In this document: piece after piece, positions 1-64,000 of the stretch | How positions within the stretch are numbered: the stretch's first letter is position 1 | Layout of the letters: the number at the start of each line of letters is the position of its first letter | Source: Rhizobium halophilum | GTDB lineage: Bacteria > Pseudomonadota > Alphaproteobacteria > Rhizobiales > Rhizobiaceae | NCBI RefSeq assembly: GCF_021648825.1 | Contig: NZ_JAKJHS010000001.1 | Coordinates: 310,001-374,000, forward strand | DNA: 64,000 nucleotides | Direction: 5' to 3' | Translations under genes and position numbers: made by a program | The notes under the pieces: model-generated | Told to the model about the DNA's origin: nothing | The model's database searches: none | Seen by the model: only the letters and a program-made list of their open reading frames with translations

Positions 1-653
1 GCGCGGCCGTTTGCCGAGATGACCGCGATCAGCTCGGAAAGCTGCTGCGACTGGAGGGCGAGAAGCTGGTTGCCGGCCTGCGTCGCCTGCAATGCCCCGG
101 TCGCGCCCTGACTCTGGCCGACCAGCGCGGCCATCTCGGCGCGGTTGCTGTCGATATTGCCGACCGCGCCCGCCTGCACCCGCATGGCGTCCTGCAAACC
201 GCCAACCGTGTTCTCCCAGCGGCCGCGCGCATCGGCGACCAGTTGGGCGTCGGTCGCCGATAGCGAGACGTTGCCATATTGCTGCTGGAACGCTTGGTCG
301 ATCTGCCCGACCTCGAAAGCGATGTTCTGCGCCTGCCCGAGAAGCTGCTGCGTGCGCTGGACGCTCTGCTGAATCTGCTGGAGCGAGCTATGCGGCAGGC
401 TCGCCAGATTGCGGGCCTGATTGATGAGCATCTGCGCTTCGTTCTGGAGCGAGATGATCTGGTTGTTGATCTGCTCCAGCGTGCGCGCGGCGGTGAGCAG
501 GTTTTGCGCGTAGTTGGTCGGGTCATAGACGATCCGGCCGAAACCGAATTGCGCATGGGCCGGGCTGCTCAGCATGGGCGACAGCGCGAGCGGCGCGGCA
601 AGCAGCGTCGCCGCCATGAAAATGGCGCGCGAGCGGGAACGACAAATGGTCAT
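1..653 (-). CDS. trbJ: TrbJ, conjugal transfer protein (partial, runs off left edge)
   Basis: About 217 residues are visible. The start is the ATG at 653, which overlaps the trbE stop as ATGA. The N-terminus is an export signal: basic MTICRSRSRA, a hydrophobic stretch, then a likely cleavage after PAHA near residue 35. The rest is Gln/Asn/Ala-rich and predicted helical (QINNQIISLQNEAQMLINQ), as in VirB5-like TrbJ proteins of the periplasm that help build the mating pilus. The C-terminus lies outside the window. Family assignment rests on position after trbE and on this composition. Confidence 0.82.
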   Translation of the reverse strand, partial: MTICRSRSRAIFMAATLLAAPLALSPMLSSPAHAQFGFGRIVYDPTNYAQNLLTAARTLEQINNQIISLQNEAQMLINQARNLASLPHSSLQQIQQSVQRTQQLLGQAQNIAFEVGQIDQAFQQQYGNVSLSATDAQLVADARGRWENTVGGLQDAMRVQAGAVGNIDSNRAEMAALVGQSQGATGALQATQAGNQLLALQSQQLSELIAVISANGR

Positions 654-3106
654 GGTTGGGACTCCTTTTCGGGTTGGGGGATGAGATTGGTGAGGTTCGG
701 GATCAGGTCGGCCGCCCAATCGACGCCGCGCTCGCGCAGCCATGCGGCGAGGAAACCGGCGCGGCCGTGCTCGGCATGGATGCGCGCGATTTCGGTCTGG
801 TCGGACTTGGCGGATGCGGCGCAGAGCGCGAGGCCGACTTCGGACAGGCCAAGCTCGAATAGACGATTGCCCCTGCGGCTTTGGCAGTAATAATCCCGCT
901 TGGGCGTGGCCCGTGCGAGGATTTCGATCTGCCTGTCATTGAGGCCGAAGCGGCGATAAATGGCCGTGATCTGCGGCTCGATGGCCCGCTCGTTCGGCAG
1001 CAAGAGTCGCGTCGGGCAGCTCTCGATAATCGCGGGCGCGATGTTGCTGCCGTCAATGTCGGACAGGCTTTGCGTGGCGAAGATGACGCTGGCGTTTTTC
1101 TTGCGCAGCGTTTTCAGCCATTCGCGGAGTTGGCTGGCGAAACCCTCGTCGTCCAACGCAAGCCAACCCTCGTCGATGATGAGCAGCGTCGGGCGGCCGT
1201 CAAGCCGGTCACCGATGCGATGGAACAGATAGGACAGGACGGCCGGAGCCGCGCCGGTGCCGACAAGCCCCTCGATCTCGAACGCCTGCACGTCCGCCGA
1301 TCCCAAATGCTCTGTCTCGGCGTCGAGCAGCCGGCCATAGGCACCGCCGACGCAATAGGGCCGAAGGGCCTGCTTCAGATCGTTCGACTGGAGCAGCACC
1401 GCAAGGCCGGTGATCGTGCGTTCCTCGACCGGCGCAGAGGCGAGCGAAGTCAGCGCCGTCCAAAGATACTCTTTGACCTCGGGCGTGATGGCGATGCCTT
1501 CGCGCATGAGGATGGCGGCAATCCAGGCCGCCGCCCAAGCGCGTTCATAGGTGTCGTGGATGCGGGCAAGCGGCTGGAGCGAAACGGACGCCTTGTCCCC
1601 TTCCGTGAGGCCACCGCCCAAATCGTGCCAATCCCCGCCCATGGCGAGCGCGGCGGCGCGGATGCTGCCGCCGAAGTCGAAGGCGAAGACCTGCGATCCC
1701 GCATAGCGTCGGAACTGCAAGGCCATGAGCGCCAGCAGCACGGATTTGCCCGCGCCCGTGGGGCCGACGACAAGGGTGTGGCCTACGTCGCCGACATGGA
1801 GACTTAGCCGGAACGGGGTTGAGCCTTCGGTCTTTCCAAAGAGCAAAGGGGGCGCACCGAAATGCTCGTCCCGTTCCGGCCCCGCCCACACCGCCGAAAG
1901 CGGGATCATGTGGGCGAGGTTCAAAGTGCTGATGGGCGGCTGGCGGACATTCGCGTAGGCGTGTCCGGGCAGGCTGCCGAGCCATGCGTCAACCGCGTTG
2001 ACGCTCTCGGGCATGGCGGTGAAGTCGCGGCCCTGAACGATCTTCTCGACCAGGCGCAGCTTCTCGTCGGCAAGGCGCGGGTCGGCATCCCAAACGGTGA
2101 CGGTCGCCGTGACATAGGCCATGCCCGCCACGTCCGCCCCAAGCTCCTGCAACGCCATGTCGGCGTCGAGCGCCTTGTTGGCGGCGTCGGTGTCCACAAG
2201 CGCGGACGCCTCGTTCGTCATGACCTCTTTCAAGATCGCGGCGACGCTCTTGCGCTTGGCGAACCATTGGCGGCGGATGCGGGTCAGCAGCCGGGTCGCA
2301 TCGGTCTTGTCGAGCAGGATCGCGCGCGTGCTCCACCTGTAGGGGAATGGCAGCCGGTTCATTTCGTCGAGCAGGCCCGGCGTCGTCGCGGTCGGGAATC
2401 CCACGATGGTCAGGACGCGCAGATGCGCGTCGCCAAGGCGCGGCTCCAGCCCGCCGGTCAACGGCTGGTCGGCGAGCAGCGCGTCGAGGTGCATGAGCAC
2501 CTCGGGCACGCGCACGCGATGGCGATTGGTCGAGATGGTGGAATGGAGATAGGTCAGCGTCGCGCCGTCATCCATCCAACGGCACTCCGGCATGAAGCCG
2601 TCGAGCAAGGCCAACACGCGGTCGGTGCGGTCGATGAAGCCGCGCAGCAGTTCCCACGGGTCCACGCCCGTTTTCTCGCGGCCCTCGTAGAGCCATGCCT
2701 CAGTTCGGGCGGCTTCTTCGGCCGGGGGCAGCCAGAGGAAGGTGAGGAAATAGCCGGACACGAAATGCGCGTCCGCTTCTTCGAAACCGGCTTTCCGCTC
2801 GGCATCGACCAGCGCCGATGCGGGATCGGGAAACATACTGTCGGGATAGGTCGCCGCTTCGCTGCGCTGCGCCTCGACGAAGATGCTCCAACCGGAGCCG
2901 AGGCGGCGCACGGCATTGTTGATGCGGCCGGCGACGGCGACCAGCTCGGCCGCCACGGCGGAATCCAGATCGGGACCGCGAAACTTCGCCGTCCTCTGAA
3001 AGCTGCCGTCCTTGTTCAAGACGACGCCGGAGCCGACCAATGCGGCCCATGGCAGATAGTCGGCGAGCCGGGTGGCGGTGCGGCGGTATTCGGCAAGGTT
3101 CATCAT
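650..3106 (-). CDS. trbE: TrbE, VirB4-family conjugation ATPase
   Basis: 818 residues from the ATG at 3106 (MMNLAEYRR), 10 nt after the trbD stop. The longer frame to 3274 only reads through trbD. Walker A is GPTGAGKS near residue 450 and Walker B is LLIIDEGW near residue 643, both typical of VirB4/TrbE ATPases that power pilus assembly and substrate transfer at the inner membrane. Length fits TrbE (about 810-850). The stop overlaps the trbJ start. No defect is visible, so the ATPase should be functional. Confidence 0.94.
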   Translation of the reverse strand: MMNLAEYRRTATRLADYLPWAALVGSGVVLNKDGSFQRTAKFRGPDLDSAVAAELVAVAGRINNAVRRLGSGWSIFVEAQRSEAATYPDSMFPDPASALVDAERKAGFEEADAHFVSGYFLTFLWLPPAEEAARTEAWLYEGREKTGVDPWELLRGFIDRTDRVLALLDGFMPECRWMDDGATLTYLHSTISTNRHRVRVPEVLMHLDALLADQPLTGGLEPRLGDAHLRVLTIVGFPTATTPGLLDEMNRLPFPYRWSTRAILLDKTDATRLLTRIRRQWFAKRKSVAAILKEVMTNEASALVDTDAANKALDADMALQELGADVAGMAYVTATVTVWDADPRLADEKLRLVEKIVQGRDFTAMPESVNAVDAWLGSLPGHAYANVRQPPISTLNLAHMIPLSAVWAGPERDEHFGAPPLLFGKTEGSTPFRLSLHVGDVGHTLVVGPTGAGKSVLLALMALQFRRYAGSQVFAFDFGGSIRAAALAMGGDWHDLGGGLTEGDKASVSLQPLARIHDTYERAWAAAWIAAILMREGIAITPEVKEYLWTALTSLASAPVEERTITGLAVLLQSNDLKQALRPYCVGGAYGRLLDAETEHLGSADVQAFEIEGLVGTGAAPAVLSYLFHRIGDRLDGRPTLLIIDEGWLALDDEGFASQLREWLKTLRKKNASVIFATQSLSDIDGSNIAPAIIESCPTRLLLPNERAIEPQITAIYRRFGLNDRQIEILARATPKRDYYCQSRRGNRLFELGLSEVGLALCAASAKSDQTEIARIHAEHGRAGFLAAWLRERGVDWAADLIPNLTNLIPQPEKESQP

Positions 3107-3116
3107 GGCCGCGCCC

Positions 3117-3398
3117 TCACACCGACAGGAAAGCCGGGATGCGGATATGCCGCCGCCCGACCTCGACGAATTGAGGATCGCGCTTCGCCGCCCATACGGC
3201 CGCGAAGTGGCCGATAGCCCAGATGGCGAGGCCGACCAGCCAGAGGCGCAAGCCAAGGCCCACGGCCCCGGCAAGCGTCCCGTTCATGATGGCGATGGAG
3301 CGCGGTGCGCCGCCAAGCAGGATATGCTCGGTCAGCGCCCGGTGGACCGGGATCGTGAATCCCGGCACCGCGTCGAGCTGTTCGAGGCCGCCCACCAT
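3117..3398 (-). CDS. trbD: TrbD, VirB3-like inner-membrane protein
   Basis: 93 residues starting at the ATG at 3398, which overlaps the trbC stop as TGATG. A TTG one codon upstream is a less likely start. The middle holds two adjacent hydrophobic segments (around LAGAVGLGLRLWLVGLAIW), as in TrbD/VirB3 proteins that anchor the pilus machinery in the inner membrane. Size and position between trbC and trbE match the family. Confidence 0.87.
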   Translation of the reverse strand: MVGGLEQLDAVPGFTIPVHRALTEHILLGGAPRSIAIMNGTLAGAVGLGLRLWLVGLAIWAIGHFAAVWAAKRDPQFVEVGRRHIRIPAFLSV

Positions 3399-3730
3399 CA
3401 AACGAGCGCCCCGCCGCCGAACGAGAAGAACGACAGGAAGAAGCTCGACGCCGCGAAGGCGATGGACAGGCCGAACACGATCTGGATCAGCTTGCGAAAA
3501 CCGCCACCTGTATCGCCGAAAGCCAAAGTCAGGCCGGTCACGATGATGATGATGACGGCGATGATCTTGGCGACCGGCCCCTCGATTGATTGAAGGATGG
3601 ATTGAAGCGGCGCTTCCCAGGGCATCGACGAACCGGACGCATGAGCGGCCGGTGCGAGCATGAGGCTGATGACAAGGGCGGATGCGGCGGTCGCGGCGAA
3701 GCGATAGCCGCGCGAAAGAGTGCGGGTCAT
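3398..3730 (-). CDS. trbC: TrbC, conjugative pilin precursor
   Basis: 110 residues. The start overlaps the trbB stop (ATGA at 3727-3730). The N-terminus has a signal-like segment (FAATAASALVISLMLAPAAHA), and two further hydrophobic helices follow, the VirB2/TrbC pilin layout. The mature product should be the subunit of the conjugative pilus. A short glycine-rich tail (FFSFGGGALV) ends the protein. Confidence 0.88.
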   Translation of the reverse strand: MTRTLSRGYRFAATAASALVISLMLAPAAHASGSSMPWEAPLQSILQSIEGPVAKIIAVIIIIVTGLTLAFGDTGGGFRKLIQIVFGLSIAFAASSFFLSFFSFGGGALV

Positions 3731-4722
3731 GAAGATTCTCCTGTGCTGGTGGGGATTGCCAAAGGGATGGGATGCGTGATGCGGTAGTCGCCGTCCGGCC
3801 CTAGCCCCTCGACGCGGGCAAGCTCGGCGAGCCGGCGCGCGGAGCCGCGCCCGGAAAGGACGGCAACGAGGTCGATGGTCTCGGCGATCAGGGCGCGCGG
3901 GACGGTGACGACAGCCTCTTGGATGAGCTGTTCAAGGCGACGAAGCGCGCCGATGCCGGTGCCGGCGTGAATGGTGCCGATCCCGCCCGGATGCCCTGTT
4001 CCCCATGCTTTGAGCAGGTCGAGGGCTTCCGCTCCGCGCACCTCGCCGATAGGGATGCGGTCGGGTCGCAGGCGCAGCGAGGACCGCACAAGGTCCGACA
4101 GGCTGGCAACGCCATCCTTGGTGCGCAGCGCCACCAGATTGGGCGCGGCACATTGAAGCTCGCGGGTGTCCTCAATGATGACGACGCGATCCGCGCCCTT
4201 CGCCACCTCGGCGAGCAGCGCGTTGGTCAGAGTGGTCTTGCCGGTGCTGGTGCCGCCTGCCACCAAAATATTGGCGCGCGCTGCGACGGCCGTGCGCAGG
4301 CTCAATGCCTGATCGGCGGACATGATGCCCGCCACCACATAGTCGTCGAGCGTGAACACCGCGACGGCGGGTTTGCGGATGGCGAAGGCCGGCGCGGCGA
4401 CCACGGGCGGCAGCAGGCCCTCGAAGCGCTCGCCGCTCTCGGGCAGCTCGGCCGAGACGCGCGGGCTGCGGGCGTGAACCTCCGCGCCGACATGATGCGC
4501 GACCAGCCGCACGATGCGTTCGCCATCAGCGGCGGACAGCCGTTCGCCCGTGTCGGAAAGCCCTTCGGACAGCCGGTCCACCCAAAGGCGGCCGTCCGGG
4601 TTCAACATCACCTCGACCACGGCCGGGTCTTCGAGCAGCCGGGCAATGGCGGGGCCGAGCGCGGTGCGCAACATGCGCGCGCCGCGCTGGATCGCTTCCT
4701 GTCTGTGGTGGTTGTTCGTCAT
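3727..4722 (-). CDS. trbB: TrbB, VirB11-family secretion ATPase
   Basis: 331 residues beginning MTNNHHRQ. Walker A ([12 protein letters not shown]) lies near residue 155, the Asp box ([12 protein letters not shown]) follows, and the His/Walker B region ([17 protein letters not shown]) is present. These are the hallmarks of hexameric VirB11/TrbB ATPases on the cytoplasmic face of the type IV secretion channel. Length is normal. It is first of the tightly overlapping trbB-C-D-E-J run and is separated from the copG-like gene by 146 nt, so an internal promoter could lie there. Confidence 0.94.
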
Positions 4723-4868
4723 GTCGGCCCCGGCTTCTGGCGGGGCGCAACAGGCGGTCCCCGGATCGGGGTCGATTAAGAAAGCCCGGAATTGGGCCGG
4801 TTCAACAAGTATCTAGCTGCGTGCGATGATCGGCGGCGAACGGCGGTAAATAGGATGGGTCCGAATAC

Positions 4869-5348
4869 TTACTCTTGATCGCCGTTGCTCTCGGACTCGT
4901 CCGGCAACGGATCGTCGGGAAGTGAGTCGAGGTCACGCGACAGCTCTTTGAGGAACCTGTCGCCGGTCGCCAGACGCCGGCCGAGATTCTGCATGAAGCC
5001 CTCGAACCGCTCCGCGCCTTTGGCGCGGGCAGCGGATTGCGCGGCTCCCGTGAGCGACGGGGTGATGGTCATCCAGAAATGGATGAACTGCGCGACCGTC
5101 TCGCCGAGGACGGCGAGATCTAGGTCGAGCGTGTCGATCTGGCGGCCGAGCTTATCCAAGCGGCGCGACATGGCGGCTTCAAGCTGGTCGTCGGCATCGC
5201 CGGAAAGGTAGGACATGACCGCCGCCTCCACGATGGCGGATTTTGAGACATTACGGCGCAGCGCCACCGAGCGGCGCAGCGCCATCGCCTCGATCTGCGG
5301 AATGAGCGCAGGGTCGAAATAGATATTCAGGCGGGTGCGTGTAGTCAT
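4869..5348 (-). CDS. CopG/ribbon-helix-helix-type protein of the trb cluster
   Basis: 159 residues from the ATG at 5348, preceded by GAGGAC. An upstream in-frame ATG at 5378 would overlap traG and has no good ribosome site. The N-terminus (TRTRLNIYFDPALIPQIEAM) resembles a ribbon-helix-helix DNA-binding fold, and a long helical tail follows with an acidic end. Genes of this kind regularly sit between traG and trbB in such modules and are annotated as CopG-family regulators. A role in transcription control or at the transfer origin is inferred. Confidence 0.8.
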   Translation of the reverse strand: MTTRTRLNIYFDPALIPQIEAMALRRSVALRRNVSKSAIVEAAVMSYLSGDADDQLEAAMSRRLDKLGRQIDTLDLDLAVLGETVAQFIHFWMTITPSLTGAAQSAARAKGAERFEGFMQNLGRRLATGDRFLKELSRDLDSLPDDPLPDESESNGDQE

Positions 5349-5358
5349 GGGCGTGTCC

Positions 5359-7347
5359 TCAAAGGTCGATTCCATCATCGGGGTTCATCGCCACCTGCCG
5401 CGCCACCATCCTCATGCGCTGGCGCATGGCGCGGGCCTTGGCCGCGTCAACGTCCGGCTCGTCGTCCAGAAACTCGAACTCCTGTTCGGGCGACGGCGGC
5501 GGGGCGACGATTTCCTCATGCTCGGGCAATTCCGGCTCGCGGCGGATGCCGGCATTGGCCGGATCGCCCTCGGTCCCGTCTGCCGCGTCGGTCGCGGAAC
5601 GGCTTTCCGCCGCGACCACGCGGCCGGACCAATCATCGGCGGATGGGCTGGGCGCCAGCGGAGCGGCGACCAGATCGGGCGGGGCCAGGATGCGTTCCTG
5701 AAACCGTGCATCCTCGAAATAGCGGGCTTTGGTCGCGCGGATCGGCGGCGTGCCCGCAACCATGACGATTTCATCGGTGGGCGGAAGCTGCATGATCTCG
5801 CCCGGCGTGAGCAGCGGCCGGGCCGTCTCCTGCCGCGACACCATGAGATGCCCGAGCCACGGGGCCAATCTGTGCCCGGCATAGTTGGTGGAATCGCGCA
5901 GCTCGGTCGCGGTGCCGAGCGCGTCGCTCACCCTTTTGGCGGTCCTTTCGTCGTTCGTGGCAAAGGACACCCTCACATGGCAATTGTCGAGGATCGCGTT
6001 GTTCGGCCCGTAGGCGCGTTCGATCTGATTGAGGCTCTGCGCGATCAGGAACCCTTTGATTCCATACCCCGCCATGAAGGCGAGCGCCGATTCAAAGAAG
6101 TCGAGCCGGCCGAGCGCCGGAAACTCGTCCAGCATCAACAGCAGCCGATGGCGCTTGCCGGAGGTGGTCAATTCCTCGGTTAAGCGCCTGCCGATCTGGT
6201 TGAGGATTAGGCGGATGAGCGGCTTGGTGCGGTTTATGTCGGACGGGGGCACGACCAGATAGAGCGTGACGGGCTGGCGGCTGCCGACCAGATCGGCAAT
6301 GCGCCAGTCGCATCGTGCCGTCACCCGCGCCACCACGGGATCGCGGTAGAGGCCGAGAAACGACATGGCGGTGCTCAACACGCCGGAGCGTTCGTTCTCA
6401 CTCTTGTTCAACAACTCGCGGGCCGACGACGCGATGACGGGATGAACGCCAGCCTCGCCGAGATGCGGCGTGTCCATCATGGCGCGCAAGGTCGCCTCGA
6501 CCGGGCGGCGCGGATCGGACAGGAAGTTGGCGACGCCCGCCAGCGTCTTATCCTTCTCGGCATAAAGGACATGCAGGATCGCGCCGACCAGAAGCGAATG
6601 GGAAGTCTTTTCCCAATGGTTGCGCTTGTCGAGGCTGCCTTCTGGATCGACCAGAATATCCGCGATGTTCTGAACGTCCCTGACCTCCCACTCGCCCCGT
6701 CTCACCTCCAGCAACGGGTTGTAGGCGGACGATCCGGCATTGGTCGGATCGAACAGCAGGACGCGGCCGTGCTTCGCGCGAAAGCCCGCTGTCAGCGTCC
6801 AGTTCTCGCCTTTGATGTCGTGGACGATGGCGGAAGCCGGCCATGTCAGCAGCGTCGGCACCACCAGCCCGACGCCCTTGCCGCTGCGCGCCGGGGCGAA
6901 GCATAGGACATGCTCGGGACCGTCATGGCGCAGATAGTCCCGTTCGTATCGGCCGAGCACGACACCATCGGGGCCGAGCAAGCCGGCGCTGCGGATTTCC
7001 TTGTCCTCGGCCCATCGGGCCGATCCGTATGTGGCGACGTTGCGCGCTTCCAGCGCCCGGATGATCGACATGAAGATGGCGGCGGCGATGGCGAGGAAGC
7101 CGCCTGATACCGCGATGATGCCACCCTCGACGAAGATCGCGGGCGCGTAGGCGTCGAAGGAAAACCACCACCAGAAGAAGGCGGGCGGATAATAGACCGG
7201 CAGGCCCGCCAGCTCGAACCATGGTGCTCCAAGCTGCGGCTGGAAGCCGAGGCGGAACGCCGTCCATTGCGTCGCTGCCCACACCATCACCAGAACGATG
7301 GTGAAGACGACAGCGATTTGACCCCAAAGGATTCGGCCTCCGCGCAA
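5359..7347 (-). CDS. traG: TraG, type IV coupling protein
   Basis: 662 residues. The start is a TTG at 7347 (MRGGRILWGQ) with GGAG about 8 nt upstream. No better ATG is in frame nearby. Two to three transmembrane segments occupy roughly residues 8-95. Walker A (PARSGKGVGLVVP) is near residue 150 and Walker B (LLLMLDEFPALG) near residue 405, as in VirD4/TraG proteins that bring the relaxosome to the secretion channel. The C-terminal 90 residues are acidic and Pro-rich. The copG-like gene starts 10 nt downstream. Confidence 0.94.
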   Translation of the reverse strand: MRGGRILWGQIAVVFTIVLVMVWAATQWTAFRLGFQPQLGAPWFELAGLPVYYPPAFFWWWFSFDAYAPAIFVEGGIIAVSGGFLAIAAAIFMSIIRALEARNVATYGSARWAEDKEIRSAGLLGPDGVVLGRYERDYLRHDGPEHVLCFAPARSGKGVGLVVPTLLTWPASAIVHDIKGENWTLTAGFRAKHGRVLLFDPTNAGSSAYNPLLEVRRGEWEVRDVQNIADILVDPEGSLDKRNHWEKTSHSLLVGAILHVLYAEKDKTLAGVANFLSDPRRPVEATLRAMMDTPHLGEAGVHPVIASSARELLNKSENERSGVLSTAMSFLGLYRDPVVARVTARCDWRIADLVGSRQPVTLYLVVPPSDINRTKPLIRLILNQIGRRLTEELTTSGKRHRLLLMLDEFPALGRLDFFESALAFMAGYGIKGFLIAQSLNQIERAYGPNNAILDNCHVRVSFATNDERTAKRVSDALGTATELRDSTNYAGHRLAPWLGHLMVSRQETARPLLTPGEIMQLPPTDEIVMVAGTPPIRATKARYFEDARFQERILAPPDLVAAPLAPSPSADDWSGRVVAAESRSATDAADGTEGDPANAGIRREPELPEHEEIVAPPPSPEQEFEFLDDEPDVDAAKARAMRQRMRMVARQVAMNPDDGIDL

Positions 7348-7530
7348 TGCAGGCTCCAGTCGGCAAAAGAGACGGAGCCGATCAGAGAGTAGTCAAAATC
7401 GGGATGGGCAACAGGAAAGAGGATGCCGGAGGGCTGCCGGATACTATCGGCGGCAAATAGGACGGTCATGGCAGCGCCATCGCCTGTGCGAATGGCTATG
7501 CTGGTGGATCGAACCGAATCGCGGGGAAAA

Positions 7531-8472
7531 TCAGTCCGCTCGGATCAGCCGCCCCATGTCGCTTGCGAGCGTCAGCAGATTGCGGAGTGCGGCGCTACGA
7601 CTGAACGGCGACCAGACGGCCGAGAACGGCACTGGCTCCGGCTCATCCGCGAATGGGACGAAGACAACACCGGATGTTGGCAAGAGCGACGTAGCCGCTC
7701 CGACGATGGTGATGCCGAATCCCTGTCCGACCATGGACAGCAACGTGCCTCGCTCTACGTCGAAACGCAGGATCGACGGCGCAGACCAGCGCCCGGCAAG
7801 GCGCAGCACGATATGGTCATGGACTTGCGGACCCGTGCCGCCATGGCGGACAAGGAAAGCCTCGCCGAACAGATCGGCCCAAGTGATTGCCGACTGCCCG
7901 GCGAGGCGATGCCTATCCGGCAGCACGGCCACCAGCGGTTCGGTCCAGATCGGGCGAGAATGGCAGTCGGGCAGCTCGGGCGTGCCGGCGACGAACGCCA
8001 CGTCCAGCCGGTCGGCGCGAAGCTGCATCACCGCATCGCGGGCCGTGCCTTCGGTGATATCGACCTCGATGCCCGGATGGTTTTTCCGATACTGCCCGAT
8101 CAGATCGGCGAGGAAGCTGCGGGGAATCAAGGCATGGATGCCGATGCGCAGGCGACCATATTCCCCCACCGCTGCCATGCCGGCCGTCTTCACCGCATGG
8201 TCGAGTTGATCGACGCCGGCCGCTATCCGCTCGACGAAGTGGCGTCCGGCCTCCGTCAACCGGACGCCTCGCGCATGGCGCTCGAACAGGAGGATGCCAA
8301 GGTCTTCTTCCAGCGCCTTGACGCGCGCGCTGACGCTGGATTGCGCCACGCCGAGCGCACTGGCGGCGTGGCGGAAGTTTAGATACTCGGCAACGGCGAG
8401 CGTCTGAATCAAGGACGCGAGGGGAATGCGCGATCCGAGTGAGGTCGGCACTCCCCTTTGACGGTCGATCAT
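7531..8472 (-). CDS. LysR-family regulator next to the conjugation cluster
   Basis: 313 residues from the ATG at 8472 (MIDRQRGVP), the usual LysR length. An in-frame ATG at 8499 is possible, and the frame is open further up only because it reads through the neighbouring chimeric gene. The winged helix-turn-helix (FRHAASALGVAQSSVSARVKALE) lies near residues 35-57, followed by a substrate-binding-type effector domain. Tn4371-like elements often carry a LysR gene (traR) before traG, and this gene sits in that place and orientation. Control of transfer genes is inferred from position. Confidence 0.83.
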   Translation of the reverse strand: MIDRQRGVPTSLGSRIPLASLIQTLAVAEYLNFRHAASALGVAQSSVSARVKALEEDLGILLFERHARGVRLTEAGRHFVERIAAGVDQLDHAVKTAGMAAVGEYGRLRIGIHALIPRSFLADLIGQYRKNHPGIEVDITEGTARDAVMQLRADRLDVAFVAGTPELPDCHSRPIWTEPLVAVLPDRHRLAGQSAITWADLFGEAFLVRHGGTGPQVHDHIVLRLAGRWSAPSILRFDVERGTLLSMVGQGFGITIVGAATSLLPTSGVVFVPFADEPEPVPFSAVWSPFSRSAALRNLLTLASDMGRLIRAD

Positions 8473-8519
8473 TGGCGCTGAATGTTGCCGCCGTCGCATC
8501 CGCTGAACCCGCTCGGCAC

Positions 8520-9122
8520 TTATTCGTCGGGCGTGCAAACGCGCAGGCGATGCCCATCTGGATCGAGAGCAACAAATGTGCGCCCGAAGACCGCTACACT
8601 CGGCTCCTGCTCGATTGCCACGCCAGCGGCTCGCCAAGTATCGTAAAGCCGATTTACCGCTGCGTCGTCGTCCACCATAAATGCCAGTTCAAAGCGATGA
8701 CCAGTTCCAGACACGATGACCGCCGGGGCAGCATAGATCCTGCCGTCGCTGGACACGGCTTCGAATACGCCGTGTTCCCGACGGAGAGCTGAAATCCGCG
8801 TCCCGGTCTCGATACGGTGGCCGCCTACCTTCGCATACCGGGCGAGATACGCCGCGAACTCGTCTTTGGTAGCATATCCCTCCGTATCGCCTGGAAGGGG
8901 CAGCCCAGGGAGGCTGCTGATGCTCCGCGGCGTGAAGAGCGTCAGTGTTTCGTAACGCTGCCGCCAGCTATCGCCGACCGCGGCGCCGGCGTCCACCATG
9001 AGGTAGTCGACCCCCGCCTTCTTTAGTTCGTTCGCGGCGGCAAGCCCCGCCTGTCCTGCGCCAATGACGAGGACCTCCGTCCGACGGGTTCCACTGCGGC
9101 TGTCGCTGACGTCGATCGACAT
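8520..9122 (-). CDS. Chimera: N-terminal flavin monooxygenase fragment fused to a VOC C-terminus
   Basis: 200 residues from the ATG at 9122 (MSIDVSDSR). An upstream TTG at 9164 is unlikely. Residues about 13-140 are the start of a flavin-containing monooxygenase: the FAD-binding motif VLVIGAGQAGLAAANEL, then GDSWRQRYETLTLFTP and the PGLPLPG/ATKDEFAAYL blocks. From about residue 143 the sequence becomes the tail of a glyoxalase/VOC protein (FELAFMVDDD, then FGRTFVALDPDGHRLRV). The monooxygenase lacks its NADPH site and second half, and the VOC part lacks its first half. A single reading frame spans the join near 8700. It probably arose by deletion; function is unlikely but not excluded. Confidence 0.75.
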   Translation of the reverse strand: MSIDVSDSRSGTRRTEVLVIGAGQAGLAAANELKKAGVDYLMVDAGAAVGDSWRQRYETLTLFTPRSISSLPGLPLPGDTEGYATKDEFAAYLARYAKVGGHRIETGTRISALRREHGVFEAVSSDGRIYAAPAVIVSGTGHRFELAFMVDDDAAVNRLYDTWRAAGVAIEQEPSVAVFGRTFVALDPDGHRLRVCTPDE

Positions 9123-9209
9123 GCCTAGAGCCCGCCGGAGTGAGGTCTTGCATCCTCGCCGCAAGGGTTGCAGCCTTCACGCAGCTCCCGACGTTGATCG
9201 TTCGTCACG

Positions 9210-10307
9210 TCAGTCTCCGGACGCCTGGTCGGAGATGCTACCGGCTCCCGCCCTCTTCCTCGCACCCTGGAATGGATCGGCAAGTGCCGCCTCCGGCCGG
9301 CTGACGGGATATTTGATGCCGGAGATGGTGGCCGCCAGCTTCTCGGGGCCGTTCTTCTTCAGAAGGGTGCGGAAGCTGGGATGCATTCCCCCGTCGACAT
9401 AGGCGGTGACGGGAGACGCCTTGCTCTCGGCCAAGGCGGCGTCAACCTTCTGCTTCTCCGCTTCGATCTTCGCAATGAACTGCGGATCCGGCTGCGTGAC
9501 AGGGATTGGACAGGCTGCCAGTGGATCGCGTGGTTCGCCACCTTCGAAGGCTGTATTGAACACGTAACGCCGACCGCAGGCCGAGACCTTCGGCTGCTGC
9601 CTCGTAAGTTCGAAGGCGTCGTAGCCCTCTTTGAGCGTGCGCCAGAACGGCAGGTTCTCGTCACCCCTATGAAGAGCCATGTTTTCGGCCGTCATGCGGA
9701 ACGGATAGGCCTGAACCTGGAAGTGGTTCTGACCGGAGGAGAGCGCCTTTGAGACGATCGCGTAAATCTCGCCGACGCCCTGGTCAGTGAGAGCGTAGCA
9801 TCCTGCGGAAGAACATGCGCCATGAACCATAAGCGCGTCACCCGTATAGCCGAGAGCGGATTCGAGCCGATTGGGATAGCCGAGATTGAACGACACGTAG
9901 TACTGAGACTTCGGGTTCAGCATGCCCGCCGTCACATGGTAGAAGCCTTCCGGAGCCTGACGGTCCCCGTTTTTTGTCTTCGGACCAAGCTTCCCTGACC
10001 ACCTGCACATCGGATAGGTCTTGAGCAGCGCGTAGCGCCCTGACCCGTCCATCTTCCAGACTTCAAGTTCGCTTTCCTGCTTGAAGATCCTTACAAGGAC
10101 TGGGCTCCCGGCCTTCATGCCCTTCGTCGACATTTCCGCGATAATCTTGCTCGGGATCTGCGGCGGAGCCTTGGCGGCCCCGTCCAAGGCCATATCGGCT
10201 GCAACGCAACTCGACAGCAGCAGTCCCACGGCCGCCATGCCGGCGAAACGACGTATCGCATGCTGAAGGGAAGTGTTCCTGCTTCGGACGGTCGCGATCA
10301 AGTGCAT
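9210..10307 (-). CDS. L,D-transpeptidase (YkuD family) lipoprotein
   Basis: 365 residues from the ATG at 10307. An ATG at 10364 would give a longer, poorer leader. The N-terminus is basic, then AVGLLLSSC forms a lipobox, so the protein should be anchored in the envelope. The YkuD catalytic motif is present as HGACSSAGCYALTD near residues 162-175, with the nucleophilic Cys near 169. Such enzymes make 3-3 peptidoglycan cross-links or attach proteins to the wall. The C-terminal third is helical, charged and unassigned. A MerR-type promoter (10413-10443) reads directly into it, which suggests metal control. Confidence 0.87.
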   Translation of the reverse strand: MHLIATVRSRNTSLQHAIRRFAGMAAVGLLLSSCVAADMALDGAAKAPPQIPSKIIAEMSTKGMKAGSPVLVRIFKQESELEVWKMDGSGRYALLKTYPMCRWSGKLGPKTKNGDRQAPEGFYHVTAGMLNPKSQYYVSFNLGYPNRLESALGYTGDALMVHGACSSAGCYALTDQGVGEIYAIVSKALSSGQNHFQVQAYPFRMTAENMALHRGDENLPFWRTLKEGYDAFELTRQQPKVSACGRRYVFNTAFEGGEPRDPLAACPIPVTQPDPQFIAKIEAEKQKVDAALAESKASPVTAYVDGGMHPSFRTLLKKNGPEKLAATISGIKYPVSRPEAALADPFQGARKRAGAGSISDQASGD

Positions 10308-10412
10308 TCCTCTGACGTTGGTCGGTGAGCTCGTGCTGCTTTTCGGGACCAAGGTCCCTCTCATGTCGCTCGAAGACCACCGCAGAACATTACGGATCGT
10401 CGAAACTGTGCC

Positions 10413-10443
10413 ACCCTAAAACCTCTAGCGGCTTTAGCTGCAA
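10413..10443 (-). promoter_or_regulatory. MerR-type promoter/operator before the L,D-transpeptidase
   Basis: On the minus strand TTGCAG (10443-10438) and TAGGGT (10418-10413) are separated by exactly 19 bp, the long spacer that marks MerR-activated promoters. The plus strand of the spacer reads ACCTCTAGCGGCTTTAGCT, an imperfect dyad whose left half is identical to the perfect palindrome before the P-type ATPase at 15386-15404. It lies about 110 nt upstream of both the L,D-transpeptidase (minus) and the MerR gene (plus). Confidence 0.7.
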
Positions 10444-10554
10444 GAGGAAAAGTAACCCGTGTCACCCCCGCATGCCGAGCTGTTACAGGGAATGTTGACT
10501 TCACGATGGCGGGTGGTCGCGCTGGGATGAACTGCAACGACCGAGAGGATCCAA

Positions 10555-10971
10555 ATGCTGACGATCGGCGACATGGCAAAGACAACCGGCGTGAAGGTGC
10601 CTACCATCCGCTACTACGAGCAGATGGGTCTGCTTTCGCATGCAGAACGTTCCGAGGGCAACCAGCGCCGTTACTCCAGGAGCGAGCGCGACCGGCTTTC
10701 ATTCATCAAGCATGCGCGGGAACTTGGCCTGACGATAGAGGCGATCCGTGAGCTCATCGACCTCAGCCAGCATCCCGAGAAGCCATGCGCGGAAGCCGAT
10801 CGTATCGCGGCGGAGCAGCTTGCGACGGTACGCCAGAAGATCGCGAAGCTGAAGAAGCTGGAGGCGGAGCTCGAACGGATTTCGACCCATTGCCACTCCA
10901 ACCATGTGCGCGACTGCTACGTTATCAGGGCGCTGGCCAACCATGACCTTTGCGAGACGGATCACGATTAA
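10555..10971 (+). CDS. MerR-family metal regulator, CadR/PbrR-like
   Basis: 138 residues with GAGAGGA before the ATG. The helix-turn-helix (LTIGDMAKTTGVKVPTIRYYE) starts at residue 2, followed by a long dimer helix and a C-terminal metal loop. Three cysteines match the Cd/Pb/Zn-sensing pattern of CadR/PbrR: one in KPCAEAD near residue 80 and a pair spaced C-x7-C in HCHSNHVRDC near 112-120. The gene diverges from the L,D-transpeptidase and lies near the Zn/Cd ATPase. Both of those have matching MerR-type promoters, so it is the likely regulator of both. Binding of copper instead is less likely given the Cys in the dimer helix. Confidence 0.88.
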   Translation: MLTIGDMAKTTGVKVPTIRYYEQMGLLSHAERSEGNQRRYSRSERDRLSFIKHARELGLTIEAIRELIDLSQHPEKPCAEADRIAAEQLATVRQKIAKLKKLEAELERISTHCHSNHVRDCYVIRALANHDLCETDHD

Positions 10972-11100
10972 GTCGACGAGCCACACTATCGAACTCCGAA
11001 GCGGCAAGACTTCGGCCCATTAGGATTTTATTGACCATACTCGCTTCTACTAGGGCTTCCGGATCCGACCGCGATCCGTTGTAGCGTGTAGGAGTGTGCG

Positions 11101-12369
11101 GTGAGCGAGTACTGGAAGGGCATCGTCGGCCGTGTCGTAGCGACGGCTTTTCGAAGCGTCGCGGGAAGAACCTGCACTGCAGCTCTGACTGCGATGGCGA
11201 TCTTCGGTTCGCCGGGCGCCGCAGCCGCGGAGGAACGTGCGCTGAAGCTCTTCTTCACGCACACTGGCGAACGGGCGACCATCACCTACAAGCGCGACGG
11301 CCGGTTTGACCAGAAGGGCCTTGCGCAGGTAAATCGCTTCCTCCGGGACTGGCGAAAGAACGAGCCGGCGCGCATGGATCCCCGCCTCCTCGATCTCGTC
11401 TGGGAGATCTACGGCCGGAGCGGCGCCAAGGACTACATCCATATCGTTTCCGCCTACCGTTCGCCCGGCACGAACAAGATGCTCCGCGGCCGCTCGCGAA
11501 GCTCCGGCGTCGCCAAGAACAGTCAGCACACGCTCGGCAAGGCGATGGACTTCTACATTCCTGGCGTCAAGCTCTCCAAGCTCCGGGCGCTGGCGATGCA
11601 GGCGCAGGTCGGCGGCGTCGGCTACTATCCCACATCCGGATCGCCCTTCGTCCACCTCGACGTCGGGAACGTCCGCGCATGGCCCCGCATGTCCCGCCAG
11701 GAGCTCGCAACCATCTTCCCGGACGGCAAGACGATGCATCTTCCATCCAACGGCAAGCCCCTGCCTGGTTACCAGCAGGCGGTCGCGGACTACAAGCGGC
11801 GCGTCGGTTCGAAGTCGATCGAGATCGCCAGCACCGCTGGCGGAAGACGCTCGTCCAGCGCCGGAAGCAGCCTTCTCACCGCAATGCTGCCGACACCGAA
11901 AAGCCGCGCACAGGAGGCTCTGGACCTACAGGGAGGAGCGCTCGTCCAGGATCTTGACGAACCCAGCCCAAGCTACGTAGACCTTGCCTCCTTTGCCGTC
12001 CCCCTCCCCATGCTTCGGCCTGCCGCCATCGCGGAGGCGGCTCCCGTGGAGACGGCGTCTCTGGGACCGGTCACGGCTCTAGCTGCCGTCACTCTCGGCG
12101 GAGAGATGCCGCTCTCGAACCTGCGGCAGCCGTCGACCGACACGCTCGGGTTCCTTCGGTCGGAGACGGATGACGAAGACGAATTCGACTCCGAGGAAGC
12201 GATCATCTCTTGGGCGCTTTCGCCTCCTGGCAGCTCGACGGGCATGAGAGCGCCGGCGTTCCTCTTCCAGTCCGGCGCGACCGAGGCCGGCGTTCCTTCG
12301 AACGACGCACCGGTCCCCATGCCTGATGAGCCGAAATTCGATACGGGACGCTTCTGGTCGGGCAGCTAG
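11101..12369 (+). CDS. DUF882 / M15-like murein peptidase, exported
   Basis: 422 residues with a GTG start at 11101 preceded by AGGAG. A signal segment (TAALTAMAIFGSPGAAAAEE) ends near residue 46. The DUF882 domain covers about residues 50-200. Zinc-ligand motifs of the M15/MepK group are visible: SAYRSP, QHTLGKAMDF (H-x6-D) and VHLD. Members cleave peptidoglycan peptides, MepK-type ones at 3-3 cross-links made by L,D-transpeptidases. The C-terminal half is Ser/Ala/Pro-rich and looks disordered. The pairing with the L,D-transpeptidase on the other side of the MerR gene is notable. Confidence 0.85.
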   Translation: MSEYWKGIVGRVVATAFRSVAGRTCTAALTAMAIFGSPGAAAAEERALKLFFTHTGERATITYKRDGRFDQKGLAQVNRFLRDWRKNEPARMDPRLLDLVWEIYGRSGAKDYIHIVSAYRSPGTNKMLRGRSRSSGVAKNSQHTLGKAMDFYIPGVKLSKLRALAMQAQVGGVGYYPTSGSPFVHLDVGNVRAWPRMSRQELATIFPDGKTMHLPSNGKPLPGYQQAVADYKRRVGSKSIEIASTAGGRRSSSAGSSLLTAMLPTPKSRAQEALDLQGGALVQDLDEPSPSYVDLASFAVPLPMLRPAAIAEAAPVETASLGPVTALAAVTLGGEMPLSNLRQPSTDTLGFLRSETDDEDEFDSEEAIISWALSPPGSSTGMRAPAFLFQSGATEAGVPSNDAPVPMPDEPKFDTGRFWSGS

Positions 12370-12419
12370 TTCTTGCCGGCGGTTCGGGGCCGCCAGCCGG
12401 GCTGAAGATCGAAGAAATG

Positions 12420-12457
12420 ACGAAGGCGCTCGACCCGTTTCCGGGGAGCGCCTTCGT
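12420..12457. terminator. Stem-loop downstream of the DUF882 gene
   Basis: A perfect 12-bp stem (ACGAAGGCGCTC at 12420-12431 pairing with 12446-12457) encloses a 14-nt loop, about 50 nt after the DUF882 stop. No T-run follows on either strand, so it is either a weak or Rho-assisted terminator or an mRNA-stabilising hairpin. It also separates this gene from the convergent PCuAC gene. Confidence 0.45.
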
Positions 12458-12586
12458 GGACCCGGACAACTGCAAACGCGCGGCCGAGAGCGGCGCTGCA
12501 GGCAGTCATCTATGACGGGTGGTGAACCCTAGGTATGAGCTGGCTGCCTCAGTTTCAAGGGCTTCGGGTCTTGGTCACCTGCCATC

Positions 12587-13093
12587 TCAGGGCTTCGAAT
12601 GTCCCGTGTGATCCTCGGCGGGAGCCGGGGTCGACGCCTTGGCCTGGACGACGAATTCCACCTCGACCTGGCCTGCCTTCTCGAACTGCAGGGTCGCCTT
12701 GAACTTCTCGCCCTCGGCTGGACGCTGCTTCGGGTTCACGAGCATGATGTGGGCGCCGCCCGGCATCAGGTTCAAGGATTCTCCTGCGGGGATTTCGATG
12801 CCGCCCTTCGCCGGACGCATGCGGGCGACGCCGTCTACGAGCGAGGATTCATGCAGTTCCATCCGTTCGGCGACAGGCGTGCTGCCGCCGACAAGTCGAT
12901 CGGGCTCGCTGCCTGTGTTGACGATGGTGAGATATCCTCCAAGAACCGGTGCGACCGGAGGCGCTTTGGCAGACCACGGGTGCTTGAGCTCGAGGCTTCC
13001 CACCTTGAAGTCGTGGGCCGTGGAGATGCCTGGAGCGATGCCCGCAGTAACGACCGCTGCAAACGCGAGGGCCTTGATGATTTTGTGCTTCAT
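12587..13093 (-). CDS. PCuAC-type periplasmic copper chaperone
   Basis: 168 residues: a signal peptide ending at STAHD (residue 27), then a cupredoxin-like PCu(A)C domain. The copper motif is clear: MELHESS, MRP and HIML, following the H-M-x10-M-x21-H-x-M pattern. These proteins hand Cu(I) to cytochrome oxidase or to resistance proteins in the periplasm. The C-terminus adds a His-containing tail (EDHTGHSKP). It is third in a minus-strand unit after the P-type ATPase and a 23-codon ORF whose stop overlaps this start as ATGA, so translation is probably coupled. Confidence 0.9.
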   Translation of the reverse strand: MKHKIIKALAFAAVVTAGIAPGISTAHDFKVGSLELKHPWSAKAPPVAPVLGGYLTIVNTGSEPDRLVGGSTPVAERMELHESSLVDGVARMRPAKGGIEIPAGESLNLMPGGAHIMLVNPKQRPAEGEKFKATLQFEKAGQVEVEFVVQAKASTPAPAEDHTGHSKP

Positions 13094-13161
13094 GATTTCA
13101 ACTCGATATGCTCGGGATACTCTTTGGTCATCAATTCGAACATTTCCGCAGGACTCGCCAT
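13090..13161 (-). CDS. Possible 23-aa microprotein or coupling ORF
   Basis: A 23-codon ORF (MASPAEMFELMTKEYPEHIE and three more residues) starts 2 nt after the ATPase stop (TAGTGATG). Its own stop overlaps the start of the PCuAC gene as ATGA. The whole 70-nt gap between the two genes is therefore open and perfectly spaced for translational coupling. No similarity is recognised. It may be a leader that couples the chaperone to ATPase translation rather than a functional peptide. Confidence 0.38.
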   Translation of the reverse strand: MASPAEMFELMTKEYPEHIELKS

Positions 13162-13163
13162 CA

Positions 13164-15347
13164 CTATCTGATCGGACGCAGCAGGCGCAGCGCGTTCATG
13201 GTCACCAGCACGGTTGCTCCGGTATCGGCAAGGATGGCCGGCCACAGCCCGGTGATCCCGATGATCGTCGTGACCAGAAAGACCGCCTTGAGGCCGAGCG
13301 CGATGGTGATGTTCTGGTAGATGTTGCGCATCGTGCGCTTCGAGAGATCGACCATGAGGCCGACGTCGCCCACCCGCCCATGCAGAACCGCTGCATCCGC
13401 AGTCTCCAGCGCTACGTCGGTTCCGCCGCCCATGGCGATCCCGACGTCGGCGGCGGCAAGGGCCGGAGCGTCGTTGATACCGTCGCCGATCTTGCCGACC
13501 ACGAATCCTTCTCGCTTGAGCTCGCCGACTATCCGCTGCTTGTCTTCGGGCATCAGTTCAGCGCGGACCTCGATGCCGAGCTGAGCTCCGATGGCGGTGG
13601 CTGTCCGCTTGTTGTCGCCTGTCAGCATGATGATCTTGATGCCCGCATCCGTCAGCGTCTTCAGCCCGGCTACTGCGTCGGCCCGCGGCTCGTCTCTCAT
13701 GGCGATCGCACCCGCGAGGACGTTTCCGATGACGAGAACGGAGACGGTCTTTCCTTCGTCGTTAAGGGACGTGATCGTCTTCGAATGCGCCATCGGCACC
13801 GAAACACGTTCGGCGGCGGCCCTCGGCGAGCCGAAGAACACCTCGACCCCGTCGATCACTGCGGTCACGCCCTTTCCGCCGAGGGCCTTGGCGTCGGTGG
13901 CTGCCGGAGCATCGATCCCGTCCTCGTCGGCCCTTTCGAGCACCGCCAAAGCGAGCGGATGGCTTGAGCCCATTTCGAGCGCGGCTGCATAGCGCAGGAC
14001 CTCGTGGACCTTTCGGCCGAACGGCACGACGTCGGTCACCTTGGGCTTGCCTTCCGTGAGCGTGCCCGTCTTGTCGAAGGCGATGGCGGTAAGCTTGCCA
14101 AGTCCTTCAAGAACGGCGCCGCCTTTCAGGAGCAGGCCGCGGCGCGCACCCGACGACAGCGATGCGGCGATGGCGGCCGGCGTCGAGATGACGAGGGCAC
14201 ACGGGCAGCCGATCAGAAGAACTGCGAGCCCCTTGTAGAGCCATTCGCTCCAGACGCCGCCGCCGAGCAGCGGAGGGATGACGGCGACCAGCGCGGCCAC
14301 GACGACGACCCCCGGCGTGTAGTAGCGGGAGAAGCGATCGATGAAGCGTTCGGTCGGAGCCTTCGATTCCTGCGCCTCCTCGACAAGCCTTACGACGCGG
14401 GCGATGGTGTTATCGGCGGCGGCGGCCGTAACTCTCACACGTAGCGCAGCATCGCCATTGACCGTGCCCGCGAAGACATTGTCCTCGACGGCCTTCCGGA
14501 CGGGAACGCTCTCACCTGTAACAGGGGCCTCGTCGACCGAACTCTCGCCCGCGACGATGACGCCGTCGGCCGAGATCCGGTCGCCTGGGCGGACGAGGAT
14601 GATCGCACCCACTTCAAGCGTCTCTGCGGGAACTTCGCGGTTCTTCCCGGCCTCCTCCAGCATCGCCGTCTTGGGCACCAGTGCCGTCAGCGATCTGATG
14701 CTGTCGCGCGCCTTGCCCGCAGCCACGCCCTCGAGCAGTTCGCCTACCAGGAACAGGAACACGACGGCGGCCGCCTCCTCCGTGGCGTCGATGAACAGCG
14801 CGCCGACGGCGGCGATGGTCATCAGCATCTCGATCGAGAACGGAGTGCCTGCCATTGCCGCCATGATGGCGCGACGGGCGATCGGAACGAGGCCGACCAG
14901 CATTGCGACGATAAACGCGTAGGTCGCAATGTCAGGGAACAGAAGACCGATGCCGTAGGCAAACACGAGTGCGGCGCCCGCCATGATGGTCAGGCGGCCC
15001 TTCCCGCTCCTCCACCAGGGTCTTTCGGACGGGCCGTGGTCGTGGTCGTGGTGGTTGGCGTGATGTTCGACCCCGGAGCCTACACCGTGCGCGTGTTCCG
15101 TCACCGGGGTAGCAGAAGCCGACCTCGGACGTATTGGCGTCGCCTGAAATCCCAGCCCCGAGAGCTTCGTGCCCACGGCCTTGAGATCGCTGGCGTAGTC
15201 ATGGGTGACCGTCATCGTACCGGCAGTCACGGAAACGGTGACGTCGGAGATGCCAGGCATGCGCCTGACGGCCGTGTCGATCTTGCTCGCGCAAGACGCG
15301 CAGTCCATCCCGTCGACGCGGAATTTCGTCTGTGTCGGCCCATTCAT
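13164..15347 (-). CDS. zntA: Zn/Cd/Pb-exporting P1B-type ATPase
   Basis: 727 residues from the ATG at 15347, which has GAGG 9 nt upstream. The ATG at 15371 would sit almost at the predicted transcript start. One HMA domain (GMDCASC, residues 13-19) is followed by a His-rich linker (HHANHHDHDHG). Then come the TGES actuator motif near 276, the CPC transport motif (IGCPCALVIS) near 380, DKTGTLTEG near 423 and GDGINDAPAL near 619. CPC together with DKTGTLTEGKPKVTDV fits the ZntA/CadA (P1B-2) group rather than CopA. A MerR-type promoter precedes it. Confidence 0.92.
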   Translation of the reverse strand: MNGPTQTKFRVDGMDCASCASKIDTAVRRMPGISDVTVSVTAGTMTVTHDYASDLKAVGTKLSGLGFQATPIRPRSASATPVTEHAHGVGSGVEHHANHHDHDHGPSERPWWRSGKGRLTIMAGAALVFAYGIGLLFPDIATYAFIVAMLVGLVPIARRAIMAAMAGTPFSIEMLMTIAAVGALFIDATEEAAAVVFLFLVGELLEGVAAGKARDSIRSLTALVPKTAMLEEAGKNREVPAETLEVGAIILVRPGDRISADGVIVAGESSVDEAPVTGESVPVRKAVEDNVFAGTVNGDAALRVRVTAAAADNTIARVVRLVEEAQESKAPTERFIDRFSRYYTPGVVVVAALVAVIPPLLGGGVWSEWLYKGLAVLLIGCPCALVISTPAAIAASLSSGARRGLLLKGGAVLEGLGKLTAIAFDKTGTLTEGKPKVTDVVPFGRKVHEVLRYAAALEMGSSHPLALAVLERADEDGIDAPAATDAKALGGKGVTAVIDGVEVFFGSPRAAAERVSVPMAHSKTITSLNDEGKTVSVLVIGNVLAGAIAMRDEPRADAVAGLKTLTDAGIKIIMLTGDNKRTATAIGAQLGIEVRAELMPEDKQRIVGELKREGFVVGKIGDGINDAPALAAADVGIAMGGGTDVALETADAAVLHGRVGDVGLMVDLSKRTMRNIYQNITIALGLKAVFLVTTIIGITGLWPAILADTGATVLVTMNALRLLRPIR

Positions 15348-15377
15348 GTGCGGGATCCTCATGCTGTCCATAAGGAT

Positions 15378-15408
15378 GGTCTACGACCTCTAGCCGCTAG
15401 AGGTGCAA
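15378..15408 (-). promoter_or_regulatory. MerR-type promoter/operator of the metal ATPase
   Basis: On the minus strand TTGCAC (15408-15403) and TAGACC (15383-15378) are 19 bp apart. The spacer contains the perfect 19-bp palindrome ACCTCTAGCGGCTAGAGGT (15386-15404). This is the architecture of ZntR/CadR/PbrR-activated promoters. The -10 box lies 30 nt before the preferred ATPase start. The same left half-site occurs before the L,D-transpeptidase, and the CadR-like regulator at 10555-10971 is the obvious candidate. Confidence 0.82.
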
Positions 15409-15433
15409 GAGAAAAAATGAGAAGTGCGGATCC

Positions 15434-15477
15434 TTGTCCGGACGAGGACGATGAATTGTCCGGACGAGGACGATGAA
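15434..15477. repeat. Tandem 22-bp duplication
   Basis: Two perfect head-to-tail copies of a 22-bp unit (15434-15455 and 15456-15477, beginning TTGTCCGGACGAGGACGAT) lie upstream of the ATPase promoter. The unit contains the palindrome TCCGGA. The surrounding stretch, 15409-15599, holds no gene that I can support. This may be a replication-slippage scar. Confidence 0.8.
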
Positions 15478-15599
15478 GAGGTATCGCGGGGGAGTAGATG
15501 GTTTCCAACCCGCCGACGGTTCATCTCCGCTCGCCGCGCGTAAATTTTGAAGACGCGCAACGCAAAGAGCCCATCATTGAACAGCGTCGACGTCTACAG

Positions 15600-16226
15600 T
15601 CAGGGCAGAAGCCGCGACAGCGATGCTGCGAGAAAACTGCCGGCCTTGTCCGCCCCTTCGATGGAAATTGTGTGAGGCAGACCAGGAACTATGACTGTCT
15701 CGACGGCGACGCCGAGTGCCCGAAGAGTGACGGCAGCCCTGGTGCTTTCAGTTGCCGGGATAATCTCATCCCCGCTGCCGTGTATCAGCAGAACAGGAGT
15801 ACGCAGGGCTGGCTGAAGCGGCAGCGGCGAGGCAAGCCGTCCGGAGAAGCCGACTACTGCGCCGACCGGCCACCGGCCTGACGCCACCGCGTCGAGTGCC
15901 ATGATCGTGCCCTGGGAAAAGCCGACGAATGCGACACGGTCCAGCCGGTTAGAGAAGTCGTTTTCCTCGATGATCGCCGAGACCACGGCATCGAAGGAAG
16001 GCCGCGCGTCGTGGACTCGTCCGGCACGGTTTTCCTCTGTCACTCCGGCGACGCTGAACCACTGGTAGCCCGAACCGAAGCTGGAAGCGGCAGGTGCATC
16101 GGGGGAAGCAAAGGCGGCGCCAGGCAAGGCGGTTGTCCAAGCGTCGGCAAGCGGTGCGAGGTCGCTGCCGCTTGAGCCGACACCGTGGAGCATGATGACA
16201 AGGACATCGGCTGCGTTGGTAGACAT
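15600..16226 (-). CDS. Carboxylesterase/phospholipase-type serine hydrolase
   Basis: 208 residues from the ATG at 16226 (MSTNAADV) with AAGGA upstream. An ATG at 16241 overlaps the preceding gene's stop and is also possible. The fold is alpha/beta hydrolase: oxyanion region LHGVGSSGSDLAPL, nucleophile elbow GFSQGT near residue 116, the acid in HGSGDEIIP and the His in GLPHTIS. This is the esterase/dienelactone-hydrolase-like family, cytoplasmic. It is the last gene of a unit behind the glutathionyl-hydroquinone reductase and ring-cleavage-like genes, so a role on quinone- or lactone-type intermediates is inferred. Confidence 0.84.
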   Translation of the reverse strand: MSTNAADVLVIMLHGVGSSGSDLAPLADAWTTALPGAAFASPDAPAASSFGSGYQWFSVAGVTEENRAGRVHDARPSFDAVVSAIIEENDFSNRLDRVAFVGFSQGTIMALDAVASGRWPVGAVVGFSGRLASPLPLQPALRTPVLLIHGSGDEIIPATESTRAAVTLRALGVAVETVIVPGLPHTISIEGADKAGSFLAASLSRLLP

Positions 16227-16237
16227 CGTTTCGTCCT

Positions 16238-17197
16238 TCATGCCGTTGCGAACGGCAGTTGCGGGCCGACGGGAACGATTCCTGTCGGATTGAGTGCCTT
16301 GATCGAATAGTAACCGCGCTTGATGTGGTCGATGTTCACTGTTCCTCGGACGCCGGGGATAGCAAGCACCGTCTCGACATAGCGGCTGAGACTTGGGTAG
16401 TCCGCCAGCCGGCGCAGGTTGCACTTGAACAGGCCGTGATAGGCGGCATCAAAACGGATGAGAGTAACGAACAGCCGCACGTCTGCCTCGGTCATCCGGT
16501 CGCCGAACAGGAACGGGCCGCGGTTCTCAAGCCGCGTCTCCAGTTCGTCCAGCATTGTGAAGACGTCGGCAAAGGCTTCTTCATAAGCGATCTGGGTCGT
16601 CGCGAAACCCGTGCGGTAGACGCCGTTGTTGAGCATCGGGTAGATGCGCTCGTTCAGCCCGTCGATTTGCGCGCGCAGATCTTCCGGGTACAGGTCGATG
16701 CTTTCGTCACCGAGAGACCCGAAGCCTGAGTTCAGCATTCTCAGAATATCGGCGGACTCGTTGTTGACGATGGTACGGCGCTTCTTGTCGAACAGGACTG
16801 GGACTGTCGCGCGACCCGTGTAAATAGAATCGGCGCTCGTGTAGATCTCGTGGAGGAAGCTCGCTCCGTTGACGTCATCAAGGTCGGAGCCGGGATAATC
16901 GCCGAAACGCCAGCCCTGATCGGAAAGCGCCGGCTCGACGACGGACACCGAGATCACGTCCTCGAGCCTCTTGAGGGCACGCCCGATCAAGGTGCGCGAC
17001 GCCCAGGGGCAGATCAGTGCGACATAGAGATGGTAGCGCCCAGCTTCAGCTTTGAACCCGCCTTCGCCGGTCGGGCCGGCTTCGCCATCCGGGGTGATCC
17101 AGTTGCGGAAACCGGAAATCTGCCGAACGAAACCGCCCTTTTCGTCCGTCGCTTGAACCGGATGCCAGTCGGCCGTCCATTTACCTTCGACAAGCAT
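16238..17197 (-). CDS. Glutathionyl-hydroquinone reductase (Xi-class GST)
   Basis: 319 residues, start supported by AAGGAG. The catalytic signature CPWASR near residue 64 and the long insert-containing thioredoxin domain identify the YqjG/PcpF/ECM4 group. This group removes glutathione from glutathionyl-hydroquinones using a Cys nucleophile. The all-helical C-terminal domain follows (EEAFADVFTMLDELETRL, then DVRLFVTLIRFDAAYHGLF). Length is typical. It lies 3 nt after the VOC gene, so the two are co-transcribed. This fits detoxification of quinones. Confidence 0.92.
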   Translation of the reverse strand: MLVEGKWTADWHPVQATDEKGGFVRQISGFRNWITPDGEAGPTGEGGFKAEAGRYHLYVALICPWASRTLIGRALKRLEDVISVSVVEPALSDQGWRFGDYPGSDLDDVNGASFLHEIYTSADSIYTGRATVPVLFDKKRRTIVNNESADILRMLNSGFGSLGDESIDLYPEDLRAQIDGLNERIYPMLNNGVYRTGFATTQIAYEEAFADVFTMLDELETRLENRGPFLFGDRMTEADVRLFVTLIRFDAAYHGLFKCNLRRLADYPSLSRYVETVLAIPGVRGTVNIDHIKRGYYSIKALNPTGIVPVGPQLPFATA

Positions 17198-17200
17198 GTT

Positions 17201-18055
17201 TCACTCCTTGATGTTCTTTTGCGTCGCAGTCGCGACTGTGATCTCGGTCCCCCAGGGATCGACGAGGGTCAGTGTGTCGCGCTCTTGTCGAGTGTGGTCG
17301 GCCCTGGCACCGACCGCTTCCACAAAGTCGCGGGAGGACACAATCTCGACATTGGCAAGACCGGTGCTCGGAAAGGTGCGTGCACCCGCACCCTGGCTGT
17401 TCCAGATGTTGGTCGCCAGGTGATGATGGTATCCATCGGCAGCGTAGAACGTCCCACCGGGATAGCGTGACGTCACGGCGAAGCCGAGCACGTCACGATA
17501 GAATGCCTCCGCCGTCGGTATCGCACCCACCTGGAGATGAACGTGGCCGACGGTCGCCCCTTCGGGAAAGCCATTCCATTCCTCGCCACCGCTGGCGTCG
17601 ACCAGAGCGTCGATGTCGAGCGGGTCGCTCGGCATGTCGACCAGGCCGTCCTTCCATTGCCATGACAAGACCGGCCGGTCAGCATAGATCTCCACTCCGT
17701 TGCCTTCCGGATCGGAGAGGTAGAGCGCTTCGCTGACGCCGTGATCGGATGCACCGACCACGGGAGCCTTCGATTTCATTGCATGCTTGATCCACCGGCC
17801 GAGGTCGGCGCGGGAGGGAAGCAGAAAGGCCGTGTGGAAGAGGCCTGCCTCGCGGGGCGAACGGCGGCGTGCCGCCGTGTCGCGCCGCAACTCCAGAAGG
17901 GTGTCTCCATCCACGCCCAGTTCCACGGTGGAAGCGTCGCCGCGAAGGAGATGGAGGCCGACGGCTTCCTGGTAGAAGCCACTCACGCGATCGAGGTCAT
18001 TGACCGTCAGGGTCACTTTGCCGATGCCGGTCTTCGATGATTGTATCATGTTCAT
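17201..18055 (-). CDS. Two-domain VOC protein, catechol-2,3-dioxygenase-like
   Basis: 284 residues, ATG preceded by GGAGG. Two tandem vicinal-oxygen-chelate modules are visible. The first starts IGKVTLTVNDLDRVSGFYQ and ends PEGNGVEIYAD. The second starts TVGHVHLQVGAIPTAEAFY and ends DPWGTEIT. Metal-ligand candidates are H in FHTAF, E in GVEIYAD, H in GHVHLQV and the glutamate near the end. The pattern matches CatE/MhqA-type extradiol dioxygenases that act on catechols or hydroquinones. Substrate is not determinable. Neighbours are the hydroquinone reductase and DoxX, the usual company of MhqR/CatE-type operons. Confidence 0.87.
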   Translation of the reverse strand: MNMIQSSKTGIGKVTLTVNDLDRVSGFYQEAVGLHLLRGDASTVELGVDGDTLLELRRDTAARRRSPREAGLFHTAFLLPSRADLGRWIKHAMKSKAPVVGASDHGVSEALYLSDPEGNGVEIYADRPVLSWQWKDGLVDMPSDPLDIDALVDASGGEEWNGFPEGATVGHVHLQVGAIPTAEAFYRDVLGFAVTSRYPGGTFYAADGYHHHLATNIWNSQGAGARTFPSTGLANVEIVSSRDFVEAVGARADHTRQERDTLTLVDPWGTEITVATATQKNIKE

Positions 18056-18087
18056 GGCTGCCTCCGGTCGAAATCCTTGTTGAGATG

Positions 18088-18495
18088 TTACTTGCGCAGA
18101 GGTGTGGGGCGGAGCGCCTTGGCGCCATCACCGATCAACGCCAGAACGATCAGGCCGACGATCCAGAACGCCGGGAATTCCCAGCCGCCGTTTGGATTGT
18201 TGAAGAAGAAGCCGGCTGCGCCGTGGACGGTGAAGATTGATCCGAGCAGAACCGGGATCATCGCAAGCGAGGCTAGACGCGGCCAGATGCCCACGATGAG
18301 TGCGACGGCGCCTGCCAGTTCCCAAAGGATCGTGACATAGGCCAGCCAGCCCGGAAGTCCGAGCGAAGCAAAAAACCCGGCAGTTCCCGTCGGGGTGAAT
18401 ACGAAAATCTTCAGGCCGGCGTGGGCAAGGAAAAGCAGGCCAAGGGTGACGCGCAGGACGAGTGCGGCGTAGGGAGCGGTGCGGGTGTCGATCAT
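18088..18495 (-). CDS. DoxX-family membrane protein
   Basis: 135 residues with four hydrophobic helices (LVLRVTLGLLFLAHAGLK, LAYVTILWELAGAVALIVGI, LASLAMIPVLLGSIF, FWIVGLIVLALIGD). This is the DoxX layout. Such proteins occur with quinone- or thiol-detoxification genes and are thought to exchange electrons with the quinone pool. The gene lies 32 nt before the VOC gene on the same strand. Confidence 0.87.
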   Translation of the reverse strand: MIDTRTAPYAALVLRVTLGLLFLAHAGLKIFVFTPTGTAGFFASLGLPGWLAYVTILWELAGAVALIVGIWPRLASLAMIPVLLGSIFTVHGAAGFFFNNPNGGWEFPAFWIVGLIVLALIGDGAKALRPTPLRK

Positions 18496-18602
18496 GATGG
18501 TTCTCTTCCGTCAGGGTGAATTCCTGAGGCGGAATATGCCCCATCTTCAGATCGACGATTATCCCCTGAAAGAGAGAGGGATTGCTTCCAAATCGGACGC
18601 AA

Positions 18603-19520
18603 TCAAACCCATCCTTCATCCCACTTCGGTTGCCCTTTGAAGGCGGCGGCCAGAAAGTCGACGAGGACCCGCACCTTCAACGCGAGGTGACGGCCGGGCG
18701 GATAGACAGCATAGAGGCCCCGCGGCTCATCCTCGTACTCGGCCAGAACAGATCTGAGTTTGCCTGCCCTCAGACTATCGCCCGCAACAAAACTCGGTAC
18801 ACGGGCTATGCCCAGTCCCGCCTCGGCCGCCGCAAGGCAGGCTCCGGCGTTGGAGAAATGGAGCCGGCCTTTGACCTCAGTGGCGATCGCCTGTTCCCTG
18901 TCGACGGTTCTGAACCGCCATGATGTCGGATCACGGAAATTGGAATCGACGATACAACGATGTTCAACGAGATCGCTCGGATGAACGGGTAGCTTTTGAG
19001 CATCGAGATAGGAGGGCGCGGCAACGAGGACGATGCGTATCGCTCCCAGCTTCTTCGCCATGAGGCTACTGTCGGCGGGCTGGCCTATCCGGATTGCAGC
19101 ATCATAGCCTTCATCCACGAGACCGACGAGGCGGTCGGAAAAGCTGACGTCGAGTTGAATATCAGGAAAGGCTGTGGCGAACGAGATCAGGACGGGCGCC
19201 AACTGCACGGTGCCGAAGGTAACCGGCGCCGTTATCCGAAGCCTGCCCGTCGGCGCTCCGGATGCACTGCGGACCGACGCGTCGAGCAGATCAAATTCCT
19301 CGATGATGGCCTTTATGCGCTCGTAGTAGGCACGCCCGACCTCCGTCAGGGCCAATGCCCGAGTGGTCCGCGTGAGAAGCTGGACGCCGAGTTCCTTTTC
19401 TAGCCGGGAGACCAGTTTCGATGCTTGGCCCGTGCTAGTCCCGAGACGAGCTGCCGCTGCTGCGAAGCTTCCTGTTTCGATCACTGCGGCGAACATGCGG
19501 TCGCATTCGAGGCGGTCCAA
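18603..19520 (-). CDS. LysR-family transcriptional regulator
   Basis: 305 residues. The start is probably the TTG at 19520 (MDRLECDRMFAAV), with AAGGA 9 nt upstream; an overlapping ATG is out of frame. The helix-turn-helix (FAAAAARLGTSTGQASKLVSRLE) is near residues 19-41, then an effector-binding domain. It belongs to the large YafC/DmlR-like group that governs reductases and oxidoreductases. It lies between the quinone-oxidoreductase-like gene and doxX on the same strand and may regulate one or both sides. Confidence 0.87.
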   Translation of the reverse strand: MDRLECDRMFAAVIETGSFAAAAARLGTSTGQASKLVSRLEKELGVQLLTRTTRALALTEVGRAYYERIKAIIEEFDLLDASVRSASGAPTGRLRITAPVTFGTVQLAPVLISFATAFPDIQLDVSFSDRLVGLVDEGYDAAIRIGQPADSSLMAKKLGAIRIVLVAAPSYLDAQKLPVHPSDLVEHRCIVDSNFRDPTSWRFRTVDREQAIATEVKGRLHFSNAGACLAAAEAGLGIARVPSFVAGDSLRAGKLRSVLAEYEDEPRGLYAVYPPGRHLALKVRVLVDFLAAAFKGQPKWDEGWV

Positions 19521-19598
19521 GTCATTCGTTCCTTGCTTTGAATGTGCGTCGAGTCTGCGGCCAGTGTAGCTTGATCGGTGAGCGTCGGCGAGCGAGCC

Positions 19599-20570
19599 TC
19601 AGGTCACCAGGATGACGATCTTGCCTCCCGCAGCGTTCGATTCCATGCAGCGATGAGCTTCAACGATCTCGTCGATCTGGAAGGTAGGACCGAGCGCGAT
19701 GGTGAGCTTTCCGGATGAGACGTCGTCGACGATGCTCTGAAAGGGCATCTCCATAAAGTCTTCCGGTTCGCCGCTATATGCGGTCAACGCCACGCGGTTC
19801 GGAATGTCGTCCATCGGCGCGAAATGTTCCAGCGACCATTGGCTCCCGACGATGCCGACCATCGAAACAAGCCCTCCGCGAGCTGCGCATCTCAAGGAGT
19901 CCCGAAGCGTCGAGGTGCCGATCAGTTCGAGCACCTTGTCGTAGCGTGCCGGTCCGTCAGACAGTGCTCCGTCGTCGATACGCGTCTCCCGCGCGCCCAG
20001 CTCCTGCAGCATTGCAAGCCGCTTCTCGCTGCGGGACGTGGCGGTGACATGAGCGCCTTGGCGTCTGGCCAAGGCGATGGCTGCCATTCCGACCGACGTG
20101 GTCCCGCCTCGGACGAGCAGCCGGTCGTGGGGTTTCAGATCGAGCGAAGAGAATAGAGCGCCCCAGGCCGTCTGCATCATCTCCGGCAGGGCACCCAGGA
20201 CGTTCCATGGGAGGGCCGTCTCAACCTTCCGAACCTGACCGGCGGGGACACAGGTGAACTCGGCATATCCCCCGTCGAACTGCCTGCCCATGCCGCCCAT
20301 CACCGTTGCTACGGTATCTCCCTTTCGAAACTCTCCACCCGGCGCATCGTCGACCACACCCACGGCCTCGATGCCGAGCACGCGTGGAAAGGTGACGCTG
20401 GGCGAATGTCCCTGCCGCGTGAACAGCTCGGATCTGTTAAGGCCGAACGCCTTCACCGCGATCCGCACCCAACCTGCCCGAGGAACAGGAACTGGCCACT
20501 GCTCCACCCTGAGGACCTCCGGCCCTCCGGGTTTCCGGATCACGACCGCCGTCATCGTCTGCGTCGACAT
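19599..20570 (-). CDS. Zinc-independent MDR-family quinone oxidoreductase-like protein
   Basis: 323 residues from the ATG at 20570; an ATG at 20576 is also in frame but closer to the GAGGA. The GroES-like N-domain (VRIAVKAFGLNRSELFTRQG) and a Rossmann domain (RLLVRGGTTSVGMAAIALARRQGAHV) mark the medium-chain dehydrogenase/reductase superfamily. The zinc ligands of true alcohol dehydrogenases are absent, so it resembles NADPH:quinone oxidoreductases such as QorA. It reduces quinones or enals by inference. The preceding ABM gene ends 23 nt upstream of the longer start. Confidence 0.88.
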   Translation of the reverse strand: MSTQTMTAVVIRKPGGPEVLRVEQWPVPVPRAGWVRIAVKAFGLNRSELFTRQGHSPSVTFPRVLGIEAVGVVDDAPGGEFRKGDTVATVMGGMGRQFDGGYAEFTCVPAGQVRKVETALPWNVLGALPEMMQTAWGALFSSLDLKPHDRLLVRGGTTSVGMAAIALARRQGAHVTATSRSEKRLAMLQELGARETRIDDGALSDGPARYDKVLELIGTSTLRDSLRCAARGGLVSMVGIVGSQWSLEHFAPMDDIPNRVALTAYSGEPEDFMEMPFQSIVDDVSSGKLTIALGPTFQIDEIVEAHRCMESNAAGGKIVILVT

Positions 20571-20599
20571 CGCCATTCCTCAGTTTCGGCTCGATAGCC

Positions 20600-21133
20600 T
20601 CAGCGTTTGACCCACCATCCGAGCCACCGTAGGAGGCGGGGCATCACGATCCAGTACATGGCCAGCACGATCAGGGCGGTGACGATCATCATTCTTGGAA
20701 TGTATGGCAGATCGGTGAGAAGCGGAAACAGGAATGCGACGGCAAGAGAGGCCAGCGGGAATATGCCCATCCATGTGAGGACGGCCATTCGCCATCTGGC
20801 AGGCTGCTTTTCTCCCTCCAGGCCCGTTGCCGAGAACCACAGGTCGGATGTGTTGAAAACCCTGTATTCCGGATCGTGGTCCGCAACTTCCCTCAGACGG
20901 TCGTGCCACTCCGCGGACTCTTTCGAGTGCCGCCAGGTATCCAGAGCGGCCTGTGTGGTGAAGCACTGAACGATGTGGAACTCTTCGCCATCTACCCGCG
21001 GCGGTATCACGGTCGAGAACAGGTAGCCGGGCGTTCTGGAGCAGTCGGCAAGCATGCCCCGTACGAGCTGCTCGTACTGACGCTCCTGACCAGGATTGGC
21101 GCGGCGGTGGACAATGCGTGTGACTTGAACCAT
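20600..21133 (-). CDS. ABM-domain protein with C-terminal membrane helices
   Basis: 177 residues from the ATG at 21133. Residues 1-95 form an antibiotic-biosynthesis-monooxygenase-like ferredoxin fold (TRIVHRRANPGQERQYEQL, then EEFHIVQCFTTQAALDTWRHS). The C-terminal 70 residues contain two to three membrane segments (LTWMGIFPLASLAVAFLFPLL, MMIVTALIVLAMYWIVMP). This ABM-plus-membrane architecture is a known uncharacterised type. It may be a membrane-tethered quinol monooxygenase-like protein, but the catalytic role is unproven. Confidence 0.8.
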   Translation of the reverse strand: MVQVTRIVHRRANPGQERQYEQLVRGMLADCSRTPGYLFSTVIPPRVDGEEFHIVQCFTTQAALDTWRHSKESAEWHDRLREVADHDPEYRVFNTSDLWFSATGLEGEKQPARWRMAVLTWMGIFPLASLAVAFLFPLLTDLPYIPRMMIVTALIVLAMYWIVMPRLLRWLGWWVKR

Positions 21134-21198
21134 TTGGAACCTGCTTTCGATAAAGGAAATGCCGCAGGACCTAGATGACGTCCTGCGGCAGCTTTCAT

Positions 21199-23595
21199 TT
21201 ATTGCTTCTTCGGCAGAGCGAAGGCGATGATGTAGTCGCCGCAGTCCGGAGCTGCCCGCGAACCGTGCACCGTGACGACCACGTATTGGCGGCCGTCCTC
21301 CGGCGAGGTGAACACGAGAGGCGTGGAACCGGCGCCTACCGGGAGCGGGCTTTTCCAAACCTCTTCGCCGGTCAGCACATCGATCGCTCTCAGATAGTAG
21401 TCCGAGGTGGCGGAGAAGAAGACTAGACCCGACGCTGTAGGAACAGCGCCGCCGAGCGTCGGCATTCCCAACTCGATCGGCATGTGCGTCTTGATACCGA
21501 GCGGGCCGAACTGCTCCGGCGTGCCAAGAGAGCGGTGCCACAGCATCTTCTGCGTTTTCATGTCGATTGCGGCCATGGTGCCGAATGGCGGCGTCGTGCG
21601 GGGAACGCCGAGGAAGGACTGGACCATGCCTCGCTCCGCTCCGTAAGGCGTTTCGCTCATGGGAACGACGCCGCCGGTGCTGTGGGAGCCCTTGCCGCTC
21701 TCCTTCGTGCGCCGGATTTCGTCTTCGCGCGACAGCAGGCGGCCCTTCATGGCGACCCGCATGTCATTGACGATCATGACGTCATGACGTTTGTCGATCG
21801 CCTGCCCACCCCAGTTGGTCGTGCCGTACCACGATGGGTTCTGGAGGTACCACTGCAACTGAGGCGGCGTATAGTCTCCGACGTAGTACAGGCTCTTGAA
21901 CTGGATGCGACAGTAGAGCTGGTCGATCGGAGTGATGCCCCACATTGTCGCCTCGGTGAGAACGGCATCCCGCATCGACGGCATGCCGACCGAATATGGC
22001 TGGGTCGGTGAGAGCCGCTCGCCGGGGACACCCTCCGTCGGGACCGGTCGCTCCTCGACTGCGGTGATCGGCTCGCCGGTGCGGCGGTCGAGGATGAAGA
22101 TCTCTCCGTTCTTCCCCGCCTGGATAAGCGCCGGCGTGCGACCGCCCTGCCCGTCGGGCATGTCGTAGAGCACAGGCTTGGAGGGTAGGTCGAAGTCCCA
22201 GACGTCATGATGAACCAGTTGGAACGCCCAGCGCTCCTCTCCCGTCGTTGCATCGACCGCGACCACGGAAGTGCCAACCCGTTCGGTCGCCTCCGACCGC
22301 TGGCCGCCAAAGAGGTCCGGCGTTCCACCCCCGGTCGGCAGATAGACCATGTTGAGTTCTGGATCATAGGTGGGAGTAGCCCACATGTTCGGCGTGCTGC
22401 GGGTGTAGCTCTCGCCCTCGGCCGGTGGGTTCGGCTGACCCGGACGGCCGACGTCCCATGCCCAGGCGAATTCACCAGTCACCGCGTTGAAGGCACGCAC
22501 GACGCCCGATGGCTCGTCGGCCGACTGGTTGTCCATGACCCAGCCACCGATGATCAGATTCTCCCCCGCGAGGAGGGGTCCCGACGTCGGGTTGTAGAAG
22601 CCAGGAATGACAGCTCCCATGCCGGTAGCGAGAAACACAGTTCCGTTGTCGCCAAAGGAGGGAACCGGAGACCCGGTGGCGGCATCGAGCGCGATCAGCC
22701 TCATGTCTCCAGTGGTAACGTAGAGCCTACGTTTACCTGGAGCGTTGTCGGCCAGTCCCGGCACTTCGTAGTAAGCGAGAGAGCGGCAACGCATCCAGCC
22801 TGCGGTATCGCCGGGGTTGACGCCCGGATCGAAGTGCCAGAGCTGCTCGCCGGTATCGCCACGCACCGCGAATACCTGGTTGGTAGCCGTACACGGATAG
22901 AGCGTGTTTCCGATCTGAAGCGGGGTGTTCTGGTTCTCGCGACCGTTGCCGCCGGGATCACCGGTGTGGAAGGTCCACGCGACTTCAAGCTGGCTGACAT
23001 TGTCATGGGTAATCTGCGTATCCGGCGCGAATTGCTCGCCGGTCGTGGTGCGGCCGAAGCCGACCCAGTTCGCGGGCTCGTTCGCGGGGTCGTAGTCGGC
23101 CGCGACTTCGGCTTCATAGCTCGGCTTGACCAGCCAGATCGGTCCGAAGGCACTGATGAATGCAAGCAGGACCCCGACGGCGAGGACGCCGGCCGTTCCG
23201 TAGGATATCGGACGAACATGCCCGATCCTTTCCGCACCAGAAAGCTTCGGCATGCAGAGCGCAATCAGAAGTCCCAGAACTGCGAACATCCCGAGGCGCG
23301 CGGCAAGCGGCCAGAAGTGGAAACCGACCTCCCAGAGAGCCCAGGCAATGGTCACGAGGAAGAACGCGAAGTAGACATAGCCGGCACGGGCATCGGCCCG
23401 AAGGAGCAGAATTGCGGTTGCGAGAAGTGCTGCTCCGGCGGGAAGGTAATAAAGCGACCCCCCAAGCGACAGAAGCTGAATCCCACCATAGATGAAGTAG
23501 CCGCCCACGATGGCGGAAACGACGCCGACGAGGGAGGCGCATATTCGCGGCCCTGCTCCAACGGGGGCTGCGCTCGTTCTGAAAGTCTCTGACAT
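21199..23595 (-). CDS. gcd: Membrane-bound PQQ-dependent glucose (quinate/shikimate-type) dehydrogenase
   Basis: 798 residues, the same size as E. coli Gcd, with AAGGAG before the ATG. About five membrane helices occupy residues 20-150. The periplasmic eight-bladed PQQ propeller follows, starting at AADYDPANEPANWVGFGRT. The conserved GGGTPDLFGGQRSEAT region contains the likely catalytic Asp, and tryptophan-docking repeats (TGEERWAF, TGEEVWKSP) are present. It oxidises glucose or a related polyol/cyclitol in the periplasm and feeds electrons to ubiquinone. PQQ synthesis genes are not in the window. The link to neighbouring quinone genes may be through the quinone pool. Confidence 0.92.
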   Translation of the reverse strand: MSETFRTSAAPVGAGPRICASLVGVVSAIVGGYFIYGGIQLLSLGGSLYYLPAGAALLATAILLLRADARAGYVYFAFFLVTIAWALWEVGFHFWPLAARLGMFAVLGLLIALCMPKLSGAERIGHVRPISYGTAGVLAVGVLLAFISAFGPIWLVKPSYEAEVAADYDPANEPANWVGFGRTTTGEQFAPDTQITHDNVSQLEVAWTFHTGDPGGNGRENQNTPLQIGNTLYPCTATNQVFAVRGDTGEQLWHFDPGVNPGDTAGWMRCRSLAYYEVPGLADNAPGKRRLYVTTGDMRLIALDAATGSPVPSFGDNGTVFLATGMGAVIPGFYNPTSGPLLAGENLIIGGWVMDNQSADEPSGVVRAFNAVTGEFAWAWDVGRPGQPNPPAEGESYTRSTPNMWATPTYDPELNMVYLPTGGGTPDLFGGQRSEATERVGTSVVAVDATTGEERWAFQLVHHDVWDFDLPSKPVLYDMPDGQGGRTPALIQAGKNGEIFILDRRTGEPITAVEERPVPTEGVPGERLSPTQPYSVGMPSMRDAVLTEATMWGITPIDQLYCRIQFKSLYYVGDYTPPQLQWYLQNPSWYGTTNWGGQAIDKRHDVMIVNDMRVAMKGRLLSREDEIRRTKESGKGSHSTGGVVPMSETPYGAERGMVQSFLGVPRTTPPFGTMAAIDMKTQKMLWHRSLGTPEQFGPLGIKTHMPIELGMPTLGGAVPTASGLVFFSATSDYYLRAIDVLTGEEVWKSPLPVGAGSTPLVFTSPEDGRQYVVVTVHGSRAAPDCGDYIIAFALPKKQ

Positions 23596-23828
23596 GATAT
23601 CTCCTTGGATCGTCCATCGGAGCCGCCCGTTTGTCGGCTCTCCGGTCCTTCCAAGGCGGGTAGTCGAGACGTACTCCCTTCCGCGACGGCGGGCGTCAGT
23701 CCGGCAGAAGCGGAAAGGCTGGAGGCAGCGACGAGGTGTCAGGCGGATGTGCTAGCGCCGAAATGTCGCACGATAAATCGCCCCGGAGGCTACCGAGTGT
23801 ATCCTGCGGAGCAACAATCGGTTGCTAC

Positions 23829-24188
23829 TTAGTTATGGAGGCCGACGAGCGGCGTCAGATATACGGCCCCGAAGTCATCCAGCTTGTTGCGGATGTCGAG
23901 GGTTGTCTCTCCGTACACATACAGCGCCTTGATCTGAGCCAGCGCCAGGAATCGCTGCGCATAAGGCGCGAAGGTCTCGTTGATGTGAGGCAGCACAGCA
24001 TCGGCCTGGTAGCGCTCGACGATATGGATTTCGGTCTCATCGGCTGCGTTGATGGCGTATTCGTAGATCACGGTGCCGGTCTCCCGGCGCGCGTCAGCGA
24101 CGATGTCGTTGATCAAGGATTTGAATTCGCCCAGATGATCGGGCTCCACCGCGAGGTGGAAGACACAGGTGATATGATTCATCGACAT
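23829..24188 (-). CDS. ABM-family monooxygenase-like protein
   Basis: 119 residues from the ATG at 24188 (24182 is an in-frame alternative). The whole protein is one ferredoxin-like ABM domain (HITCVFHLAVEPDHLGEFKSL, TVIYEYAINAADETEIHIVERY). YgiN-type relatives oxidise quinols; here the substrate is unknown. The gene follows the tautomerase on the same strand by 58 nt and stands in the same block as other quinone-active enzymes. Confidence 0.83.
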   Translation of the reverse strand: MSMNHITCVFHLAVEPDHLGEFKSLINDIVADARRETGTVIYEYAINAADETEIHIVERYQADAVLPHINETFAPYAQRFLALAQIKALYVYGETTLDIRNKLDDFGAVYLTPLVGLHN

Positions 24189-24246
24189 TTCCGTTCGTGG
24201 AGGGGGTGGAAGAGGACCAAGGTTCCTTGGCCCTCTTGTCGAAGGT

Positions 24247-24444
24247 TCAGGCTTTCTCGACTTCCTCCCCGAAAAGCTTGCCGGCGCCAGCCCAGTTCGA
24301 CGGCGCGATGTCTTCGAACAGGACGTAGATGTAGTTCGGATCGGTTCCGGTGTTCTTGACGATGCTCCCGGTGATTTCGGCTGCGACAGCCTTCTTCGCC
24401 TTGGCGTCCTTACCGTCAAACCAGCTTACGCGTACAACAGGCAT
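24247..24444 (-). CDS. 4-oxalocrotonate tautomerase-family protein
   Basis: 65 residues, start supported by AAGGAGAG. After removal of Met the N-terminus is Pro (PVVRVSWFDGKDAKAKKAVA), the catalytic base of the tautomerase superfamily. Arg5 is kept and the length matches 4-OT subunits (about 62-76). It isomerises enols or keto acids by inference. It lies between an exported hydrolase and an ABM protein, which suggests one pathway for an aromatic or quinone-derived compound. Confidence 0.87.
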   Translation of the reverse strand: MPVVRVSWFDGKDAKAKKAVAAEITGSIVKNTGTDPNYIYVLFEDIAPSNWAGAGKLFGEEVEKA

Positions 24445-24522
24445 GCTATCTCTCCTTCGTTAGTCCGGCGGCGCCGGGAACGTTCGTTGTGGTGGTTATG
24501 GGGTCGAGGCTGGCCTTTGAGG

Positions 24523-25521
24523 TCAGCGTTCCAGGAACGACGTGAGGTCGTTCGTGAACTTGATCGGGTTCTTGAACATCAGGAAGTGGTCCCCCTGCTC
24601 GTCCGATGTGTAGCTGTAGAGGGTGGCGTCCGGGATGGTGGATGCAGCCCACCGCTGGCTCAGCAGATTGGTGCTCTCCTCGCCCGAGAAGATCGCAACG
24701 GGAACGTCAATCTTGTGCGCAATGACGTCGCGCCAATCGTTGGTGACGTGGTCGAACAGGACGCGTCTGATCGCTTCCGGCTCCGTCTTCACGAACTCGC
24801 TGGCGAAGGCGCCGGAATTCACGAAGTACGGCGAGTCCTTGAGCATCGAGCGTTCAAGCGCCTTCAGATCGGTGACAAGGCTGTTGAGCGGTGCGCCTGC
24901 CGTGTATCCTGCGACCATCCGCTCGGCGCTCGTAGTGGTGCCGCCAGCATCGAGACGCTCCTGCTCCGACCAGTCGGAATGGGAGTAGATCGAGATCGGC
25001 TCGTCGACGAACACTGCCTTGCGGATTGTCTTCGTGCCGAAGAGGTCAATGTAGCTCCAGATCACGGAAGCGCCCATCGACCATCCGCTGAAGTTCGCCT
25101 CCTCGATCCCGAGGTGATCGACCAATTCCTTGAGGTCGGCTCCGAACCGGGAAATCCGCGATCCGTACTCGACCTTCTCGGATAGACCTTGGTTGCGGGG
25201 ATCCAAAACGATCACCCGGTACTTCTGCGCGAGCAGGTACATGACGTTGACGTATTCGGCACCGTTCGCGGACCAGCCCGGCACGAAGATCAGGGTTTCG
25301 CCCTCTCCGGCTTCCCAGTAGGACAGCGTAACGCCGTCGCGCGTGTCGAAGGTGTTGATCTGCAGACCCTGGAAGTCCGACAGCTTCCTTGGCATTCCTT
25401 CAATCTTGTTGGGGAACTCAAAGTCCTTGCCCAGCACCTCGAGTGCCGGGGCGGCCAGAACCATCGAGGTGGAAATCGCCAACGACGCCACGGTGAGCAC
25501 AAATCTGGATAAAAATCGCAT
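24523..25521 (-). CDS. Exported alpha/beta hydrolase
   Basis: 332 residues with AAGGAG before the ATG. An export signal (FVLTVASLAISTSMVLAAPA) ends near residue 24. The hydrolase fold shows LIFVPGWSANGAEY, the nucleophile elbow GWSMGAS near residue 146, an acid in the IFSGEES region and the catalytic His in EQGDHFLMF near the end. It is a periplasmic esterase/haloperoxidase-like hydrolase of unknown substrate. It is the first gene of the minus-strand run and is divergent from a LysR gene, the classical target arrangement. Confidence 0.86.
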   Translation of the reverse strand: MRFLSRFVLTVASLAISTSMVLAAPALEVLGKDFEFPNKIEGMPRKLSDFQGLQINTFDTRDGVTLSYWEAGEGETLIFVPGWSANGAEYVNVMYLLAQKYRVIVLDPRNQGLSEKVEYGSRISRFGADLKELVDHLGIEEANFSGWSMGASVIWSYIDLFGTKTIRKAVFVDEPISIYSHSDWSEQERLDAGGTTTSAERMVAGYTAGAPLNSLVTDLKALERSMLKDSPYFVNSGAFASEFVKTEPEAIRRVLFDHVTNDWRDVIAHKIDVPVAIFSGEESTNLLSQRWAASTIPDATLYSYTSDEQGDHFLMFKNPIKFTNDLTSFLER

Positions 25522-25564
25522 CCCAGCTCCTTGGGCGACCAGGCCTTACCGACGGCCACCATCT

Positions 25565-25610
25565 GTTTGATCTGCCGTGGAAGATAATGTAGACCTTGAA
25601 GCAGATAAAC
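25565..25610. promoter_or_regulatory. Dyad in the LysR/hydrolase divergent promoter region
   Basis: GTTTGATCTG (25565-25574) is mirrored by CAGATAAAC (25602-25610) with one extra base in the first arm. The dyad lies in the 127-nt gap between the divergent hydrolase and LysR genes, about 40 nt before the LysR start. Dyads in this place are typical LysR-protein binding sites, but the assignment is positional only. Confidence 0.4.
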
Positions 25611-25648
25611 ATCGCGGTGGGATACGTTGCGTAGCCTGAAGGGATACA

Positions 25649-26572
25649 ATGGCACAGCTTGAGCAACTGGATGGAGTGATCGCGTTCGTTGAAGCCGTAA
25701 GCCTCTCAAGCTTCACGGCGGCGGCAGAAAAGCTCGGGATCACCAAGTCGGCCGTCGGGAAAAGCGTCGCGCGGCTGGAGGCTCGTCTCGGCGTCAAGCT
25801 CCTCCATCGCACAACCCGGCGTCTCACTCTGACGCCGGACGGCGAGGCCTACTATGCAAGCTGCAGACACGCCCTCGAGGAGATTGGGGCAGCGGAATCT
25901 GCCCTGGCGGCCACAAGTCAGGCGCTTACGGGCCGATTGCGGATCGATGCACCAGTTGCCTGGGGACGGCAGTTCCTCCTACCCATCCTGACAGGGATCG
26001 CCAAAAAGCATCCGGGTCTCACATTGTCCTTGTCGCTAGCGGACCGCATTATCGATCCGGTGGAGGAAGGTGTGGATCTCGCGATCCGCTTCGGAGAAAG
26101 CAAGGACACCAGCAACCTCGTCATGCGCAAGCTGACCGAGCAACGGACCTGCATCTTCGCTTCACCGGACTATTTGGCCGTAAGGGGGCACCCCACGACG
26201 ATCGAGGATCTCCAGCATCACGACGGCATCGTAGGTTTCCGAAGGGATATTCCGGCGACCTGGCGGGTGACGGCGCCGAACGGAACGGTGGAGCGCATCC
26301 TCCCGCGCGTCACCCACGAGATCGGGGATGGTGCCGCCATCGTCGACGCGGCCGTCGCAGGGCTTGGCGTGGCTCAGATGCCGATATCGATCGTGGCGGA
26401 TCACATCGCAAACGGACGGCTGGTTCCGCTGCTGGAGGATGCAACGGACGTCAACGTCGGCATCTACGCGGTGTGGCCGGCCAGCCGGCATCTGCTGCCT
26501 AGAGTACGGCATGTCGTCGAGGTGCTGGTCGAGGAAGGCAAACGAGGTGACCTAGGCGCTCCGGGTAAATGA
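25649..26572 (+). CDS. LysR-family transcriptional regulator
   Basis: 307 residues with AAGGGA before the ATG. The helix-turn-helix (FTAAAEKLGITKSAVGKSVARLE) is near residues 21-43, then a LysR substrate domain (GRLRIDAPVAWGRQFLLPIL). Same general subgroup as the LysR at 18603-19520. It is divergent from the 25521-15600 minus-strand block and is the most likely regulator of its first genes (hydrolase, tautomerase, ABM). The inducer is unknown, possibly a phenolic or quinone. Confidence 0.9.
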   Translation: MAQLEQLDGVIAFVEAVSLSSFTAAAEKLGITKSAVGKSVARLEARLGVKLLHRTTRRLTLTPDGEAYYASCRHALEEIGAAESALAATSQALTGRLRIDAPVAWGRQFLLPILTGIAKKHPGLTLSLSLADRIIDPVEEGVDLAIRFGESKDTSNLVMRKLTEQRTCIFASPDYLAVRGHPTTIEDLQHHDGIVGFRRDIPATWRVTAPNGTVERILPRVTHEIGDGAAIVDAAVAGLGVAQMPISIVADHIANGRLVPLLEDATDVNVGIYAVWPASRHLLPRVRHVVEVLVEEGKRGDLGAPGK

Positions 26573-26769
26573 CCGCCCTTCTTAAGAGGCTGCAAACCCT
26601 AACTTCTTGTTGAGCCCGTCATCGGCGGCATAAGCGTCCGTCACCGTTGCTGTTTCGTTAAGGCTGGCCAACCCGCGAATCCTATGGGTTCCGCTAGGAT
26701 TTTACCGATCCGCTTACCGGTGCCGAAAGATCCGATACCCTATGAAGCGTCCCAGAAGGGGACACTCTC

Positions 26770-28728
26770 ATGGCGACGGACATCGACATCAAGGCACAGG
26801 CGCTCTCGTCCGCCCGGACACGGATCCTTGCTCTCCAGGAGCAGATGACGGAGCGCGTCCTGGCAATGGCGGCGGAAGTCGAAAAGCTGATGGACGTCGT
26901 CTCCGCGACGGAGGCGAAGGCTTTCCTCAAGGCGCGATGCAACCTGCCCGCCGTCGAACTGTCGACCTATGTGGGATTCGAGAAGGCCCTGAAGGGAGCG
27001 GAAGAAGTCCTGCGAACCGGGCGAGTATCCTTCCCGGTCGTGAAGGCGCTCGTCGCGGCGGACGCTGACACGCGTGAGGACGTTCTCGCTCGGATCGCGG
27101 CGGGGGCGCAGATCGATACGCGGGACGTCTCTGCCATCAAGAAGCGGCTGCAGGAGTACAAGCTCACGGTGGCGGAAGTCCTCGCTGCCAGGAATCGGAA
27201 GGCCGTCGCGGCCGCGGCACGCAAGCGCGCGAAGGCTTCGGTGACCTCCTTCGAACAGAAGGTGTCCTCGCTCGTCGACGACTTGCAAGCGATCTATCGC
27301 AGGCGGCTGCCGGAATCCGCAGTGGTACGGAACGGCCTCCAGCACCAAGCGGGCGAACTGCTGATTGAGTTCGAATCCATATTCGGAAACGATCACCCTG
27401 CCCTTCCGGACCTGCCACTGAACTCTGCAGGACATCAGGTCGCTGTCGCGTGGCATGCACTGCGGAAGGTGAAGGAGGGCGGTTTCGGCTCCGACCAGAC
27501 CTTCGAACTCCAGGACGGCGACCACGGCCCGAGAATGATCTCCCCCTTGCAGGCACTGACCGGACGGGTTTCTCCTGTGTTTGGGTTACGTAAACGGACG
27601 GGCCTTACGGGCCTTCCTCCTGAGCGATACCGCCTGAAGGCTCTTGAACTATGTGCGGGCGCAGGGGGCATGGCACTAGGACTGGAGCGGGCAGGATTCC
27701 AGCACGTGGCGCTCATCGAGTACGACAAGAACGCGGCGGCCACCCTTCGCAAGAACCGGCCGGACTGGAACGTGGTGCAGGCCGACGTCCGCAAGATCGA
27801 CTTCACCCGGTACCGCAAGCAGGGGATCGACCTTCTCGCGGGCGGTCTCCCGTGCACGCCCTACACTACGGTCGGCGAACGCAAGGGAAGAAAGGACGAG
27901 GACGATCTTCTGATGGAAGGCGTCCGGGCGGTGAAGCAGGCGCAGCCTAAGGCGTTCATCTTCGAGAACGTTGAGGGCCTCCTGCACAGTGCTCATTCGG
28001 ACCACGTGGCGGAGGCCCTTCGAAAGCTGATGAAGGCGGGCTGCCAAACGGAAATCCACCGGATCAACGCGCGGGATTTTGGCGTCGCACAGGACCGGTC
28101 GCGAATCCTGATCGTAGGCGTTCGCAAGGAGTTTGCAGGCGCCTTCAGGATGCCGCCACGGATGCCGGAGATAGCGACGAACATCGGTGACGCACTGGCG
28201 GACCTGATGAGCGCGAACGGGTGGTCGGGCGCTCGAGCCTGGGTTCAAACGATGCGCGAGCAGCCTTTCCATGACCGGTTCGGAAACCTTGTCCAGAAGG
28301 GAGCGCTGTCGGCCACCATGCGCGGGCGGCAGGGGGTCGGTCGAGAAAAGGAAGACGCCCGCTGGAAGAGGAACGGGTTCACATATGCCCCGATCCCGAA
28401 GTCGGCGCCGACGGACGAGGATGCTGCGAAGGAAGGATTCGTGCCAGGCCTGACGCTTCCGATGCGAGCGAGGCTGCAGGATTTCCCGGACCAGTGGAAA
28501 TTCGTCGGCGGCGTCGGAAGCGTTGCACAGCAGATCGAAAATGCGGTTCCGGTGCGGGTAGCACAGGCGGTGGGGTTGGCGATGTTTTCGGCGCTACGGG
28601 GGATGCAGTTCGATCTGGTGGCCCTGCTTCGCAGGCCAGGGTCAGGAATGGTCGGTCAACTGATTATCCAACCGCCCTCCCTTGCGATCGATGCCGAGTC
28701 TACAAAAGCCATGGCACCAGTAGTCTAA
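26770..28728 (+). CDS. C5 cytosine DNA methyltransferase with N-terminal extension
   Basis: 652 residues. Catalytic motifs are in canonical order: motif I ALELCAGAGGMALGLERAGF (about 293-312), motif IV GGLPCTPYT (about 360-368) with the catalytic Cys, motif VI FENVEG (about 398), motif VIII QDRSRILIVG (about 440), and motifs IX/X RLQDFPDQW and QQIENAVPV (about 565-590). The usual Gln after the PC is Thr here. Residues 1-285 form a helical, Lys/Ala-rich extension without a recognised domain. No restriction endonuclease or vsr gene adjoins it, so it looks like an orphan methylase that modifies host DNA or protects the element. Recognition sequence unknown. Confidence 0.9.
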   Translation: MATDIDIKAQALSSARTRILALQEQMTERVLAMAAEVEKLMDVVSATEAKAFLKARCNLPAVELSTYVGFEKALKGAEEVLRTGRVSFPVVKALVAADADTREDVLARIAAGAQIDTRDVSAIKKRLQEYKLTVAEVLAARNRKAVAAAARKRAKASVTSFEQKVSSLVDDLQAIYRRRLPESAVVRNGLQHQAGELLIEFESIFGNDHPALPDLPLNSAGHQVAVAWHALRKVKEGGFGSDQTFELQDGDHGPRMISPLQALTGRVSPVFGLRKRTGLTGLPPERYRLKALELCAGAGGMALGLERAGFQHVALIEYDKNAAATLRKNRPDWNVVQADVRKIDFTRYRKQGIDLLAGGLPCTPYTTVGERKGRKDEDDLLMEGVRAVKQAQPKAFIFENVEGLLHSAHSDHVAEALRKLMKAGCQTEIHRINARDFGVAQDRSRILIVGVRKEFAGAFRMPPRMPEIATNIGDALADLMSANGWSGARAWVQTMREQPFHDRFGNLVQKGALSATMRGRQGVGREKEDARWKRNGFTYAPIPKSAPTDEDAAKEGFVPGLTLPMRARLQDFPDQWKFVGGVGSVAQQIENAVPVRVAQAVGLAMFSALRGMQFDLVALLRRPGSGMVGQLIIQPPSLAIDAESTKAMAPVV

Positions 28729-28788
28729 GGGAAAAGGAGGTAGTCTCTAGAAAGAGTTCTACGACCGCCACTTCCAAGAATCCTCCTA

Positions 28789-28819
28789 TTGACCCTCCCA
28801 TGGTGGGAAGGACCACCTT
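28789..28819 (+). promoter_or_regulatory. CueR-like operator/promoter before the HMA protein
   Basis: TTGACC at 28789-28794 is followed by the dyad CTCCCATGGTGGGAAGGAC in a 19-bp interval. Read on the other strand the core is CCTTCCCACCATGGGAGG, close to the CCTTCC-GGAAGG boxes of CueR-type MerR proteins. The -10 box (CACCTT) is poor, which is common in activated MerR promoters. It lies about 30 nt before the HMA-protein start. Confidence 0.45.
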
Positions 28820-28847
28820 CTCTCTGTCACATCGACAGGAGCATGAA

Positions 28848-29057
28848 ATGTATCAATTCGAAGTACCCAAAATGGCGTGCGGACACTGTGCCGGGGCGGT
28901 CAAGAATGTCATCAAAAGGGTGGACTCAGCGGCATCGACCGAGTTCGACCTGTCCAACAGAAAAGTGACGGTGGGGACTTCGGTTTCGCCGGAGGCGGTA
29001 GTGGCCGCGCTGACGTCAGCAGGCTATCCGGCGACGTTCCGGGAGCTGTTGGCCTAA
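28848..29057 (+). CDS. CopZ-like heavy-metal-associated (HMA) protein
   Basis: 69 residues, ATG preceded by AGGAG. Upstream in-frame sequence is shadow of the methyltransferase gene. A single HMA ferredoxin fold with the metal motif MACGHCAG (Cys11 and Cys14, reading M-x-C-x-x-C). This is a soluble copper(I) chaperone by family. Normally it delivers copper to a CopA-type ATPase, but none is encoded in the window, so it may act as a buffer or serve a distant partner. Confidence 0.88.
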   Translation: MYQFEVPKMACGHCAGAVKNVIKRVDSAASTEFDLSNRKVTVGTSVSPEAVVAALTSAGYPATFRELLA

Positions 29058-29096
29058 TTCAGCCATCTCGGCAGTCGTAGGTGAAGGAGAACGGCT

Positions 29097-29633
29097 CTAC
29101 GGCGTCGGCTGCCGGAACCGCTGGTGACAGGAGGTGCATGTTTGGAGCATCATGTGGAACGCGTGTTCGGCAGGAACCGCGGCCGCGTCGCGAGACGCGT
29201 CCGCCCTGCGCCCGAAAGGGCTGCCCAGGAGCATGCTCCCCCTCATCCTGGTGTCCGATCCAAGTTGGCGAGGGTTGTGATCCGCCGCCACGCCGAGGGC
29301 TGACGCATAAATTTCAAGGTCCATGGCAAGCCGGCCGAACTCCGCCGCGGATGCCGCAATGGCTTCGGTTTCGGCTTTTGAATCCCCTGTTGGCGGCTCG
29401 TTTAGGAAGCTCTTTACAAGCCGGTCCCCTGAGCGGATCCGGATTGCTTCGGCAGCCGCTTTGAACTCCTCCTGGCTGTAAGGCCGCCGACCGCTGAAAA
29501 GTTCTTCGATAACCTTGGACGCGTCCGCCATTGACTTCATGTCAAGCTGACGCTCCCAGGCAGGGGCAGCCATCGCTGCTAGTCCTGCAAAAAGCAGGCC
29601 GGCAGTAGACACGATTGTTCTTGGCATTCTCAT
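29097..29633 (-). CDS. Cytochrome c'-type haem protein
   Basis: 178 residues from the ATG at 29633 (GGAGG upstream); 29627 is an alternative. A signal peptide (MRMPRTIVSTAGLLFAGLAAMAAPA) precedes a four-helix bundle. The haem site CTSCH lies near the C-terminus, the class II cytochrome c (c') arrangement. Such proteins bind NO or take part in periplasmic redox chemistry and are often found with copper-resistance genes. It heads the leftmost end of the minus-strand copper genes. Confidence 0.84.
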   Translation of the reverse strand: MRMPRTIVSTAGLLFAGLAAMAAPAWERQLDMKSMADASKVIEELFSGRRPYSQEEFKAAAEAIRIRSGDRLVKSFLNEPPTGDSKAETEAIAASAAEFGRLAMDLEIYASALGVAADHNPRQLGSDTRMRGSMLLGSPFGRRADASRDAAAVPAEHAFHMMLQTCTSCHQRFRQPTP

Positions 29634-29708
29634 CTTGGGGAGGCCTCCAGAGAAGGTATCGTGCCGGGCGGCGGGGCCGACCACCGACGCCCGTTCCGCC
29701 CGTCCGTC

Positions 29709-30213
29709 CTAGCGCGCGCACTCGATATATCCGCGGTATCCGATTCGTAGTTGATGTCCGATTTTGAAGATCATCTCCGCCTCCACGGGTCCGAACCTCG
29801 GGTCTCCTTCGGGGCTTCGTCGAAAGCCTCACTGGAGGATCCTCTGCGGTGACGCTACCCTCAGAGACGGCTGCCCTCAACTCGAGCATCTTTCCGTTCA
29901 GGTTCATCGCCGCCGTGGTCGGTCCGTCGTCCGCACCCACAGCAAGCACAGGTTTTCCGGCTTTCGTATACCGGAAGGTGCACGCCGGAGAACTCCAAGC
30001 ACCATCGCATCTCCGCACCCACCATGGTGGCGGGATCGAGCGACGGCACATCGGCGCCTGACACGGCGTCGCCGGCGGCAACTACCGGTGCCGGTCTGCG
30101 GTCCTTGGATTGTTGACCACATCGACCGGCTCGGCGCTCTCTCCACATCCGGCAAGAACAGCGGGAGCCGCCAAGGCGACTACCTTGATGGTCATAGACA
30201 GCGTCCTGGTCAT
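29709..30213 (-). pseudogene. Frameshifted lipoprotein gene of the copper cluster
   Basis: The frame opens well: GGAGGAG ribosome site, ATG at 30213 overlapping the previous stop, signal and lipobox VVALAAPAVLAGC. It then hits a stop after 33 codons. Coherent protein continues in other frames: APVVAAGDAVSGADVPSLD, then CTFRYTKAGKPVLAVGADDG and MNLNGKMLEL, then DEAPKETRGSDP, then EMIFKIGHQLRIGYRGY ending at a TAG at 29709. At least four small indels (near 30110, 30015, 29845 and 29782) are needed to join them. The ancestral product was a secreted lipoprotein of about 168 residues, function unknown. Confidence 0.72.
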
Positions 30214-30667
30214 CAGTCCCGCTCCTCCAGATCATTGATGAGATACTTCATCTCGGCAATCTCCCGCTCCTGCGCCTCAATGATCTCGTCAGCCAGCTTG
30301 CGCACGCGTGGGTCCGTTAGCGAGCGCGTTCGCTGGTCATGATGGCGATGGAGTGGTGAGGTATCATGGCGCTCATGTAGTCGCCATCGTCGACCGTCGC
30401 CTGCCCTCGGACAAGCCACAGGGACAGGGCGAAGACGGCGACGGAGCCCCCGAAGATGGCCATGTTTAACATTCTGTTCTTGTACATGCCCAGCATGAAG
30501 GCCAACATGATGACCGACATCGTCGCTCCCATCACTAGAGCCATCCACGCTCGGGTCTCGCTCCAGAACACGTGCTCGAGAGCGTAGGTGTTGAGGTATA
30601 TCAGTCCGTACATCACCACCGTCGAGGTCGCGATCATGGCGGCGAAGCGCCAATAGGACATTCCCAT
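30213..30667 (-). pseudogene. DUF305 membrane protein, one-base frameshift
   Basis: Start at the ATG 30667 with GGAGA upstream (MGMSYWRFAAMIA). Three membrane segments are followed by the DUF305 motif MSAMIPHHSIAIMTSERAR. The frame then stops at 30317, but the next frame continues exactly with LTDPRVRKLADEIIEAQERE and ends LINDLEERD at 30213. Restoring one base near 30320 gives a 151-residue protein. DUF305 proteins are linked to copper and other metal stress. It may still work if the shift is a sequencing error. Confidence 0.82.
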
Positions 30668-30870
30668 TGTGTCGTCTCCTGCTTTTGGGATGAGCTACTG
30701 CCCGGCCCGCGGCCGCCCTCCCGTCGCCAATAAAGGCATGACTGCTGGAGCATCGCTGCCGGAGCCGGTTCAGGACATCGGTAATGTTTCAGATGTTCTC
30801 GACGCCGTGGCCTGCGCCGAAGAAAGACACGCGGCAGGGCGAGACGTGTTCCGCCTCCCCTGCCAACGTA

Positions 30871-31203
30871 TCAGGCGGCCATTTTCCGGCAGCTTTCGGC
30901 GCACCTGCGGCAGGCATCCACGCAGGCCTGCATGTCTCCGACACGCTCGCAGTCATCCGCGCACTGACTGCAGATCTCCGCGCACTCGCGGCACGTGTGC
31001 CTGTGGTGTTCGGTGCCGATCAGCATGAAGTGGGCAGACGTCCTGCAGATCTCCGCGCAAGCCATCATGAGCTTGAAGTGCGCCGGCTCGGTGTGTTTAC
31101 CACCCATCTCCAGGCAGTGCCCCATCGCGGACGACAGGCATTCAGTGTAGCAGGCCAGGCAGTCGTCGATGCAGGCCTTCATTTCTGGTGAAACTTGATG
31201 CAT
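30871..31203 (-). CDS. Four-helix-bundle copper-storage-type protein (DUF326)
   Basis: 110 residues with AGGAGG before the ATG. Thirteen or so cysteines are spaced along amphipathic helices (CIDDCLACYTECL, CAEICRTSAHF, CRECAEICSQCADDC, CVDACRRCAESC), the DUF326/Csp pattern in which Cys residues line a four-helix bundle and bind many Cu(I) ions. No export signal is visible, so it is a cytosolic Csp-like protein. Neighbours on both sides are DUF305 proteins. The 200 nt downstream (30668-30870) holds nothing recognisable. Confidence 0.9.
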   Translation of the reverse strand: MHQVSPEMKACIDDCLACYTECLSSAMGHCLEMGGKHTEPAHFKLMMACAEICRTSAHFMLIGTEHHRHTCRECAEICSQCADDCERVGDMQACVDACRRCAESCRKMAA

Positions 31204-31215
31204 GTCCTCGACCTC

Positions 31216-31635
31216 CTACTTTACTTCCTGCTCGACCCAGTCGGACATCTCCTGGATGTCCTTGATCTGGCGGTCGATCATCTTCTGGGCAGTTTCCTTG
31301 GCATAGTCGTTGTCGCCGTGCTCGAGCTCTACGCGCGCCATGGCGATAGAGCCCATGTGGTGGGCAATCATTCCGCAGATGAAGGCGACGTCGGCGTCGT
31401 CCTTCATAATGCCGTGCATCATGTTTGGCATCATCTTCTTCATGCCCTCCATGTACCCGTGCTGGTAGTCCGTCATGTTCGCGGACGGCATCATTTCATC
31501 CATGGCGGCGGTACCGCCTGCCGAGATGTCCGATCTGCACTTTTCGGGGAACTCCACCTGCTGCGCGGCAGCATGGGTGGCAGGGCCGACCAAGGCCAAC
31601 GCGGCGGCGGCCGCGGTTTTGGCGAACGTATTCAT
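31216..31635 (-). CDS. Exported DUF305 protein
   Basis: 139 residues with a signal peptide (AAAAALALVGPATHAAAQQ). The DUF305 core carries paired His/Met metal-ligand candidates: MKKMMPNMMHGIM, FICGMIAHHMGSIAMA and KMIDRQ. Family members are periplasmic and found in copper and mercury clusters. It lies 12 nt before the DUF326 gene on the same strand, so the two form an operon with the frameshifted DUF305 gene further on. Confidence 0.87.
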   Translation of the reverse strand: MNTFAKTAAAAALALVGPATHAAAQQVEFPEKCRSDISAGGTAAMDEMMPSANMTDYQHGYMEGMKKMMPNMMHGIMKDDADVAFICGMIAHHMGSIAMARVELEHGDNDYAKETAQKMIDRQIKDIQEMSDWVEQEVK

Positions 31636-31671
31636 TCATCTATCCTCTTGTTGATGCGGGCGATTACCTGT

Positions 31672-31992
31672 TCACGCGTCTGCACATCGAGGAGGAGGAT
31701 CGATCGCCCTGATCAGGAGGAGAGGCTGCTCCGCACACTTGTATGCCCGATGGACGGAGGGGACAGCCGCCGGAGCGCTCATGATCGGCAGCTCAGGCAT
31801 GAGCGGACAACAGTGCGTCGTGCCGCAGCATTGTCTGGCGGCAGTATCTTTATCGGCGTGATGTGAATCCGCTTGCAACTGATGGCACTTGGATGCGGCT
31901 GCGCCGGCAGGTGTTATGTCCGCGAAGGTAGCCATCGCCGCCACGATGGCGACAAGGGTCAAGACCGTCCTCATGTACCTGGCAAAAACCAT
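31672..31992 (-). CDS. Small exported Cys/His-rich protein
   Basis: 106 residues from the ATG at 31992 (GGAGAG upstream). A membrane or export segment (TVLTLVAIVAAMATFADITPAGA) is followed by Cys/His-rich mature sequence (KCHQLQADSHHADKD, RQCCGTTHCC). The C-terminus ends IDPPPRCADA. No family name is recognised. Similar small Cys/His proteins accompany multicopper-oxidase clusters, so periplasmic copper binding is a reasonable guess. It is divergent from another protein of this type at 32228. Confidence 0.65.
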   Translation of the reverse strand: MVFARYMRTVLTLVAIVAAMATFADITPAGAAASKCHQLQADSHHADKDTAARQCCGTTHCCPLMPELPIMSAPAAVPSVHRAYKCAEQPLLLIRAIDPPPRCADA

Positions 31993-32101
31993 TTCGCTCT
32001 CCGGCAGCAGTCGGGAAACAGCGCGTCTCCCGGAAAGTTCCATTTTGCTCTCGAGCAGGCGCGCGCCTCCGACTGAATGACGAAGAAAAAAAGCGCTTCA
32101 C

Positions 32102-32116
32102 CTTCCATAGAGGAAG
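32102..32116. promoter_or_regulatory. CTTCC-N5-GGAAG dyad between divergent copper genes
   Basis: A perfect dyad CTTCCATAGAGGAAG lies in the 235-nt divergent gap between the genes at 31992 (minus) and 32228 (plus). Its half-sites equal the CueR-type core (CTTCC/GGAAG). Matching -35/-10 boxes with a 19-20 bp spacer are not convincing on either strand, so this is a candidate operator only. Confidence 0.35.
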
Positions 32117-32227
32117 CCCTTACCTCGACTTCGCGGCAAGCTCCTGACAAGCTCACTGCGTCACACTTAGTTTCGCCGCACGAATCGGCGATTGAACAGC
32201 TACGGGACCAATGGTAGTCCCAGGAGT

Positions 32228-32632
32228 ATGAGCAGGGTGCTACGCGACCTGGCGAACAGGATCATGGTTGTCTTTCGTCTGGCGGTCGTCGTGTCGCTGG
32301 CCAGCTACACCATGCCCAACGCCAATGCCGCCATGCACGGCTCCGCCTATCCGGATGCGACCATCTCCATCGAAGCCGGACATCATGGCGAGGCCCACTC
32401 CCACGGTGCGAAAGTGCTCGACGCGGACGCCGGTCATAACGGCGATGGCGGCGACGCCGGCAAGACGGCCAAGGATAACTGCTGCCAGGACTTCTGCTTT
32501 AGCATCGCCCTGCCTTCTCCTTGCCAGACGTCCGTAATGGCAAGAGCATCCACGGTCTTTGGCGCGCTGGACGATTCGCGCGTCCACGGCACGCGGCCGA
32601 GCCTTCACAGGCCTCCTAACATCCGAGTCTGA
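32228..32632 (+). CDS. Exported His-rich protein, copper cluster
   Basis: 134 residues from the ATG at 32228; another ATG at 32264 gives a tighter signal peptide. The signal (VFRLAVVVSLASYTMPNANAA) is followed by His-rich sequence (EAGHHGEAHSHGAKV, DAGHNGDGG), a Cys motif (DNCCQDFC) and the end LHRPPNIRV. Unrecognised family. It is the first gene of the plus-strand unit leading to TolC and the multicopper oxidase, so metal binding in the periplasm is inferred. Confidence 0.65.
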   Translation: MSRVLRDLANRIMVVFRLAVVVSLASYTMPNANAAMHGSAYPDATISIEAGHHGEAHSHGAKVLDADAGHNGDGGDAGKTAKDNCCQDFCFSIALPSPCQTSVMARASTVFGALDDSRVHGTRPSLHRPPNIRV

Positions 32633-32715
32633 GCACCCGCTCAGGCGGGTCTTGCCGCGTGTACACGTCCGCGATGACGTGAGCGTGTTCGCGACCTCAT
32701 ACTCGGAACTCCAAA

Positions 32716-32937
32716 ATGAAATCATCGTTTCTGGTGGCCGCACTGCCGCTCGTCGTGAGCGGCTGCGCCTCCACCCTCCCGGAAGTCGTCGACTCTGCCG
32801 GCCATCCCGACTCCGCCTATGCTGCCCCCGTGCGCTACGAAGGCGCCATAGGAAGCTACACCCATCGCATCCCCGTAGATCCGAAGCCGTGGCGCGGGCT
32901 CAACGACGCCCAGGCCCCAAGGCAGGAGGGAACATGA
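32716..32937 (+). CDS. Small lipoprotein preceding TolC
   Basis: 73 residues. The lipobox LPLVVSGCAS places the lipidated Cys at residue 17. The mature part is short and Pro-rich (YTHRIPVDPKPWRGLND) with no family recognised. Its stop overlaps the tolC start (ATGATGA at 32934), so the two are translationally coupled and may work together at the outer membrane. Confidence 0.72.
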   Translation: MKSSFLVAALPLVVSGCASTLPEVVDSAGHPDSAYAAPVRYEGAIGSYTHRIPVDPKPWRGLNDAQAPRQEGT

Positions 32938-34394
32938 TGATCTCCAGGGGGATGAAGCTCATCGCGGTCATGGCGCTGCCGATCGTGGTGACTGGGTGCA
33001 CCACCGCATACTCCGCGAAGGATGCGGGTTTCCTAAACGTGTCGCTGAAGAGCGGCCAAGCCACCGGCAAGCAGACGGTCTGGATCCAGAACCAGCAGCA
33101 GGCCACCGAGGCGCGGGCACGCGTGAAGGCGCTGATGGCCAGGAAGACCATCGACGCCGAAACGGCCGTGCAGGTCGCGCTCCTCAACAACAGGGGTCTG
33201 CAGGCGGCCTATGCCGACCTGGGCGACAGCACCGCCGACGCGTGGCAGACGCAGTTGTCGGTTTTCCCGACCTTCTCCGTCGGGCTTTCCGGAATCGGGA
33301 CGCCGGGACTGGAAGCATACCGCGTGCTTGAAGGGGCGATCGCCGCCAACATCCTGGCGCTGGCTACATACGACAGGAACATCAGGCTTGCGGAGACCCG
33401 TTTCCGGCAGGCCCAGCTCAACGCGGCGATCGCGACGATCTCTCTGGCAGCGGAAACCAGACGGGCGTGGATCGAGGCCGTCGCAGCCTGGGAGAACGTC
33501 GCCTACCTCAACCAGGCGAAGGCGGCTGCCGACGCCGCTTCGGAACTTGCGAAGAAGATCGGCGAAGCTGGTTCCCTGCCAAAGGCCGGGCAGGCGCGTG
33601 AGCATGTCTTCTATGCCGAGCTGACGGGCGAGACGGCGAAGGCACGGCTGGCGGCGAAGCTCGCCAAGGAGGAACTCGTGAGATTGATGGGCCTCTCGGG
33701 CTCGGACATCGAGTTCCAGATCCCGAACCGCCTGCCGTCGCTTCCGAAGGCCCTCGTCAAGAGGGACGACATCGAGGCGGAGGCGATACACAAGCGGATG
33801 GACCTGCAGGTGGCCCGCCTCGAGCTTCAGGCGACCGCCCAGGCCTATAAGCTTGAGGACGCGACGCGTATCGTCACGGACATCGAGCTCGTCGGCACGG
33901 TCGAGAAGGAGCGCGAGCGCGAGGAAGACGGGATCGTCTCGGAGATTTCGCGGACGGCAGGTCTCGAGTTCACGATCCCGATCTTCGATTCCGGGCAGGC
34001 GCGCCTGCGCAAGGGCGAGCTTGCCTACATGCGGGCGGCAAACCAGCTCGCCGAGCTGGCGGTCGACGTCCGGTCGCAGGCGCGGTCGGCCTATTTGTCC
34101 TACAGGTCGAACTACGACATCGCCCGCCACTACCGCAACAACGTCCTGCCGCTGCGCAACGCGATCGAGGAGCAGTCGCTCCTCACATACAACGGCATGA
34201 TCACCAGCACGTTCGAACTGATCTCGGATACCCGCGAGAAGATCGATTCCACCATCCTCGCCGTCAACGCCAAGCGTGACTTCTGGCTCGCCGATGCGAA
34301 CTTGGCTCCCGTCGTCTACGGCGGCAGCACGGGCTCGGCTGCGGCGGAGACCGAGGTCGCGACGTCCGAAGAAGCGCCGGCAGGCGGACATTGA
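32934..34394 (+). CDS. TolC-family outer-membrane protein
   Basis: 486 residues from the ATG at 32934 (32937 also possible). A lipobox (LPIVVTGCTT) is followed by the two long helical repeats of the outer-membrane efflux family (ALLNNRGLQAAYADLGDS, then FDSGQARLRKGELAYMRAANQLAEL). The second half contains the DARLRK-like and LSYRSNYDIARHY segments typical of copper-cluster TolC lipoproteins. No RND pump or membrane-fusion protein is encoded in the window. Its stop overlaps a TTG upstream of the multicopper oxidase start. Confidence 0.88.
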   Translation: MMISRGMKLIAVMALPIVVTGCTTAYSAKDAGFLNVSLKSGQATGKQTVWIQNQQQATEARARVKALMARKTIDAETAVQVALLNNRGLQAAYADLGDSTADAWQTQLSVFPTFSVGLSGIGTPGLEAYRVLEGAIAANILALATYDRNIRLAETRFRQAQLNAAIATISLAAETRRAWIEAVAAWENVAYLNQAKAAADAASELAKKIGEAGSLPKAGQAREHVFYAELTGETAKARLAAKLAKEELVRLMGLSGSDIEFQIPNRLPSLPKALVKRDDIEAEAIHKRMDLQVARLELQATAQAYKLEDATRIVTDIELVGTVEKEREREEDGIVSEISRTAGLEFTIPIFDSGQARLRKGELAYMRAANQLAELAVDVRSQARSAYLSYRSNYDIARHYRNNVLPLRNAIEEQSLLTYNGMITSTFELISDTREKIDSTILAVNAKRDFWLADANLAPVVYGGSTGSAAAETEVATSEEAPAGGH

Positions 34395-34402
34395 GAAAGG
34401 AC

Positions 34403-35767
34403 ATGAGCATGTTCAGCAGAAGACAGCTTCTCGGAGCGGGCGCGGCGGGCGCCGCCCTCGTCTCCTCGAAATCCTGGTCGCAGACGTCCAACATGGGATT
34501 GCCCGAGGCGGCGGTCATGGAGACCGCGGCCACCCAGACGCCCGTGCGGCCGACAACCGGCCCCGACTATAATCCGGTCGTCACGCTCAACGGGTGGACC
34601 GCGCCCTTCCGGATGAATAACGGCGTCAAGGAATTCCACCTTGTCGCCGAGCCAGTCGAGCGCGAGATGGCCGAGGGCACGACTGCCTACCTCTGGGGGT
34701 ATAACGGCCAGTCTCCGGGTCCAACGATCGAGGCGGTTGAAGGCGACCGCGTCCGGATCTTCGTCACCAACAAGCTGCCGGAGCACACGACCATCCACTG
34801 GCACGGAATGATCCTTCCGTCAGGAATGGACGGCGTCGGCGGGCTGTCGCAGCCTCACATCCCGGTCGGCAAGACGTTCGTTTACGAGTTCGACCTCGTG
34901 AAGTCGGGTACCTTCATGTACCACCCGCACTCAGACGAGATGGTGCAGATGGCCATGGGCATGATGGGCTTCTTCGTGGTCCATCCGAAGGATCCGGCGT
35001 TCATGCCGGTCGACAGGGACTTCGTCTTCCTCCTCAGCGGCTATGACATCGACCCCGGCACATACGTGCCGCGGGTCATGGAGATGACCGACTTCAACCT
35101 CTGGACCTGGAACAGCCGCATCTTTCCGGGCATCGATCCGCTGGTGGTTTCGAAGAACGACCGGGTGCGGGTGCGGGTCGGCAACCTCACCATGACCAAC
35201 CACCCCATCCACATGCACGGGTACGACTTCGAGGTCACCTGCACCGACGGTGGGTGGGTGCGGCCGGAGGCACGATGGCCGGAGGTCAGCATCGACATCC
35301 CGGTGGGCGCGATGCGGGCCTATGAGTTCGACGCGAAGTATGTCGGCGACTGGGCAATCCACTGCCACAAGTCACACCACACGATGAACGCCATGGGCCA
35401 TGACATCCCGACTTTCATCGGCGTCGACAAAACGGAGGTCACGAAGAAGATCCGGCAATTCCAGCCGGAGTACATGCCGATGGGAACCGCCGGTATGGCG
35501 GACATGGGCGAAATGTCGATGGAAATCCCAGAAAACACGGTGCCCATGATGACCGGCTGGGGGCCTCACGGCCCCATCGAGATGGGCGGCATGTTCTCTG
35601 TCGTGAAGGTCCGCGAGGGCATCTCGGCGGGCGATTACAGCGATCCCGGCTGGTACGAAAACCCGCCCGGCACGCAGGCCTGGGAGTGGACGGGCGCCCT
35701 GCCCGAACCTGCCAAGGCTAATGACGCGAAGACACAGACTCCATCCAAACATTCCAACCACGGCTGA
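34403..35767 (+). CDS. Tat-exported multicopper oxidase
   Basis: 454 residues from the ATG at 34403 (AAAGGA upstream). The twin-arginine signal SRRQLLGAGAAGAALV starts at residue 4. All four copper-binding blocks are present: HWHG, HPHSDE, HPIHMHG and HCHKSHH, giving type 1, 2 and 3 centres. A Met-rich segment (MGTAGMADMGEMSMEIPE) near the end suggests Cu(I) binding and oxidation, as in CopA/CueO-type resistance oxidases. Shorter than classical CopA (about 600) and like the compact oxidases found with a cupredoxin and CusF-like gene downstream, as here. Confidence 0.92.
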   Translation: MSMFSRRQLLGAGAAGAALVSSKSWSQTSNMGLPEAAVMETAATQTPVRPTTGPDYNPVVTLNGWTAPFRMNNGVKEFHLVAEPVEREMAEGTTAYLWGYNGQSPGPTIEAVEGDRVRIFVTNKLPEHTTIHWHGMILPSGMDGVGGLSQPHIPVGKTFVYEFDLVKSGTFMYHPHSDEMVQMAMGMMGFFVVHPKDPAFMPVDRDFVFLLSGYDIDPGTYVPRVMEMTDFNLWTWNSRIFPGIDPLVVSKNDRVRVRVGNLTMTNHPIHMHGYDFEVTCTDGGWVRPEARWPEVSIDIPVGAMRAYEFDAKYVGDWAIHCHKSHHTMNAMGHDIPTFIGVDKTEVTKKIRQFQPEYMPMGTAGMADMGEMSMEIPENTVPMMTGWGPHGPIEMGGMFSVVKVREGISAGDYSDPGWYENPPGTQAWEWTGALPEPAKANDAKTQTPSKHSNHG

Positions 35768-35798
35768 CCGCAGGTCTCCGAACGAAAGAGGAAAACGC

Positions 35799-36275
35799 AT
35801 GAGAAACGCATTGATCGGCCTGCTTCTGGCCACCCTGGCGACGCCCGCTCTGGCCGCCGGTAGTCATGCCGGGGGACACGGAGAGATGGCCGTCGGCGAA
35901 CCGGGTGAGAAGTCGAAGGTCACCCAGACGATCCGCGTCAGCATGAAGGAGACCGAAGACGGCCGCATGATCTTCACGCCGGCTAGCTTCAAGGTCCGCA
36001 AAGACCAGACGATCCGGTTTGCTGTGAAGAACGACGGCGAAATCGATCATGAGTTCGTGCTCGACCAGGAAGACAAGGTCATGGAGCACAAGGCTCTGAT
36101 GGAGAAGTTCCCTGAGATGGAACACGACGATCCGAACGCGATCCGCCTGGCACCGAGGGAGTCCGGAGAGATCGTCTGGAAGTTCACGAAGGACGGCGTC
36201 TTCAAGGTCGCCTGCCTCGTGCCCGGCCACTACGACGCTGGAATGCATGGCGACGTGACCGTCGCGAAGAAGTAA
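35799..36275 (+). CDS. Periplasmic cupredoxin
   Basis: 158 residues from the ATG at 35799 (AGAGGAAAA upstream). A signal peptide ends at PALAA near residue 19. The cupredoxin domain shows the first His in IDHEFVLD and the C-terminal copper loop CLVPGHYDAGM (Cys, His, Met). It is probably the electron partner or copper acceptor of the multicopper oxidase 31 nt upstream. Confidence 0.9.
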   Translation: MRNALIGLLLATLATPALAAGSHAGGHGEMAVGEPGEKSKVTQTIRVSMKETEDGRMIFTPASFKVRKDQTIRFAVKNDGEIDHEFVLDQEDKVMEHKALMEKFPEMEHDDPNAIRLAPRESGEIVWKFTKDGVFKVACLVPGHYDAGMHGDVTVAKK

Positions 36276-36297
36276 GCAACTAGGAAGGAAGAAGTCC

Positions 36298-36582
36298 ATG
36301 AAAGCAGTTCTGAAACTCGCTGCCGTCGCAGCTCTCGTCATCTCCTCCGCCGCCGGCGTTTCGGCACAGGAATTCACCAAGGGCACCGTCAAGAAGGTCG
36401 ACGAGAAGGCAAAGAAGGTCACGCTTATCCACGAGGAACTGAAGAGCCTCGACATGCCTGCGATGACCATGGTGTTCAGCGTTGCCGACGCAGCCATGCT
36501 TGCGAAGATGAAGCAAGGCGCGACCGTCGAATTCATCGCCGACCGCGTCAACGGCAAGCTCACCGTGACACAGGTGAAGTGA
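36298..36582 (+). CDS. CusF-like periplasmic copper-binding protein
   Basis: 94 residues. Signal peptide ending VSAQE near residue 24, then a CusF-type OB barrel. The copper motif appears as DMPAMTMVF (Met ligands), with the His at LIHEEL; the tryptophan that caps copper in E. coli CusF is not seen. Spaced 22 nt after the cupredoxin gene. It would shuttle Cu(I), but the CusABC pump partner is missing from the window. Confidence 0.86.
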   Translation: MKAVLKLAAVAALVISSAAGVSAQEFTKGTVKKVDEKAKKVTLIHEELKSLDMPAMTMVFSVADAAMLAKMKQGATVEFIADRVNGKLTVTQVK

Positions 36583-36589
36583 CTCAAGC

Positions 36590-36619
36590 GCCGTCTCCGG
36601 CGTAGAATCCGGAGACGGC
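36590..36619. repeat. 11-bp perfect stem-loop between cusF-like and DUF411 genes
   Basis: GCCGTCTCCGG (36590-36600) pairs with CCGGAGACGGC (36609-36619) around an 8-nt loop, 8 nt after the cusF-like stop. No T-run follows. It could act as a Rho-assisted terminator, a processing site or an mRNA-stabilising hairpin that lowers or separates DUF411 expression. Confidence 0.55.
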
Positions 36620-36641
36620 AGTCATCAGAGGAGAAGCAGGA

Positions 36642-37091
36642 ATGAACAGAAGACAGTTCGTCTGTATGGCGATCTCGGCAGCACTTCTGCCGGCAGCCGC
36701 CGTCGCGCAGGGCGCGACCATGGTCGTTCACAAGGATCCGTATTGCGGATGCTGCGGCGCTTGGGCGAAGGCATTTGAAGCTGCCGGCTATCTGGTGGAT
36801 ACACGCAACGAAGAAGACATGGACGCTGTAAAGGAGCGACTGCAAGTGCCCTCCGACGTCTGGGGCTGCCACACGGCCGTTGTCGACGGCTACTACCTGG
36901 AAGGGCACGTGCCTCTCGAGGCCGCAGAGAAGCTCCTGAAGGAGCGACCGCTCGTCGCGGGCCTGGCGGTGGCCGGAATGCCGAAGGGATCGTTAGGAAT
37001 GGGTACCGATTCCAACGCTTCCTACGACGTGATGGCGGTACCGAAGGACGGATCGAAACCCTACGTCTACATGGAGGTGCGGCCGTCCTGA
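36642..37091 (+). CDS. DUF411 metal-binding protein
   Basis: 149 residues, GGAGAAGCAGGA before the ATG. An export signal with an RR pair (NRRQFVCMAISAALLPAAAVA) leads into the DUF411 domain: a thioredoxin-like start with CGCCGAW near residue 35, then GCHTAVVDGYYLEGHVP and GLAVAGMPKGSLGM. The family is periplasmic and linked to copper or silver resistance. It is last of the plus-strand copper unit, convergent with a MerR gene. Confidence 0.88.
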   Translation: MNRRQFVCMAISAALLPAAAVAQGATMVVHKDPYCGCCGAWAKAFEAAGYLVDTRNEEDMDAVKERLQVPSDVWGCHTAVVDGYYLEGHVPLEAAEKLLKERPLVAGLAVAGMPKGSLGMGTDSNASYDVMAVPKDGSKPYVYMEVRPS

Positions 37092-37113
37092 CGAGTTGGA
37101 GAGGGAGCCTTGG

Positions 37114-37497
37114 TCACACCCCGAACGAGTGCAGGATCGGGCACGGCCCTGTCTTCCCGGAAGCGCATTCGTCTGCAAGCTTCTCCAGTGAGCGCCGTGC
37201 TGCCTCCAGCTCCGCGATCCGCACGCTCAGAGCCTCGAGCCTTGCTCGGGCGAGGCTTCGCCCGCGCTCCCTGTCCTCCCCGGCGTCGAGATCCAGGAGC
37301 TGCTTGATTTCCTCGAGCGTGAACCCCGCCGTCTGGGCCTGCCGGATGAACTTCAGGCGACGCAGATTTTCAGCATCGTAGCGACGGACCCCTTCGTGTC
37401 CGTTGGGAGTTGGGAGTAGCCCCCGGCGCTGATAAAAGCGGACGGTCTCCACTCCCACGTTTCCGGCCTTTGCAAATTTTCCGATCGTCATGTCCAT
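37114..37497 (-). CDS. MerR-family metal regulator
   Basis: 127 residues from the ATG at 37497. The helix-turn-helix (MTIGKFAKAGNVGVETVRFYQ) and the dimer helix are typical. The C-terminal loop ECASGKTGPC carries a C-x7-C pair, as in MerR/CueR proteins. The additional Cys found in the dimer helix of mercury-sensing MerR (position about 80) is absent here, so monovalent-metal sensing like CueR is possible. It diverges from the glutaredoxin-fusion gene across a palindromic operator of mercury type. Confidence 0.87.
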   Translation of the reverse strand: MDMTIGKFAKAGNVGVETVRFYQRRGLLPTPNGHEGVRRYDAENLRRLKFIRQAQTAGFTLEEIKQLLDLDAGEDRERGRSLARARLEALSVRIAELEAARRSLEKLADECASGKTGPCPILHSFGV

Positions 37498-37502
37498 GGC
37501 TA

Positions 37503-37534
37503 TTGACTCCGTACCACAGTACGGAACGTATGGT
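37503..37534 (+). promoter_or_regulatory. mer-type operator/promoter
   Basis: TTGACT (37503-37508) and TATGGT (37529-37534) are 20 bp apart. The spacer holds CCGTACCACAGTACGG (37509-37524), that is CCGTAC-N4-GTACGG. These are the half-sites of classical mercury-resistance operators, which read TTGACTCCGTAC in the same position. The promoter reads toward the glutaredoxin fusion gene, whose ATG is 36 nt downstream. The MerR gene starts 6 nt behind the -35 box, divergently. Confidence 0.82.
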
Positions 37535-37569
37535 CTTACCAACGGTTTCACAAGCAAAGGAGACGTGAA

Positions 37570-38358
37570 ATGTTGGATCAAGTTAAGCAGGCCGAAAACC
37601 CAAAGAAGGCTGTCCTCTATCGGATGGTTATGCCCGGCCATACATGCCCGTACGGGCTGAAGGCGAAGCACCTCCTCGAAAGCGCTGACTACGAGGTGGA
37701 AGACGTGCACCTGACCACGCGCGAGGAGACGGACGGGTTCAAGGAACAGCATGGGGTCGCGACCACGCCCCAGGTGTTCATCGGCGGAAGCCGCATCGGA
37801 GGACATGACGATCTTCGCCGGTTCCTGGGCAAGAAGGTGGTCGACCCGAAGGCCACGACCTACCGCCCGGTCGTAGTGCTGTTCTCGCTGACGGCCCTGA
37901 TGGCAATGGCGGCCAGCTACGCGGTCAGTGGCGACGCCTTCACCCTGCGGGCAGCCGAATGGTTCATAGCATTCTCGATGGTCATGTTGGCGATGCTGAA
38001 GCTCCAAAACGTGGAGAGCTTCGCAACCATGTTCCTGAACTACGACCTGCTCGCCAAGAGATGGGTGCCCTACGGCTACGTCTACCCGTACGCGGAGGGT
38101 CTGGCGGGTATTCTCATGGTTGCCGGCGCATTGACCTGGCTGTCCGTTCCCGTCGCGCTATTCATCGGCACTATCGGCGCCGCCTCGGTTTTCAAGGCGG
38201 TCTACATAGACAGGCGCGAGCTAAAGTGCGCATGCGTCGGCGGCGCCAGCAACGTACCTCTTGGGTTCATCTCGCTGACCGAGAACCTTATGATGATCGC
38301 CATGGCTGTCTGGATGGCGGCCAGTGAGCTGGGGTTCATCGGCGGGCATGCAATGTAG
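37570..38358 (+). CDS. Glutaredoxin fused to a MauE/DoxX-like membrane domain
   Basis: 262 residues with AAGGAGA before the ATG. Residues about 15-90 are a glutaredoxin (AVLYRMVMPGHTCPYGLKAK with CPYG active site, then GVATTPQVFIGGSRIGGHDD). Four membrane helices follow (VVVLFSLTALMAMAASYAV, FIAFSMVMLAMLKL, LAGILMVAGALTWLSVPVALFIG, LMMIAMAVWMAAS), resembling MauE/DoxX redox-membrane proteins, with a CAC motif (ELKCACVGG) between helices 3 and 4. A membrane thiol relay or metal handler is inferred. Its promoter is of MerR type. Confidence 0.82.
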   Translation: MLDQVKQAENPKKAVLYRMVMPGHTCPYGLKAKHLLESADYEVEDVHLTTREETDGFKEQHGVATTPQVFIGGSRIGGHDDLRRFLGKKVVDPKATTYRPVVVLFSLTALMAMAASYAVSGDAFTLRAAEWFIAFSMVMLAMLKLQNVESFATMFLNYDLLAKRWVPYGYVYPYAEGLAGILMVAGALTWLSVPVALFIGTIGAASVFKAVYIDRRELKCACVGGASNVPLGFISLTENLMMIAMAVWMAASELGFIGGHAM

Positions 38359-38501
38359 CATATAGGACTTGATCACGATCGGTGATGAAGGCGGACTGCG
38401 AGCTGCTACTATAACCGATCGGTGGTCACTTCGGCCGCCGGTCCACGCCCATAGACTTTGCCCAAGCCCTATGCTTGTCAAAGGATCCGCCATGAACGTT
38501 C

Positions 38502-38795
38502 GTGGAACCGCCCCGCAGTCAGTCTTTTTGCGCCCATACTATTGAGACTCCGAGCGTCAAGGTAGTTGAGGACGCGACGCAAAGCAGCCGCTTTCGAAGC
38601 AATCCGCTCGTAACCTCGGGCCTCGGTATCCGCTTCTATGCAGGCGTAAAGCTGATGAATGGCGTCGGGGCGCTTTGCGTCATCGGTCGGATGCCTCGTC
38701 AGGCGACGGAGACCGAGCTCACAAAGCTCACTAAGCTCGCAAGCCTGGTCGATGGACCATTGATGTCTCGCGGAACCTTGGCCGCTCTTGGGTGA
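38502..38795 (+). pseudogene. GAF-domain remnant
   Basis: An ORF with only a GTG start and no ribosome site encodes a recognisable GAF segment: SFCAHTIETPSVKVVEDATQ, RFRSNPLVTSGLGIRFYAG, GALCVIGRMPRQ. The N-terminal part of the domain and all partner domains (kinase, GGDEF) are missing, and the hairpin before GALCVI is shortened. It is a fragment of a sensor gene left at the border between the copper cluster and the TnsA/FtsH-like operon. The flanking 38359-38501 and 38796-38830 hold nothing else. Confidence 0.62.
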
Positions 38796-38830
38796 GCTCG
38801 CCTGCCGCGCCGCATCGAAAAGGGCGTCGA

Positions 38831-39388
38831 TCACCGTCGTCTGTGGAGCGTGCGCCGACTGACCTTCCTAGCGGCTTCGCCTTGCCTGTACTTGGACGAA
38901 ACTACTTTCCCTATACCCTTCTCCGCATCATCTCTCCCATCCTGAAACGCCTGCCGCAGTTCCGCCCACACAGGATTCGGCCACGCCCATTTCTCCGCAT
39001 AGGGCCTCCATCCGAAGAACAGCCGGGCGTCCTCCATCATCTGGTCCTGTATGGATCCGATCTCCTGGACCACGGCGGACACCTTCCGAATGAACGAGAT
39101 GTTCCTCGACATCCTGTCGAGGTCGTCCTTCGCGGAAGCCAAGTCTTCGTCCGCCTCGATGAACTCCTCGTCCATGAACTGGAAGACCTGCGCGGCGGCG
39201 ACACCGTTCCGGTAGGCGACGTGCCGGAGATCGTCGAGGATCCGATCGGCAGCCGCCCGGTCGAAGCGGCGGCGGCCCCTTGCCCTGGAGAGAATGGATT
39301 TCAGCCGATCGAAGTGCTGGTCGTCGCTCATGCCCTTCCAGCCGGTTACCTTCTGCGACGCAGCGGGCTCCCTTGTTTCAGTACGCAT
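38831..39388 (-). CDS. Hypothetical protein of the TnsA/FtsH-like operon
   Basis: 185 residues from the ATG at 39388, with AAGAGGA upstream; the longer open frame is antisense shadow. Unrecognised family. The sequence is charged and helical with a likely coiled coil around residues 80-120 (EADEDLASAKDDLDRMSRNI). The centre is rich in aromatic/acidic residues (DARLFFGWRPYAEKWAW) and the tail is basic. Its start lies 17 nt after the end of the FtsH-like gene, so it is co-transcribed and may be a substrate or adaptor of that protease. Confidence 0.68.
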   Translation of the reverse strand: MRTETREPAASQKVTGWKGMSDDQHFDRLKSILSRARGRRRFDRAAADRILDDLRHVAYRNGVAAAQVFQFMDEEFIEADEDLASAKDDLDRMSRNISFIRKVSAVVQEIGSIQDQMMEDARLFFGWRPYAEKWAWPNPVWAELRQAFQDGRDDAEKGIGKVVSSKYRQGEAARKVSRRTLHRRR

Positions 39389-39405
39389 TCCTCTTCTCCT
39401 TCTTG

Positions 39406-41351
39406 CTATCGGTTTCTGATCTTGCGGCGGGCCTTTGGGGTGGGCGGCAGCGGGATCTTGTCTTCCACCCACAGGGATTCCTCGATCTCTGCTCCGGAGA
39501 GGCTGCCGCGGTCCACGAGCTCCAGCAGCAGGCGCTCGATCTGCCACCGCCGGGACTGGATGATGTTCCTTGCCCGGTCGAGCTGCTCGACGAGGATCTT
39601 CTCCACGCGGACCATGAGCGCGGCGTCGTAGCGACGGGCTTCGTCGATCCTCTGCTCGTCGAGACCGGCCGGCCACGAGTGAAGGAGCCCGTTCATGCCG
39701 AGGTGGCGATCGATGACGACGGCAAGACGGGTTGCGTGATCCAGATCGGAACTGGCGCCATCCGAGTGCTGCCCGAGGAGAACCTGCTCCGCCGCGATCC
39801 CGCCCAGGAGGATGCAGATGTTGTCGAGGTAGGTCTGCCTGTCGCGAGCCTGCCAATCGTCCGGGGTAAGCACCGCCCCGCCGAGGATCTGGCGGTCGAC
39901 GTCATTCGAGATCCTACTTTCGATGGACACGCCCCAGAGCTTCCTGGTTCCGGTGGAAACGGCGATGACGGCGTGGCCGAGTTCGTGGATCGCAACCTTC
40001 CTGCGCACCTCCAGGGATAGGCTCACGCGTCCTGGCAGGCTCCCGAGCACGTCGTCGATGACGATGGCACGCCCATGTCGGCGAGCGACCCTACGAGCCA
40101 GCCGAACCACCTGGGCGATGTCTGCACCAGACATGCCGACACTCTCCTCGGCGAACTTGGAAAGGTCTTCGTTGGCAAGGTCGCCCCGGAGATGCATCCG
40201 AAGAATTCCTTTGCGGGCCTCGGCGTCCGGGTAGCCCAGCCGGACGTGCTGGTCGAGCCGGCCCGGCCGCAGGATCGCGCCGTCGATGACGGCCGGATTG
40301 TTGCAGGCGCCGACGACGACCACCCCTTCCCTGTCGACCGTTCCGTCGAGGCACTCGAGGAAGGCGTTGATGACCTGGCGCACGTAGCTCGCGTTCCGGC
40401 TCTCTTCGCGGTCACGGTCGGTGAAGGAGTCGACCTCGTCGATGAAGAGGATGGCGGGCGCGGCGTTACGGGCGTCTTCAAAGGACCGGAACATGGCCCT
40501 CTGCATGTCGCCCAGATGGCCCCGCGACTGCCACCTCGCAGCCGAGGCGGTGACCAGCTCCACTCCGCACGTGTTCGCGAGCGCCTCAGCAAAAATGGTC
40601 TTCCCGACGCCGGGCGGCCCCGACAGCAGAAGACCTCCGTCTACGTCGCTCCAAGGGATAAGCCCTGCCTTCCAGTCCGTGATATCTCGAGCAAGATCGA
40701 CGCCCAATCCGTCGCAGCGCCGTAACCGCTCATTGTCTCGAGCCGTAGCCCAATCTCTGTGTTGGCCGACTTCGGCAGTGGTCGGGCAGCCGTCTCCTTC
40801 GCACGCATCACAAGATGCGCGAGCATGCGGCCGACGCTTCTGCCGGGACGGGCCACGGCGCGCTGCAGATCGGTGTCGAGTGCGAGGAGTAGTTCGGCCT
40901 GCTCATCCGAAAGACGGGAGCGGTGCCACCAGCGGAAGACGCCCTTGATCTGCCGCAAGGAAGACGGTTGCAGTTCGACGACCAGGTCCGCGGCAACTCG
41001 AACAAAATCCGGGATGGAAGCCAGGTTTGGGAAGAGAACGATCACCTTCATCTCTTGGAGAGCCTCCTCGATCGCGGTGATCGAGTTCTTTGGCTTCAGA
41101 GGGTCGAACTCAGCGAGGCCGGCCAGTGTCCACCGATCGCCTCGCCGCAGGACAGCGTCCGCCGCGCGGAAGTAGGCCGTGGCATCGGCATCGGGAGGGC
41201 GCACGAGTGCTACTACGTACCCCTCCGCCCGGATAATCGGCCGCATCGCGGACCGGATGTTACAGAAGGCGAGGTATTCGGGCAGGCCGTAGCCCTTCCG
41301 CAGTGTTCTGGGGTTCTTCATCTTGTCCACCTGGATTACGAGCTGAGACAT
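39406..41351 (-). pseudogene. FtsH-like AAA+ zinc metalloprotease, split by one missing base
   Basis: Two overlapping frames make one protein. The first (ATG 41351) ends SGYGAATDW and then goes out of frame. The second continues GVDLARDITDWKAGLIPWSD and runs to 39406. One G lost from a GGGG run near 40708 explains it; repaired length is about 648 residues. It shows Walker A SGPPGVGKT, Walker B ILFIDEVDS, the SRH NNPAVIDGAILRPGRLD, and the zinc motif AIHELGHAV (HExxH). No membrane segment is visible, unlike housekeeping FtsH. The N-terminal 200 residues are unassigned. It sits between a TnsA-like gene and a 185-aa gene, all in one operon. It may be intact if the shift is a sequencing error. 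Confidence 0.84.
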
Positions 41352-41360
41352 AGGCTGGTC

Positions 41361-41978
41361 TCAGTCCCGTATCCGACGGACGACCGTCTCCGGCCCGATC
41401 AGGGCGTCGTCCAGATCGACCTCCAGGAAACCTTGAAAGATGAGGGAGGCCAGGCATCCCATCGGGCGACCCGCATGAAAGGCGGACATCGTTTCCGCGA
41501 CGGTGAGCGAGTCCATCTCGTCGAGGGCGGCAAGGATCCTGATGCGGTCTCCGAGCGGGCATCGGTAGAAGCCGTAGCGCAGGAGGTCTTTTGCGTTGCG
41601 AAGCCGGTTGCTGCCGGCGAAGTCGCTCATGGCGACCGGATGGTAGCCGTGCCCTGTCCTGTCGGCTGCCACTTCCACCCAATCGGGAGGCGTTGGCTTT
41701 TCCCGGCAGACATCGGCGAGGAAGGTCCGGCCTTCCGTCGAGGTTACGAGGAAGTCCGTTTGGTAGCTCACGCTGCCCATCTGTAGGGCGACGCCGTCGC
41801 ACGTCCAACGGTCGACTTCGGGATCGAGGTCGAGAAGGCATGCGAAGTCGCGGGCGTCCTGCGTGCGGAAGACAGGCGAGCCTTCGCACTTGATGGTGGC
41901 AAGCGGATAGAAGAAACGAGAAGATGACCGTTGCGGAGCGTCATCGCCCGGCGGCATCTGGGATGGAATGCTCGTCAT
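41361..41978 (-). CDS. TnsA-like endonuclease
   Basis: 205 residues from the ATG at 41978 (GAGGA 6 nt upstream); 41984 is an alternative start. The N-terminal half reads like a TnsA catalytic domain: acidic DLDPEVDRW, then SYQTDFLVTSTEGRTFLADV with the D-F-L-V strand, then a Lys in REKP, matching the E-D-K pattern of PD-(D/E)XK-like TnsA. The C-terminal half (NAKDLLRYGFYRCPLGDRI, LIFQGFLEVDLDD) resembles a winged TnsA C-domain. TnsA makes the 5' cut in Tn7-type transposition. Here it lies 2 kb from tniA and on the opposite strand. The FtsH-like gene follows after 9 nt. Confidence 0.72.
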   Translation of the reverse strand: MTSIPSQMPPGDDAPQRSSSRFFYPLATIKCEGSPVFRTQDARDFACLLDLDPEVDRWTCDGVALQMGSVSYQTDFLVTSTEGRTFLADVCREKPTPPDWVEVAADRTGHGYHPVAMSDFAGSNRLRNAKDLLRYGFYRCPLGDRIRILAALDEMDSLTVAETMSAFHAGRPMGCLASLIFQGFLEVDLDDALIGPETVVRRIRD

Positions 41979-42401
41979 GCTCATTCCTCGGAACAGGGTA
42001 CGATGAGGCGAACGCCGGAAACCAAGTCCGGCGGTCAGTCAACGTATTCGAACCAAGTGGTGGCGAGCGATGTACGACATGATGACGGAACAAATAAGGA
42101 ACGGAATTGAGGGCGTCAAGCATAAAACCGGTCATCGAATGTATGCTGACTAGATTTGGGCTTCGTCTTGCTAGTCGGCACCGCTAGCGGGTTGGGAGCG
42201 GAATGCTCGTATCCGCCTCTGATGAAGGCAGTTGCTCGGTTGGATGCCAACGACCCATTCTTATGTCACTACCTACCCGCATTCGTTTGCCCTCTACTTC
42301 CTGGCCGGTGAGAGCGCTTACCGTTTTGGACGCAAAGTAGGCGGATATGTCGACAAAGCCGCGTGGGCGGAGGAATTAGGCCTTCTTCCGCCATTCCATG
42401 C
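41979..42401. other. Gene-poor stretch with one inverted repeat
   Basis: About 420 nt between the TnsA-like operon and the VOC gene. No ORF here is convincing; a 75-codon plus-strand ORF at 42232 lacks a ribosome site and overlaps the VOC gene end. One inverted repeat is visible: TGCTGACTAG (42144-42153) mirrored by CTAGTCGGCA (42171-42180) with one mismatch and a 17-nt loop. It may include the promoter of the TnsA-like operon near 42000-42060. No transposon terminus was recognised. Confidence 0.5.
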
Positions 42402-42803
42402 CTACTCCTCCGTCTCGCAGACCGCCTCTATATTGTTTCCATCCGGGTCGAGAACGTAAGCGGCGTAGTAGGTGGAGTGGTAGCGCTCCCGCACGCCCGG
42501 TGGGCCGTTGTCTCGCCCGCCGTTCGAAAGTGCCGCCGCGTAGAACGCGTCAACATCCCTGCGGCTTCCAGCCGTGAAGGCGATATGGATCGTCGTCCCG
42601 GAATGTGCAACTCCCAGTTCATGGAACCAGACGCTGGGCCTTCCTCCCCGGCCAAACCCATGCCGGACACCTCCGTGCGGTGTTTTCGAAGGGCCGATCG
42701 TAATGACCAGCGACAGACCGAGAGGCGCGAGCGCGGCCTCGTAAAAGCAGCGTGACCGTTCTCCGTCTCCGACGGAGAACTCGATGTGGTTCAAAAGATC
42801 CAT
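42402..42803 (-). CDS. VOC/glyoxalase-family protein
   Basis: 133 residues from the ATG at 42803 with AAGGAGA upstream. A single VOC module: NHIEFSVGDGERSRCFYEAAL at the start and YAAYVLDPDGNNIEAV at the end, with His and Glu metal-ligand candidates at HIEF, HIAF and IEAV. Probable lyase, dioxygenase or resistance-type VOC protein of unknown substrate. It follows the SDR gene by 11 nt. Confidence 0.86.
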   Translation of the reverse strand: MDLLNHIEFSVGDGERSRCFYEAALAPLGLSLVITIGPSKTPHGGVRHGFGRGGRPSVWFHELGVAHSGTTIHIAFTAGSRRDVDAFYAAALSNGGRDNGPPGVRERYHSTYYAAYVLDPDGNNIEAVCETEE

Positions 42804-42814
42804 GCCTATCTCCT

Positions 42815-43557
42815 TCATACCTGCGAGGCGCCGCCGTCGGCGAAGAGCTCGACGCCGTTGACGTAGCTGGCGGCGTCGCTGCGAGGAATGCCGCGACCTC
42901 TGCGATTTCCTCCGGCTCACCGATGCGACCGATCGGGCTCTTGTTCGTAAGAAAGGAAAGGCCTTCTTCTGCATGATCGCCAAATGCAAGGCGCAGGGAC
43001 TCCGTATTAGTCGGGCCGGGGCTGACAATGTTGATCCGAATGCCGGTGCCCTTGATGTCGCTGATCCAGCTCCGGACGAGATTGCGGACGGCAGCCTTGG
43101 TGGCTCCGTAGATGCTCATAGTTGCGCCCGGATCTATGGAGGCTGTCGAGCCCACGATCACGACCGAGGATCCCCTTCGCAGGAGAGGCAGAGCACCCTG
43201 CACTGTAAACACGATGCCCTTCACGTTCGTGTTGAACTGCTCGTCATAGGCCGCCTCGGTGATCTGCCCGAGCGGCGCATGGATGCCCTTGCCCGCGTTG
43301 GGAACGAGGACATCGATATGGCCAAAGCGCTGCCGCACGTGCTCGAAAAGGGCCTCCAGGCTCGCGGGATTGGAGACATCTGCAACGAACCCTTCCACGT
43401 CCGGCCCAAGTTCCGCCGCAGCCTTGGCGAGCGCATCCTTGCGCCGGCCAGTGATCACGACATGCATGCCGGAGGCGACGAGACGTCTGGCGATTGCCAG
43501 GCCTATACCGCTGCTTGCGCCTGTGACCACCGCGGTCTTTTTCCTGTTCTCAGTCAT
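42815..43557 (-). pseudogene. Short-chain dehydrogenase/reductase with one-base frameshift
   Basis: The SDR starts at ATG 43557. It shows the cofactor motif TGASSGIG near residue 13, NAGKG, the catalytic S/YxxxK (YGATKAAV) and the SPGPTNTES tail. After EEIAEVAAFLA (near 42880) the frame runs on into foreign sequence. A one-base shift restores the expected SDR end SDAASYVNGVELFADGGASQ and a TGA at 42815, giving 247 residues. The uncorrected frame would yield a 312-residue hybrid. Either a real lesion or a sequencing error. Confidence 0.85.
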
Positions 43558-43586
43558 GTTGCTGTTTCCTGTTGATGGGGCTTGGA

Positions 43587-43962
43587 TCAGAGGTCGACGA
43601 TTGTCGTTGTGGCGATCGTCTCGGCGAAGCCGCGACCGAAAAGGCCTACGGGGGTCTGGAAGCCGGGCCGGGTCTCACCGGCGAGGACACGCTGCGCGGT
43701 ATGCGCCGCGGCAATGGCGGTGAACGTGTAGCCGTTAACCGTATGAAGGACGGAGCGGACAATCGTGCCGTCGGCGTCAATCACCTCGACTGACGCGTGG
43801 TATGGGCTCGCCTCCCGCTCCGCCGCGGTGGGGCCTGCCGGGACAGCCTTCCGGTCCCCTGTCGGGAAAGCTCCGGCGAAGACGTGTACGTAGGTGTCGA
43901 CATTCGCGACGCCTGTCGCGTGATGAATGGTCACGAGGTCCGGAAGCGTGACCGGGAACACG
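43587..43962 (-). pseudogene. C-terminal fragment of an NAD(P)-dependent (saccharopine-dehydrogenase-like) oxidoreductase
   Basis: About 120 residues of coherent sequence (VFPVTLPDLVTIHHATGVAN, YVHVFAGAFPTGDRK, NGYTFTAIAAAHTAQRVL, ending GLFGRGFAETIATTTIVDL) resemble the C-terminal half of reductases of the saccharopine-dehydrogenase-like group. An in-frame stop lies two codons upstream of 43962, and the remainder of the gene is replaced by the transposase gene on the other strand. The cofactor-binding N-terminus is gone. Confidence 0.65.
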
Positions 43963-46245
43963 ATGGCCAACGGTTACGATAGTCGTCTACGAACCATCCA
44001 TGAACTCAAGCTCGGGCCGGATCGGCCCGAGCAGGCGCCTGTTCAAGGCTTCTCCATGAAGCCCGGAGAGGCCTTCATCGTTTCCACACCAGACTTGCTC
44101 CGGCACGGCACGTTTGTTTTCGAACGATGGTTCCAGCCTGACAGCGACTCTGCCGTGAAGGCCATGATGAAGCACGTCGACTCCAACGAGACGGCGATGT
44201 TCTCGAATTGGCACCTGGCAGAGCTCCCGCGCGCTGGCAGAATCCGCCCCTTGGTGGGTAAGGAGGAAGCTCGACGCAACCTTCCCGGAGCGGCGCTCGC
44301 AGTTAGGGAAGATAGCCTCAAGAAGGCCGGTCTCAAGCTGGCCTACGTCGAGGCGGCGAGGGAGCGCATGGCGGAAAAGCGGGGCGCAGGCCTCACGCGG
44401 CCCGAGATGCAGGAGCTGATCGCCGAGGTGGCTGAGAAGACCGGCGATCCGAAGCCACCCTGCAGAGCGTCGGTCTACAACTACCTTGCAAACGATCGCC
44501 GCGGGGGCAACTTCGATCCCTTGATGAACCACGTCCGAAAGGAGGGAAGCGGCTGGTGGCGCAAGACCCTGTCTTCCGAAGTGCGCGAACTGATCGCGGA
44601 CGCGGTCAGCTCCGCCCTTCAGGTGGGTGGGCGGATCGATATGATGAAGACGCTCGTCCTGCGGCTTGTAAGAGAAGACGGCGAGTACTTCCATATCCGT
44701 GAGCAGGTCGTGGACACCGACGGTGGCTTGAAGATCAGCGAGACGGCAATCTACCGCCATGCGAAGAAGATGGGTCGCTACGTCCACGACCACCTTCTTC
44801 ATGGGCGCGACTATGCGGAGCGGGTACATGGCGCCGCGATTGCGCAGGTCCGGCCGGATGCGCCGCTGGTAGTGGTCGACGTCGACCACACCACGATGGA
44901 CATTACCGTCTACGATCCGGAGCTGCCGATCGCCTACGGCCGACCAGATCTCCTGGTCTTCCGGGACAGGTACTCGGGAGTCGTGGTCGGCTACTCCATC
45001 AGCTTCGGCAAGCCGTCATGGCAGACGTTCCTCGACGGTCTTCAGCACATGATGTTCGAGAAGGACCCGGACCTCATGAACGGGGCCCGATACCCCTACT
45101 TCGGAAATCCGTTGCAGCTCGGGACCGACAACGCCAAGCATCTTGTCGGCATCAACATCCAAGCTGCGGCAAGGCAATTCGGGTTCACGACGGTCGCATA
45201 CCGTCCCGCCCGCGGCTGCGAGAAAGGCGCGCTTGAGCACCTGTTCGGCATCCTGAACATCCACGTCGAGCATCTGTTGCCGGGAACTACAAGATCGAAC
45301 CCGGAAGAGCGGATGAAGCTCGACGAGGAACGCCGAAAGGCGGAACCGGTGCTGACGCTACCGGAGCTACGCGGCTTCCTCGACTACTACTTCGCAAATA
45401 TCTATCACAAGGAGCCGCACAAGGGGCTGGGCGAGCTGGCCACCATCAAGGGCGTTCCAGAAGACCTTTGGCGTGAAGGCATTCGCAGGGCGCCGGTACG
45501 GCCGCTGATCGACCGCGACATCTTTACCCGCCTGGCCGGCGACGTCACGGACGGAACGATCACAAACAACGGCTTTCAATGGGATGGCCTGTACTACAAT
45601 AGCGGGGCACTCCAGTTCGTAAGGGCTGGCGGGCATAAGCGCGGTACCGGACACAAGCAGGGGCGGCGCGGGCACAAGGGGACGCAGTACAAGGCGAGCC
45701 GGAACCCTAACAACCTGGACAGAATCTGGGTCGTGGATCCGTGGGGCGAAAAGGATCGCGCCATTGAAGTTCCGGTCGCCGGAGCACAGGCGGATTACGC
45801 GGCCGGCCTTCGGCTCGATCAACACAGAAAGATCCTGGCCTATCGGCGCGAGCAGGCCAAGGAAGCGGGCCGTAAGCTTGATCTGCTCGAGGCGAAGATG
45901 GAACTCGCAAGCGCCATGGTCGCGCTCCAGCAGAAGCGGAAGAAAGCCGGTACAGCGGCACTCTTGGCGCAGTTCCTCTCGAGCATGACCAAGAAGTTCG
46001 CCCGCTCGCGTCGCTACGAGATGAGGACAGTGAACTACGACGGCGGGCACATTGATCTCGCGAGTCCCGCTGTCGTGGATGCCCCATTGCCGTTCAGCAG
46101 CCGGTCAGCGCCGGTCATGCCGGGCGAGCGGGCTGCGGAGGACACCGCACCTTTCGAGGACATGATCCAGCCGCCACTCCCGGCGACTCTGATCGACTAC
46201 TCCACCAGCTACGACGAACCAGAGGAGGACGGCTATGACGTCTGA
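43963..46245 (+). CDS. tniA: TniA/TnsB-like DDE transposase
   Basis: 760 residues from the ATG at 43963 (GGGAA upstream). An ATG at 43927 is in frame but lies within the antisense of the dehydrogenase fragment. The rve/Mu-type catalytic core shows D in VVVDVDHTTMD, D in LQLGTDNAKHLV and E in GALEHLFGIL. A beta-barrel-like Mu C-terminal region follows with a Gly/His/Lys-rich patch (HKRGTGHKQGRRGHKG). It joins element ends to target DNA. Helix-turn-helix domains that bind the ends occupy the first 280 residues. Its stop overlaps the tniB start by 11 nt. Confidence 0.88.
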   Translation: MANGYDSRLRTIHELKLGPDRPEQAPVQGFSMKPGEAFIVSTPDLLRHGTFVFERWFQPDSDSAVKAMMKHVDSNETAMFSNWHLAELPRAGRIRPLVGKEEARRNLPGAALAVREDSLKKAGLKLAYVEAARERMAEKRGAGLTRPEMQELIAEVAEKTGDPKPPCRASVYNYLANDRRGGNFDPLMNHVRKEGSGWWRKTLSSEVRELIADAVSSALQVGGRIDMMKTLVLRLVREDGEYFHIREQVVDTDGGLKISETAIYRHAKKMGRYVHDHLLHGRDYAERVHGAAIAQVRPDAPLVVVDVDHTTMDITVYDPELPIAYGRPDLLVFRDRYSGVVVGYSISFGKPSWQTFLDGLQHMMFEKDPDLMNGARYPYFGNPLQLGTDNAKHLVGINIQAAARQFGFTTVAYRPARGCEKGALEHLFGILNIHVEHLLPGTTRSNPEERMKLDEERRKAEPVLTLPELRGFLDYYFANIYHKEPHKGLGELATIKGVPEDLWREGIRRAPVRPLIDRDIFTRLAGDVTDGTITNNGFQWDGLYYNSGALQFVRAGGHKRGTGHKQGRRGHKGTQYKASRNPNNLDRIWVVDPWGEKDRAIEVPVAGAQADYAAGLRLDQHRKILAYRREQAKEAGRKLDLLEAKMELASAMVALQQKRKKAGTAALLAQFLSSMTKKFARSRRYEMRTVNYDGGHIDLASPAVVDAPLPFSSRSAPVMPGERAAEDTAPFEDMIQPPLPATLIDYSTSYDEPEEDGYDV

Positions 46246-47194
46246 GGAACCCAAACCCTTGAACGCGATCTTTCACACGGCTGCGTTCACTACGCCACAG
46301 GAGCGGGTCGCCGTAAGCAAACTGCCGCGGCGACAGCGTCAGTGGATGATCGACAACCTCCTGGTGGAGTACGTCACCTTCAAGGAGGGGCGCGAGTTCA
46401 TTCGCAAGGCTCACAATCCGTACGACGACGGGGCGCCGACTGGAGGAAAGCTCCGCGCGCTGCTCGGCGAAAGCCGAGTCGGCAAGTCCTCGATCTGCCG
46501 CTACTATGCGGACCTCAACCCGCCGCAGGTGGCTGAAGACCAGGAGTTATACAAAGTCGTCCACATGACGGTCAGCGTCAGGATGACACCTCTCGAGTTT
46601 GCTCAGGAACTGAACGACGTGGCGGGCAATCGGTATTCCCCTATGCGGGGCGGATGGCATTCCTACGTCAGACGAGCCCTCCTGCACCTGGTTGAGGTTG
46701 GCACGGAACTGCTCATCCTTGACGACGCCCAGTACCTCTTCTTCGACCGAAGGGAGGACTCGATCTACGACATGTTTAAACTGGTGAAGAAGATCCTCGA
46801 CACCCGCCGTACGAACGTCCTGCTCGTGGGAGAGGCACGGACCGACGACTTCATCCAGCGGACGCCGCCGCTCAAGAACAGAGACTACAGCGCCATGATG
46901 TTCAAGCCCCTCACTAGCAGCGCCAAGGATATCGAGGACTTCGGAAAGCTTCTAGGCAGCATCGACAGGCGACTACCCTTCGCGGAACCATCCGGTCTGC
47001 AGGCGCTCGCCGAAGACATGTACAGGTTCTCCGGCGGCATGATCGGCATTGTAATGAACATCGTTCAGGCCGCCGCCGCGGAAGCGCTCAACTACAACCG
47101 CTCCCGCATCCTGATCGAGGACTTCCGGTTCGCGGTCAAGACGCGGATCGCTGTTGGAGACGACTACAACTACTTCGGATACAAGTCGCGATGA
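46235..47194 (+). CDS. tniB: TniB/TnsC-like AAA ATPase
   Basis: 319 residues. Walker A is GESRVGKSS near residue 80 and Walker B is LLILDDAQYL near residue 165, followed by the sensor region NVLLVGEA. This is the AAA+ regulator that chooses target DNA and activates the transposase. Length fits TniB of Tn5053-type elements. It overlaps tniA and its stop overlaps the tniQ start (ATGA). Confidence 0.9.
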   Translation: MTSEEPKPLNAIFHTAAFTTPQERVAVSKLPRRQRQWMIDNLLVEYVTFKEGREFIRKAHNPYDDGAPTGGKLRALLGESRVGKSSICRYYADLNPPQVAEDQELYKVVHMTVSVRMTPLEFAQELNDVAGNRYSPMRGGWHSYVRRALLHLVEVGTELLILDDAQYLFFDRREDSIYDMFKLVKKILDTRRTNVLLVGEARTDDFIQRTPPLKNRDYSAMMFKPLTSSAKDIEDFGKLLGSIDRRLPFAEPSGLQALAEDMYRFSGGMIGIVMNIVQAAAAEALNYNRSRILIEDFRFAVKTRIAVGDDYNYFGYKSR

Positions 47195-49389
47195 ACAGTC
47201 ATCTCTTCAGGATCGAGAGACCCTTCTCGAAGTGGCGGGTCCGTCCATTTCCCGGCGAAGGAGCCTTCTCCTACTTCCATCGGCTAGTGAAGGATCAGGG
47301 CAATTCGAGTCCTATCACGTACGCGCAGGCTGTCGGGTTGCCGGGGAGTAAGGTCGGCGGAAGTCGACTGCTGCGTGCTCTGGCCAAGCTACCCCTCCTT
47401 CCCGAGGAAATGGAAAGCCTGCATCGGTGGACTCCGATCCAGGACGGCACGGAATTCTCGCTGAACGGCTTCAAGTTTCCAGACCGCATCCTGTCAGCCC
47501 GAAACCACAGACACTGCCCCGCATGCATCCTGGAGGCTCCCTTCCAAAGATCTTGGTGGAACTTGTCAGGATTCGAACAATGTCCGAAGCACCTCATTCC
47601 CCTGAAGCGGTGGACTGAAGACCAAACCTATCGAGTCTGGCCGCCATTTTATGGTGTCGCGCAGCACGATGCGACGGCACAACTTTCCGCCGAATCCTGC
47701 AGCTCGGAGCGTTTTGAAACCTATGTTCTCGCCCGGCTTGGAGCGATCGATGGCCAGCGGGAGGCCAGACCGCTTCTCGACGACAACCCGCTGGATGACG
47801 TGATCTGGTACTCGGGCGGGGTCGGGAGATTGCTAAACAACCCGAGAAGCATCCGCCGACCGTTCAAAAGGTCAAACGACCATCAGCGGGGCTTTGAGGC
47901 GCTTCGCCTTGATCGAGAGCATCTAGTTAATTCCCTCGCCGATTGGCTCGTCATTCACAACACGCCCGTCGACCTTCAGCAGGCAAGCAACCACACCTTG
48001 GGATGGGGAAACGCCCTCGTGCAGATCAAGAGCTACTCAAGGCACGATTCCGCTTTGGGCAAGGAGGTCGCCCTTGCCCAGGCGTTTGCGTGTGCGAGGG
48101 TCGGAAAAGTAGGTTCACAACACAGAGGCTATAAAGGTCGTGAGGCTTGGCCCGTCTCCCGCAAGCGGGCGGCGGCTCTTCTAGGGGTCACCGAAGCCGG
48201 GGTCCAAGTGCTATCCGGCAGGATCGGCGGCAGCGGCCGCTTCTTTGATAAACAGGCTTTGGACGCGATGGAGGCCCTTCTGGAGAGAACCTGCTCGCGA
48301 ACGGAAGCATTGCGCGCTTTAGCCTGCTCGGACAGCCAGCTTCGCGTTTTGACATCCAAGCGCGTCGTCGCACGCATCTACATGCGCAAAAGTCGGCGTT
48401 ACAGGATTCTGAAGGAAGATGTCGACGCTCTAGTTGCGAAGCTCGACGCCCTCCCGTTAGCGCTCAGCGATGAGGTGGACGTCGAAGAATTTGCGCGCCG
48501 CAACGCGGTTTCTGTCTCAACGGTCATGATCGGATTCCTGAGAGGCAAATATCAGGGCTGGCGCAGCCGGTCGCATTCCGGCTTTCGAAAGCTCCGACTT
48601 CTGTCGTCGATCCGGGCCGAACCGCGAACGCGAGGAGGACGGGCGGCCAAGAAAGGTCGCAAGCAGTCGAACGATATTGCAATGCTGCGTACCGAATTTA
48701 GGGTGATGTCCCATCTTCGCCCCAAGACGGTGTTGCACCTCATTGCGACGGGACAGTTGCCCACCGTTCCCACGGATACCGGGGAGTCTCGGCTGCTGCG
48801 AAAGGAAGCTATGGCGTTCCACATGCGCTACATGAACCCCGCCCCCTATCTACGGGGATACTTTCGGTACCACAGCCGGGAGCTCGAGCAACTTGGCGTC
48901 CCGATCATGTTCAAAGAAGCGGGCGACAACCTGATCGTTGAGCGTGACGTTTTCGAGCAGGCGACTGGAATAAAGACGATTCCGGACGATGAACATCTGC
49001 AATCGCTCTGGGGCGGTCTCAAAGACGCCTTTCTGGCGCACGCTCCTTCCTTCATCATTCCGGACTTTCTGGGAGGCATAAAGTTCCAAGTGTGGACGAC
49101 CTCAATAAAGGCATCCTTTGACCTAGCCGTTGGACAACGAGGTTTTCGGTTCGTGAAGCGGTTTTCAGCTCGTCTTTCTCGGCGGGATTGGGAGGCTTAC
49201 GAAAGAAGGAGAAATGACCTGCTGCAAGCGCTGGAGCCTTTTGTCTGGGAGGAGGAGACGGGTACGGCAGTTGCCGCCATGTACGCAGAACATCCGTCCG
49301 AGATTGACGCCGCGGCGATCGCGCTTGGAAGGATGTGTGAAATCTTCCGTTACAGGCAACCGGTGATCAGACGTCTTCTGAAGGATTAA
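47191..49389 (+). CDS. tniQ: TniQ/TnsD-like target-selection protein
   Basis: 732 residues. The N-terminal TniQ domain begins PFPGEGAFSYFHRLV and contains a zinc knuckle of the type C-P-x-C (RHCPACILE) with C-P-K-H (EQCPKHLIPL) near residues 108-140. The long C-terminal part carries several short helix-turn-helix-like segments (SRKRAAALLGVTEAGVQVLSG; VEEFARRNAVSVSTVMIGFL). The size is like TnsD rather than small TniQ, which points to sequence-specific DNA targeting. Codon use is slightly less GC-rich than tniA. A strong terminator follows. Confidence 0.85.
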   Translation: MNSHLFRIERPFSKWRVRPFPGEGAFSYFHRLVKDQGNSSPITYAQAVGLPGSKVGGSRLLRALAKLPLLPEEMESLHRWTPIQDGTEFSLNGFKFPDRILSARNHRHCPACILEAPFQRSWWNLSGFEQCPKHLIPLKRWTEDQTYRVWPPFYGVAQHDATAQLSAESCSSERFETYVLARLGAIDGQREARPLLDDNPLDDVIWYSGGVGRLLNNPRSIRRPFKRSNDHQRGFEALRLDREHLVNSLADWLVIHNTPVDLQQASNHTLGWGNALVQIKSYSRHDSALGKEVALAQAFACARVGKVGSQHRGYKGREAWPVSRKRAAALLGVTEAGVQVLSGRIGGSGRFFDKQALDAMEALLERTCSRTEALRALACSDSQLRVLTSKRVVARIYMRKSRRYRILKEDVDALVAKLDALPLALSDEVDVEEFARRNAVSVSTVMIGFLRGKYQGWRSRSHSGFRKLRLLSSIRAEPRTRGGRAAKKGRKQSNDIAMLRTEFRVMSHLRPKTVLHLIATGQLPTVPTDTGESRLLRKEAMAFHMRYMNPAPYLRGYFRYHSRELEQLGVPIMFKEAGDNLIVERDVFEQATGIKTIPDDEHLQSLWGGLKDAFLAHAPSFIIPDFLGGIKFQVWTTSIKASFDLAVGQRGFRFVKRFSARLSRRDWEAYERRRNDLLQALEPFVWEEETGTAVAAMYAEHPSEIDAAAIALGRMCEIFRYRQPVIRRLLKD

Positions 49390-49408
49390 GGTGTCGATCA
49401 GAAGTCTT

Positions 49409-49435
49409 AAAGCGCAGCTTGACTGCGCTTTTTTT
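49409..49435 (+). terminator. Rho-independent terminator after tniQ
   Basis: A 9-bp stem AAAGCGCAG (49409-49417) / CTGCGCTTT (49423-49431) with a CTTGA loop is followed by a run of T to 49435. It begins 20 nt after the tniQ stop and ends the tniABQ transcript. Confidence 0.9.
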
Positions 49436-49456
49436 ATTCGCTGTCGCTCAGGAAAT

Positions 49457-49577
49457 CAGTCTAAAATTGAATGAACCGGCGGGCGCGCAGTCCAGAAATA
49501 TTGTCCCAACAGTCTAAAATCAGAAAAGCGGTATCGACGAAAGTCCTTTGGAAACAATAGGCGTCAGTCCAAGACTA
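49457..49577. repeat. Reiterated CAGTC motifs, candidate transposon right end
   Basis: CAGTCTAAAAT occurs twice exactly (49457-49467 and 49510-49520). Related copies are CAGTCCAGAAA (from 49488) and CAGTCCAAGAC (from 49565), with a further AGTCCAGTCT at 49612. Multiple short direct repeats at irregular spacing are how TnsB/TniA-binding sites are laid out at transposon ends. The stretch 49390-49670 has no gene. The exact terminus and target duplication could not be fixed. Confidence 0.6.
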
Positions 49578-49670
49578 AGCGGCGCGCGAGACTTCAACAC
49601 GCTCGGCCCTATAGTCCAGTCTCTGCAACATTGTTGTAATCGGATCTCGTTTTAGGAGCCTTGTTCCCCC

Positions 49671-49913
49671 ATGCCAGGGACGTTCACCAGCATCTTTGTC
49701 GTTGCCTTCGACCTCGACGACCGGCAGCAGCCCGTCCGGTCTTTCGAACCCTGCATTGCGGCCACAGAGGCGGCCGCGCTGGAAGATGCGCAACGGCTTT
49801 CGCGCCAGCACGCCGGGGTTCTTGTTTGGAAACGCACAGGCGATCCTGTCGTCGGAGAGGAAGGTGATCCCGAAATCATCTTCCAGACCGGCAGAACGGG
49901 TGACTTTGACTGA
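49671..49913 (+). CDS. Small conserved-looking hypothetical protein
   Basis: 80 residues from the ATG at 49671; AGGAG lies 13 nt upstream, somewhat far. The composition is that of a real soluble protein (TSIFVVAFDLDDRQQPVRSF, then EDAQRLSRQHAGVLVWKRTG, acidic end). No domain recognised. First gene right of the transposon end and convergent with the hybrid kinase gene, 12 nt away. Confidence 0.6.
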   Translation: MPGTFTSIFVVAFDLDDRQQPVRSFEPCIAATEAAALEDAQRLSRQHAGVLVWKRTGDPVVGEEGDPEIIFQTGRTGDFD

Positions 49914-49925
49914 CGGACGGTAGCT

Positions 49926-52900
49926 TCACCCCACCGCCTCACCGCACACCGCCTGGAGTGCCCTCTTCAAATCTTCCAATCCGTGAGGCTTGGGGAGCCT
50001 GGCGGTACGCGAGGCGTCATGGAGCTCCGGCAGGTGCGCCGCACCCGTCGCGAAGATGATCGCGACGGACGGCCAACGTTGCCGCACTTCGCGACAGAGA
50101 TCCTCCCCCGTCATCCCGGGAAGACCAAGGTCGCTGATGAGGACGTCGACTCCGCCCTGCTCTAGCAAAGGCAAGGCCTCCTCCGCCGAGGATGCCTCGA
50201 GCACCTCGCATCCCAACTCGTGGAGCATGTCGGCCGTCGCCAAGAGGATCAGGGGCTCGTCCTCGACCAGAAGCACCCGATGCGGCTTCTGCCCTATCTC
50301 CGGTTCCGACGCCTCTTGTGCCGGCGAGACAGCCACATCAGGACGGTCGCCTAACGGCTGCTTCTTTTCCAGAGCAAGCACCTGACGAACCTTCCGCGCC
50401 AAGGCGTCGCGCGAGTAGGGCTTGTTGAGGAGTTGGACGCCCGGGTCCAAGCGCCCCCCGTGGACGATGGAGTTTTCCGTGTAGCCGGACGTGAACAGCA
50501 CCGCCAATCTGGGAAGACGTTCCTTTGCCTTGCGCGCCAGCTCCGCGCTTTTCAAAGGGCCTGGCATGACGACATCCGTAAACAGCATGTCGACAGGAAT
50601 GCCGCTCTCGATCACGCTCAGAGCGGCCGCGGCGTCCGAGGCTTTCAAGACTCGGTAGCCGAGATCCTGCAGCATCTCGACCACCGTTGCGCGCACGCCC
50701 TCGTCGTCTTCTGCGACGAGAATGGTTTCCGGACCGCCCTCCACAGGGGCGTCGAGTGTCTCGACCGGGCGATCCTCCTGCTGCATCGAGCGCGGCAGAT
50801 ACATCTTCACCGTGGTGCCGAGACCGAGCTCGCTGTAGATCTTAACATGCCCACCCGACTGCTTGACGAAGCCATAGACCATGGAGAGACCGAGGCCCGT
50901 CCCCTTGCCTTCCGGTTTCGTTGAGAAAAACGGCTCGAACACCTTGTCGATCAGATCCGGCGCCATTCCAGTTCCAGTATCGGTGACCGACAGGACGACA
51001 TATTGTCCTGGCTCCACGTCGTGATGCAGGCGCGAGTATGCGTCGTCGACGAAAGCGTTGCCGGCCTCGATGGTCAGCTTGCCGAAGCCTTCCATGGCGT
51101 CACGGGCATTGATTGCCAGGTTGAGCAGCGCGTTCTCGATCTGCGTGGGGTCGACCAGTGTGTTCCACAAGCCGCCGGAAACGATGGTTTCGATTTCGAC
51201 CCCTTCACCGATCGTCCGGCGCAACATTTCGTCCATACCGCGGATAAGGCGGCCAACGCTGACGACGCGGGGATCCAGCGCTTGACGCCGTCCGAAGGCG
51301 AGGAGTTGCGACGCGAGCTTTGAACCCCGGTCCACGCCGGCGAGGGCATTTGTGACACGGCGCTGTGCCTTCTCGTTGCCGGCGATATCCTTCGCGAGAA
51401 GTTGAAGATTCCCCGCCACCACCTGAAGAAGGTTGTTGAAGTCGTGTGCAACGCCACCGGTGAGATTGCCGATCGCCTCCATCTTCTGGGCCTGCTGAAG
51501 AGCGAGCTCGGTCTTTCGAAGGGCAATCGCAGAGTCGCGTTCCTCAGTCACATCTCGGCCAACGGCGTGGATGAACTGGTCATCCGGAACGGCCGTCCAG
51601 GCAATCGTTCTATAACTGCCGTCCTTGGCCCTATACCTGTTTTCGAACGAAAACGTGGTCGCGCCTTCGCTGAGCTTGCCGACTTCTGCGAGAGTGGCGT
51701 CCAATTCCTCAGGGTGGATGAGATCGACGAAGGAGCGTCCGATCAGTTCGTCATCCTCCCAGCCCAACACTGAGGTCCAGGCGGGGTTCACGGCGTAGAT
51801 CTTTGCGTTGAAATCGGCGACCAGCATGATGTCGGTGGACAGCCTCCACATCCGATCGCGGTCCGCTGTGCGCTCCGCGACACGTTCTTCGAGCGTACGG
51901 TTCAACTCCTCCAGCTTCGCCCTGGTCTCACGTTGATCGTGGATGTCAGTGTTCGTGCCGATCCATCGAAGGATTTTCCCGGCATCGTCCCTGATCGGAA
52001 CCGCGCGGGCGATGTGCCAGCGATAGCTGCCATCTGCCGCCCGCAGCCGGAACTCGATCTGGTAGATCTCGCCTCCCTCCACTGCCTCGCGCCAGCGCGC
52101 GGCAGCGATCGGAAGGTCGTCCGGATGAACCATCCTCCCCCATGCATCCCCCTGAAGCTCGGCGGGCCCGAACCCGGAGTACTCCAAAACTCGGTCATTG
52201 AACCAGTCGAGGCTGCCGTCCGCTTGGGCGGTCCAGACGTGGTTCGGCATCGCCTGGGTGAGAGCGCGGAAACGCTCCTCGCTCTCTCTAAGCTCCCTTT
52301 GCGCGCGCCGCCGCTCTGTGATGTCCTGCACCACGCCCACAAAACGCAACGGATTTCCGTCCGTATCGTACTCGAACTCAGCACGCCGCGCGATAACCCG
52401 CTCTTGGCCGTCGTTGGCACGACGTATCCGATATTCCGCGTTGGGAGGAGCAGTGCCTAGTCGGCGGCTCACATCAGTGGAGGCCACCTCTTGGTCTTCC
52501 GGGACGATCAGCTGCTGCACGACGTCTACGGGTACGGCGTCGGACGGCTCAAGGCCGTATATCCTGCAGAACTCGGGGGTAGTACGCAGGACATCGGCTT
52601 CCAGATCCAGTGAAAACACTCCCACGCCACCCGCGATCTGTGCTCGATCCAGCCGGGCCTGCGTCTCCTGGAGAGCGAGACTTGCCAAATGCTCTTCCGT
52701 CCGATCCCGCAGGACCTTGACCAGTCCGACCGCCACGCCCTTTTCATCCCAGAGCGGCCGGATGTCGCCACTTGCCCAGAAGCGTTCGCCGGAGCTGCGC
52801 ATATGCCAGCGGTCGTGATGAGCTGTGCCGTGCTCCAGCGCCGCGGCCACAGCCTCCTGCGCCTTTCCCGCCAGCCTGTCCTCGGGCGTGAACAGCACCT

Positions 52901-53936
52901 CCCAATGGGAGCCGACCCGTTCTTCCTCGGCCCAGCCGAACATGCGACGCGCACCTTCGTTCCAGCGCAGGATCCGGCCTTCCAGATCGAGCGCGAGAAT
53001 GGCATAGTCGGTGGCGCCGTCCATGATCTGGCGGCTTTGCCTCTCAGCCGCCTTCAGAGCATCTTCCACTGCCACGCGGTCGGTCACGTCCGACCCCTGC
53101 GCGAAGATGCCCACCATCCTGCCCTGCATGTCCTCGACCGGCTGGTAGACCAGATCGACGTACTTGCGCTCGGCAGAGGCGTCCTCCGAGACCTTCACGT
53201 CCACGGGAATGTTTCGGCCCTTGTAGGGTACGCCGGTTCGGTAGACCTCGTCGAGAATCTCCAGAAACCCCTGCTCGTCCATCTCAGGCAGGGCATCGCG
53301 CACTCTAAGTCCGACGATATCGCGGTGGCCAACCAACTGCCTGTATGCGCTGTTGGTCATTTCGAAGACGTGGTCCGGGCCAGTCATCATTGCAACGAAG
53401 CCGGGGGCCTGCTCGAACATTCGGCGCAGTCGCTCCTGCTCGCCCTGCCGCCACCGCTCAGCCTCGACCTTTGCCGTCGTCTCAATGACGATGGCGATCA
53501 CGCCGCACGGCATTCCGTCGTCGCCGATCACGGGAGAGTAATCCAGGTTCATGAAGACCTGCTCCGGCACCCCCCGACGATGAAGCGTCAGTTCCTGGTC
53601 GCGATAGGAGAGAGTGCCTCCGGCCAGGCCCACTTTCATGACGTTGTCGTTGAAGTCGGCAATCTCGCTCCAGCCCTCGCGCACCTTCGACCCGAGAAGC
53701 TGCGGATGCCGCCCTCCAGCAAAGTGCGAATAGGCATCGTTATAGATCATGACGCCGTCGGAACCCCAAAGGGTCACGATCGGGACCGGCGATTGCAGGA
53801 TCGTGTTTACCGTTGTCTTCGTGGACTGGGGCCAGTGCGCAGGCACCCCGAGCGACGTGGCTGCCCAGTTGAATTCGCGGATCAAAGTGGCAAGCTCGCC
53901 ATGGTGGGCGAGGAAGTCATATTCGCTGGATGTCAT
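49926..53936 (-). CDS. Hybrid sensor histidine kinase, about six PAS domains and two receivers
   Basis: 1336 residues with no membrane segment, so cytosolic. Roughly six PAS/PAC repeats fill residues 35-820 (for example WGSDGVMIYNDAY, GPDHVFEMTNSAY, LEGRILRWNEGARRMFGW, DGSLDWFNDRVLEY, FNAKIYAVNPAW). The phosphoacceptor His is in GGVAHDFNNLL near 827 and the ATPase boxes are NLAINARDAM near 942 and GTGLGLSMVYG near 1013. Two receiver domains follow, with phosphorylatable Asp in LFTDVVMP near 1115 and LISDLGLPG near 1263. Such kinases sense redox, light or small ligands. No cofactor signature is clear. A second kinase gene lies divergently upstream. Confidence 0.9.
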   Translation of the reverse strand: MTSSEYDFLAHHGELATLIREFNWAATSLGVPAHWPQSTKTTVNTILQSPVPIVTLWGSDGVMIYNDAYSHFAGGRHPQLLGSKVREGWSEIADFNDNVMKVGLAGGTLSYRDQELTLHRRGVPEQVFMNLDYSPVIGDDGMPCGVIAIVIETTAKVEAERWRQGEQERLRRMFEQAPGFVAMMTGPDHVFEMTNSAYRQLVGHRDIVGLRVRDALPEMDEQGFLEILDEVYRTGVPYKGRNIPVDVKVSEDASAERKYVDLVYQPVEDMQGRMVGIFAQGSDVTDRVAVEDALKAAERQSRQIMDGATDYAILALDLEGRILRWNEGARRMFGWAEEERVGSHWEVLFTPEDRLAGKAQEAVAAALEHGTAHHDRWHMRSSGERFWASGDIRPLWDEKGVAVGLVKVLRDRTEEHLASLALQETQARLDRAQIAGGVGVFSLDLEADVLRTTPEFCRIYGLEPSDAVPVDVVQQLIVPEDQEVASTDVSRRLGTAPPNAEYRIRRANDGQERVIARRAEFEYDTDGNPLRFVGVVQDITERRRAQRELRESEERFRALTQAMPNHVWTAQADGSLDWFNDRVLEYSGFGPAELQGDAWGRMVHPDDLPIAAARWREAVEGGEIYQIEFRLRAADGSYRWHIARAVPIRDDAGKILRWIGTNTDIHDQRETRAKLEELNRTLEERVAERTADRDRMWRLSTDIMLVADFNAKIYAVNPAWTSVLGWEDDELIGRSFVDLIHPEELDATLAEVGKLSEGATTFSFENRYRAKDGSYRTIAWTAVPDDQFIHAVGRDVTEERDSAIALRKTELALQQAQKMEAIGNLTGGVAHDFNNLLQVVAGNLQLLAKDIAGNEKAQRRVTNALAGVDRGSKLASQLLAFGRRQALDPRVVSVGRLIRGMDEMLRRTIGEGVEIETIVSGGLWNTLVDPTQIENALLNLAINARDAMEGFGKLTIEAGNAFVDDAYSRLHHDVEPGQYVVLSVTDTGTGMAPDLIDKVFEPFFSTKPEGKGTGLGLSMVYGFVKQSGGHVKIYSELGLGTTVKMYLPRSMQQEDRPVETLDAPVEGGPETILVAEDDEGVRATVVEMLQDLGYRVLKASDAAAALSVIESGIPVDMLFTDVVMPGPLKSAELARKAKERLPRLAVLFTSGYTENSIVHGGRLDPGVQLLNKPYSRDALARKVRQVLALEKKQPLGDRPDVAVSPAQEASEPEIGQKPHRVLLVEDEPLILLATADMLHELGCEVLEASSAEEALPLLEQGGVDVLISDLGLPGMTGEDLCREVRQRWPSVAIIFATGAAHLPELHDASRTARLPKPHGLEDLKRALQAVCGEAVG

Positions 53937-54070
53937 GAAGGCAATCGCTAGGAGGTTCCACGCCTATCTAGCGCGCGGGGCACGTGAGGGAAAGCCGTTC
54001 GCTCCGAATCCCTTAACAATCTCCCGCCCGGAAACACTGCGGAAACGATCTGCAGGGCGGGTCACGAGCT

Positions 54071-54094
54071 GGCCGCACCGCTACGGGTGCGGCC
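54071..54094. repeat. 9-bp GC-rich stem-loop in a divergent intergenic region
   Basis: GGCCGCACC (54071-54079) pairs perfectly with GGTGCGGCC (54086-54094) around a 6-nt loop. It lies midway in the 280-nt gap between the two divergent kinase genes. No T-run follows, so it is more likely an operator or structural element than a terminator. Nothing else is recognised in this gap. Confidence 0.4.
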
Positions 54095-54216
54095 AAGCTG
54101 TAGCGTGTCCTTCTTAGCCTTGCTGGAGGAGACGGTCACAAGGCGCGCTTGCTGCTTCAGGCCCGATCCTATATCTCAATGTTGCACCCTCCGAACCTGA
54201 GCAGCCGGGAACGATT

Positions 54217-55233
54217 TTGACGAAGCAGTTGAAGACCACTCCGCGCGAGCGTTTTCTTGAGACCATCCTCCAGAGCGCAATCGAGTACGCCATCTTCTCG
54301 CTGGACCTCCAAGGCTCGATTACGAGCTGGAACGAGGGCGCGACGCGGATATTTGGCTGGACTGCGGAGGAAGCTGCGGGCCAACCGGGGTCCATCATCT
54401 TCACGGAGGAAGATAGGCAGGCCGGCGCGCCGCAGCGGGAGATGGAGACCGCTCTCAGCAAAAACAGTGCGATGGATCAGCGTTGGCACCTGCGCAAGGA
54501 CGGCAGCCTGTTCTGGGCCTCGGGGGAGATGATGGCGCTTCGCTCGGACGAAGGCGCCGTAGAGGGCTTCGTCAAGATCCTCCGGGACCGGACGGACCAG
54601 CGCGAGAACGAGGACCGTCAGCGCATGCTGATGCACGAGTTAAACCATCGCATGAAGAACACGCTCGCAGTTGTACAGGCGATCGTGTCCCAGTCCTTCC
54701 GGGGCGCCACGTCACTGGACGAGGCCTCGGCATCGGTCTCTGCCCGCCTCGCTGCCTACTCCAAAGCACATGACATCCTGCTTCAGCGCAACTGGCAAGG
54801 AACCACGATGTCAGCGATCGTCGAGGAAACCGCCGCAAGCCTTGCCCTCGATTCTTCCCAGCGGTTCAGGATGCAGGGACCACTCCTCGAACTGGGTCCC
54901 CAGGCCGCGCTGTCGTTCGCCCTGGTGCTGCACGAACTTGCAACGAATGCCAGGAAGTACGGCGCCTTGTCGGCCGAAGAAGGCAGCGTTGACGTCACCT
55001 GGTCCGTCCTCACGTTCGAGGGCAAACGCCGGTTCCAGTTCACGTGGGAAGAAGCTGACGGGCCCAAGGTAGAGCAACCCGCACGAAAGGGATTTGGTAG
55101 CAGGCTGCTCTCCACGAGCCTGAAGGCCTTTGGCACGGCGGTGGTAGAGTATCTGCCCGAGGGCGTACGCGTCGAAGTCACCGGGGACTTGGAAACGCTC
55201 CAGAACAAGGCTTTTCCCGACGCCGTGCATTAG
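54217..55233 (+). CDS. PAS-domain HWE-family histidine kinase
   Basis: 338 residues. The start is a TTG at 54217 (MTKQLKTTPRERF) with GGGAA upstream; the next in-frame ATG would cut the PAS domain. One PAS domain (EYAIFSLDLQGSITSWNEGA) fills residues 20-125. The HWE/HisKA_2 phosphoacceptor block HELNHRMKNTLA is near residue 140, and the ATPase part has the family-typical LHELATNARKYGAL and the C-terminal GFGSRLL. Such kinases are abundant in Rhizobiales and often feed general stress or motility control. No receiver domain is attached. Confidence 0.9.
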   Translation: MTKQLKTTPRERFLETILQSAIEYAIFSLDLQGSITSWNEGATRIFGWTAEEAAGQPGSIIFTEEDRQAGAPQREMETALSKNSAMDQRWHLRKDGSLFWASGEMMALRSDEGAVEGFVKILRDRTDQRENEDRQRMLMHELNHRMKNTLAVVQAIVSQSFRGATSLDEASASVSARLAAYSKAHDILLQRNWQGTTMSAIVEETAASLALDSSQRFRMQGPLLELGPQAALSFALVLHELATNARKYGALSAEEGSVDVTWSVLTFEGKRRFQFTWEEADGPKVEQPARKGFGSRLLSTSLKAFGTAVVEYLPEGVRVEVTGDLETLQNKAFPDAVH

Positions 55234-55347
55234 CGCTTCCGGTCGATCGATCAAAGGAAGAGAACTGCGCAGGCCGCTCCGGTCTAGCCGGTGTCGCATC
55301 CCTTCGCTGGTGGAACAGAGGTGTGAACGGGAATGGCCCGTGCAGCT

Positions 55348-57315
55348 TCACGCCCTCTCCCGCAGCCGTTCCTGATCGGCGAGATATCGGGAGATGGCGG
55401 TCAAGGGCATCGGCCTGGCGAACAGATATCCCTGATAGCCATCGCAGCCGGCGGCGGAGAGAAACTGAAGCTGGGCGTGGGTCTCCACCCCCTCCACGAT
55501 GCACTGCAGACCCAGGCTCTGGCACATGGCGGAGATCGTTCGCATCATGTCGCGAGCACTCGCCTCCTTTTCGAGGTCCTGTATGAAAGACTGGTCGACC
55601 TTGATGCGGTCAATCGGAAGGCGCCGCAGATAGCTGAGGCTCGAATAGCCTGTGCCGAAATCATCGAGTGCGACCGCCGCCCCCTTCGCCCGCAGCCGCG
55701 CAAGCGCTTCCACCGCTCGCGAAAAATCCTGCATGATCGCGGACTCGGTGATCTCGAACATCAGACGGGTCGGAGGGATCCCCCCGACTTCGATCTCCCT
55801 CAGGATCGCCTCCATGGTGCTTTGGCTGCAGACATCGAACGCGGAGAGGTTGAAGGAGAGCCGAAGGTTGTCGGGCCATGTTCTCGCCGCCCGCAGCGCG
55901 CTCCTGAATAGCGGAACGGTGACCTTCCCGATGATGCCCGCCTGCTCGGCGACCCGGATGAACACGTCCGGACGAACGTCGCCGAGGACCGGGTCGTGCC
56001 AGCGAGCCAATGCCTCAAAGCCCAAGGCGTAGCCGTTGCGATCGACAATCGGTTGATAGGCGAGGTGAAACGCGTCTTCGTCGACAGCGCGCAGCCGCTG
56101 CGCCACGGCAGCCGTTTTCTTGATCTCCGCCTCATGAAGGTCGGAAAAAATGGCGACGGCGCCCTTTTCGTATTCCTTGGAGTAGTAGAGGGCGAAATCG
56201 GCCTTCTCGAAAAGCTCCTCTCCGCTGGTGGCGACACCGGGGAAGCAGGCAATGCCGCAAGTTGCGGAAATCGTGACGCTGCCCTCTTGGAAAACGAAGG
56301 GTGGTTCCAGAGCTTCCAACGCGTGCGTGCAGATCGCCTTCAGGTCGTCTTCCTTGCCGATCTCCCAGAGGATCAGGGCAAATTCGTCGCCTCCCAGACG
56401 GGCCAGCAATGTGCCTTCCGGCAGGTTTGCCGTCAAACGCTCGCCCACCTCCCGCAACAACTGGTCGCCGACGCCGTGCCCGAAGATGTCATTGACAGGC
56501 TTGAACCCGTCGAGATCCAGGACACCGACAGCGAAGGGTTGCCGCGCCCTGCCCGCGTGGTGATCTGCAATCCGCCGCTCGAGATGATCGAAGAAGCACC
56601 GGCGATTGGCCAAGCCCGTGAGGCTGTCCTGGTTGGCAAGAAGGCTCACTTCCGCGTTCAATGACTGCAACTGCTTGCGCTGCCGGTCCAGTTCCACTTC
56701 CTTCTCGATGCGCTGACGGAAATCCGAATGCGATCTCTGCATGACAACGATCATGCCGCCGATTGCAAGCACCATGTTGATCGCAATCGCGTGGAAGACG
56801 GTGTGATCCTGCAGGGCCAGGAACGCTGCCGTCGGGAGCACGACGAGAAGGAAGAGGATCGGCGCAACCTGCCGTAGAGGCCGCAAGCAGGTCATCACCG
56901 CGATAATCGTGATACCGGTAAAGAAGGTGTTTTGGACCTTCGTGTAGGTGTCGCCATAGCTGAACAGGAGAAGCGACCAGACAGAAACGGCGATTCCCAT
57001 CGTGCAGGCGAGGACGACCACTGTCCTCAGCGCCTTTTCGATCACTGCATCCGAGGGCGCCTGGGCTCGCCCGATGACCATGCGGATTGCGCGCACCAGG
57101 CAAACGGTCACGAAGAAGGCGGGTGTCCATATGGAAAGCACGGCCGGCGCTTTATCCACATAGGTCAGCGCCAGCATTATCATGTTGACGATAACGATGG
57201 CATACATCAGCGGAATCTGGCGGGAGAGTTCGAAATATTGCGCGCGCCGAAACTCGGTGGAGTCGTAGCGCGGAAGAAAGAACTGTCTGATCACGCTCGG
57301 GATCAGCATTGACAC
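55348..57315 (-). CDS. Membrane GGDEF-EAL protein (cyclic-di-GMP turnover)
   Basis: 655 residues. About five to six hydrophobic helices lie in residues 35-200. The GGDEF domain has an intact signature RLGGDEFAL near residue 305; the RxxD inhibitory site five residues before it is absent. The EAL domain keeps FEALARW near 433, FEITES, DDFGTGYSS near 551, VDQSFI and VEGVET, so the phosphodiesterase site looks complete. It may be bifunctional or a phosphodiesterase with a GTP-sensing GGDEF. The sensor part is an unassigned membrane domain. Confidence 0.91.
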   Translation of the reverse strand: MSMLIPSVIRQFFLPRYDSTEFRRAQYFELSRQIPLMYAIVIVNMIMLALTYVDKAPAVLSIWTPAFFVTVCLVRAIRMVIGRAQAPSDAVIEKALRTVVVLACTMGIAVSVWSLLLFSYGDTYTKVQNTFFTGITIIAVMTCLRPLRQVAPILFLLVVLPTAAFLALQDHTVFHAIAINMVLAIGGMIVVMQRSHSDFRQRIEKEVELDRQRKQLQSLNAEVSLLANQDSLTGLANRRCFFDHLERRIADHHAGRARQPFAVGVLDLDGFKPVNDIFGHGVGDQLLREVGERLTANLPEGTLLARLGGDEFALILWEIGKEDDLKAICTHALEALEPPFVFQEGSVTISATCGIACFPGVATSGEELFEKADFALYYSKEYEKGAVAIFSDLHEAEIKKTAAVAQRLRAVDEDAFHLAYQPIVDRNGYALGFEALARWHDPVLGDVRPDVFIRVAEQAGIIGKVTVPLFRSALRAARTWPDNLRLSFNLSAFDVCSQSTMEAILREIEVGGIPPTRLMFEITESAIMQDFSRAVEALARLRAKGAAVALDDFGTGYSSLSYLRRLPIDRIKVDQSFIQDLEKEASARDMMRTISAMCQSLGLQCIVEGVETHAQLQFLSAAGCDGYQGYLFARPMPLTAISRYLADQERLRERA

Positions 57316-57492
57316 TCCTTACGTCGCCCCAGAAGGGGCACGCGCACACACTGCACCAGAAGCGGCCAAGAACGGACGCCCATCGGCAAGCGGAGAAGAC
57401 CCTGTCACCCGCCATGGCGCAGAACGAGGCAGCCAGCGTGTATCAGCATATTCTTAATAAATGAGATGCGATGAAACGCAACGCCTTCGAGA

Positions 57493-57858
57493 TCAGCTTG
57501 TCAGCATCTGCTGCATTGAGCGGACGATCTTGCGGGGATCATAAGGCTTGCTGAAGAAGTGGCTCTCTGCGGGAATATCGCCATCTGAGACACGACGATA
57601 GCCGGAGGTGACGATGATCTTCAGCGGCGGCCACCGGTCACGAATGTAGGCCGCCAGCCGAATACCGTCCATGCTGCCAGGCATATCGACGTCGGTGAAA
57701 ACAAGCCGAATGTCGTGGTTTTCATTCAGCACCCTTATGGCCTCGGAGGCATTCGATGCCTCGAAGACTACAAACCCGGCATCGGCAAGGTTGTCCACGA
57801 TGTTCAAACGCAGCAAAGGCTCGTCCTCGACGACGAGAACGTGGGTGTCCTTACTCAT
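57493..57858 (-). CDS. Single-domain response regulator (CheY-like)
   Basis: 121 residues from the ATG at 57858 (MSKDTHVLVVEDE); longer frames upstream are unlikely. One receiver domain: acidic pocket EDEP, phosphorylatable Asp in LVFTDVDMPG near residue 59, Thr/Ser in VTSGYR and Lys in FFSKPYD. No output domain. Close to FixJ/CpdR-like or hybrid-kinase receivers and possibly a phosphate sink for one of the neighbouring kinases. Confidence 0.88.
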   Translation of the reverse strand: MSKDTHVLVVEDEPLLRLNIVDNLADAGFVVFEASNASEAIRVLNENHDIRLVFTDVDMPGSMDGIRLAAYIRDRWPPLKIIVTSGYRRVSDGDIPAESHFFSKPYDPRKIVRSMQQMLTS

Positions 57859-58070
57859 GATGCACAATCTCATGCTCATTCTGGGGCGGGACAAGTCTTC
57901 AGCTCGTCCTGCGCCAAAACCCGCCCAAGCAGATTCCGTTCCCGCCGCCTTCATAAGATTGTCATCATGGACGTCGGTGGGCGGGAAGCGGTTCAGGAAT
58001 CGAGAGTACGCCGCCCACCGGAACTGTTGGACGCAGCCCGGTGTTCTCCTTCAAACAATGGAGAACCGCG

Positions 58071-58262
58071 ATGGTCGACGACAACAAGGACGAGAGAGCG
58101 CAGGAGGCGGTGGAAAGCACCGGTGGAAAATCCGGTGACGGCAAGGAAAGGAACCCGGCCGGCCCGCATGCGAAAGAAAAGCTGACAGATCCGGAAAAGA
58201 CCCCCGGTGCCGGCTCGCTTCCGGACGATCAGGGCAAAGAAGCCGACATCGGACCGGACTGA
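58071..58262 (+). CDS. Small hydrophilic hypothetical protein
   Basis: 63 residues from the ATG at 58071 with GGAGAA 7 nt upstream. It is extremely polar (DDNKDERAQEAVESTGGKSG, AKEKLTDPEKTPGAGSLPDD) with no hydrophobic core, hence intrinsically disordered. Rhizobia carry many such small, stress-induced proteins. Function unknown. Confidence 0.6.
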   Translation: MVDDNKDERAQEAVESTGGKSGDGKERNPAGPHAKEKLTDPEKTPGAGSLPDDQGKEADIGPD

Positions 58263-58337
58263 CCGCGACCTCATGGCGCTTGCCAAGAGACCGCACCGGC
58301 TCTAGAGCGACGGCAGTCTTGAACCGGAACCGCATGC

Positions 58338-58727
58338 ATGGGGGGCGAAACGATCACCCTTTACGACGCGATCGGCGGCGATGCGACCGTTCGCGCTCTG
58401 ACGCGCCGTTTCTACGAATTGATGGATACGCTGCCGGAGGCGGCACGCTGCCGCGCCGTGCACCCGCCGAGCCTCGAGGGCAGCGAAGCAAAGCTCTATG
58501 ACTACCTGACTGGCTATCTTGGCGGGCCGCCGGTCTATGTGAAAAAGCACGGGCATCCGCGGCTGCGCTCTCGGCATTTCGCAGCGCCCATCGGTCCCGA
58601 GGAAACGGCGGAATGGCTCCTCTGCTTCCGCCAGGCCCTGGACGAAACGGTCGAGAACCCCAAGCTCCGCGACATCATCTGGCCGCCGATCGAGCGCCTT
58701 GCATACCATATGCAGAACAAGGAATAG
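58338..58727 (+). CDS. Group II truncated haemoglobin
   Basis: 129 residues. The 2-on-2 globin pattern is clear: TLYDAIGGDATVRALTRRFY at the start, then YDYLTGYLGGPPVYVKKHGH with the proximal region, PRLRSRHF, and IGPEETAEWLLCFRQALDE. The Trp in the G helix region and the Pro-Pro-Val-Tyr block are typical of group II. It binds O2 or NO and is thought to protect against nitrosative stress. The DUF423 gene starts 4 nt after its stop. Confidence 0.92.
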   Translation: MGGETITLYDAIGGDATVRALTRRFYELMDTLPEAARCRAVHPPSLEGSEAKLYDYLTGYLGGPPVYVKKHGHPRLRSRHFAAPIGPEETAEWLLCFRQALDETVENPKLRDIIWPPIERLAYHMQNKE

Positions 58728-58731
58728 CCCG

Positions 58732-59100
58732 TTGGAAAGACTCGACAATCTGCGGCCGTTGATTCTGTTTATGAGCGGCATCTTGGGAGCCGCCGGCGTG
58801 GCGCTGGCGGCTGCGGCGAGCCATGGCGGCGACGCGCGGCTGCTTGAAACGGCATCCATGATGTGTCTCGTGCAGGCCCCTGCCCTCGTCGCGCTCTATG
58901 CGGTTGGTCGGCGGGTCAGAACTGCCACGCTCGCAGCCTTGGTAATCGGTCTCGGTACGCTCGTCTTTGCCGGTGACCTCCTCGCGCGGCACTTCCTCGA
59001 CAGCGGACTGTTTCCCATGGCCGCACCGACCGGCGGCACGACCATGATCCTTGGCTGGTTGATCGTCGCCGCCGGAGCCTTCCTTCGTTCTGAAGGATAG
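58732..59100 (+). CDS. DUF423-family membrane protein
   Basis: 122 residues. The start is most likely the TTG at 58732 (MERLDNLRPLILF) with AAGGA upstream inside the previous stop region. Four hydrophobic helices (LILFMSGILGAAGVALAAAA, MMCLVQAPALVALYAVG, ATLAALVIGLGTLVFAGDLL, MILGWLIVAAGAFL) and the GDLLARH and PTGGTTMILGW blocks fit DUF423. Inner-membrane protein of unknown role, probably co-transcribed with the globin. Confidence 0.84.
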   Translation: MERLDNLRPLILFMSGILGAAGVALAAAASHGGDARLLETASMMCLVQAPALVALYAVGRRVRTATLAALVIGLGTLVFAGDLLARHFLDSGLFPMAAPTGGTTMILGWLIVAAGAFLRSEG

Positions 59101-59111
59101 CTCGCAGCCAC

Positions 59112-59333
59112 CTATCGGCGGAAGGCGAGAATGCGGGCGGGGACGTCCGATGCAACATCACGTTCGACATCGCGGCGTTGGCGGTCTCGCAACGTGACGA
59201 CATTCGTCATGTCGGACGTCGGCTCATTCTGTGTCAGCAGCGCATAAAGCTCCGGCACCAGACCGTCACCCGTCTGTTCGGCGAGCTTGTGGAGCCCGAT
59301 GAACAGGCTTGCGTCAGGACGTTCTTCTCTCAT
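59112..59333 (-). CDS. Small hypothetical protein
   Basis: 73 residues starting MREERPDASLFIG; the start overlaps the end of the DUF2325 gene by 20 nt. Sequence is soluble and mixed (LHKLAEQTGDGLVPELYALL, basic C-terminus RQRRDVERDVASDVPARI). No family recognised. Translational coupling to the DUF2325 gene is its main support. Confidence 0.5.
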   Translation of the reverse strand: MREERPDASLFIGLHKLAEQTGDGLVPELYALLTQNEPTSDMTNVVTLRDRQRRDVERDVASDVPARILAFRR

Positions 59334-59721
59334 CGTTGCGTTCCTTCAAGGTCTGCAGCGCGCGCTCCAGGCTCGACTTCGAGCCGTTGCGCAGCGGGAC
59401 GAAGGTCTTTCCGAACTTCTTGCATCCAGTCTTCACCCTCAGACACGCATCGTGGCTGATACAGTCGATGGGGCAGAAGACGCAGTCGACCGAAGGCAGC
59501 ACCGTATCGATGCGCGAGACCGCTTCCCTCAAGCCCCCGTCATGATGAATGAGTTCCGCGCCGTGTTTGCTGGCGATCTGGCGAAGATGGGCGACCTGGC
59601 AGTCGCGCCCGCCGACATAGAGGAAGCTGCGGATATCGAGTGCAGACGGTTCCTGCGCAGCCTGAACGCTGGCGCCGTCGCCATTGCTGCTATTGCCCTT
59701 GCGCTTCTGCTTCTTTGCCAT
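59314..59721 (-). CDS. DUF2325-domain protein
   Basis: 135 residues from the ATG at 59721 with AGAGGG upstream. The N-terminus is basic and low complexity (MAKKQKRKGNSSNGDG). The DUF2325 domain follows: LYVGGRDCQVAHLRQIASKH, then HHDGGLREAVSRIDTVLPSV and DCVFCPIDCISHDACLRVK with several Cys, ending in KFGKTFVPLRNGS. The family is small and uncharacterised; the Cys cluster may bind a metal. Divergent from preT. Confidence 0.82.
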   Translation of the reverse strand: MAKKQKRKGNSSNGDGASVQAAQEPSALDIRSFLYVGGRDCQVAHLRQIASKHGAELIHHDGGLREAVSRIDTVLPSVDCVFCPIDCISHDACLRVKTGCKKFGKTFVPLRNGSKSSLERALQTLKERNDERRTS

Positions 59722-59777
59722 GGTCACATCCCTCTCGATTCCGTGGCCTCAGCCCCCTCGACGGCGGGACCATATTT

Positions 59778-59825
59778 AACTTGATTATCAGTGGCAAGAT
59801 TAAAGTGGATGATAATCATCAAGTT
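59778..59825. promoter_or_regulatory. Large dyad upstream of preT
   Basis: AACTTGATTATC (59778-59789) is mirrored by GATAATCATCAAGTT (59811-59825). The second arm, read in reverse, is the same sequence with a 3-nt GAT insertion, and it contains the inner palindrome GATGATAATCATC. The locally AT-rich stretch lies in the 211-nt divergent gap between the DUF2325 gene and preT, about 110 nt before preT. It is a good candidate operator for the pyrimidine operon; the binding protein is unknown. Confidence 0.6.
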
Positions 59826-59932
59826 ATAAAACTGCTCGCTCCCGCCCCATTTATTTACCGTTTGATAAAAATTCGGCCTGTGGTAGCCTGCTTCCAATAG
59901 TTGTCCATAAAGCCATAAAAGAGGGAACTCAG

Positions 59933-61294
59933 ATGGAACGACTGGGAAGCGGGATACAGGCTGGCCGCCTGTCGCCCGACGAATACGCATCCAATTTTTC
60001 CGACCTCCACCCGCGCCTCGACAAGCATGAGGCGCTGGTCGCAGCCGACCGCTGCTACTTCTGCTACGACGCGCCCTGTATGACGGCCTGTCCCACCGCC
60101 ATCGATATCCCGCTGTTCATCCGGCAGATATCGACCGGCAATCCCCTCGGCTCCGCCAAGACCATCTTCGACCAGAACATCCTCGGTGGCATGTGCGCCC
60201 GTGTCTGTCCCACCGAAACGCTGTGCGAGCAGGCCTGCGTGCGCAATACCGCCGAGGATCGGCCGGTCGAAATCGGCAAGCTGCAACGCTACGCGACCGA
60301 CATCGCCATGGAGATGAACCGCCAGTTCTACCACCGCGCTGCCTCGACCGGGCGGCGGGTGGCGGTGGTGGGTGCCGGCCCTGCTGGCCTTGCCTGCGCG
60401 CATCGGCTGTCCATGCATGGCCACGATGTCGTGATCTTCGACGCGCACGAAAAGGCCGGCGGCCTCAACGAGTACGGCATCGCCACCTACAAGGCGACGG
60501 AGAACTTCGCGCAGCGCGAGGTGGAATACATTACCGCGATCGGCGGCATCGAGATTCGCACCAGGCAGATGCTCGGCCGTGACTTCACCCTCACCGAACT
60601 GACTTGCAATTTCGACGCCGTCTTCCTCGGCATGGGCCTTGCCGGCGTCAACGCCCTCGGGATCGAGGGCGAGGATCTCGCGGGCGTGGAGGATGCGGTC
60701 GACTTCATCGCAGCGCTCCGCCAGGCCACCTACAAGGCGCAGGTTCCGATCGGCCGCAGGGTTGTCGTGCTTGGCGGCGGCATGACGGCCATCGACGCCG
60801 CAATCCAGGCAAAGCTGCTCGGCGCCGAGGAAGTGACGATCTGCTACCGCCGTGGCAAGGAGAACATGAACGCCTCGGGCTATGAGCAGGATCTCGCCAC
60901 TGCCAACGGCGTCATCATCCGTCACTGGCTGGCACCTAAGCGCATCATCGGCAAGGACGGTCATGTCGCCGGTATGGAGGTGGAATATACCGCGATCCGC
61001 GACGGCAAGCTCGTCGGCACCGGGGAAACCGGTATCATCGCGGCCGACCAGGTGATGAAGGCGATCGGCCAGAGCTTTGGCGGTAGCGGGCTTGGAAGTC
61101 TCCGCATGGAGAGCGGCAAGATCGCCGCCGATCTCGAAGGCCGCACCTCGATCGATGGCGTCTGGGCCGGCGGCGACTGCGTCGGTCACGGAGAAGACCT
61201 CACGGTGTCCGCAACCGCGCAGGGGCGCGATGCGGCAGAGAGCATCAACCGAGCCTTCGCTGCCGCCGCCCGTCCGGCTGTAGCGGTCGCCTGA
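59933..61294 (+). CDS. preT: NAD-dependent dihydropyrimidine dehydrogenase subunit PreT
   Basis: 453 residues, GAGGGA before the ATG. The N-terminal domain carries Cys clusters for two Fe-S sites (RCYFCYDAPCMTACP, then CARVCPTETLCEQACVR). An FAD-binding motif VAVVGAGPAGLACAHRL near 141 and an NAD-binding motif VVVLGGGMTAIDAAIQ near 278 follow, then AGGDCVGHGE near the end. This is the electron-input half of the PreTA enzyme, which reduces uracil and thymine with NADH. preA begins 14 nt later. Confidence 0.94.
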   Translation: MERLGSGIQAGRLSPDEYASNFSDLHPRLDKHEALVAADRCYFCYDAPCMTACPTAIDIPLFIRQISTGNPLGSAKTIFDQNILGGMCARVCPTETLCEQACVRNTAEDRPVEIGKLQRYATDIAMEMNRQFYHRAASTGRRVAVVGAGPAGLACAHRLSMHGHDVVIFDAHEKAGGLNEYGIATYKATENFAQREVEYITAIGGIEIRTRQMLGRDFTLTELTCNFDAVFLGMGLAGVNALGIEGEDLAGVEDAVDFIAALRQATYKAQVPIGRRVVVLGGGMTAIDAAIQAKLLGAEEVTICYRRGKENMNASGYEQDLATANGVIIRHWLAPKRIIGKDGHVAGMEVEYTAIRDGKLVGTGETGIIAADQVMKAIGQSFGGSGLGSLRMESGKIAADLEGRTSIDGVWAGGDCVGHGEDLTVSATAQGRDAAESINRAFAAAARPAVAVA

Positions 61295-61308
61295 GGGGAG
61301 GAAGAACC

Positions 61309-62625
61309 ATGGCTGATATCCGCAACAACTTCGTCGGCATCAAGTCGCCCAACCCCTTCTGGCTGGCATCGGCCCCGCCGACCGACAAGGCCTATAACGT
61401 CGAGCGCGCCTTCAAGGCCGGCTGGGGTGGCGTCGTCTGGAAGACGCTGGGCGCCGAAGGCCCGCCGGTCGTCAACGTCAACGGCCCCCGCTACGGTGCG
61501 ATCTGGGGCGCCGACCGGCGCCTTCTTGGGCTCAACAACATTGAACTGATCACCGATCGCGACCTCTACGTGAACCTGCGCGAGATGAAGGAGGTCAAGA
61601 AGAAATGGCCGGACCGGGCGATCGTAGCCTCCATCATGGTGCCCTGCGAAGAGGAGGCCTGGAAGGCGATCCTGCCGCTCGTGGAGGAGACCGAGGTGGA
61701 CGGCATCGAGCTCAACTTCGGCTGTCCGCACGGCATGTCGGAGCGCGGCATGGGCTCTGCTGTCGGGCAAGTGCCGGAATATATCGAGATGGTGGTGCGC
61801 TGGTGCAAGCAGTACACGCGCATGCCGGTGATCACCAAGCTGACGCCAAACATTACCGATATCCGCTTTCCTGCGCGCGCGGCGAAGCGTGGCGGCACCG
61901 ATGCCGTCTCGCTCATCAATACGATCTCCTCGATCGTGTCCGTGGACCTCGACAACTTCTCTCCCGTTCCGTCGATCGACGGACGCGGCAGCCATGGAGG
62001 CTATTGCGGTCCGGCGGTCAAGCCGATCGCACTCAACATGGTTGCCGAGATTGCCCGCGACCCGGAGACCTACGGACTACCGATTTCCGGCATCGGTGGC
62101 GTGACGACCTGGCGTGACGCGGCCGAGTTCCTGGCCCTTGGCGCCGGCAACGTGCAGGTCTGCACGGCGGCGATGACCTACGGCTTCAAGATCGTCCAGG
62201 AGATGATTTCCGGCCTGTCCGACTGGATGGACGCCAAGGGGCACCGGACGCTCGACGACATCTGCGGCCGCGCCGTCGGCAACGTCACCGACTGGCAGTA
62301 CCTGAACCTCAACTATGTAGCCAAGGCGCGAATAGACCAGGATCTCTGCATCAAATGCGGCCGCTGCCACATTGCCTGCGAAGACACGTCACATCAGGCG
62401 ATCACGAATGTCGTCGACGGCGTTCGCCATTTTGAGGTGATGGATGACGAATGCGTCGGCTGCAATCTCTGCGTCAACGTCTGTCCCGTCGAAAACTGCA
62501 TCACGATGGAGCCGCTGGCGGCCGGCGAACTCGACCAGCGCACCGGAAAGGTTGTCGAAACTACCTATGCCAACTGGACAATGCATCCGAACAATCCGGC
62601 TGCCGCACCGGTCGCCGCGGAATAG
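61309..62625 (+). CDS. preA: NAD-dependent dihydropyrimidine dehydrogenase subunit PreA
   Basis: 438 residues with GGGAGGA before the ATG. A dihydroorotate-dehydrogenase-like FMN barrel (residues 1-330; ELNFGCPHGMSERGMG, substrate loop SHGGYCGPAVKP, GIGGVTTWRDAAEFLALGA) is followed by a ferredoxin domain with two 4Fe-4S motifs (CIKCGRCHIACED and CVGCNLCVNVCPVENC). The active-site Cys lies in GGYCGPA. With PreT it makes the first step of reductive pyrimidine breakdown, or the reverse. Other degradation genes (hydantoinase, beta-ureidopropionase) must lie outside the window. Confidence 0.95.
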   Translation: MADIRNNFVGIKSPNPFWLASAPPTDKAYNVERAFKAGWGGVVWKTLGAEGPPVVNVNGPRYGAIWGADRRLLGLNNIELITDRDLYVNLREMKEVKKKWPDRAIVASIMVPCEEEAWKAILPLVEETEVDGIELNFGCPHGMSERGMGSAVGQVPEYIEMVVRWCKQYTRMPVITKLTPNITDIRFPARAAKRGGTDAVSLINTISSIVSVDLDNFSPVPSIDGRGSHGGYCGPAVKPIALNMVAEIARDPETYGLPISGIGGVTTWRDAAEFLALGAGNVQVCTAAMTYGFKIVQEMISGLSDWMDAKGHRTLDDICGRAVGNVTDWQYLNLNYVAKARIDQDLCIKCGRCHIACEDTSHQAITNVVDGVRHFEVMDDECVGCNLCVNVCPVENCITMEPLAAGELDQRTGKVVETTYANWTMHPNNPAAAPVAAE

Positions 62626-62819
62626 CGGAAAGCGAGGGAGCAAACACCTCCTCCGCATTCCAGGGTGAACTTCTTTTCGCAATGCTGCACTGCAAAAGAG
62701 CGCCCTCCCATCTTAACCGTGGATTAGCTTCATCCTGCCAAGGATTTGGCCGAACTTCCTAAGGCGACGTTCCGCGCGCCATAGGAGCAGTCGTCGCCAA
62801 ACACCTTGTAGGTTGGATC

Positions 62820-64000
62820 ATAACATTTAAGAACCTTGGGATTTCGAAGAAGATCGGACTTCTCGTCGTTGTAATGGGACTGTCGTCCCTCGTCATTGCA
62901 GCCGTTTCCGGCAGCGGTCTTTACGGACTTCAGCAGGCGATGACCTCCGTTGGAGAACAGGAAGAGGTTGCCCGCGAGGCCATGGACCTGCGCGTGGACA
63001 TCATCGCCATCAGCCGCATGACCTACCAATTGGCGGCAGCGCCTGAAAAGGCTGCAGATTTCCGCGTTGAAGCCGAGAAGCGTGCTGCGGAAATGCTCGA
63101 CCGCTTGCCGAAGATCGAATTTGCCGCCGGCGCGGCGGAACTGGAGCAGCTCAAGACGATCCGCAGCGCCTTGGAAAGCTATTTCGAAGACATCCGCGCA
63201 ATGGTCAGCGCCGCGGAAGCCGACGCCGACGATGCTGCGGCGATCACAGCAGCGCTGGACAAGGCTCTATCCAGCCAGAAGGTCGTGACTGACACGGTCA
63301 AGGTCTACAGCAAGTATTCTGGAGAAGCTCTTTCCGCCGCGCGGGACGAGGCCCTCGCCTCCTCCACAATGGCGATGATCACGGCGGCGGTCTCAGCTCT
63401 GGCTTTCATCCTGATCGGCGCTGCCATCAGCACGGTCGTCGCCCGCCGCGGCATCATCCTGCCGATCCGCTCGCTGACCCATGCGATGAGCCGCCTTGCG
63501 CAGGGCGACCTGCAGGGCACATCCATCGACGCCGGCCGCAAGGACGAAATCGGTGAGATGGCACGCGCCGTCGATGTCTTCCGCAACAATGCGCTCGCCA
63601 TGCAGGAACTGAAGTCACAGGAGGCGGCGCTCCACGAGCGCAGCAGCGACCTCCAGTCCAGCATCGCCACCGTCGTTGCATCTGCCGTCGCTGGCGACTT
63701 TTCCGGTCGCATCAGCAAGGATTACCAGAACGACGATCTCAACCGCTTCGCCAAGAGCGTCAACGAACTGGTCGGCAGCGTGGACACGGCCGTTGCCGAA
63801 ATCCGCCGTGTCATCGCAGCGCTTGCCGATGCCGACCTGACGCAGACGATGAACGGCACCTTCCAGGGTGCCTTCGCCGAGCTGCAGGCCAACGTCAATG
63901 CCACGATGGTGACGCTGCGCGCCACGATGAACAACGTCCGCGGCGCTGCAACCACGATCAACGACAATTCCGCTGAGTTGAGCTCCGCCGCCAACGACCT
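62820..64000 (+). CDS. Methyl-accepting chemotaxis protein (partial, runs off right edge)
   Basis: About 394 residues visible. One membrane helix at the start (KKIGLLVVVMGLSSLVIAAVSG), a helical periplasmic domain of about 160 residues, a second helix (AMITAAVSALAFILIGAAI), a HAMP domain (IRSLTHAMSRLAQGDLQG) and a second HAMP-like region (VAGDFSGRISKDYQNDDLN; IAALADADLTQTMNG). The signalling domain lies beyond the edge. The start is odd: homologous sequence begins at ITFKNLGISKK where the codon at 62820 is ATA, while the first in-frame ATG (62874) is inside the first helix. The frame is open from 62766 but offers no ATG, GTG or TTG earlier. Confidence 0.82.
   Translation, partial: MTFKNLGISKKIGLLVVVMGLSSLVIAAVSGSGLYGLQQAMTSVGEQEEVAREAMDLRVDIIAISRMTYQLAAAPEKAADFRVEAEKRAAEMLDRLPKIEFAAGAAELEQLKTIRSALESYFEDIRAMVSAAEADADDAAAITAALDKALSSQKVVTDTVKVYSKYSGEALSAARDEALASSTMAMITAAVSALAFILIGAAISTVVARRGIILPIRSLTHAMSRLAQGDLQGTSIDAGRKDEIGEMARAVDVFRNNALAMQELKSQEAALHERSSDLQSSIATVVASAVAGDFSGRISKDYQNDDLNRFAKSVNELVGSVDTAVAEIRRVIAALADADLTQTMNGTFQGAFAELQANVNATMVTLRATMNNVRGAATTINDNSAELSSAAND

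Follow-up and report, generated by a model that had tools for sequence, protein, structure and literature searches.

A ZntA-type heavy-metal pump and a YkuD-family lipoprotein of the soil bacterium Rhizobium halophilum are likely to belong to one MerR-type divalent-metal regulon. This assignment is based on comparative evidence, since a promoter of the design that precedes both genes in the window (the whole stretch of DNA analysed, 64,000 nucleotides) also stands before the same lipoprotein gene in 23 of 80 named loci of relatives. We consider it quite probable that one MerR-type sensor activates both the pump gene and that of the lipoprotein, a member of the YafK/DpaA subfamily that would cut meso-DAP-protein links. 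An earlier sequence-only reading had proposed a shared metal regulon with a cell-wall cross-linking enzyme; the regulon of pump and lipoprotein is supported by the comparative evidence, and the cross-linking role is not. The following features make up the locus.

8709 to 9131, minus strand: NAD(P)/FAD oxidoreductase remnant (only residues 27-167 of 400 matched)
9210 to 10364, minus strand: YafK/LdtF/DpaA-like YkuD-family lipoprotein, 384 amino acids from the first ATG, lipobox Cys53, catalytic Cys189
10413 to 10443, minus strand: MerR-type promoter/operator of the YafK-like lipoprotein gene (-35 TTGCAG at 10443-10438, 19-bp spacer, -10 TAGGGT at 10418-10413)
10555 to 10971, plus strand: MerR-family divalent-metal sensor with Cys78, Cys113 and Cys121
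11101 to 12369, plus strand: Peptidase_M15_2 (DUF882) protein, MepK-like peptidoglycan endopeptidase (NCBIfam score 169, below the cut-off of 185)
12587 to 13093, minus strand: PCu(A)C copper-chaperone domain protein, downstream of the ATPase gene
13164 to 15371, minus strand: ZntA-type heavy-metal P-type ATPase with an HMA domain
15378 to 15408, minus strand: MerR-type promoter/operator of the ZntA-type ATPase gene (-35 TTGCAC at 15408-15403, 19-bp spacer, -10 TAGACC at 15383-15378)

Two promoters of one architecture

On the minus strand, the pump promoter reads TTGCAC-CTCTAGCGGCTAGAGGTCG-TAGACC from 15408 to 15378, and the lipoprotein promoter reads TTGCAG-CTAAAGCCGCTAGAGGTTT-TAGGGT from 10443 to 10413. 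MerR-type metal-regulated promoters are described as having 19-20 bp between the -35 and -10 elements (PMC9909328), and the spacer is 19 bp at both window promoters. Each spacer contains a palindrome, which is a perfect 9-1-9 palindrome before the ATPase gene (15386-15404) and an imperfect dyad with four of six core arm pairs before the enzyme gene (10421-10439). Both promoters, the two dyads and the position of the merR gene between its two putative targets had been pointed out in the sequence-only reading and were confirmed.

The 28-mers of the pump site and the enzyme site are identical at 22 of 28 positions, and the best of 200 dinucleotide shuffles of the window reached 20. A relaxed MerR-type pattern allowing up to one mismatch matched only these two places in the whole window, both exactly, with 0.14 matches expected in a shuffled window and two matches in 0 of 100 shuffles. 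The half-site pattern ACCTCTAGNGGCT alone, at two mismatches, was found six times against 3.35 expected, which is not significant; the significance of the pair comes from the full promoter architecture. Chance resemblance of the two sites was rejected on the strength of the shuffles, together with the lack of any match in the reversed sequences of the relatives' loci. Across the 4.35-Mb genome, a pattern derived from both sites gave, at up to three mismatches, these two sites (0 mismatches by construction) and one further site with three mismatches, and a backward control pattern gave one match at the same threshold. The third site lies upstream of a cation-efflux (CDF) gene, beside a merR paralogue.

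The operator before the enzyme gene in relatives

A strict site just upstream of the enzyme gene and on the same strand was found in 24 of 81 loci (the window and the 80 named loci), which is the outcome of the motif search near ykuD-type genes that had been suggested as a check. Over these loci the strict pattern matched 65 sites, against 0 in the reversed-sequence control, and it discriminated sites better than a generic palindrome score. The best-site scores upstream of the enzyme gene are nearly two-peaked, with 0-1 mismatch on one side and at least 3 on the other; the one-mismatch sites of loci L117 and L129 were counted, and those of L074 and L076, the two-mismatch site of L069 and the exact but more distant site of L135 were not. 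In P. banfieldiae NT-26, the site before the enzyme-gene copy (roughly 95% identical) is missing because an IS6 element occupies its place; Pseudorhizobium flavum has the site, and there an NAD(P)/FAD oxidoreductase gene lies directly 3' of the YafK-like gene. Of the other neighbours, the DUF882/MepK-like family is present in 10 and the PCu(A)C family in 16 of the 81 loci, and a search of the window for a MerR site before the DUF882/MepK-like gene found none.

In a quick tree of 108 rows with SH-aLRT support only, at least four changes in the state of the direct operator are forced by starred branches, and parsimony gives eight. Most rows, 65 of them, have no counted site, which speaks against the shared regulon; the number takes in L135 and L112, whose sites are more distant, and rows with short flanks, L211 for example. 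Among the 65 is a 20-row Agrobacterium-rich clade, defined on an earlier tree that held 75 of the 81 main rows. The enzyme gene follows zntA in one apparent unit in six rows and a DsbA-PPIase pair in four, and a site stands ahead of such units, exact in L069, L076, L127 and L128 and with one mismatch in L106, L108 and L086.

Also on the negative side, when enzyme-gene copies were drawn evenly over the family, exact direct sites preceded few of them, at least 5 of 115, by a pattern that excludes CadR-type sites. Where a genome had a listed site, the distance to it was at most 12 kb for 26 of 64 enzyme-gene copies, against 0 of 29 housekeeping paralogues, the arms differing in that the family draw used the exact pattern and the genus draw up to three mismatches. 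One-mismatch searches of whole genomes yielded as many matches for the backward control as for the pattern, so only exact whole-genome matches carry weight. In the 7.1-Mb genome of E. adhaerens Lc04, there are only two exact matches, one before a zntA-like gene and one before the enzyme gene, on different contigs. Perfect core arms occur in 5 of 21 distinct enzyme-gene sites and in 22 of 29 zntA sites (the former counting L117 and L129 with their one-mismatch sites, the latter found with a slightly looser pattern); being less symmetrical than the pump sites, the enzyme-gene site may be weak.

Periplasmic thiol genes behind the same operator class

Among 120 operator sites taken from at least 150 matches listed over the family, three precede DsbB-DsbA genes, one a DsbA gene and three Sco genes. 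The remaining 30 of 150 listed comprise five direct enzyme-gene sites, two other own-genome sites and 23 left out by choice, many near contig ends, and at least two backward-control matches are found among the listed rows. Names for the downstream genes came from blastp comparison with about ten reference proteins, and 21 of the 120 remained unnamed. The occurrence of this operator class before DsbA/DsbB and Sco genes in a few relatives suggests that the Zn/Cd response takes in periplasmic thiol enzymes.

In a possible, though doubtful, alternative, metal would poison periplasmic thiol enzymes and the regulon would supply fresh copies (YafK-like, DsbA/DsbB and Sco) whatever reaction they catalyze. 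The presence of a housekeeping YafK paralogue in 57 of 57 genus genomes and of DsbA-PPIase-YafK units behind the operator accords with such a spare cysteine enzyme, as do the thiol genes just listed; however, the three DsbB-DsbA occurrences are close duplicates of a single locus, the distance from site to gene start exceeds 500 nt for one Sco gene, and the PPIase is not known as a thiol enzyme. We tentatively extend the picture to a two-compartment Zn/Cd MerR regulon of Hyphomicrobiales, in which efflux would be joined by a periplasmic set of cysteine enzymes and folding factors (YafK-like amidase, DsbA/DsbB, Sco and PPIase) that pre-emptively replace or retune the envelope enzymes which exported metal would poison, the lower-symmetry operators giving a second-tier, higher-dose envelope output.

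The regulator

Divalent-metal MerR sensors combine two loop cysteines with a cysteine of the other protomer, namely Cys112, Cys119 and Cys77' in CadR (PMC9909328). The window MerR has the corresponding three cysteines of CadR, PbrR and ZntR (Cys113, Cys121 and Cys78), and on this basis it is assigned to the +2 metal sensor class. Its scores lie below the NCBIfam cut-offs of NF007069 (108.4 against 143) and of the equivalogs CadR-PbrR (105.7 against 151.45), MerR (102.9 against 150.85), CueR (102.4 against 147.4) and ZntR (99.5 against 167.95). The nearest solved structure is 5gpe, deposited as a MerR-family regulator, which we take to be a PbrR-type protein. The earlier label "CadR/PbrR-like" is thus loosely right in terms of the closest structure, but no equivalog cut-off is reached.

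In Brucella grignonensis and Shinella lacus, the enzyme-gene site is CTGCAG..CTACAG, with CadR-type half-sites like those of their own metal cluster, and the regulator has VETIR in place of VPTIR. In a small table of regulators and operators, 20 of 21 cases with the Pro-type helix show a G right half, and both cases with the Glu-type helix (2 of 2) show a C right half; for the single exception, L068, the neighbouring regulator may have been assigned wrongly. Shinella enzyme-gene sites of the form CTCAAG..CTTGAG differ from the zntA sites of the same genomes; the SoxR box has an inner spacing of 4, and SoxR-type identity of these variants was ruled out by their inner spacing of 3.

Nine MerR-domain matches are present in the genome, and the CDF-linked paralogue on contig C41 is 63% identical to the window MerR and has a related site of its own, TTGAACCTATAGTGGCTAGAGGGATTAG, so that control of the enzyme gene might fall to another MerR protein, alone or together with the adjacent one. 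This is unlikely, given that a separate target is already linked to the C41 paralogue and that enzyme-gene loci hold a merR of this kind in 26 of 81 cases and the ATPase in 28 of 81.

The enzyme: probably a cutter rather than a cross-linker

E. coli DpaA/LdtF/YafK is a peptidoglycan-Lpp amidase, a hydrolase that cuts proteins off peptidoglycan (PMC8263019, PMC10653827). The window lipoprotein, whose P. flavum relative has its annotated start at the codon for residue 43, matches DpaA (8ikr) with an E-value of 4.9e-55 and NF040599 with 4.3e-66, at a score of 222.5 below the equivalog cut-off of 365. In Foldseek searches with a predicted model of low confidence in the active-site region (pLDDT below 50 at 153-188), DpaA 8ikr was the nearest fold (2.8e-15), and LD-transpeptidases came at 0.12 or worse, B. 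subtilis YkuD at 0.12. The DpaA residues Lys83, Tyr109 and Ala145 are kept, together with the catalytic cysteine; Lys83, His135, Cys143 and Ala145 are found in 81 of 81 proteins, and Tyr109 in 72, with Phe in the other 9. The DpaA-specific cleft residues Gln86, Arg108, Lys130 and Tyr131 are replaced by Asn, Gln, Asp and Ala. By sequence, the enzyme is subfamily kin of DpaA/LdtF/YafK and not a proven DpaA, as which it was not filed because it lies below the NF040599 cut-off and differs in these four residues; for the same reasons, its substrate probably differs from that of E. coli DpaA.

The sequence-only reading had metal induce an L,D-transpeptidase, which would add 3-3 cross-links and harden the wall. 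Membership in the YkuD superfamily with a catalytic cysteine and the record annotation ("murein L,D-transpeptidase family protein") speak for this reading, but the nearest family and fold are those of a hydrolase, the YkuD Pfam score of 23.3 is just under the cut-off of 23.4, and the arginine that follows the catalytic cysteine in many LD-transpeptidases occurs in none of the 81 proteins, all of which have alanine there. A cross-linker is accordingly quite improbable, and the enzyme looks like a cutter.

Where merR is distant, the site still accompanies the enzyme gene

In three Ensifer loci, the site precedes the enzyme gene with no merR relative within the fetched stretch, and hence merR adjacency does not explain the site; in E. 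adhaerens Lc04, a merR (68%) is located elsewhere in the genome. In the L070 group, merR lies more than 3 kb away, and in Rhizobium sp. Khangiran2, merR and the enzyme gene are separated by three genes, one of them for a RelE/ParE-type toxin; in both, the site remains with the enzyme gene. That the 10413-10443 site serves merR autoregulation only, with the enzyme gene as a bystander, is suggested by its place in the gap of two divergent genes, but this very unlikely reading is rejected because the -35 and -10 elements are oriented towards the enzyme gene and the site follows that gene where merR is distant or absent from the stretch.

Proposed mechanism

In the preferred reading of a shared pump and hydrolase regulon, a MerR-family protein of the cytosol that senses divalent soft metals of the Zn/Cd/Pb class would bind within the over-long 19-bp spacers and, when loaded with metal, switch on the promoters of the ZntA-type efflux pump and of the YafK/DpaA-hydrolase-subfamily lipoprotein. 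The lipoprotein would most likely cleave meso-DAP-protein amide links, and this cleavage could loosen or reset the covalent bonds that anchor outer-membrane proteins to peptidoglycan, as the pump delivers metal to the periplasm. Repairing or remodelling the cell envelope is thus probably part of metal defence. If so, exporting metal is for bacteria a matter of the envelope: what turns on the pump also turns on an enzyme that severs or resets the attachment of the outer membrane, and the poorly understood YafK family would have a physiological signal in bacteria other than enterobacteria. For rhizobia, the prediction would be that the outer-membrane proteins bound to peptidoglycan change with metal, and a simple test could show whether exported Cd/Zn in fact targets periplasmic thiol enzymes.

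Comparison with known systems

The system resembles ZntR/CadR/PbrR-type regulons (zntA/cadA) in its 19-bp-spacer promoter with a dyad, its ZntA-type pump target and the three metal-site cysteines. It differs from them in a regulator below the ZntR, CadR-PbrR, MerR and CueR cut-offs and in the additional YafK-like envelope enzyme gene, joined in a few relatives by disulfide-bond genes. The pbr/cad clusters with lspA and CDF genes are likewise MerR-controlled metal clusters with a non-transport envelope gene, which there encodes signal peptidase II and here a YafK-like hydrolase; L138 has both, with lspA-like and CDF genes recognized there by eye, and such genes are annotated in L226.

No paper that connects a Zn/Cd MerR regulon with a YkuD/transpeptidase gene was found in the open-licence literature, which is weak evidence of absence; in the accessible text of PMC9138774, a transpeptidase is mentioned only in a phytochelatin reference. 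The Agrobacterium tumefaciens counterparts of LdtF, Atu3631 and Atu3332 (PMC11527210), the latter listed as a lipoprotein (PMC12729407), are LdtF-type proteins of the same bacterial family, whereas the Agrobacterium-rich clade has no counted MerR site; the main text of PMC11527210 does not use the word "metal", and CuCl2 is among its growth stresses.

With E. coli DpaA, the window protein shares a YkuD-derived fold and equivalents of Lys83, Tyr109, Met133, His135, Cys143 and Ala145. In contrast to DpaA, it is a lipoprotein with about 100 extra C-terminal residues, has Gln86, Arg108, Lys130 and Tyr131 of the cleft replaced, and is preceded by a metal-type promoter.

The two promoter-like sites and their probable regulator

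Comparative genomics supports the sequence-only reading that one MerR-type regulon joins the ATPase gene (13164..15371, minus strand) and the YkuD-family lipoprotein gene (9210..10364, minus strand; hereafter the yafK-like or enzyme gene), and the predicted regulatory link between the Zn/Cd pump and the yafK-like gene is well supported by sequence comparison. Re-reading of the sequence found the claimed promoter-like site before each gene:

15378-15408, minus strand (gene direction): zntA-type ATPase promoter-like site, TTGCAC-CTCTAGCGGCTAGAGGTCG-TAGACC, from sequence reading
10413-10443, minus strand (gene direction): YkuD-family lipoprotein promoter-like site, TTGCAG-CTAAAGCCGCTAGAGGTTT-TAGGGT, from sequence reading

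Both spacers are 19 bp, and passages of PMC9909328 give 19-20 bp as typical of MerR-regulated promoters. The sites are identical at 22 of 28 positions; when the 64-kb window was shuffled 200 times with dinucleotides preserved, no match rose above 20. They are the only window matches to the relaxed MerR-type pattern TTG-N3-CT-N3-G-N3-C-N3-AGG-N3-TA with one mismatch tolerated, and none of 100 shuffled windows held two such matches. Across the 4.35-Mb genome of 41 contigs, the pattern built on both sites reached a third place, with three mismatches, before a cation-efflux gene and adjoining a merR paralogue (63% identical); the backward control pattern gave one match.

In the regulator (merR, 10555-10971, plus strand), Cys78, Cys113, and Cys121 align with the metal-site cysteines of CadR, whose ligands, with the cysteine rule for +2 metal sensing, are described in passages of PMC9909328. 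The best-scoring NCBIfam models were the Zn-responsive and CadR-PbrR models, and no equivalog cut-off was reached; the label "CadR/PbrR-like" is loosely right. The ATPase is of the ZntA type and carries an HMA domain, and genes for a MepK-like DUF882 peptidase and a PCu(A)C protein sit between it and the regulator. At 8709-9131, an FAD oxidoreductase is shortened to a match with residues 27-167 of 400 and continues into glyoxalase-like sequence at its end; its full counterpart lies directly 3' of the yafK-like gene in P. flavum.

Conservation of the site among relatives

The window was compared with 80 named loci, the best 80 of 542 relatives in the genome collection. The strict pattern gave 65 sites in these 81 stretches (3.28 million strand-bases) versus none in the reversed sequences. 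The motif search near ykuD-type genes that had been proposed as a check placed a sense-strand site no more than about 320 bases from the matched coding sequence in 24 of 81 stretches, window included. Upstream best-site scores formed nearly two separate peaks, at 0-1 or at least 3 mismatches; L117 and L129 (one mismatch each) were counted as direct sites, those just before the yafK-like gene on the same strand, and L074, L076 (one mismatch), L069 (two), and L135 (exact, further off) were left out. In a tree of 108 rows, which includes identical and near-identical rows so that row counts are not event counts, 33 carry a direct site, 6 yafK-like genes lie behind an operator-bearing zntA, 4 belong to an operator-DsbA-PPIase-yafK unit, and 65 have no counted site; starred branches force at least four changes of the direct-site state. 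Before the zntA-yafK and DsbA-PPIase-yafK units, the operator matches exactly in L069, L076, L127, and L128; L106, L108, and L086 each show a single mismatch. At about 8360-11020 in L127, L128, and L086 (operator one mismatch off in the last), the operator, a DsbA-like thioredoxin, a PpiC-type PPIase, and the yafK-like gene form one apparent unit. In one genome (G034:C3:45045-45409), a MerR-type site with two mismatches is followed by a short, decayed remnant of the yafK-like gene (51 aa, 80%).

The site also stays with the enzyme gene independently of merR. No merR relative was found in the fetched stretches of three Ensifer loci (L134, L136, L140). The E. adhaerens Lc04 genome has exactly two exact pattern matches, before zntA-like and yafK-like genes on different contigs, and a 68% identical merR elsewhere; the other two Ensifer genomes contain additional sites too. 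Only exact matches were used here because, at one mismatch, the backward control equalled the pattern in number of matches. In Rhizobium sp. Khangiran2, hypothetical, RelE/ParE-type toxin, and Fis-family genes separate merR from the enzyme gene, and the site still adjoins the latter. P. flavum keeps the arrangement uninterrupted (ATPase, PCu(A)C, DUF882, merR, site, yafK-like gene); the roughly 95% identical gene of P. banfieldiae NT-26 has no operator site because an IS6-family element (ISRsp9; L226 8224-8937), immediately upstream of it, occupies the place of operator and merR. Plasmid pSinB, whose host Sinorhizobium sp. M14 comes from microbial mats in a gold mine, carries sites of this kind before both ATPase and yafK-like gene.

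Perfect core arms occur in 5 of 21 distinct enzyme-gene sites (including two one-mismatch sites) versus 22 of 29 pump sites, kinship ignored. The lower arm symmetry of enzyme-gene sites would be compatible with a response of second tier. Brucella grignonensis and Shinella lacus, whose identical protein rows are one observation, have lspA-like and CDF-like (both by eye), merR, and ATPase genes around the yafK-like gene; their enzyme site, CTGCAG..CTACAG, matches the cluster's other sites rather than the CTCTAG..CTAGAG type, and the DNA-reading helix of their regulator has VETIR versus V/IPTIR in the others listed (few independent cases). CTCAAG..CTTGAG sites before similar LysR-type regulator genes (by eye; L232, L238, L240, L248, L295) possibly belong to another MerR subfamily.

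Family-wide linkage and census

Of 297 genomes drawn evenly across the family, 93 contained the yafK-like gene (E ≤1e-100), with 115 copies in total. Of the 64 copies whose genomes have a site among the matches listed, 26 lay within 12 kb of one and 5 directly behind one; of 29 housekeeping paralogues (the other YafK protein) from genomes of the genus that likewise have a listed site, none lay within 12 kb (26/64 vs 0/29, Fisher p 1e-5, kinship ignored, the arms differing in patterns and draws). Downstream genes were taken from 120 of 150 sites among the matches listed: a ZntA-type ATPase follows 73 of them, a CDF transporter 19, a DsbB-DsbA pair 3 (near copies), a DsbA-like gene 1, and a Sco gene 3, one of these starting over 500 nt behind its site; the remaining 21 stand before something else. 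Judged from this sequence census, most operators of this class belong to Zn/Cd-type efflux, and a small branch concerns the envelope.

Khangiran2 has another DsbB-DsbA-CDF unit behind a one-mismatch site, and in a genome of another family (G040) an exact Ensifer-search-pattern site is followed by DsbB (by eye), a thioredoxin-fold protein, and a CDF. More broadly, this Zn/Cd regulon may also renew thiol enzymes of the periplasm. In L229 (13089-15012), divergent DsbB-DsbA-CDF and Sco genes, with a MerR-type site on either side (14236 minus, one mismatch; 14321 plus), share a plasmid with the pump and yafK-like gene. Sites in L254, L287, and L296 precede membrane proteins alike by eye, which we take to resemble DUF1624-type proteins.

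The enzyme

The YkuD protein had been taken for a wall cross-linker; it is better read as a predicted YafK/DpaA-type hydrolase. It matches NF040599 (LdtF/DpaA/YafK) with E 4.3e-66, under the model cut-off, and its closest solved structure by far is 8ikr, E. coli DpaA. A structure model with a mean pLDDT of 70, based on sequences of the window and the loci, found DpaA at 2.8e-15 versus true LD-transpeptidases at 0.12 or worse. Residues listed for DpaA in PMC10653827 were checked in 81 accessory (yafK-like) and 25 housekeeping proteins. Lys83, Met133, His135, and Cys143 (DpaA numbering) are kept in all 106, and Tyr109 in 72 of 81 accessory (Phe in 9) and 25 of 25 housekeeping proteins; position 145 is Ala in all 81 accessory versus Ser in all 25 housekeeping proteins, and Gln86, Arg108, Lys130, and Tyr131 are replaced in the window protein. 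Of the 81 accessory ORFs, 78 carry a lipobox-like motif, the other three probably having wrong, long starts, and the Cys of this motif is invariant across a 35-row alignment. In Ensifer sp. BR816 (L074, about 9962-14015), the yafK-like gene, a second YkuD-like gene (SSGCVRL motif, by eye), and zntA with its operator adjoin.

For A. tumefaciens, passages of PMC11527210 describe three outer-membrane proteins known to be peptidoglycan-bound and two LdtF counterparts. From sequence and structure model, the window enzyme most likely acts like DpaA, as a hydrolase, yet is not to be filed as DpaA.
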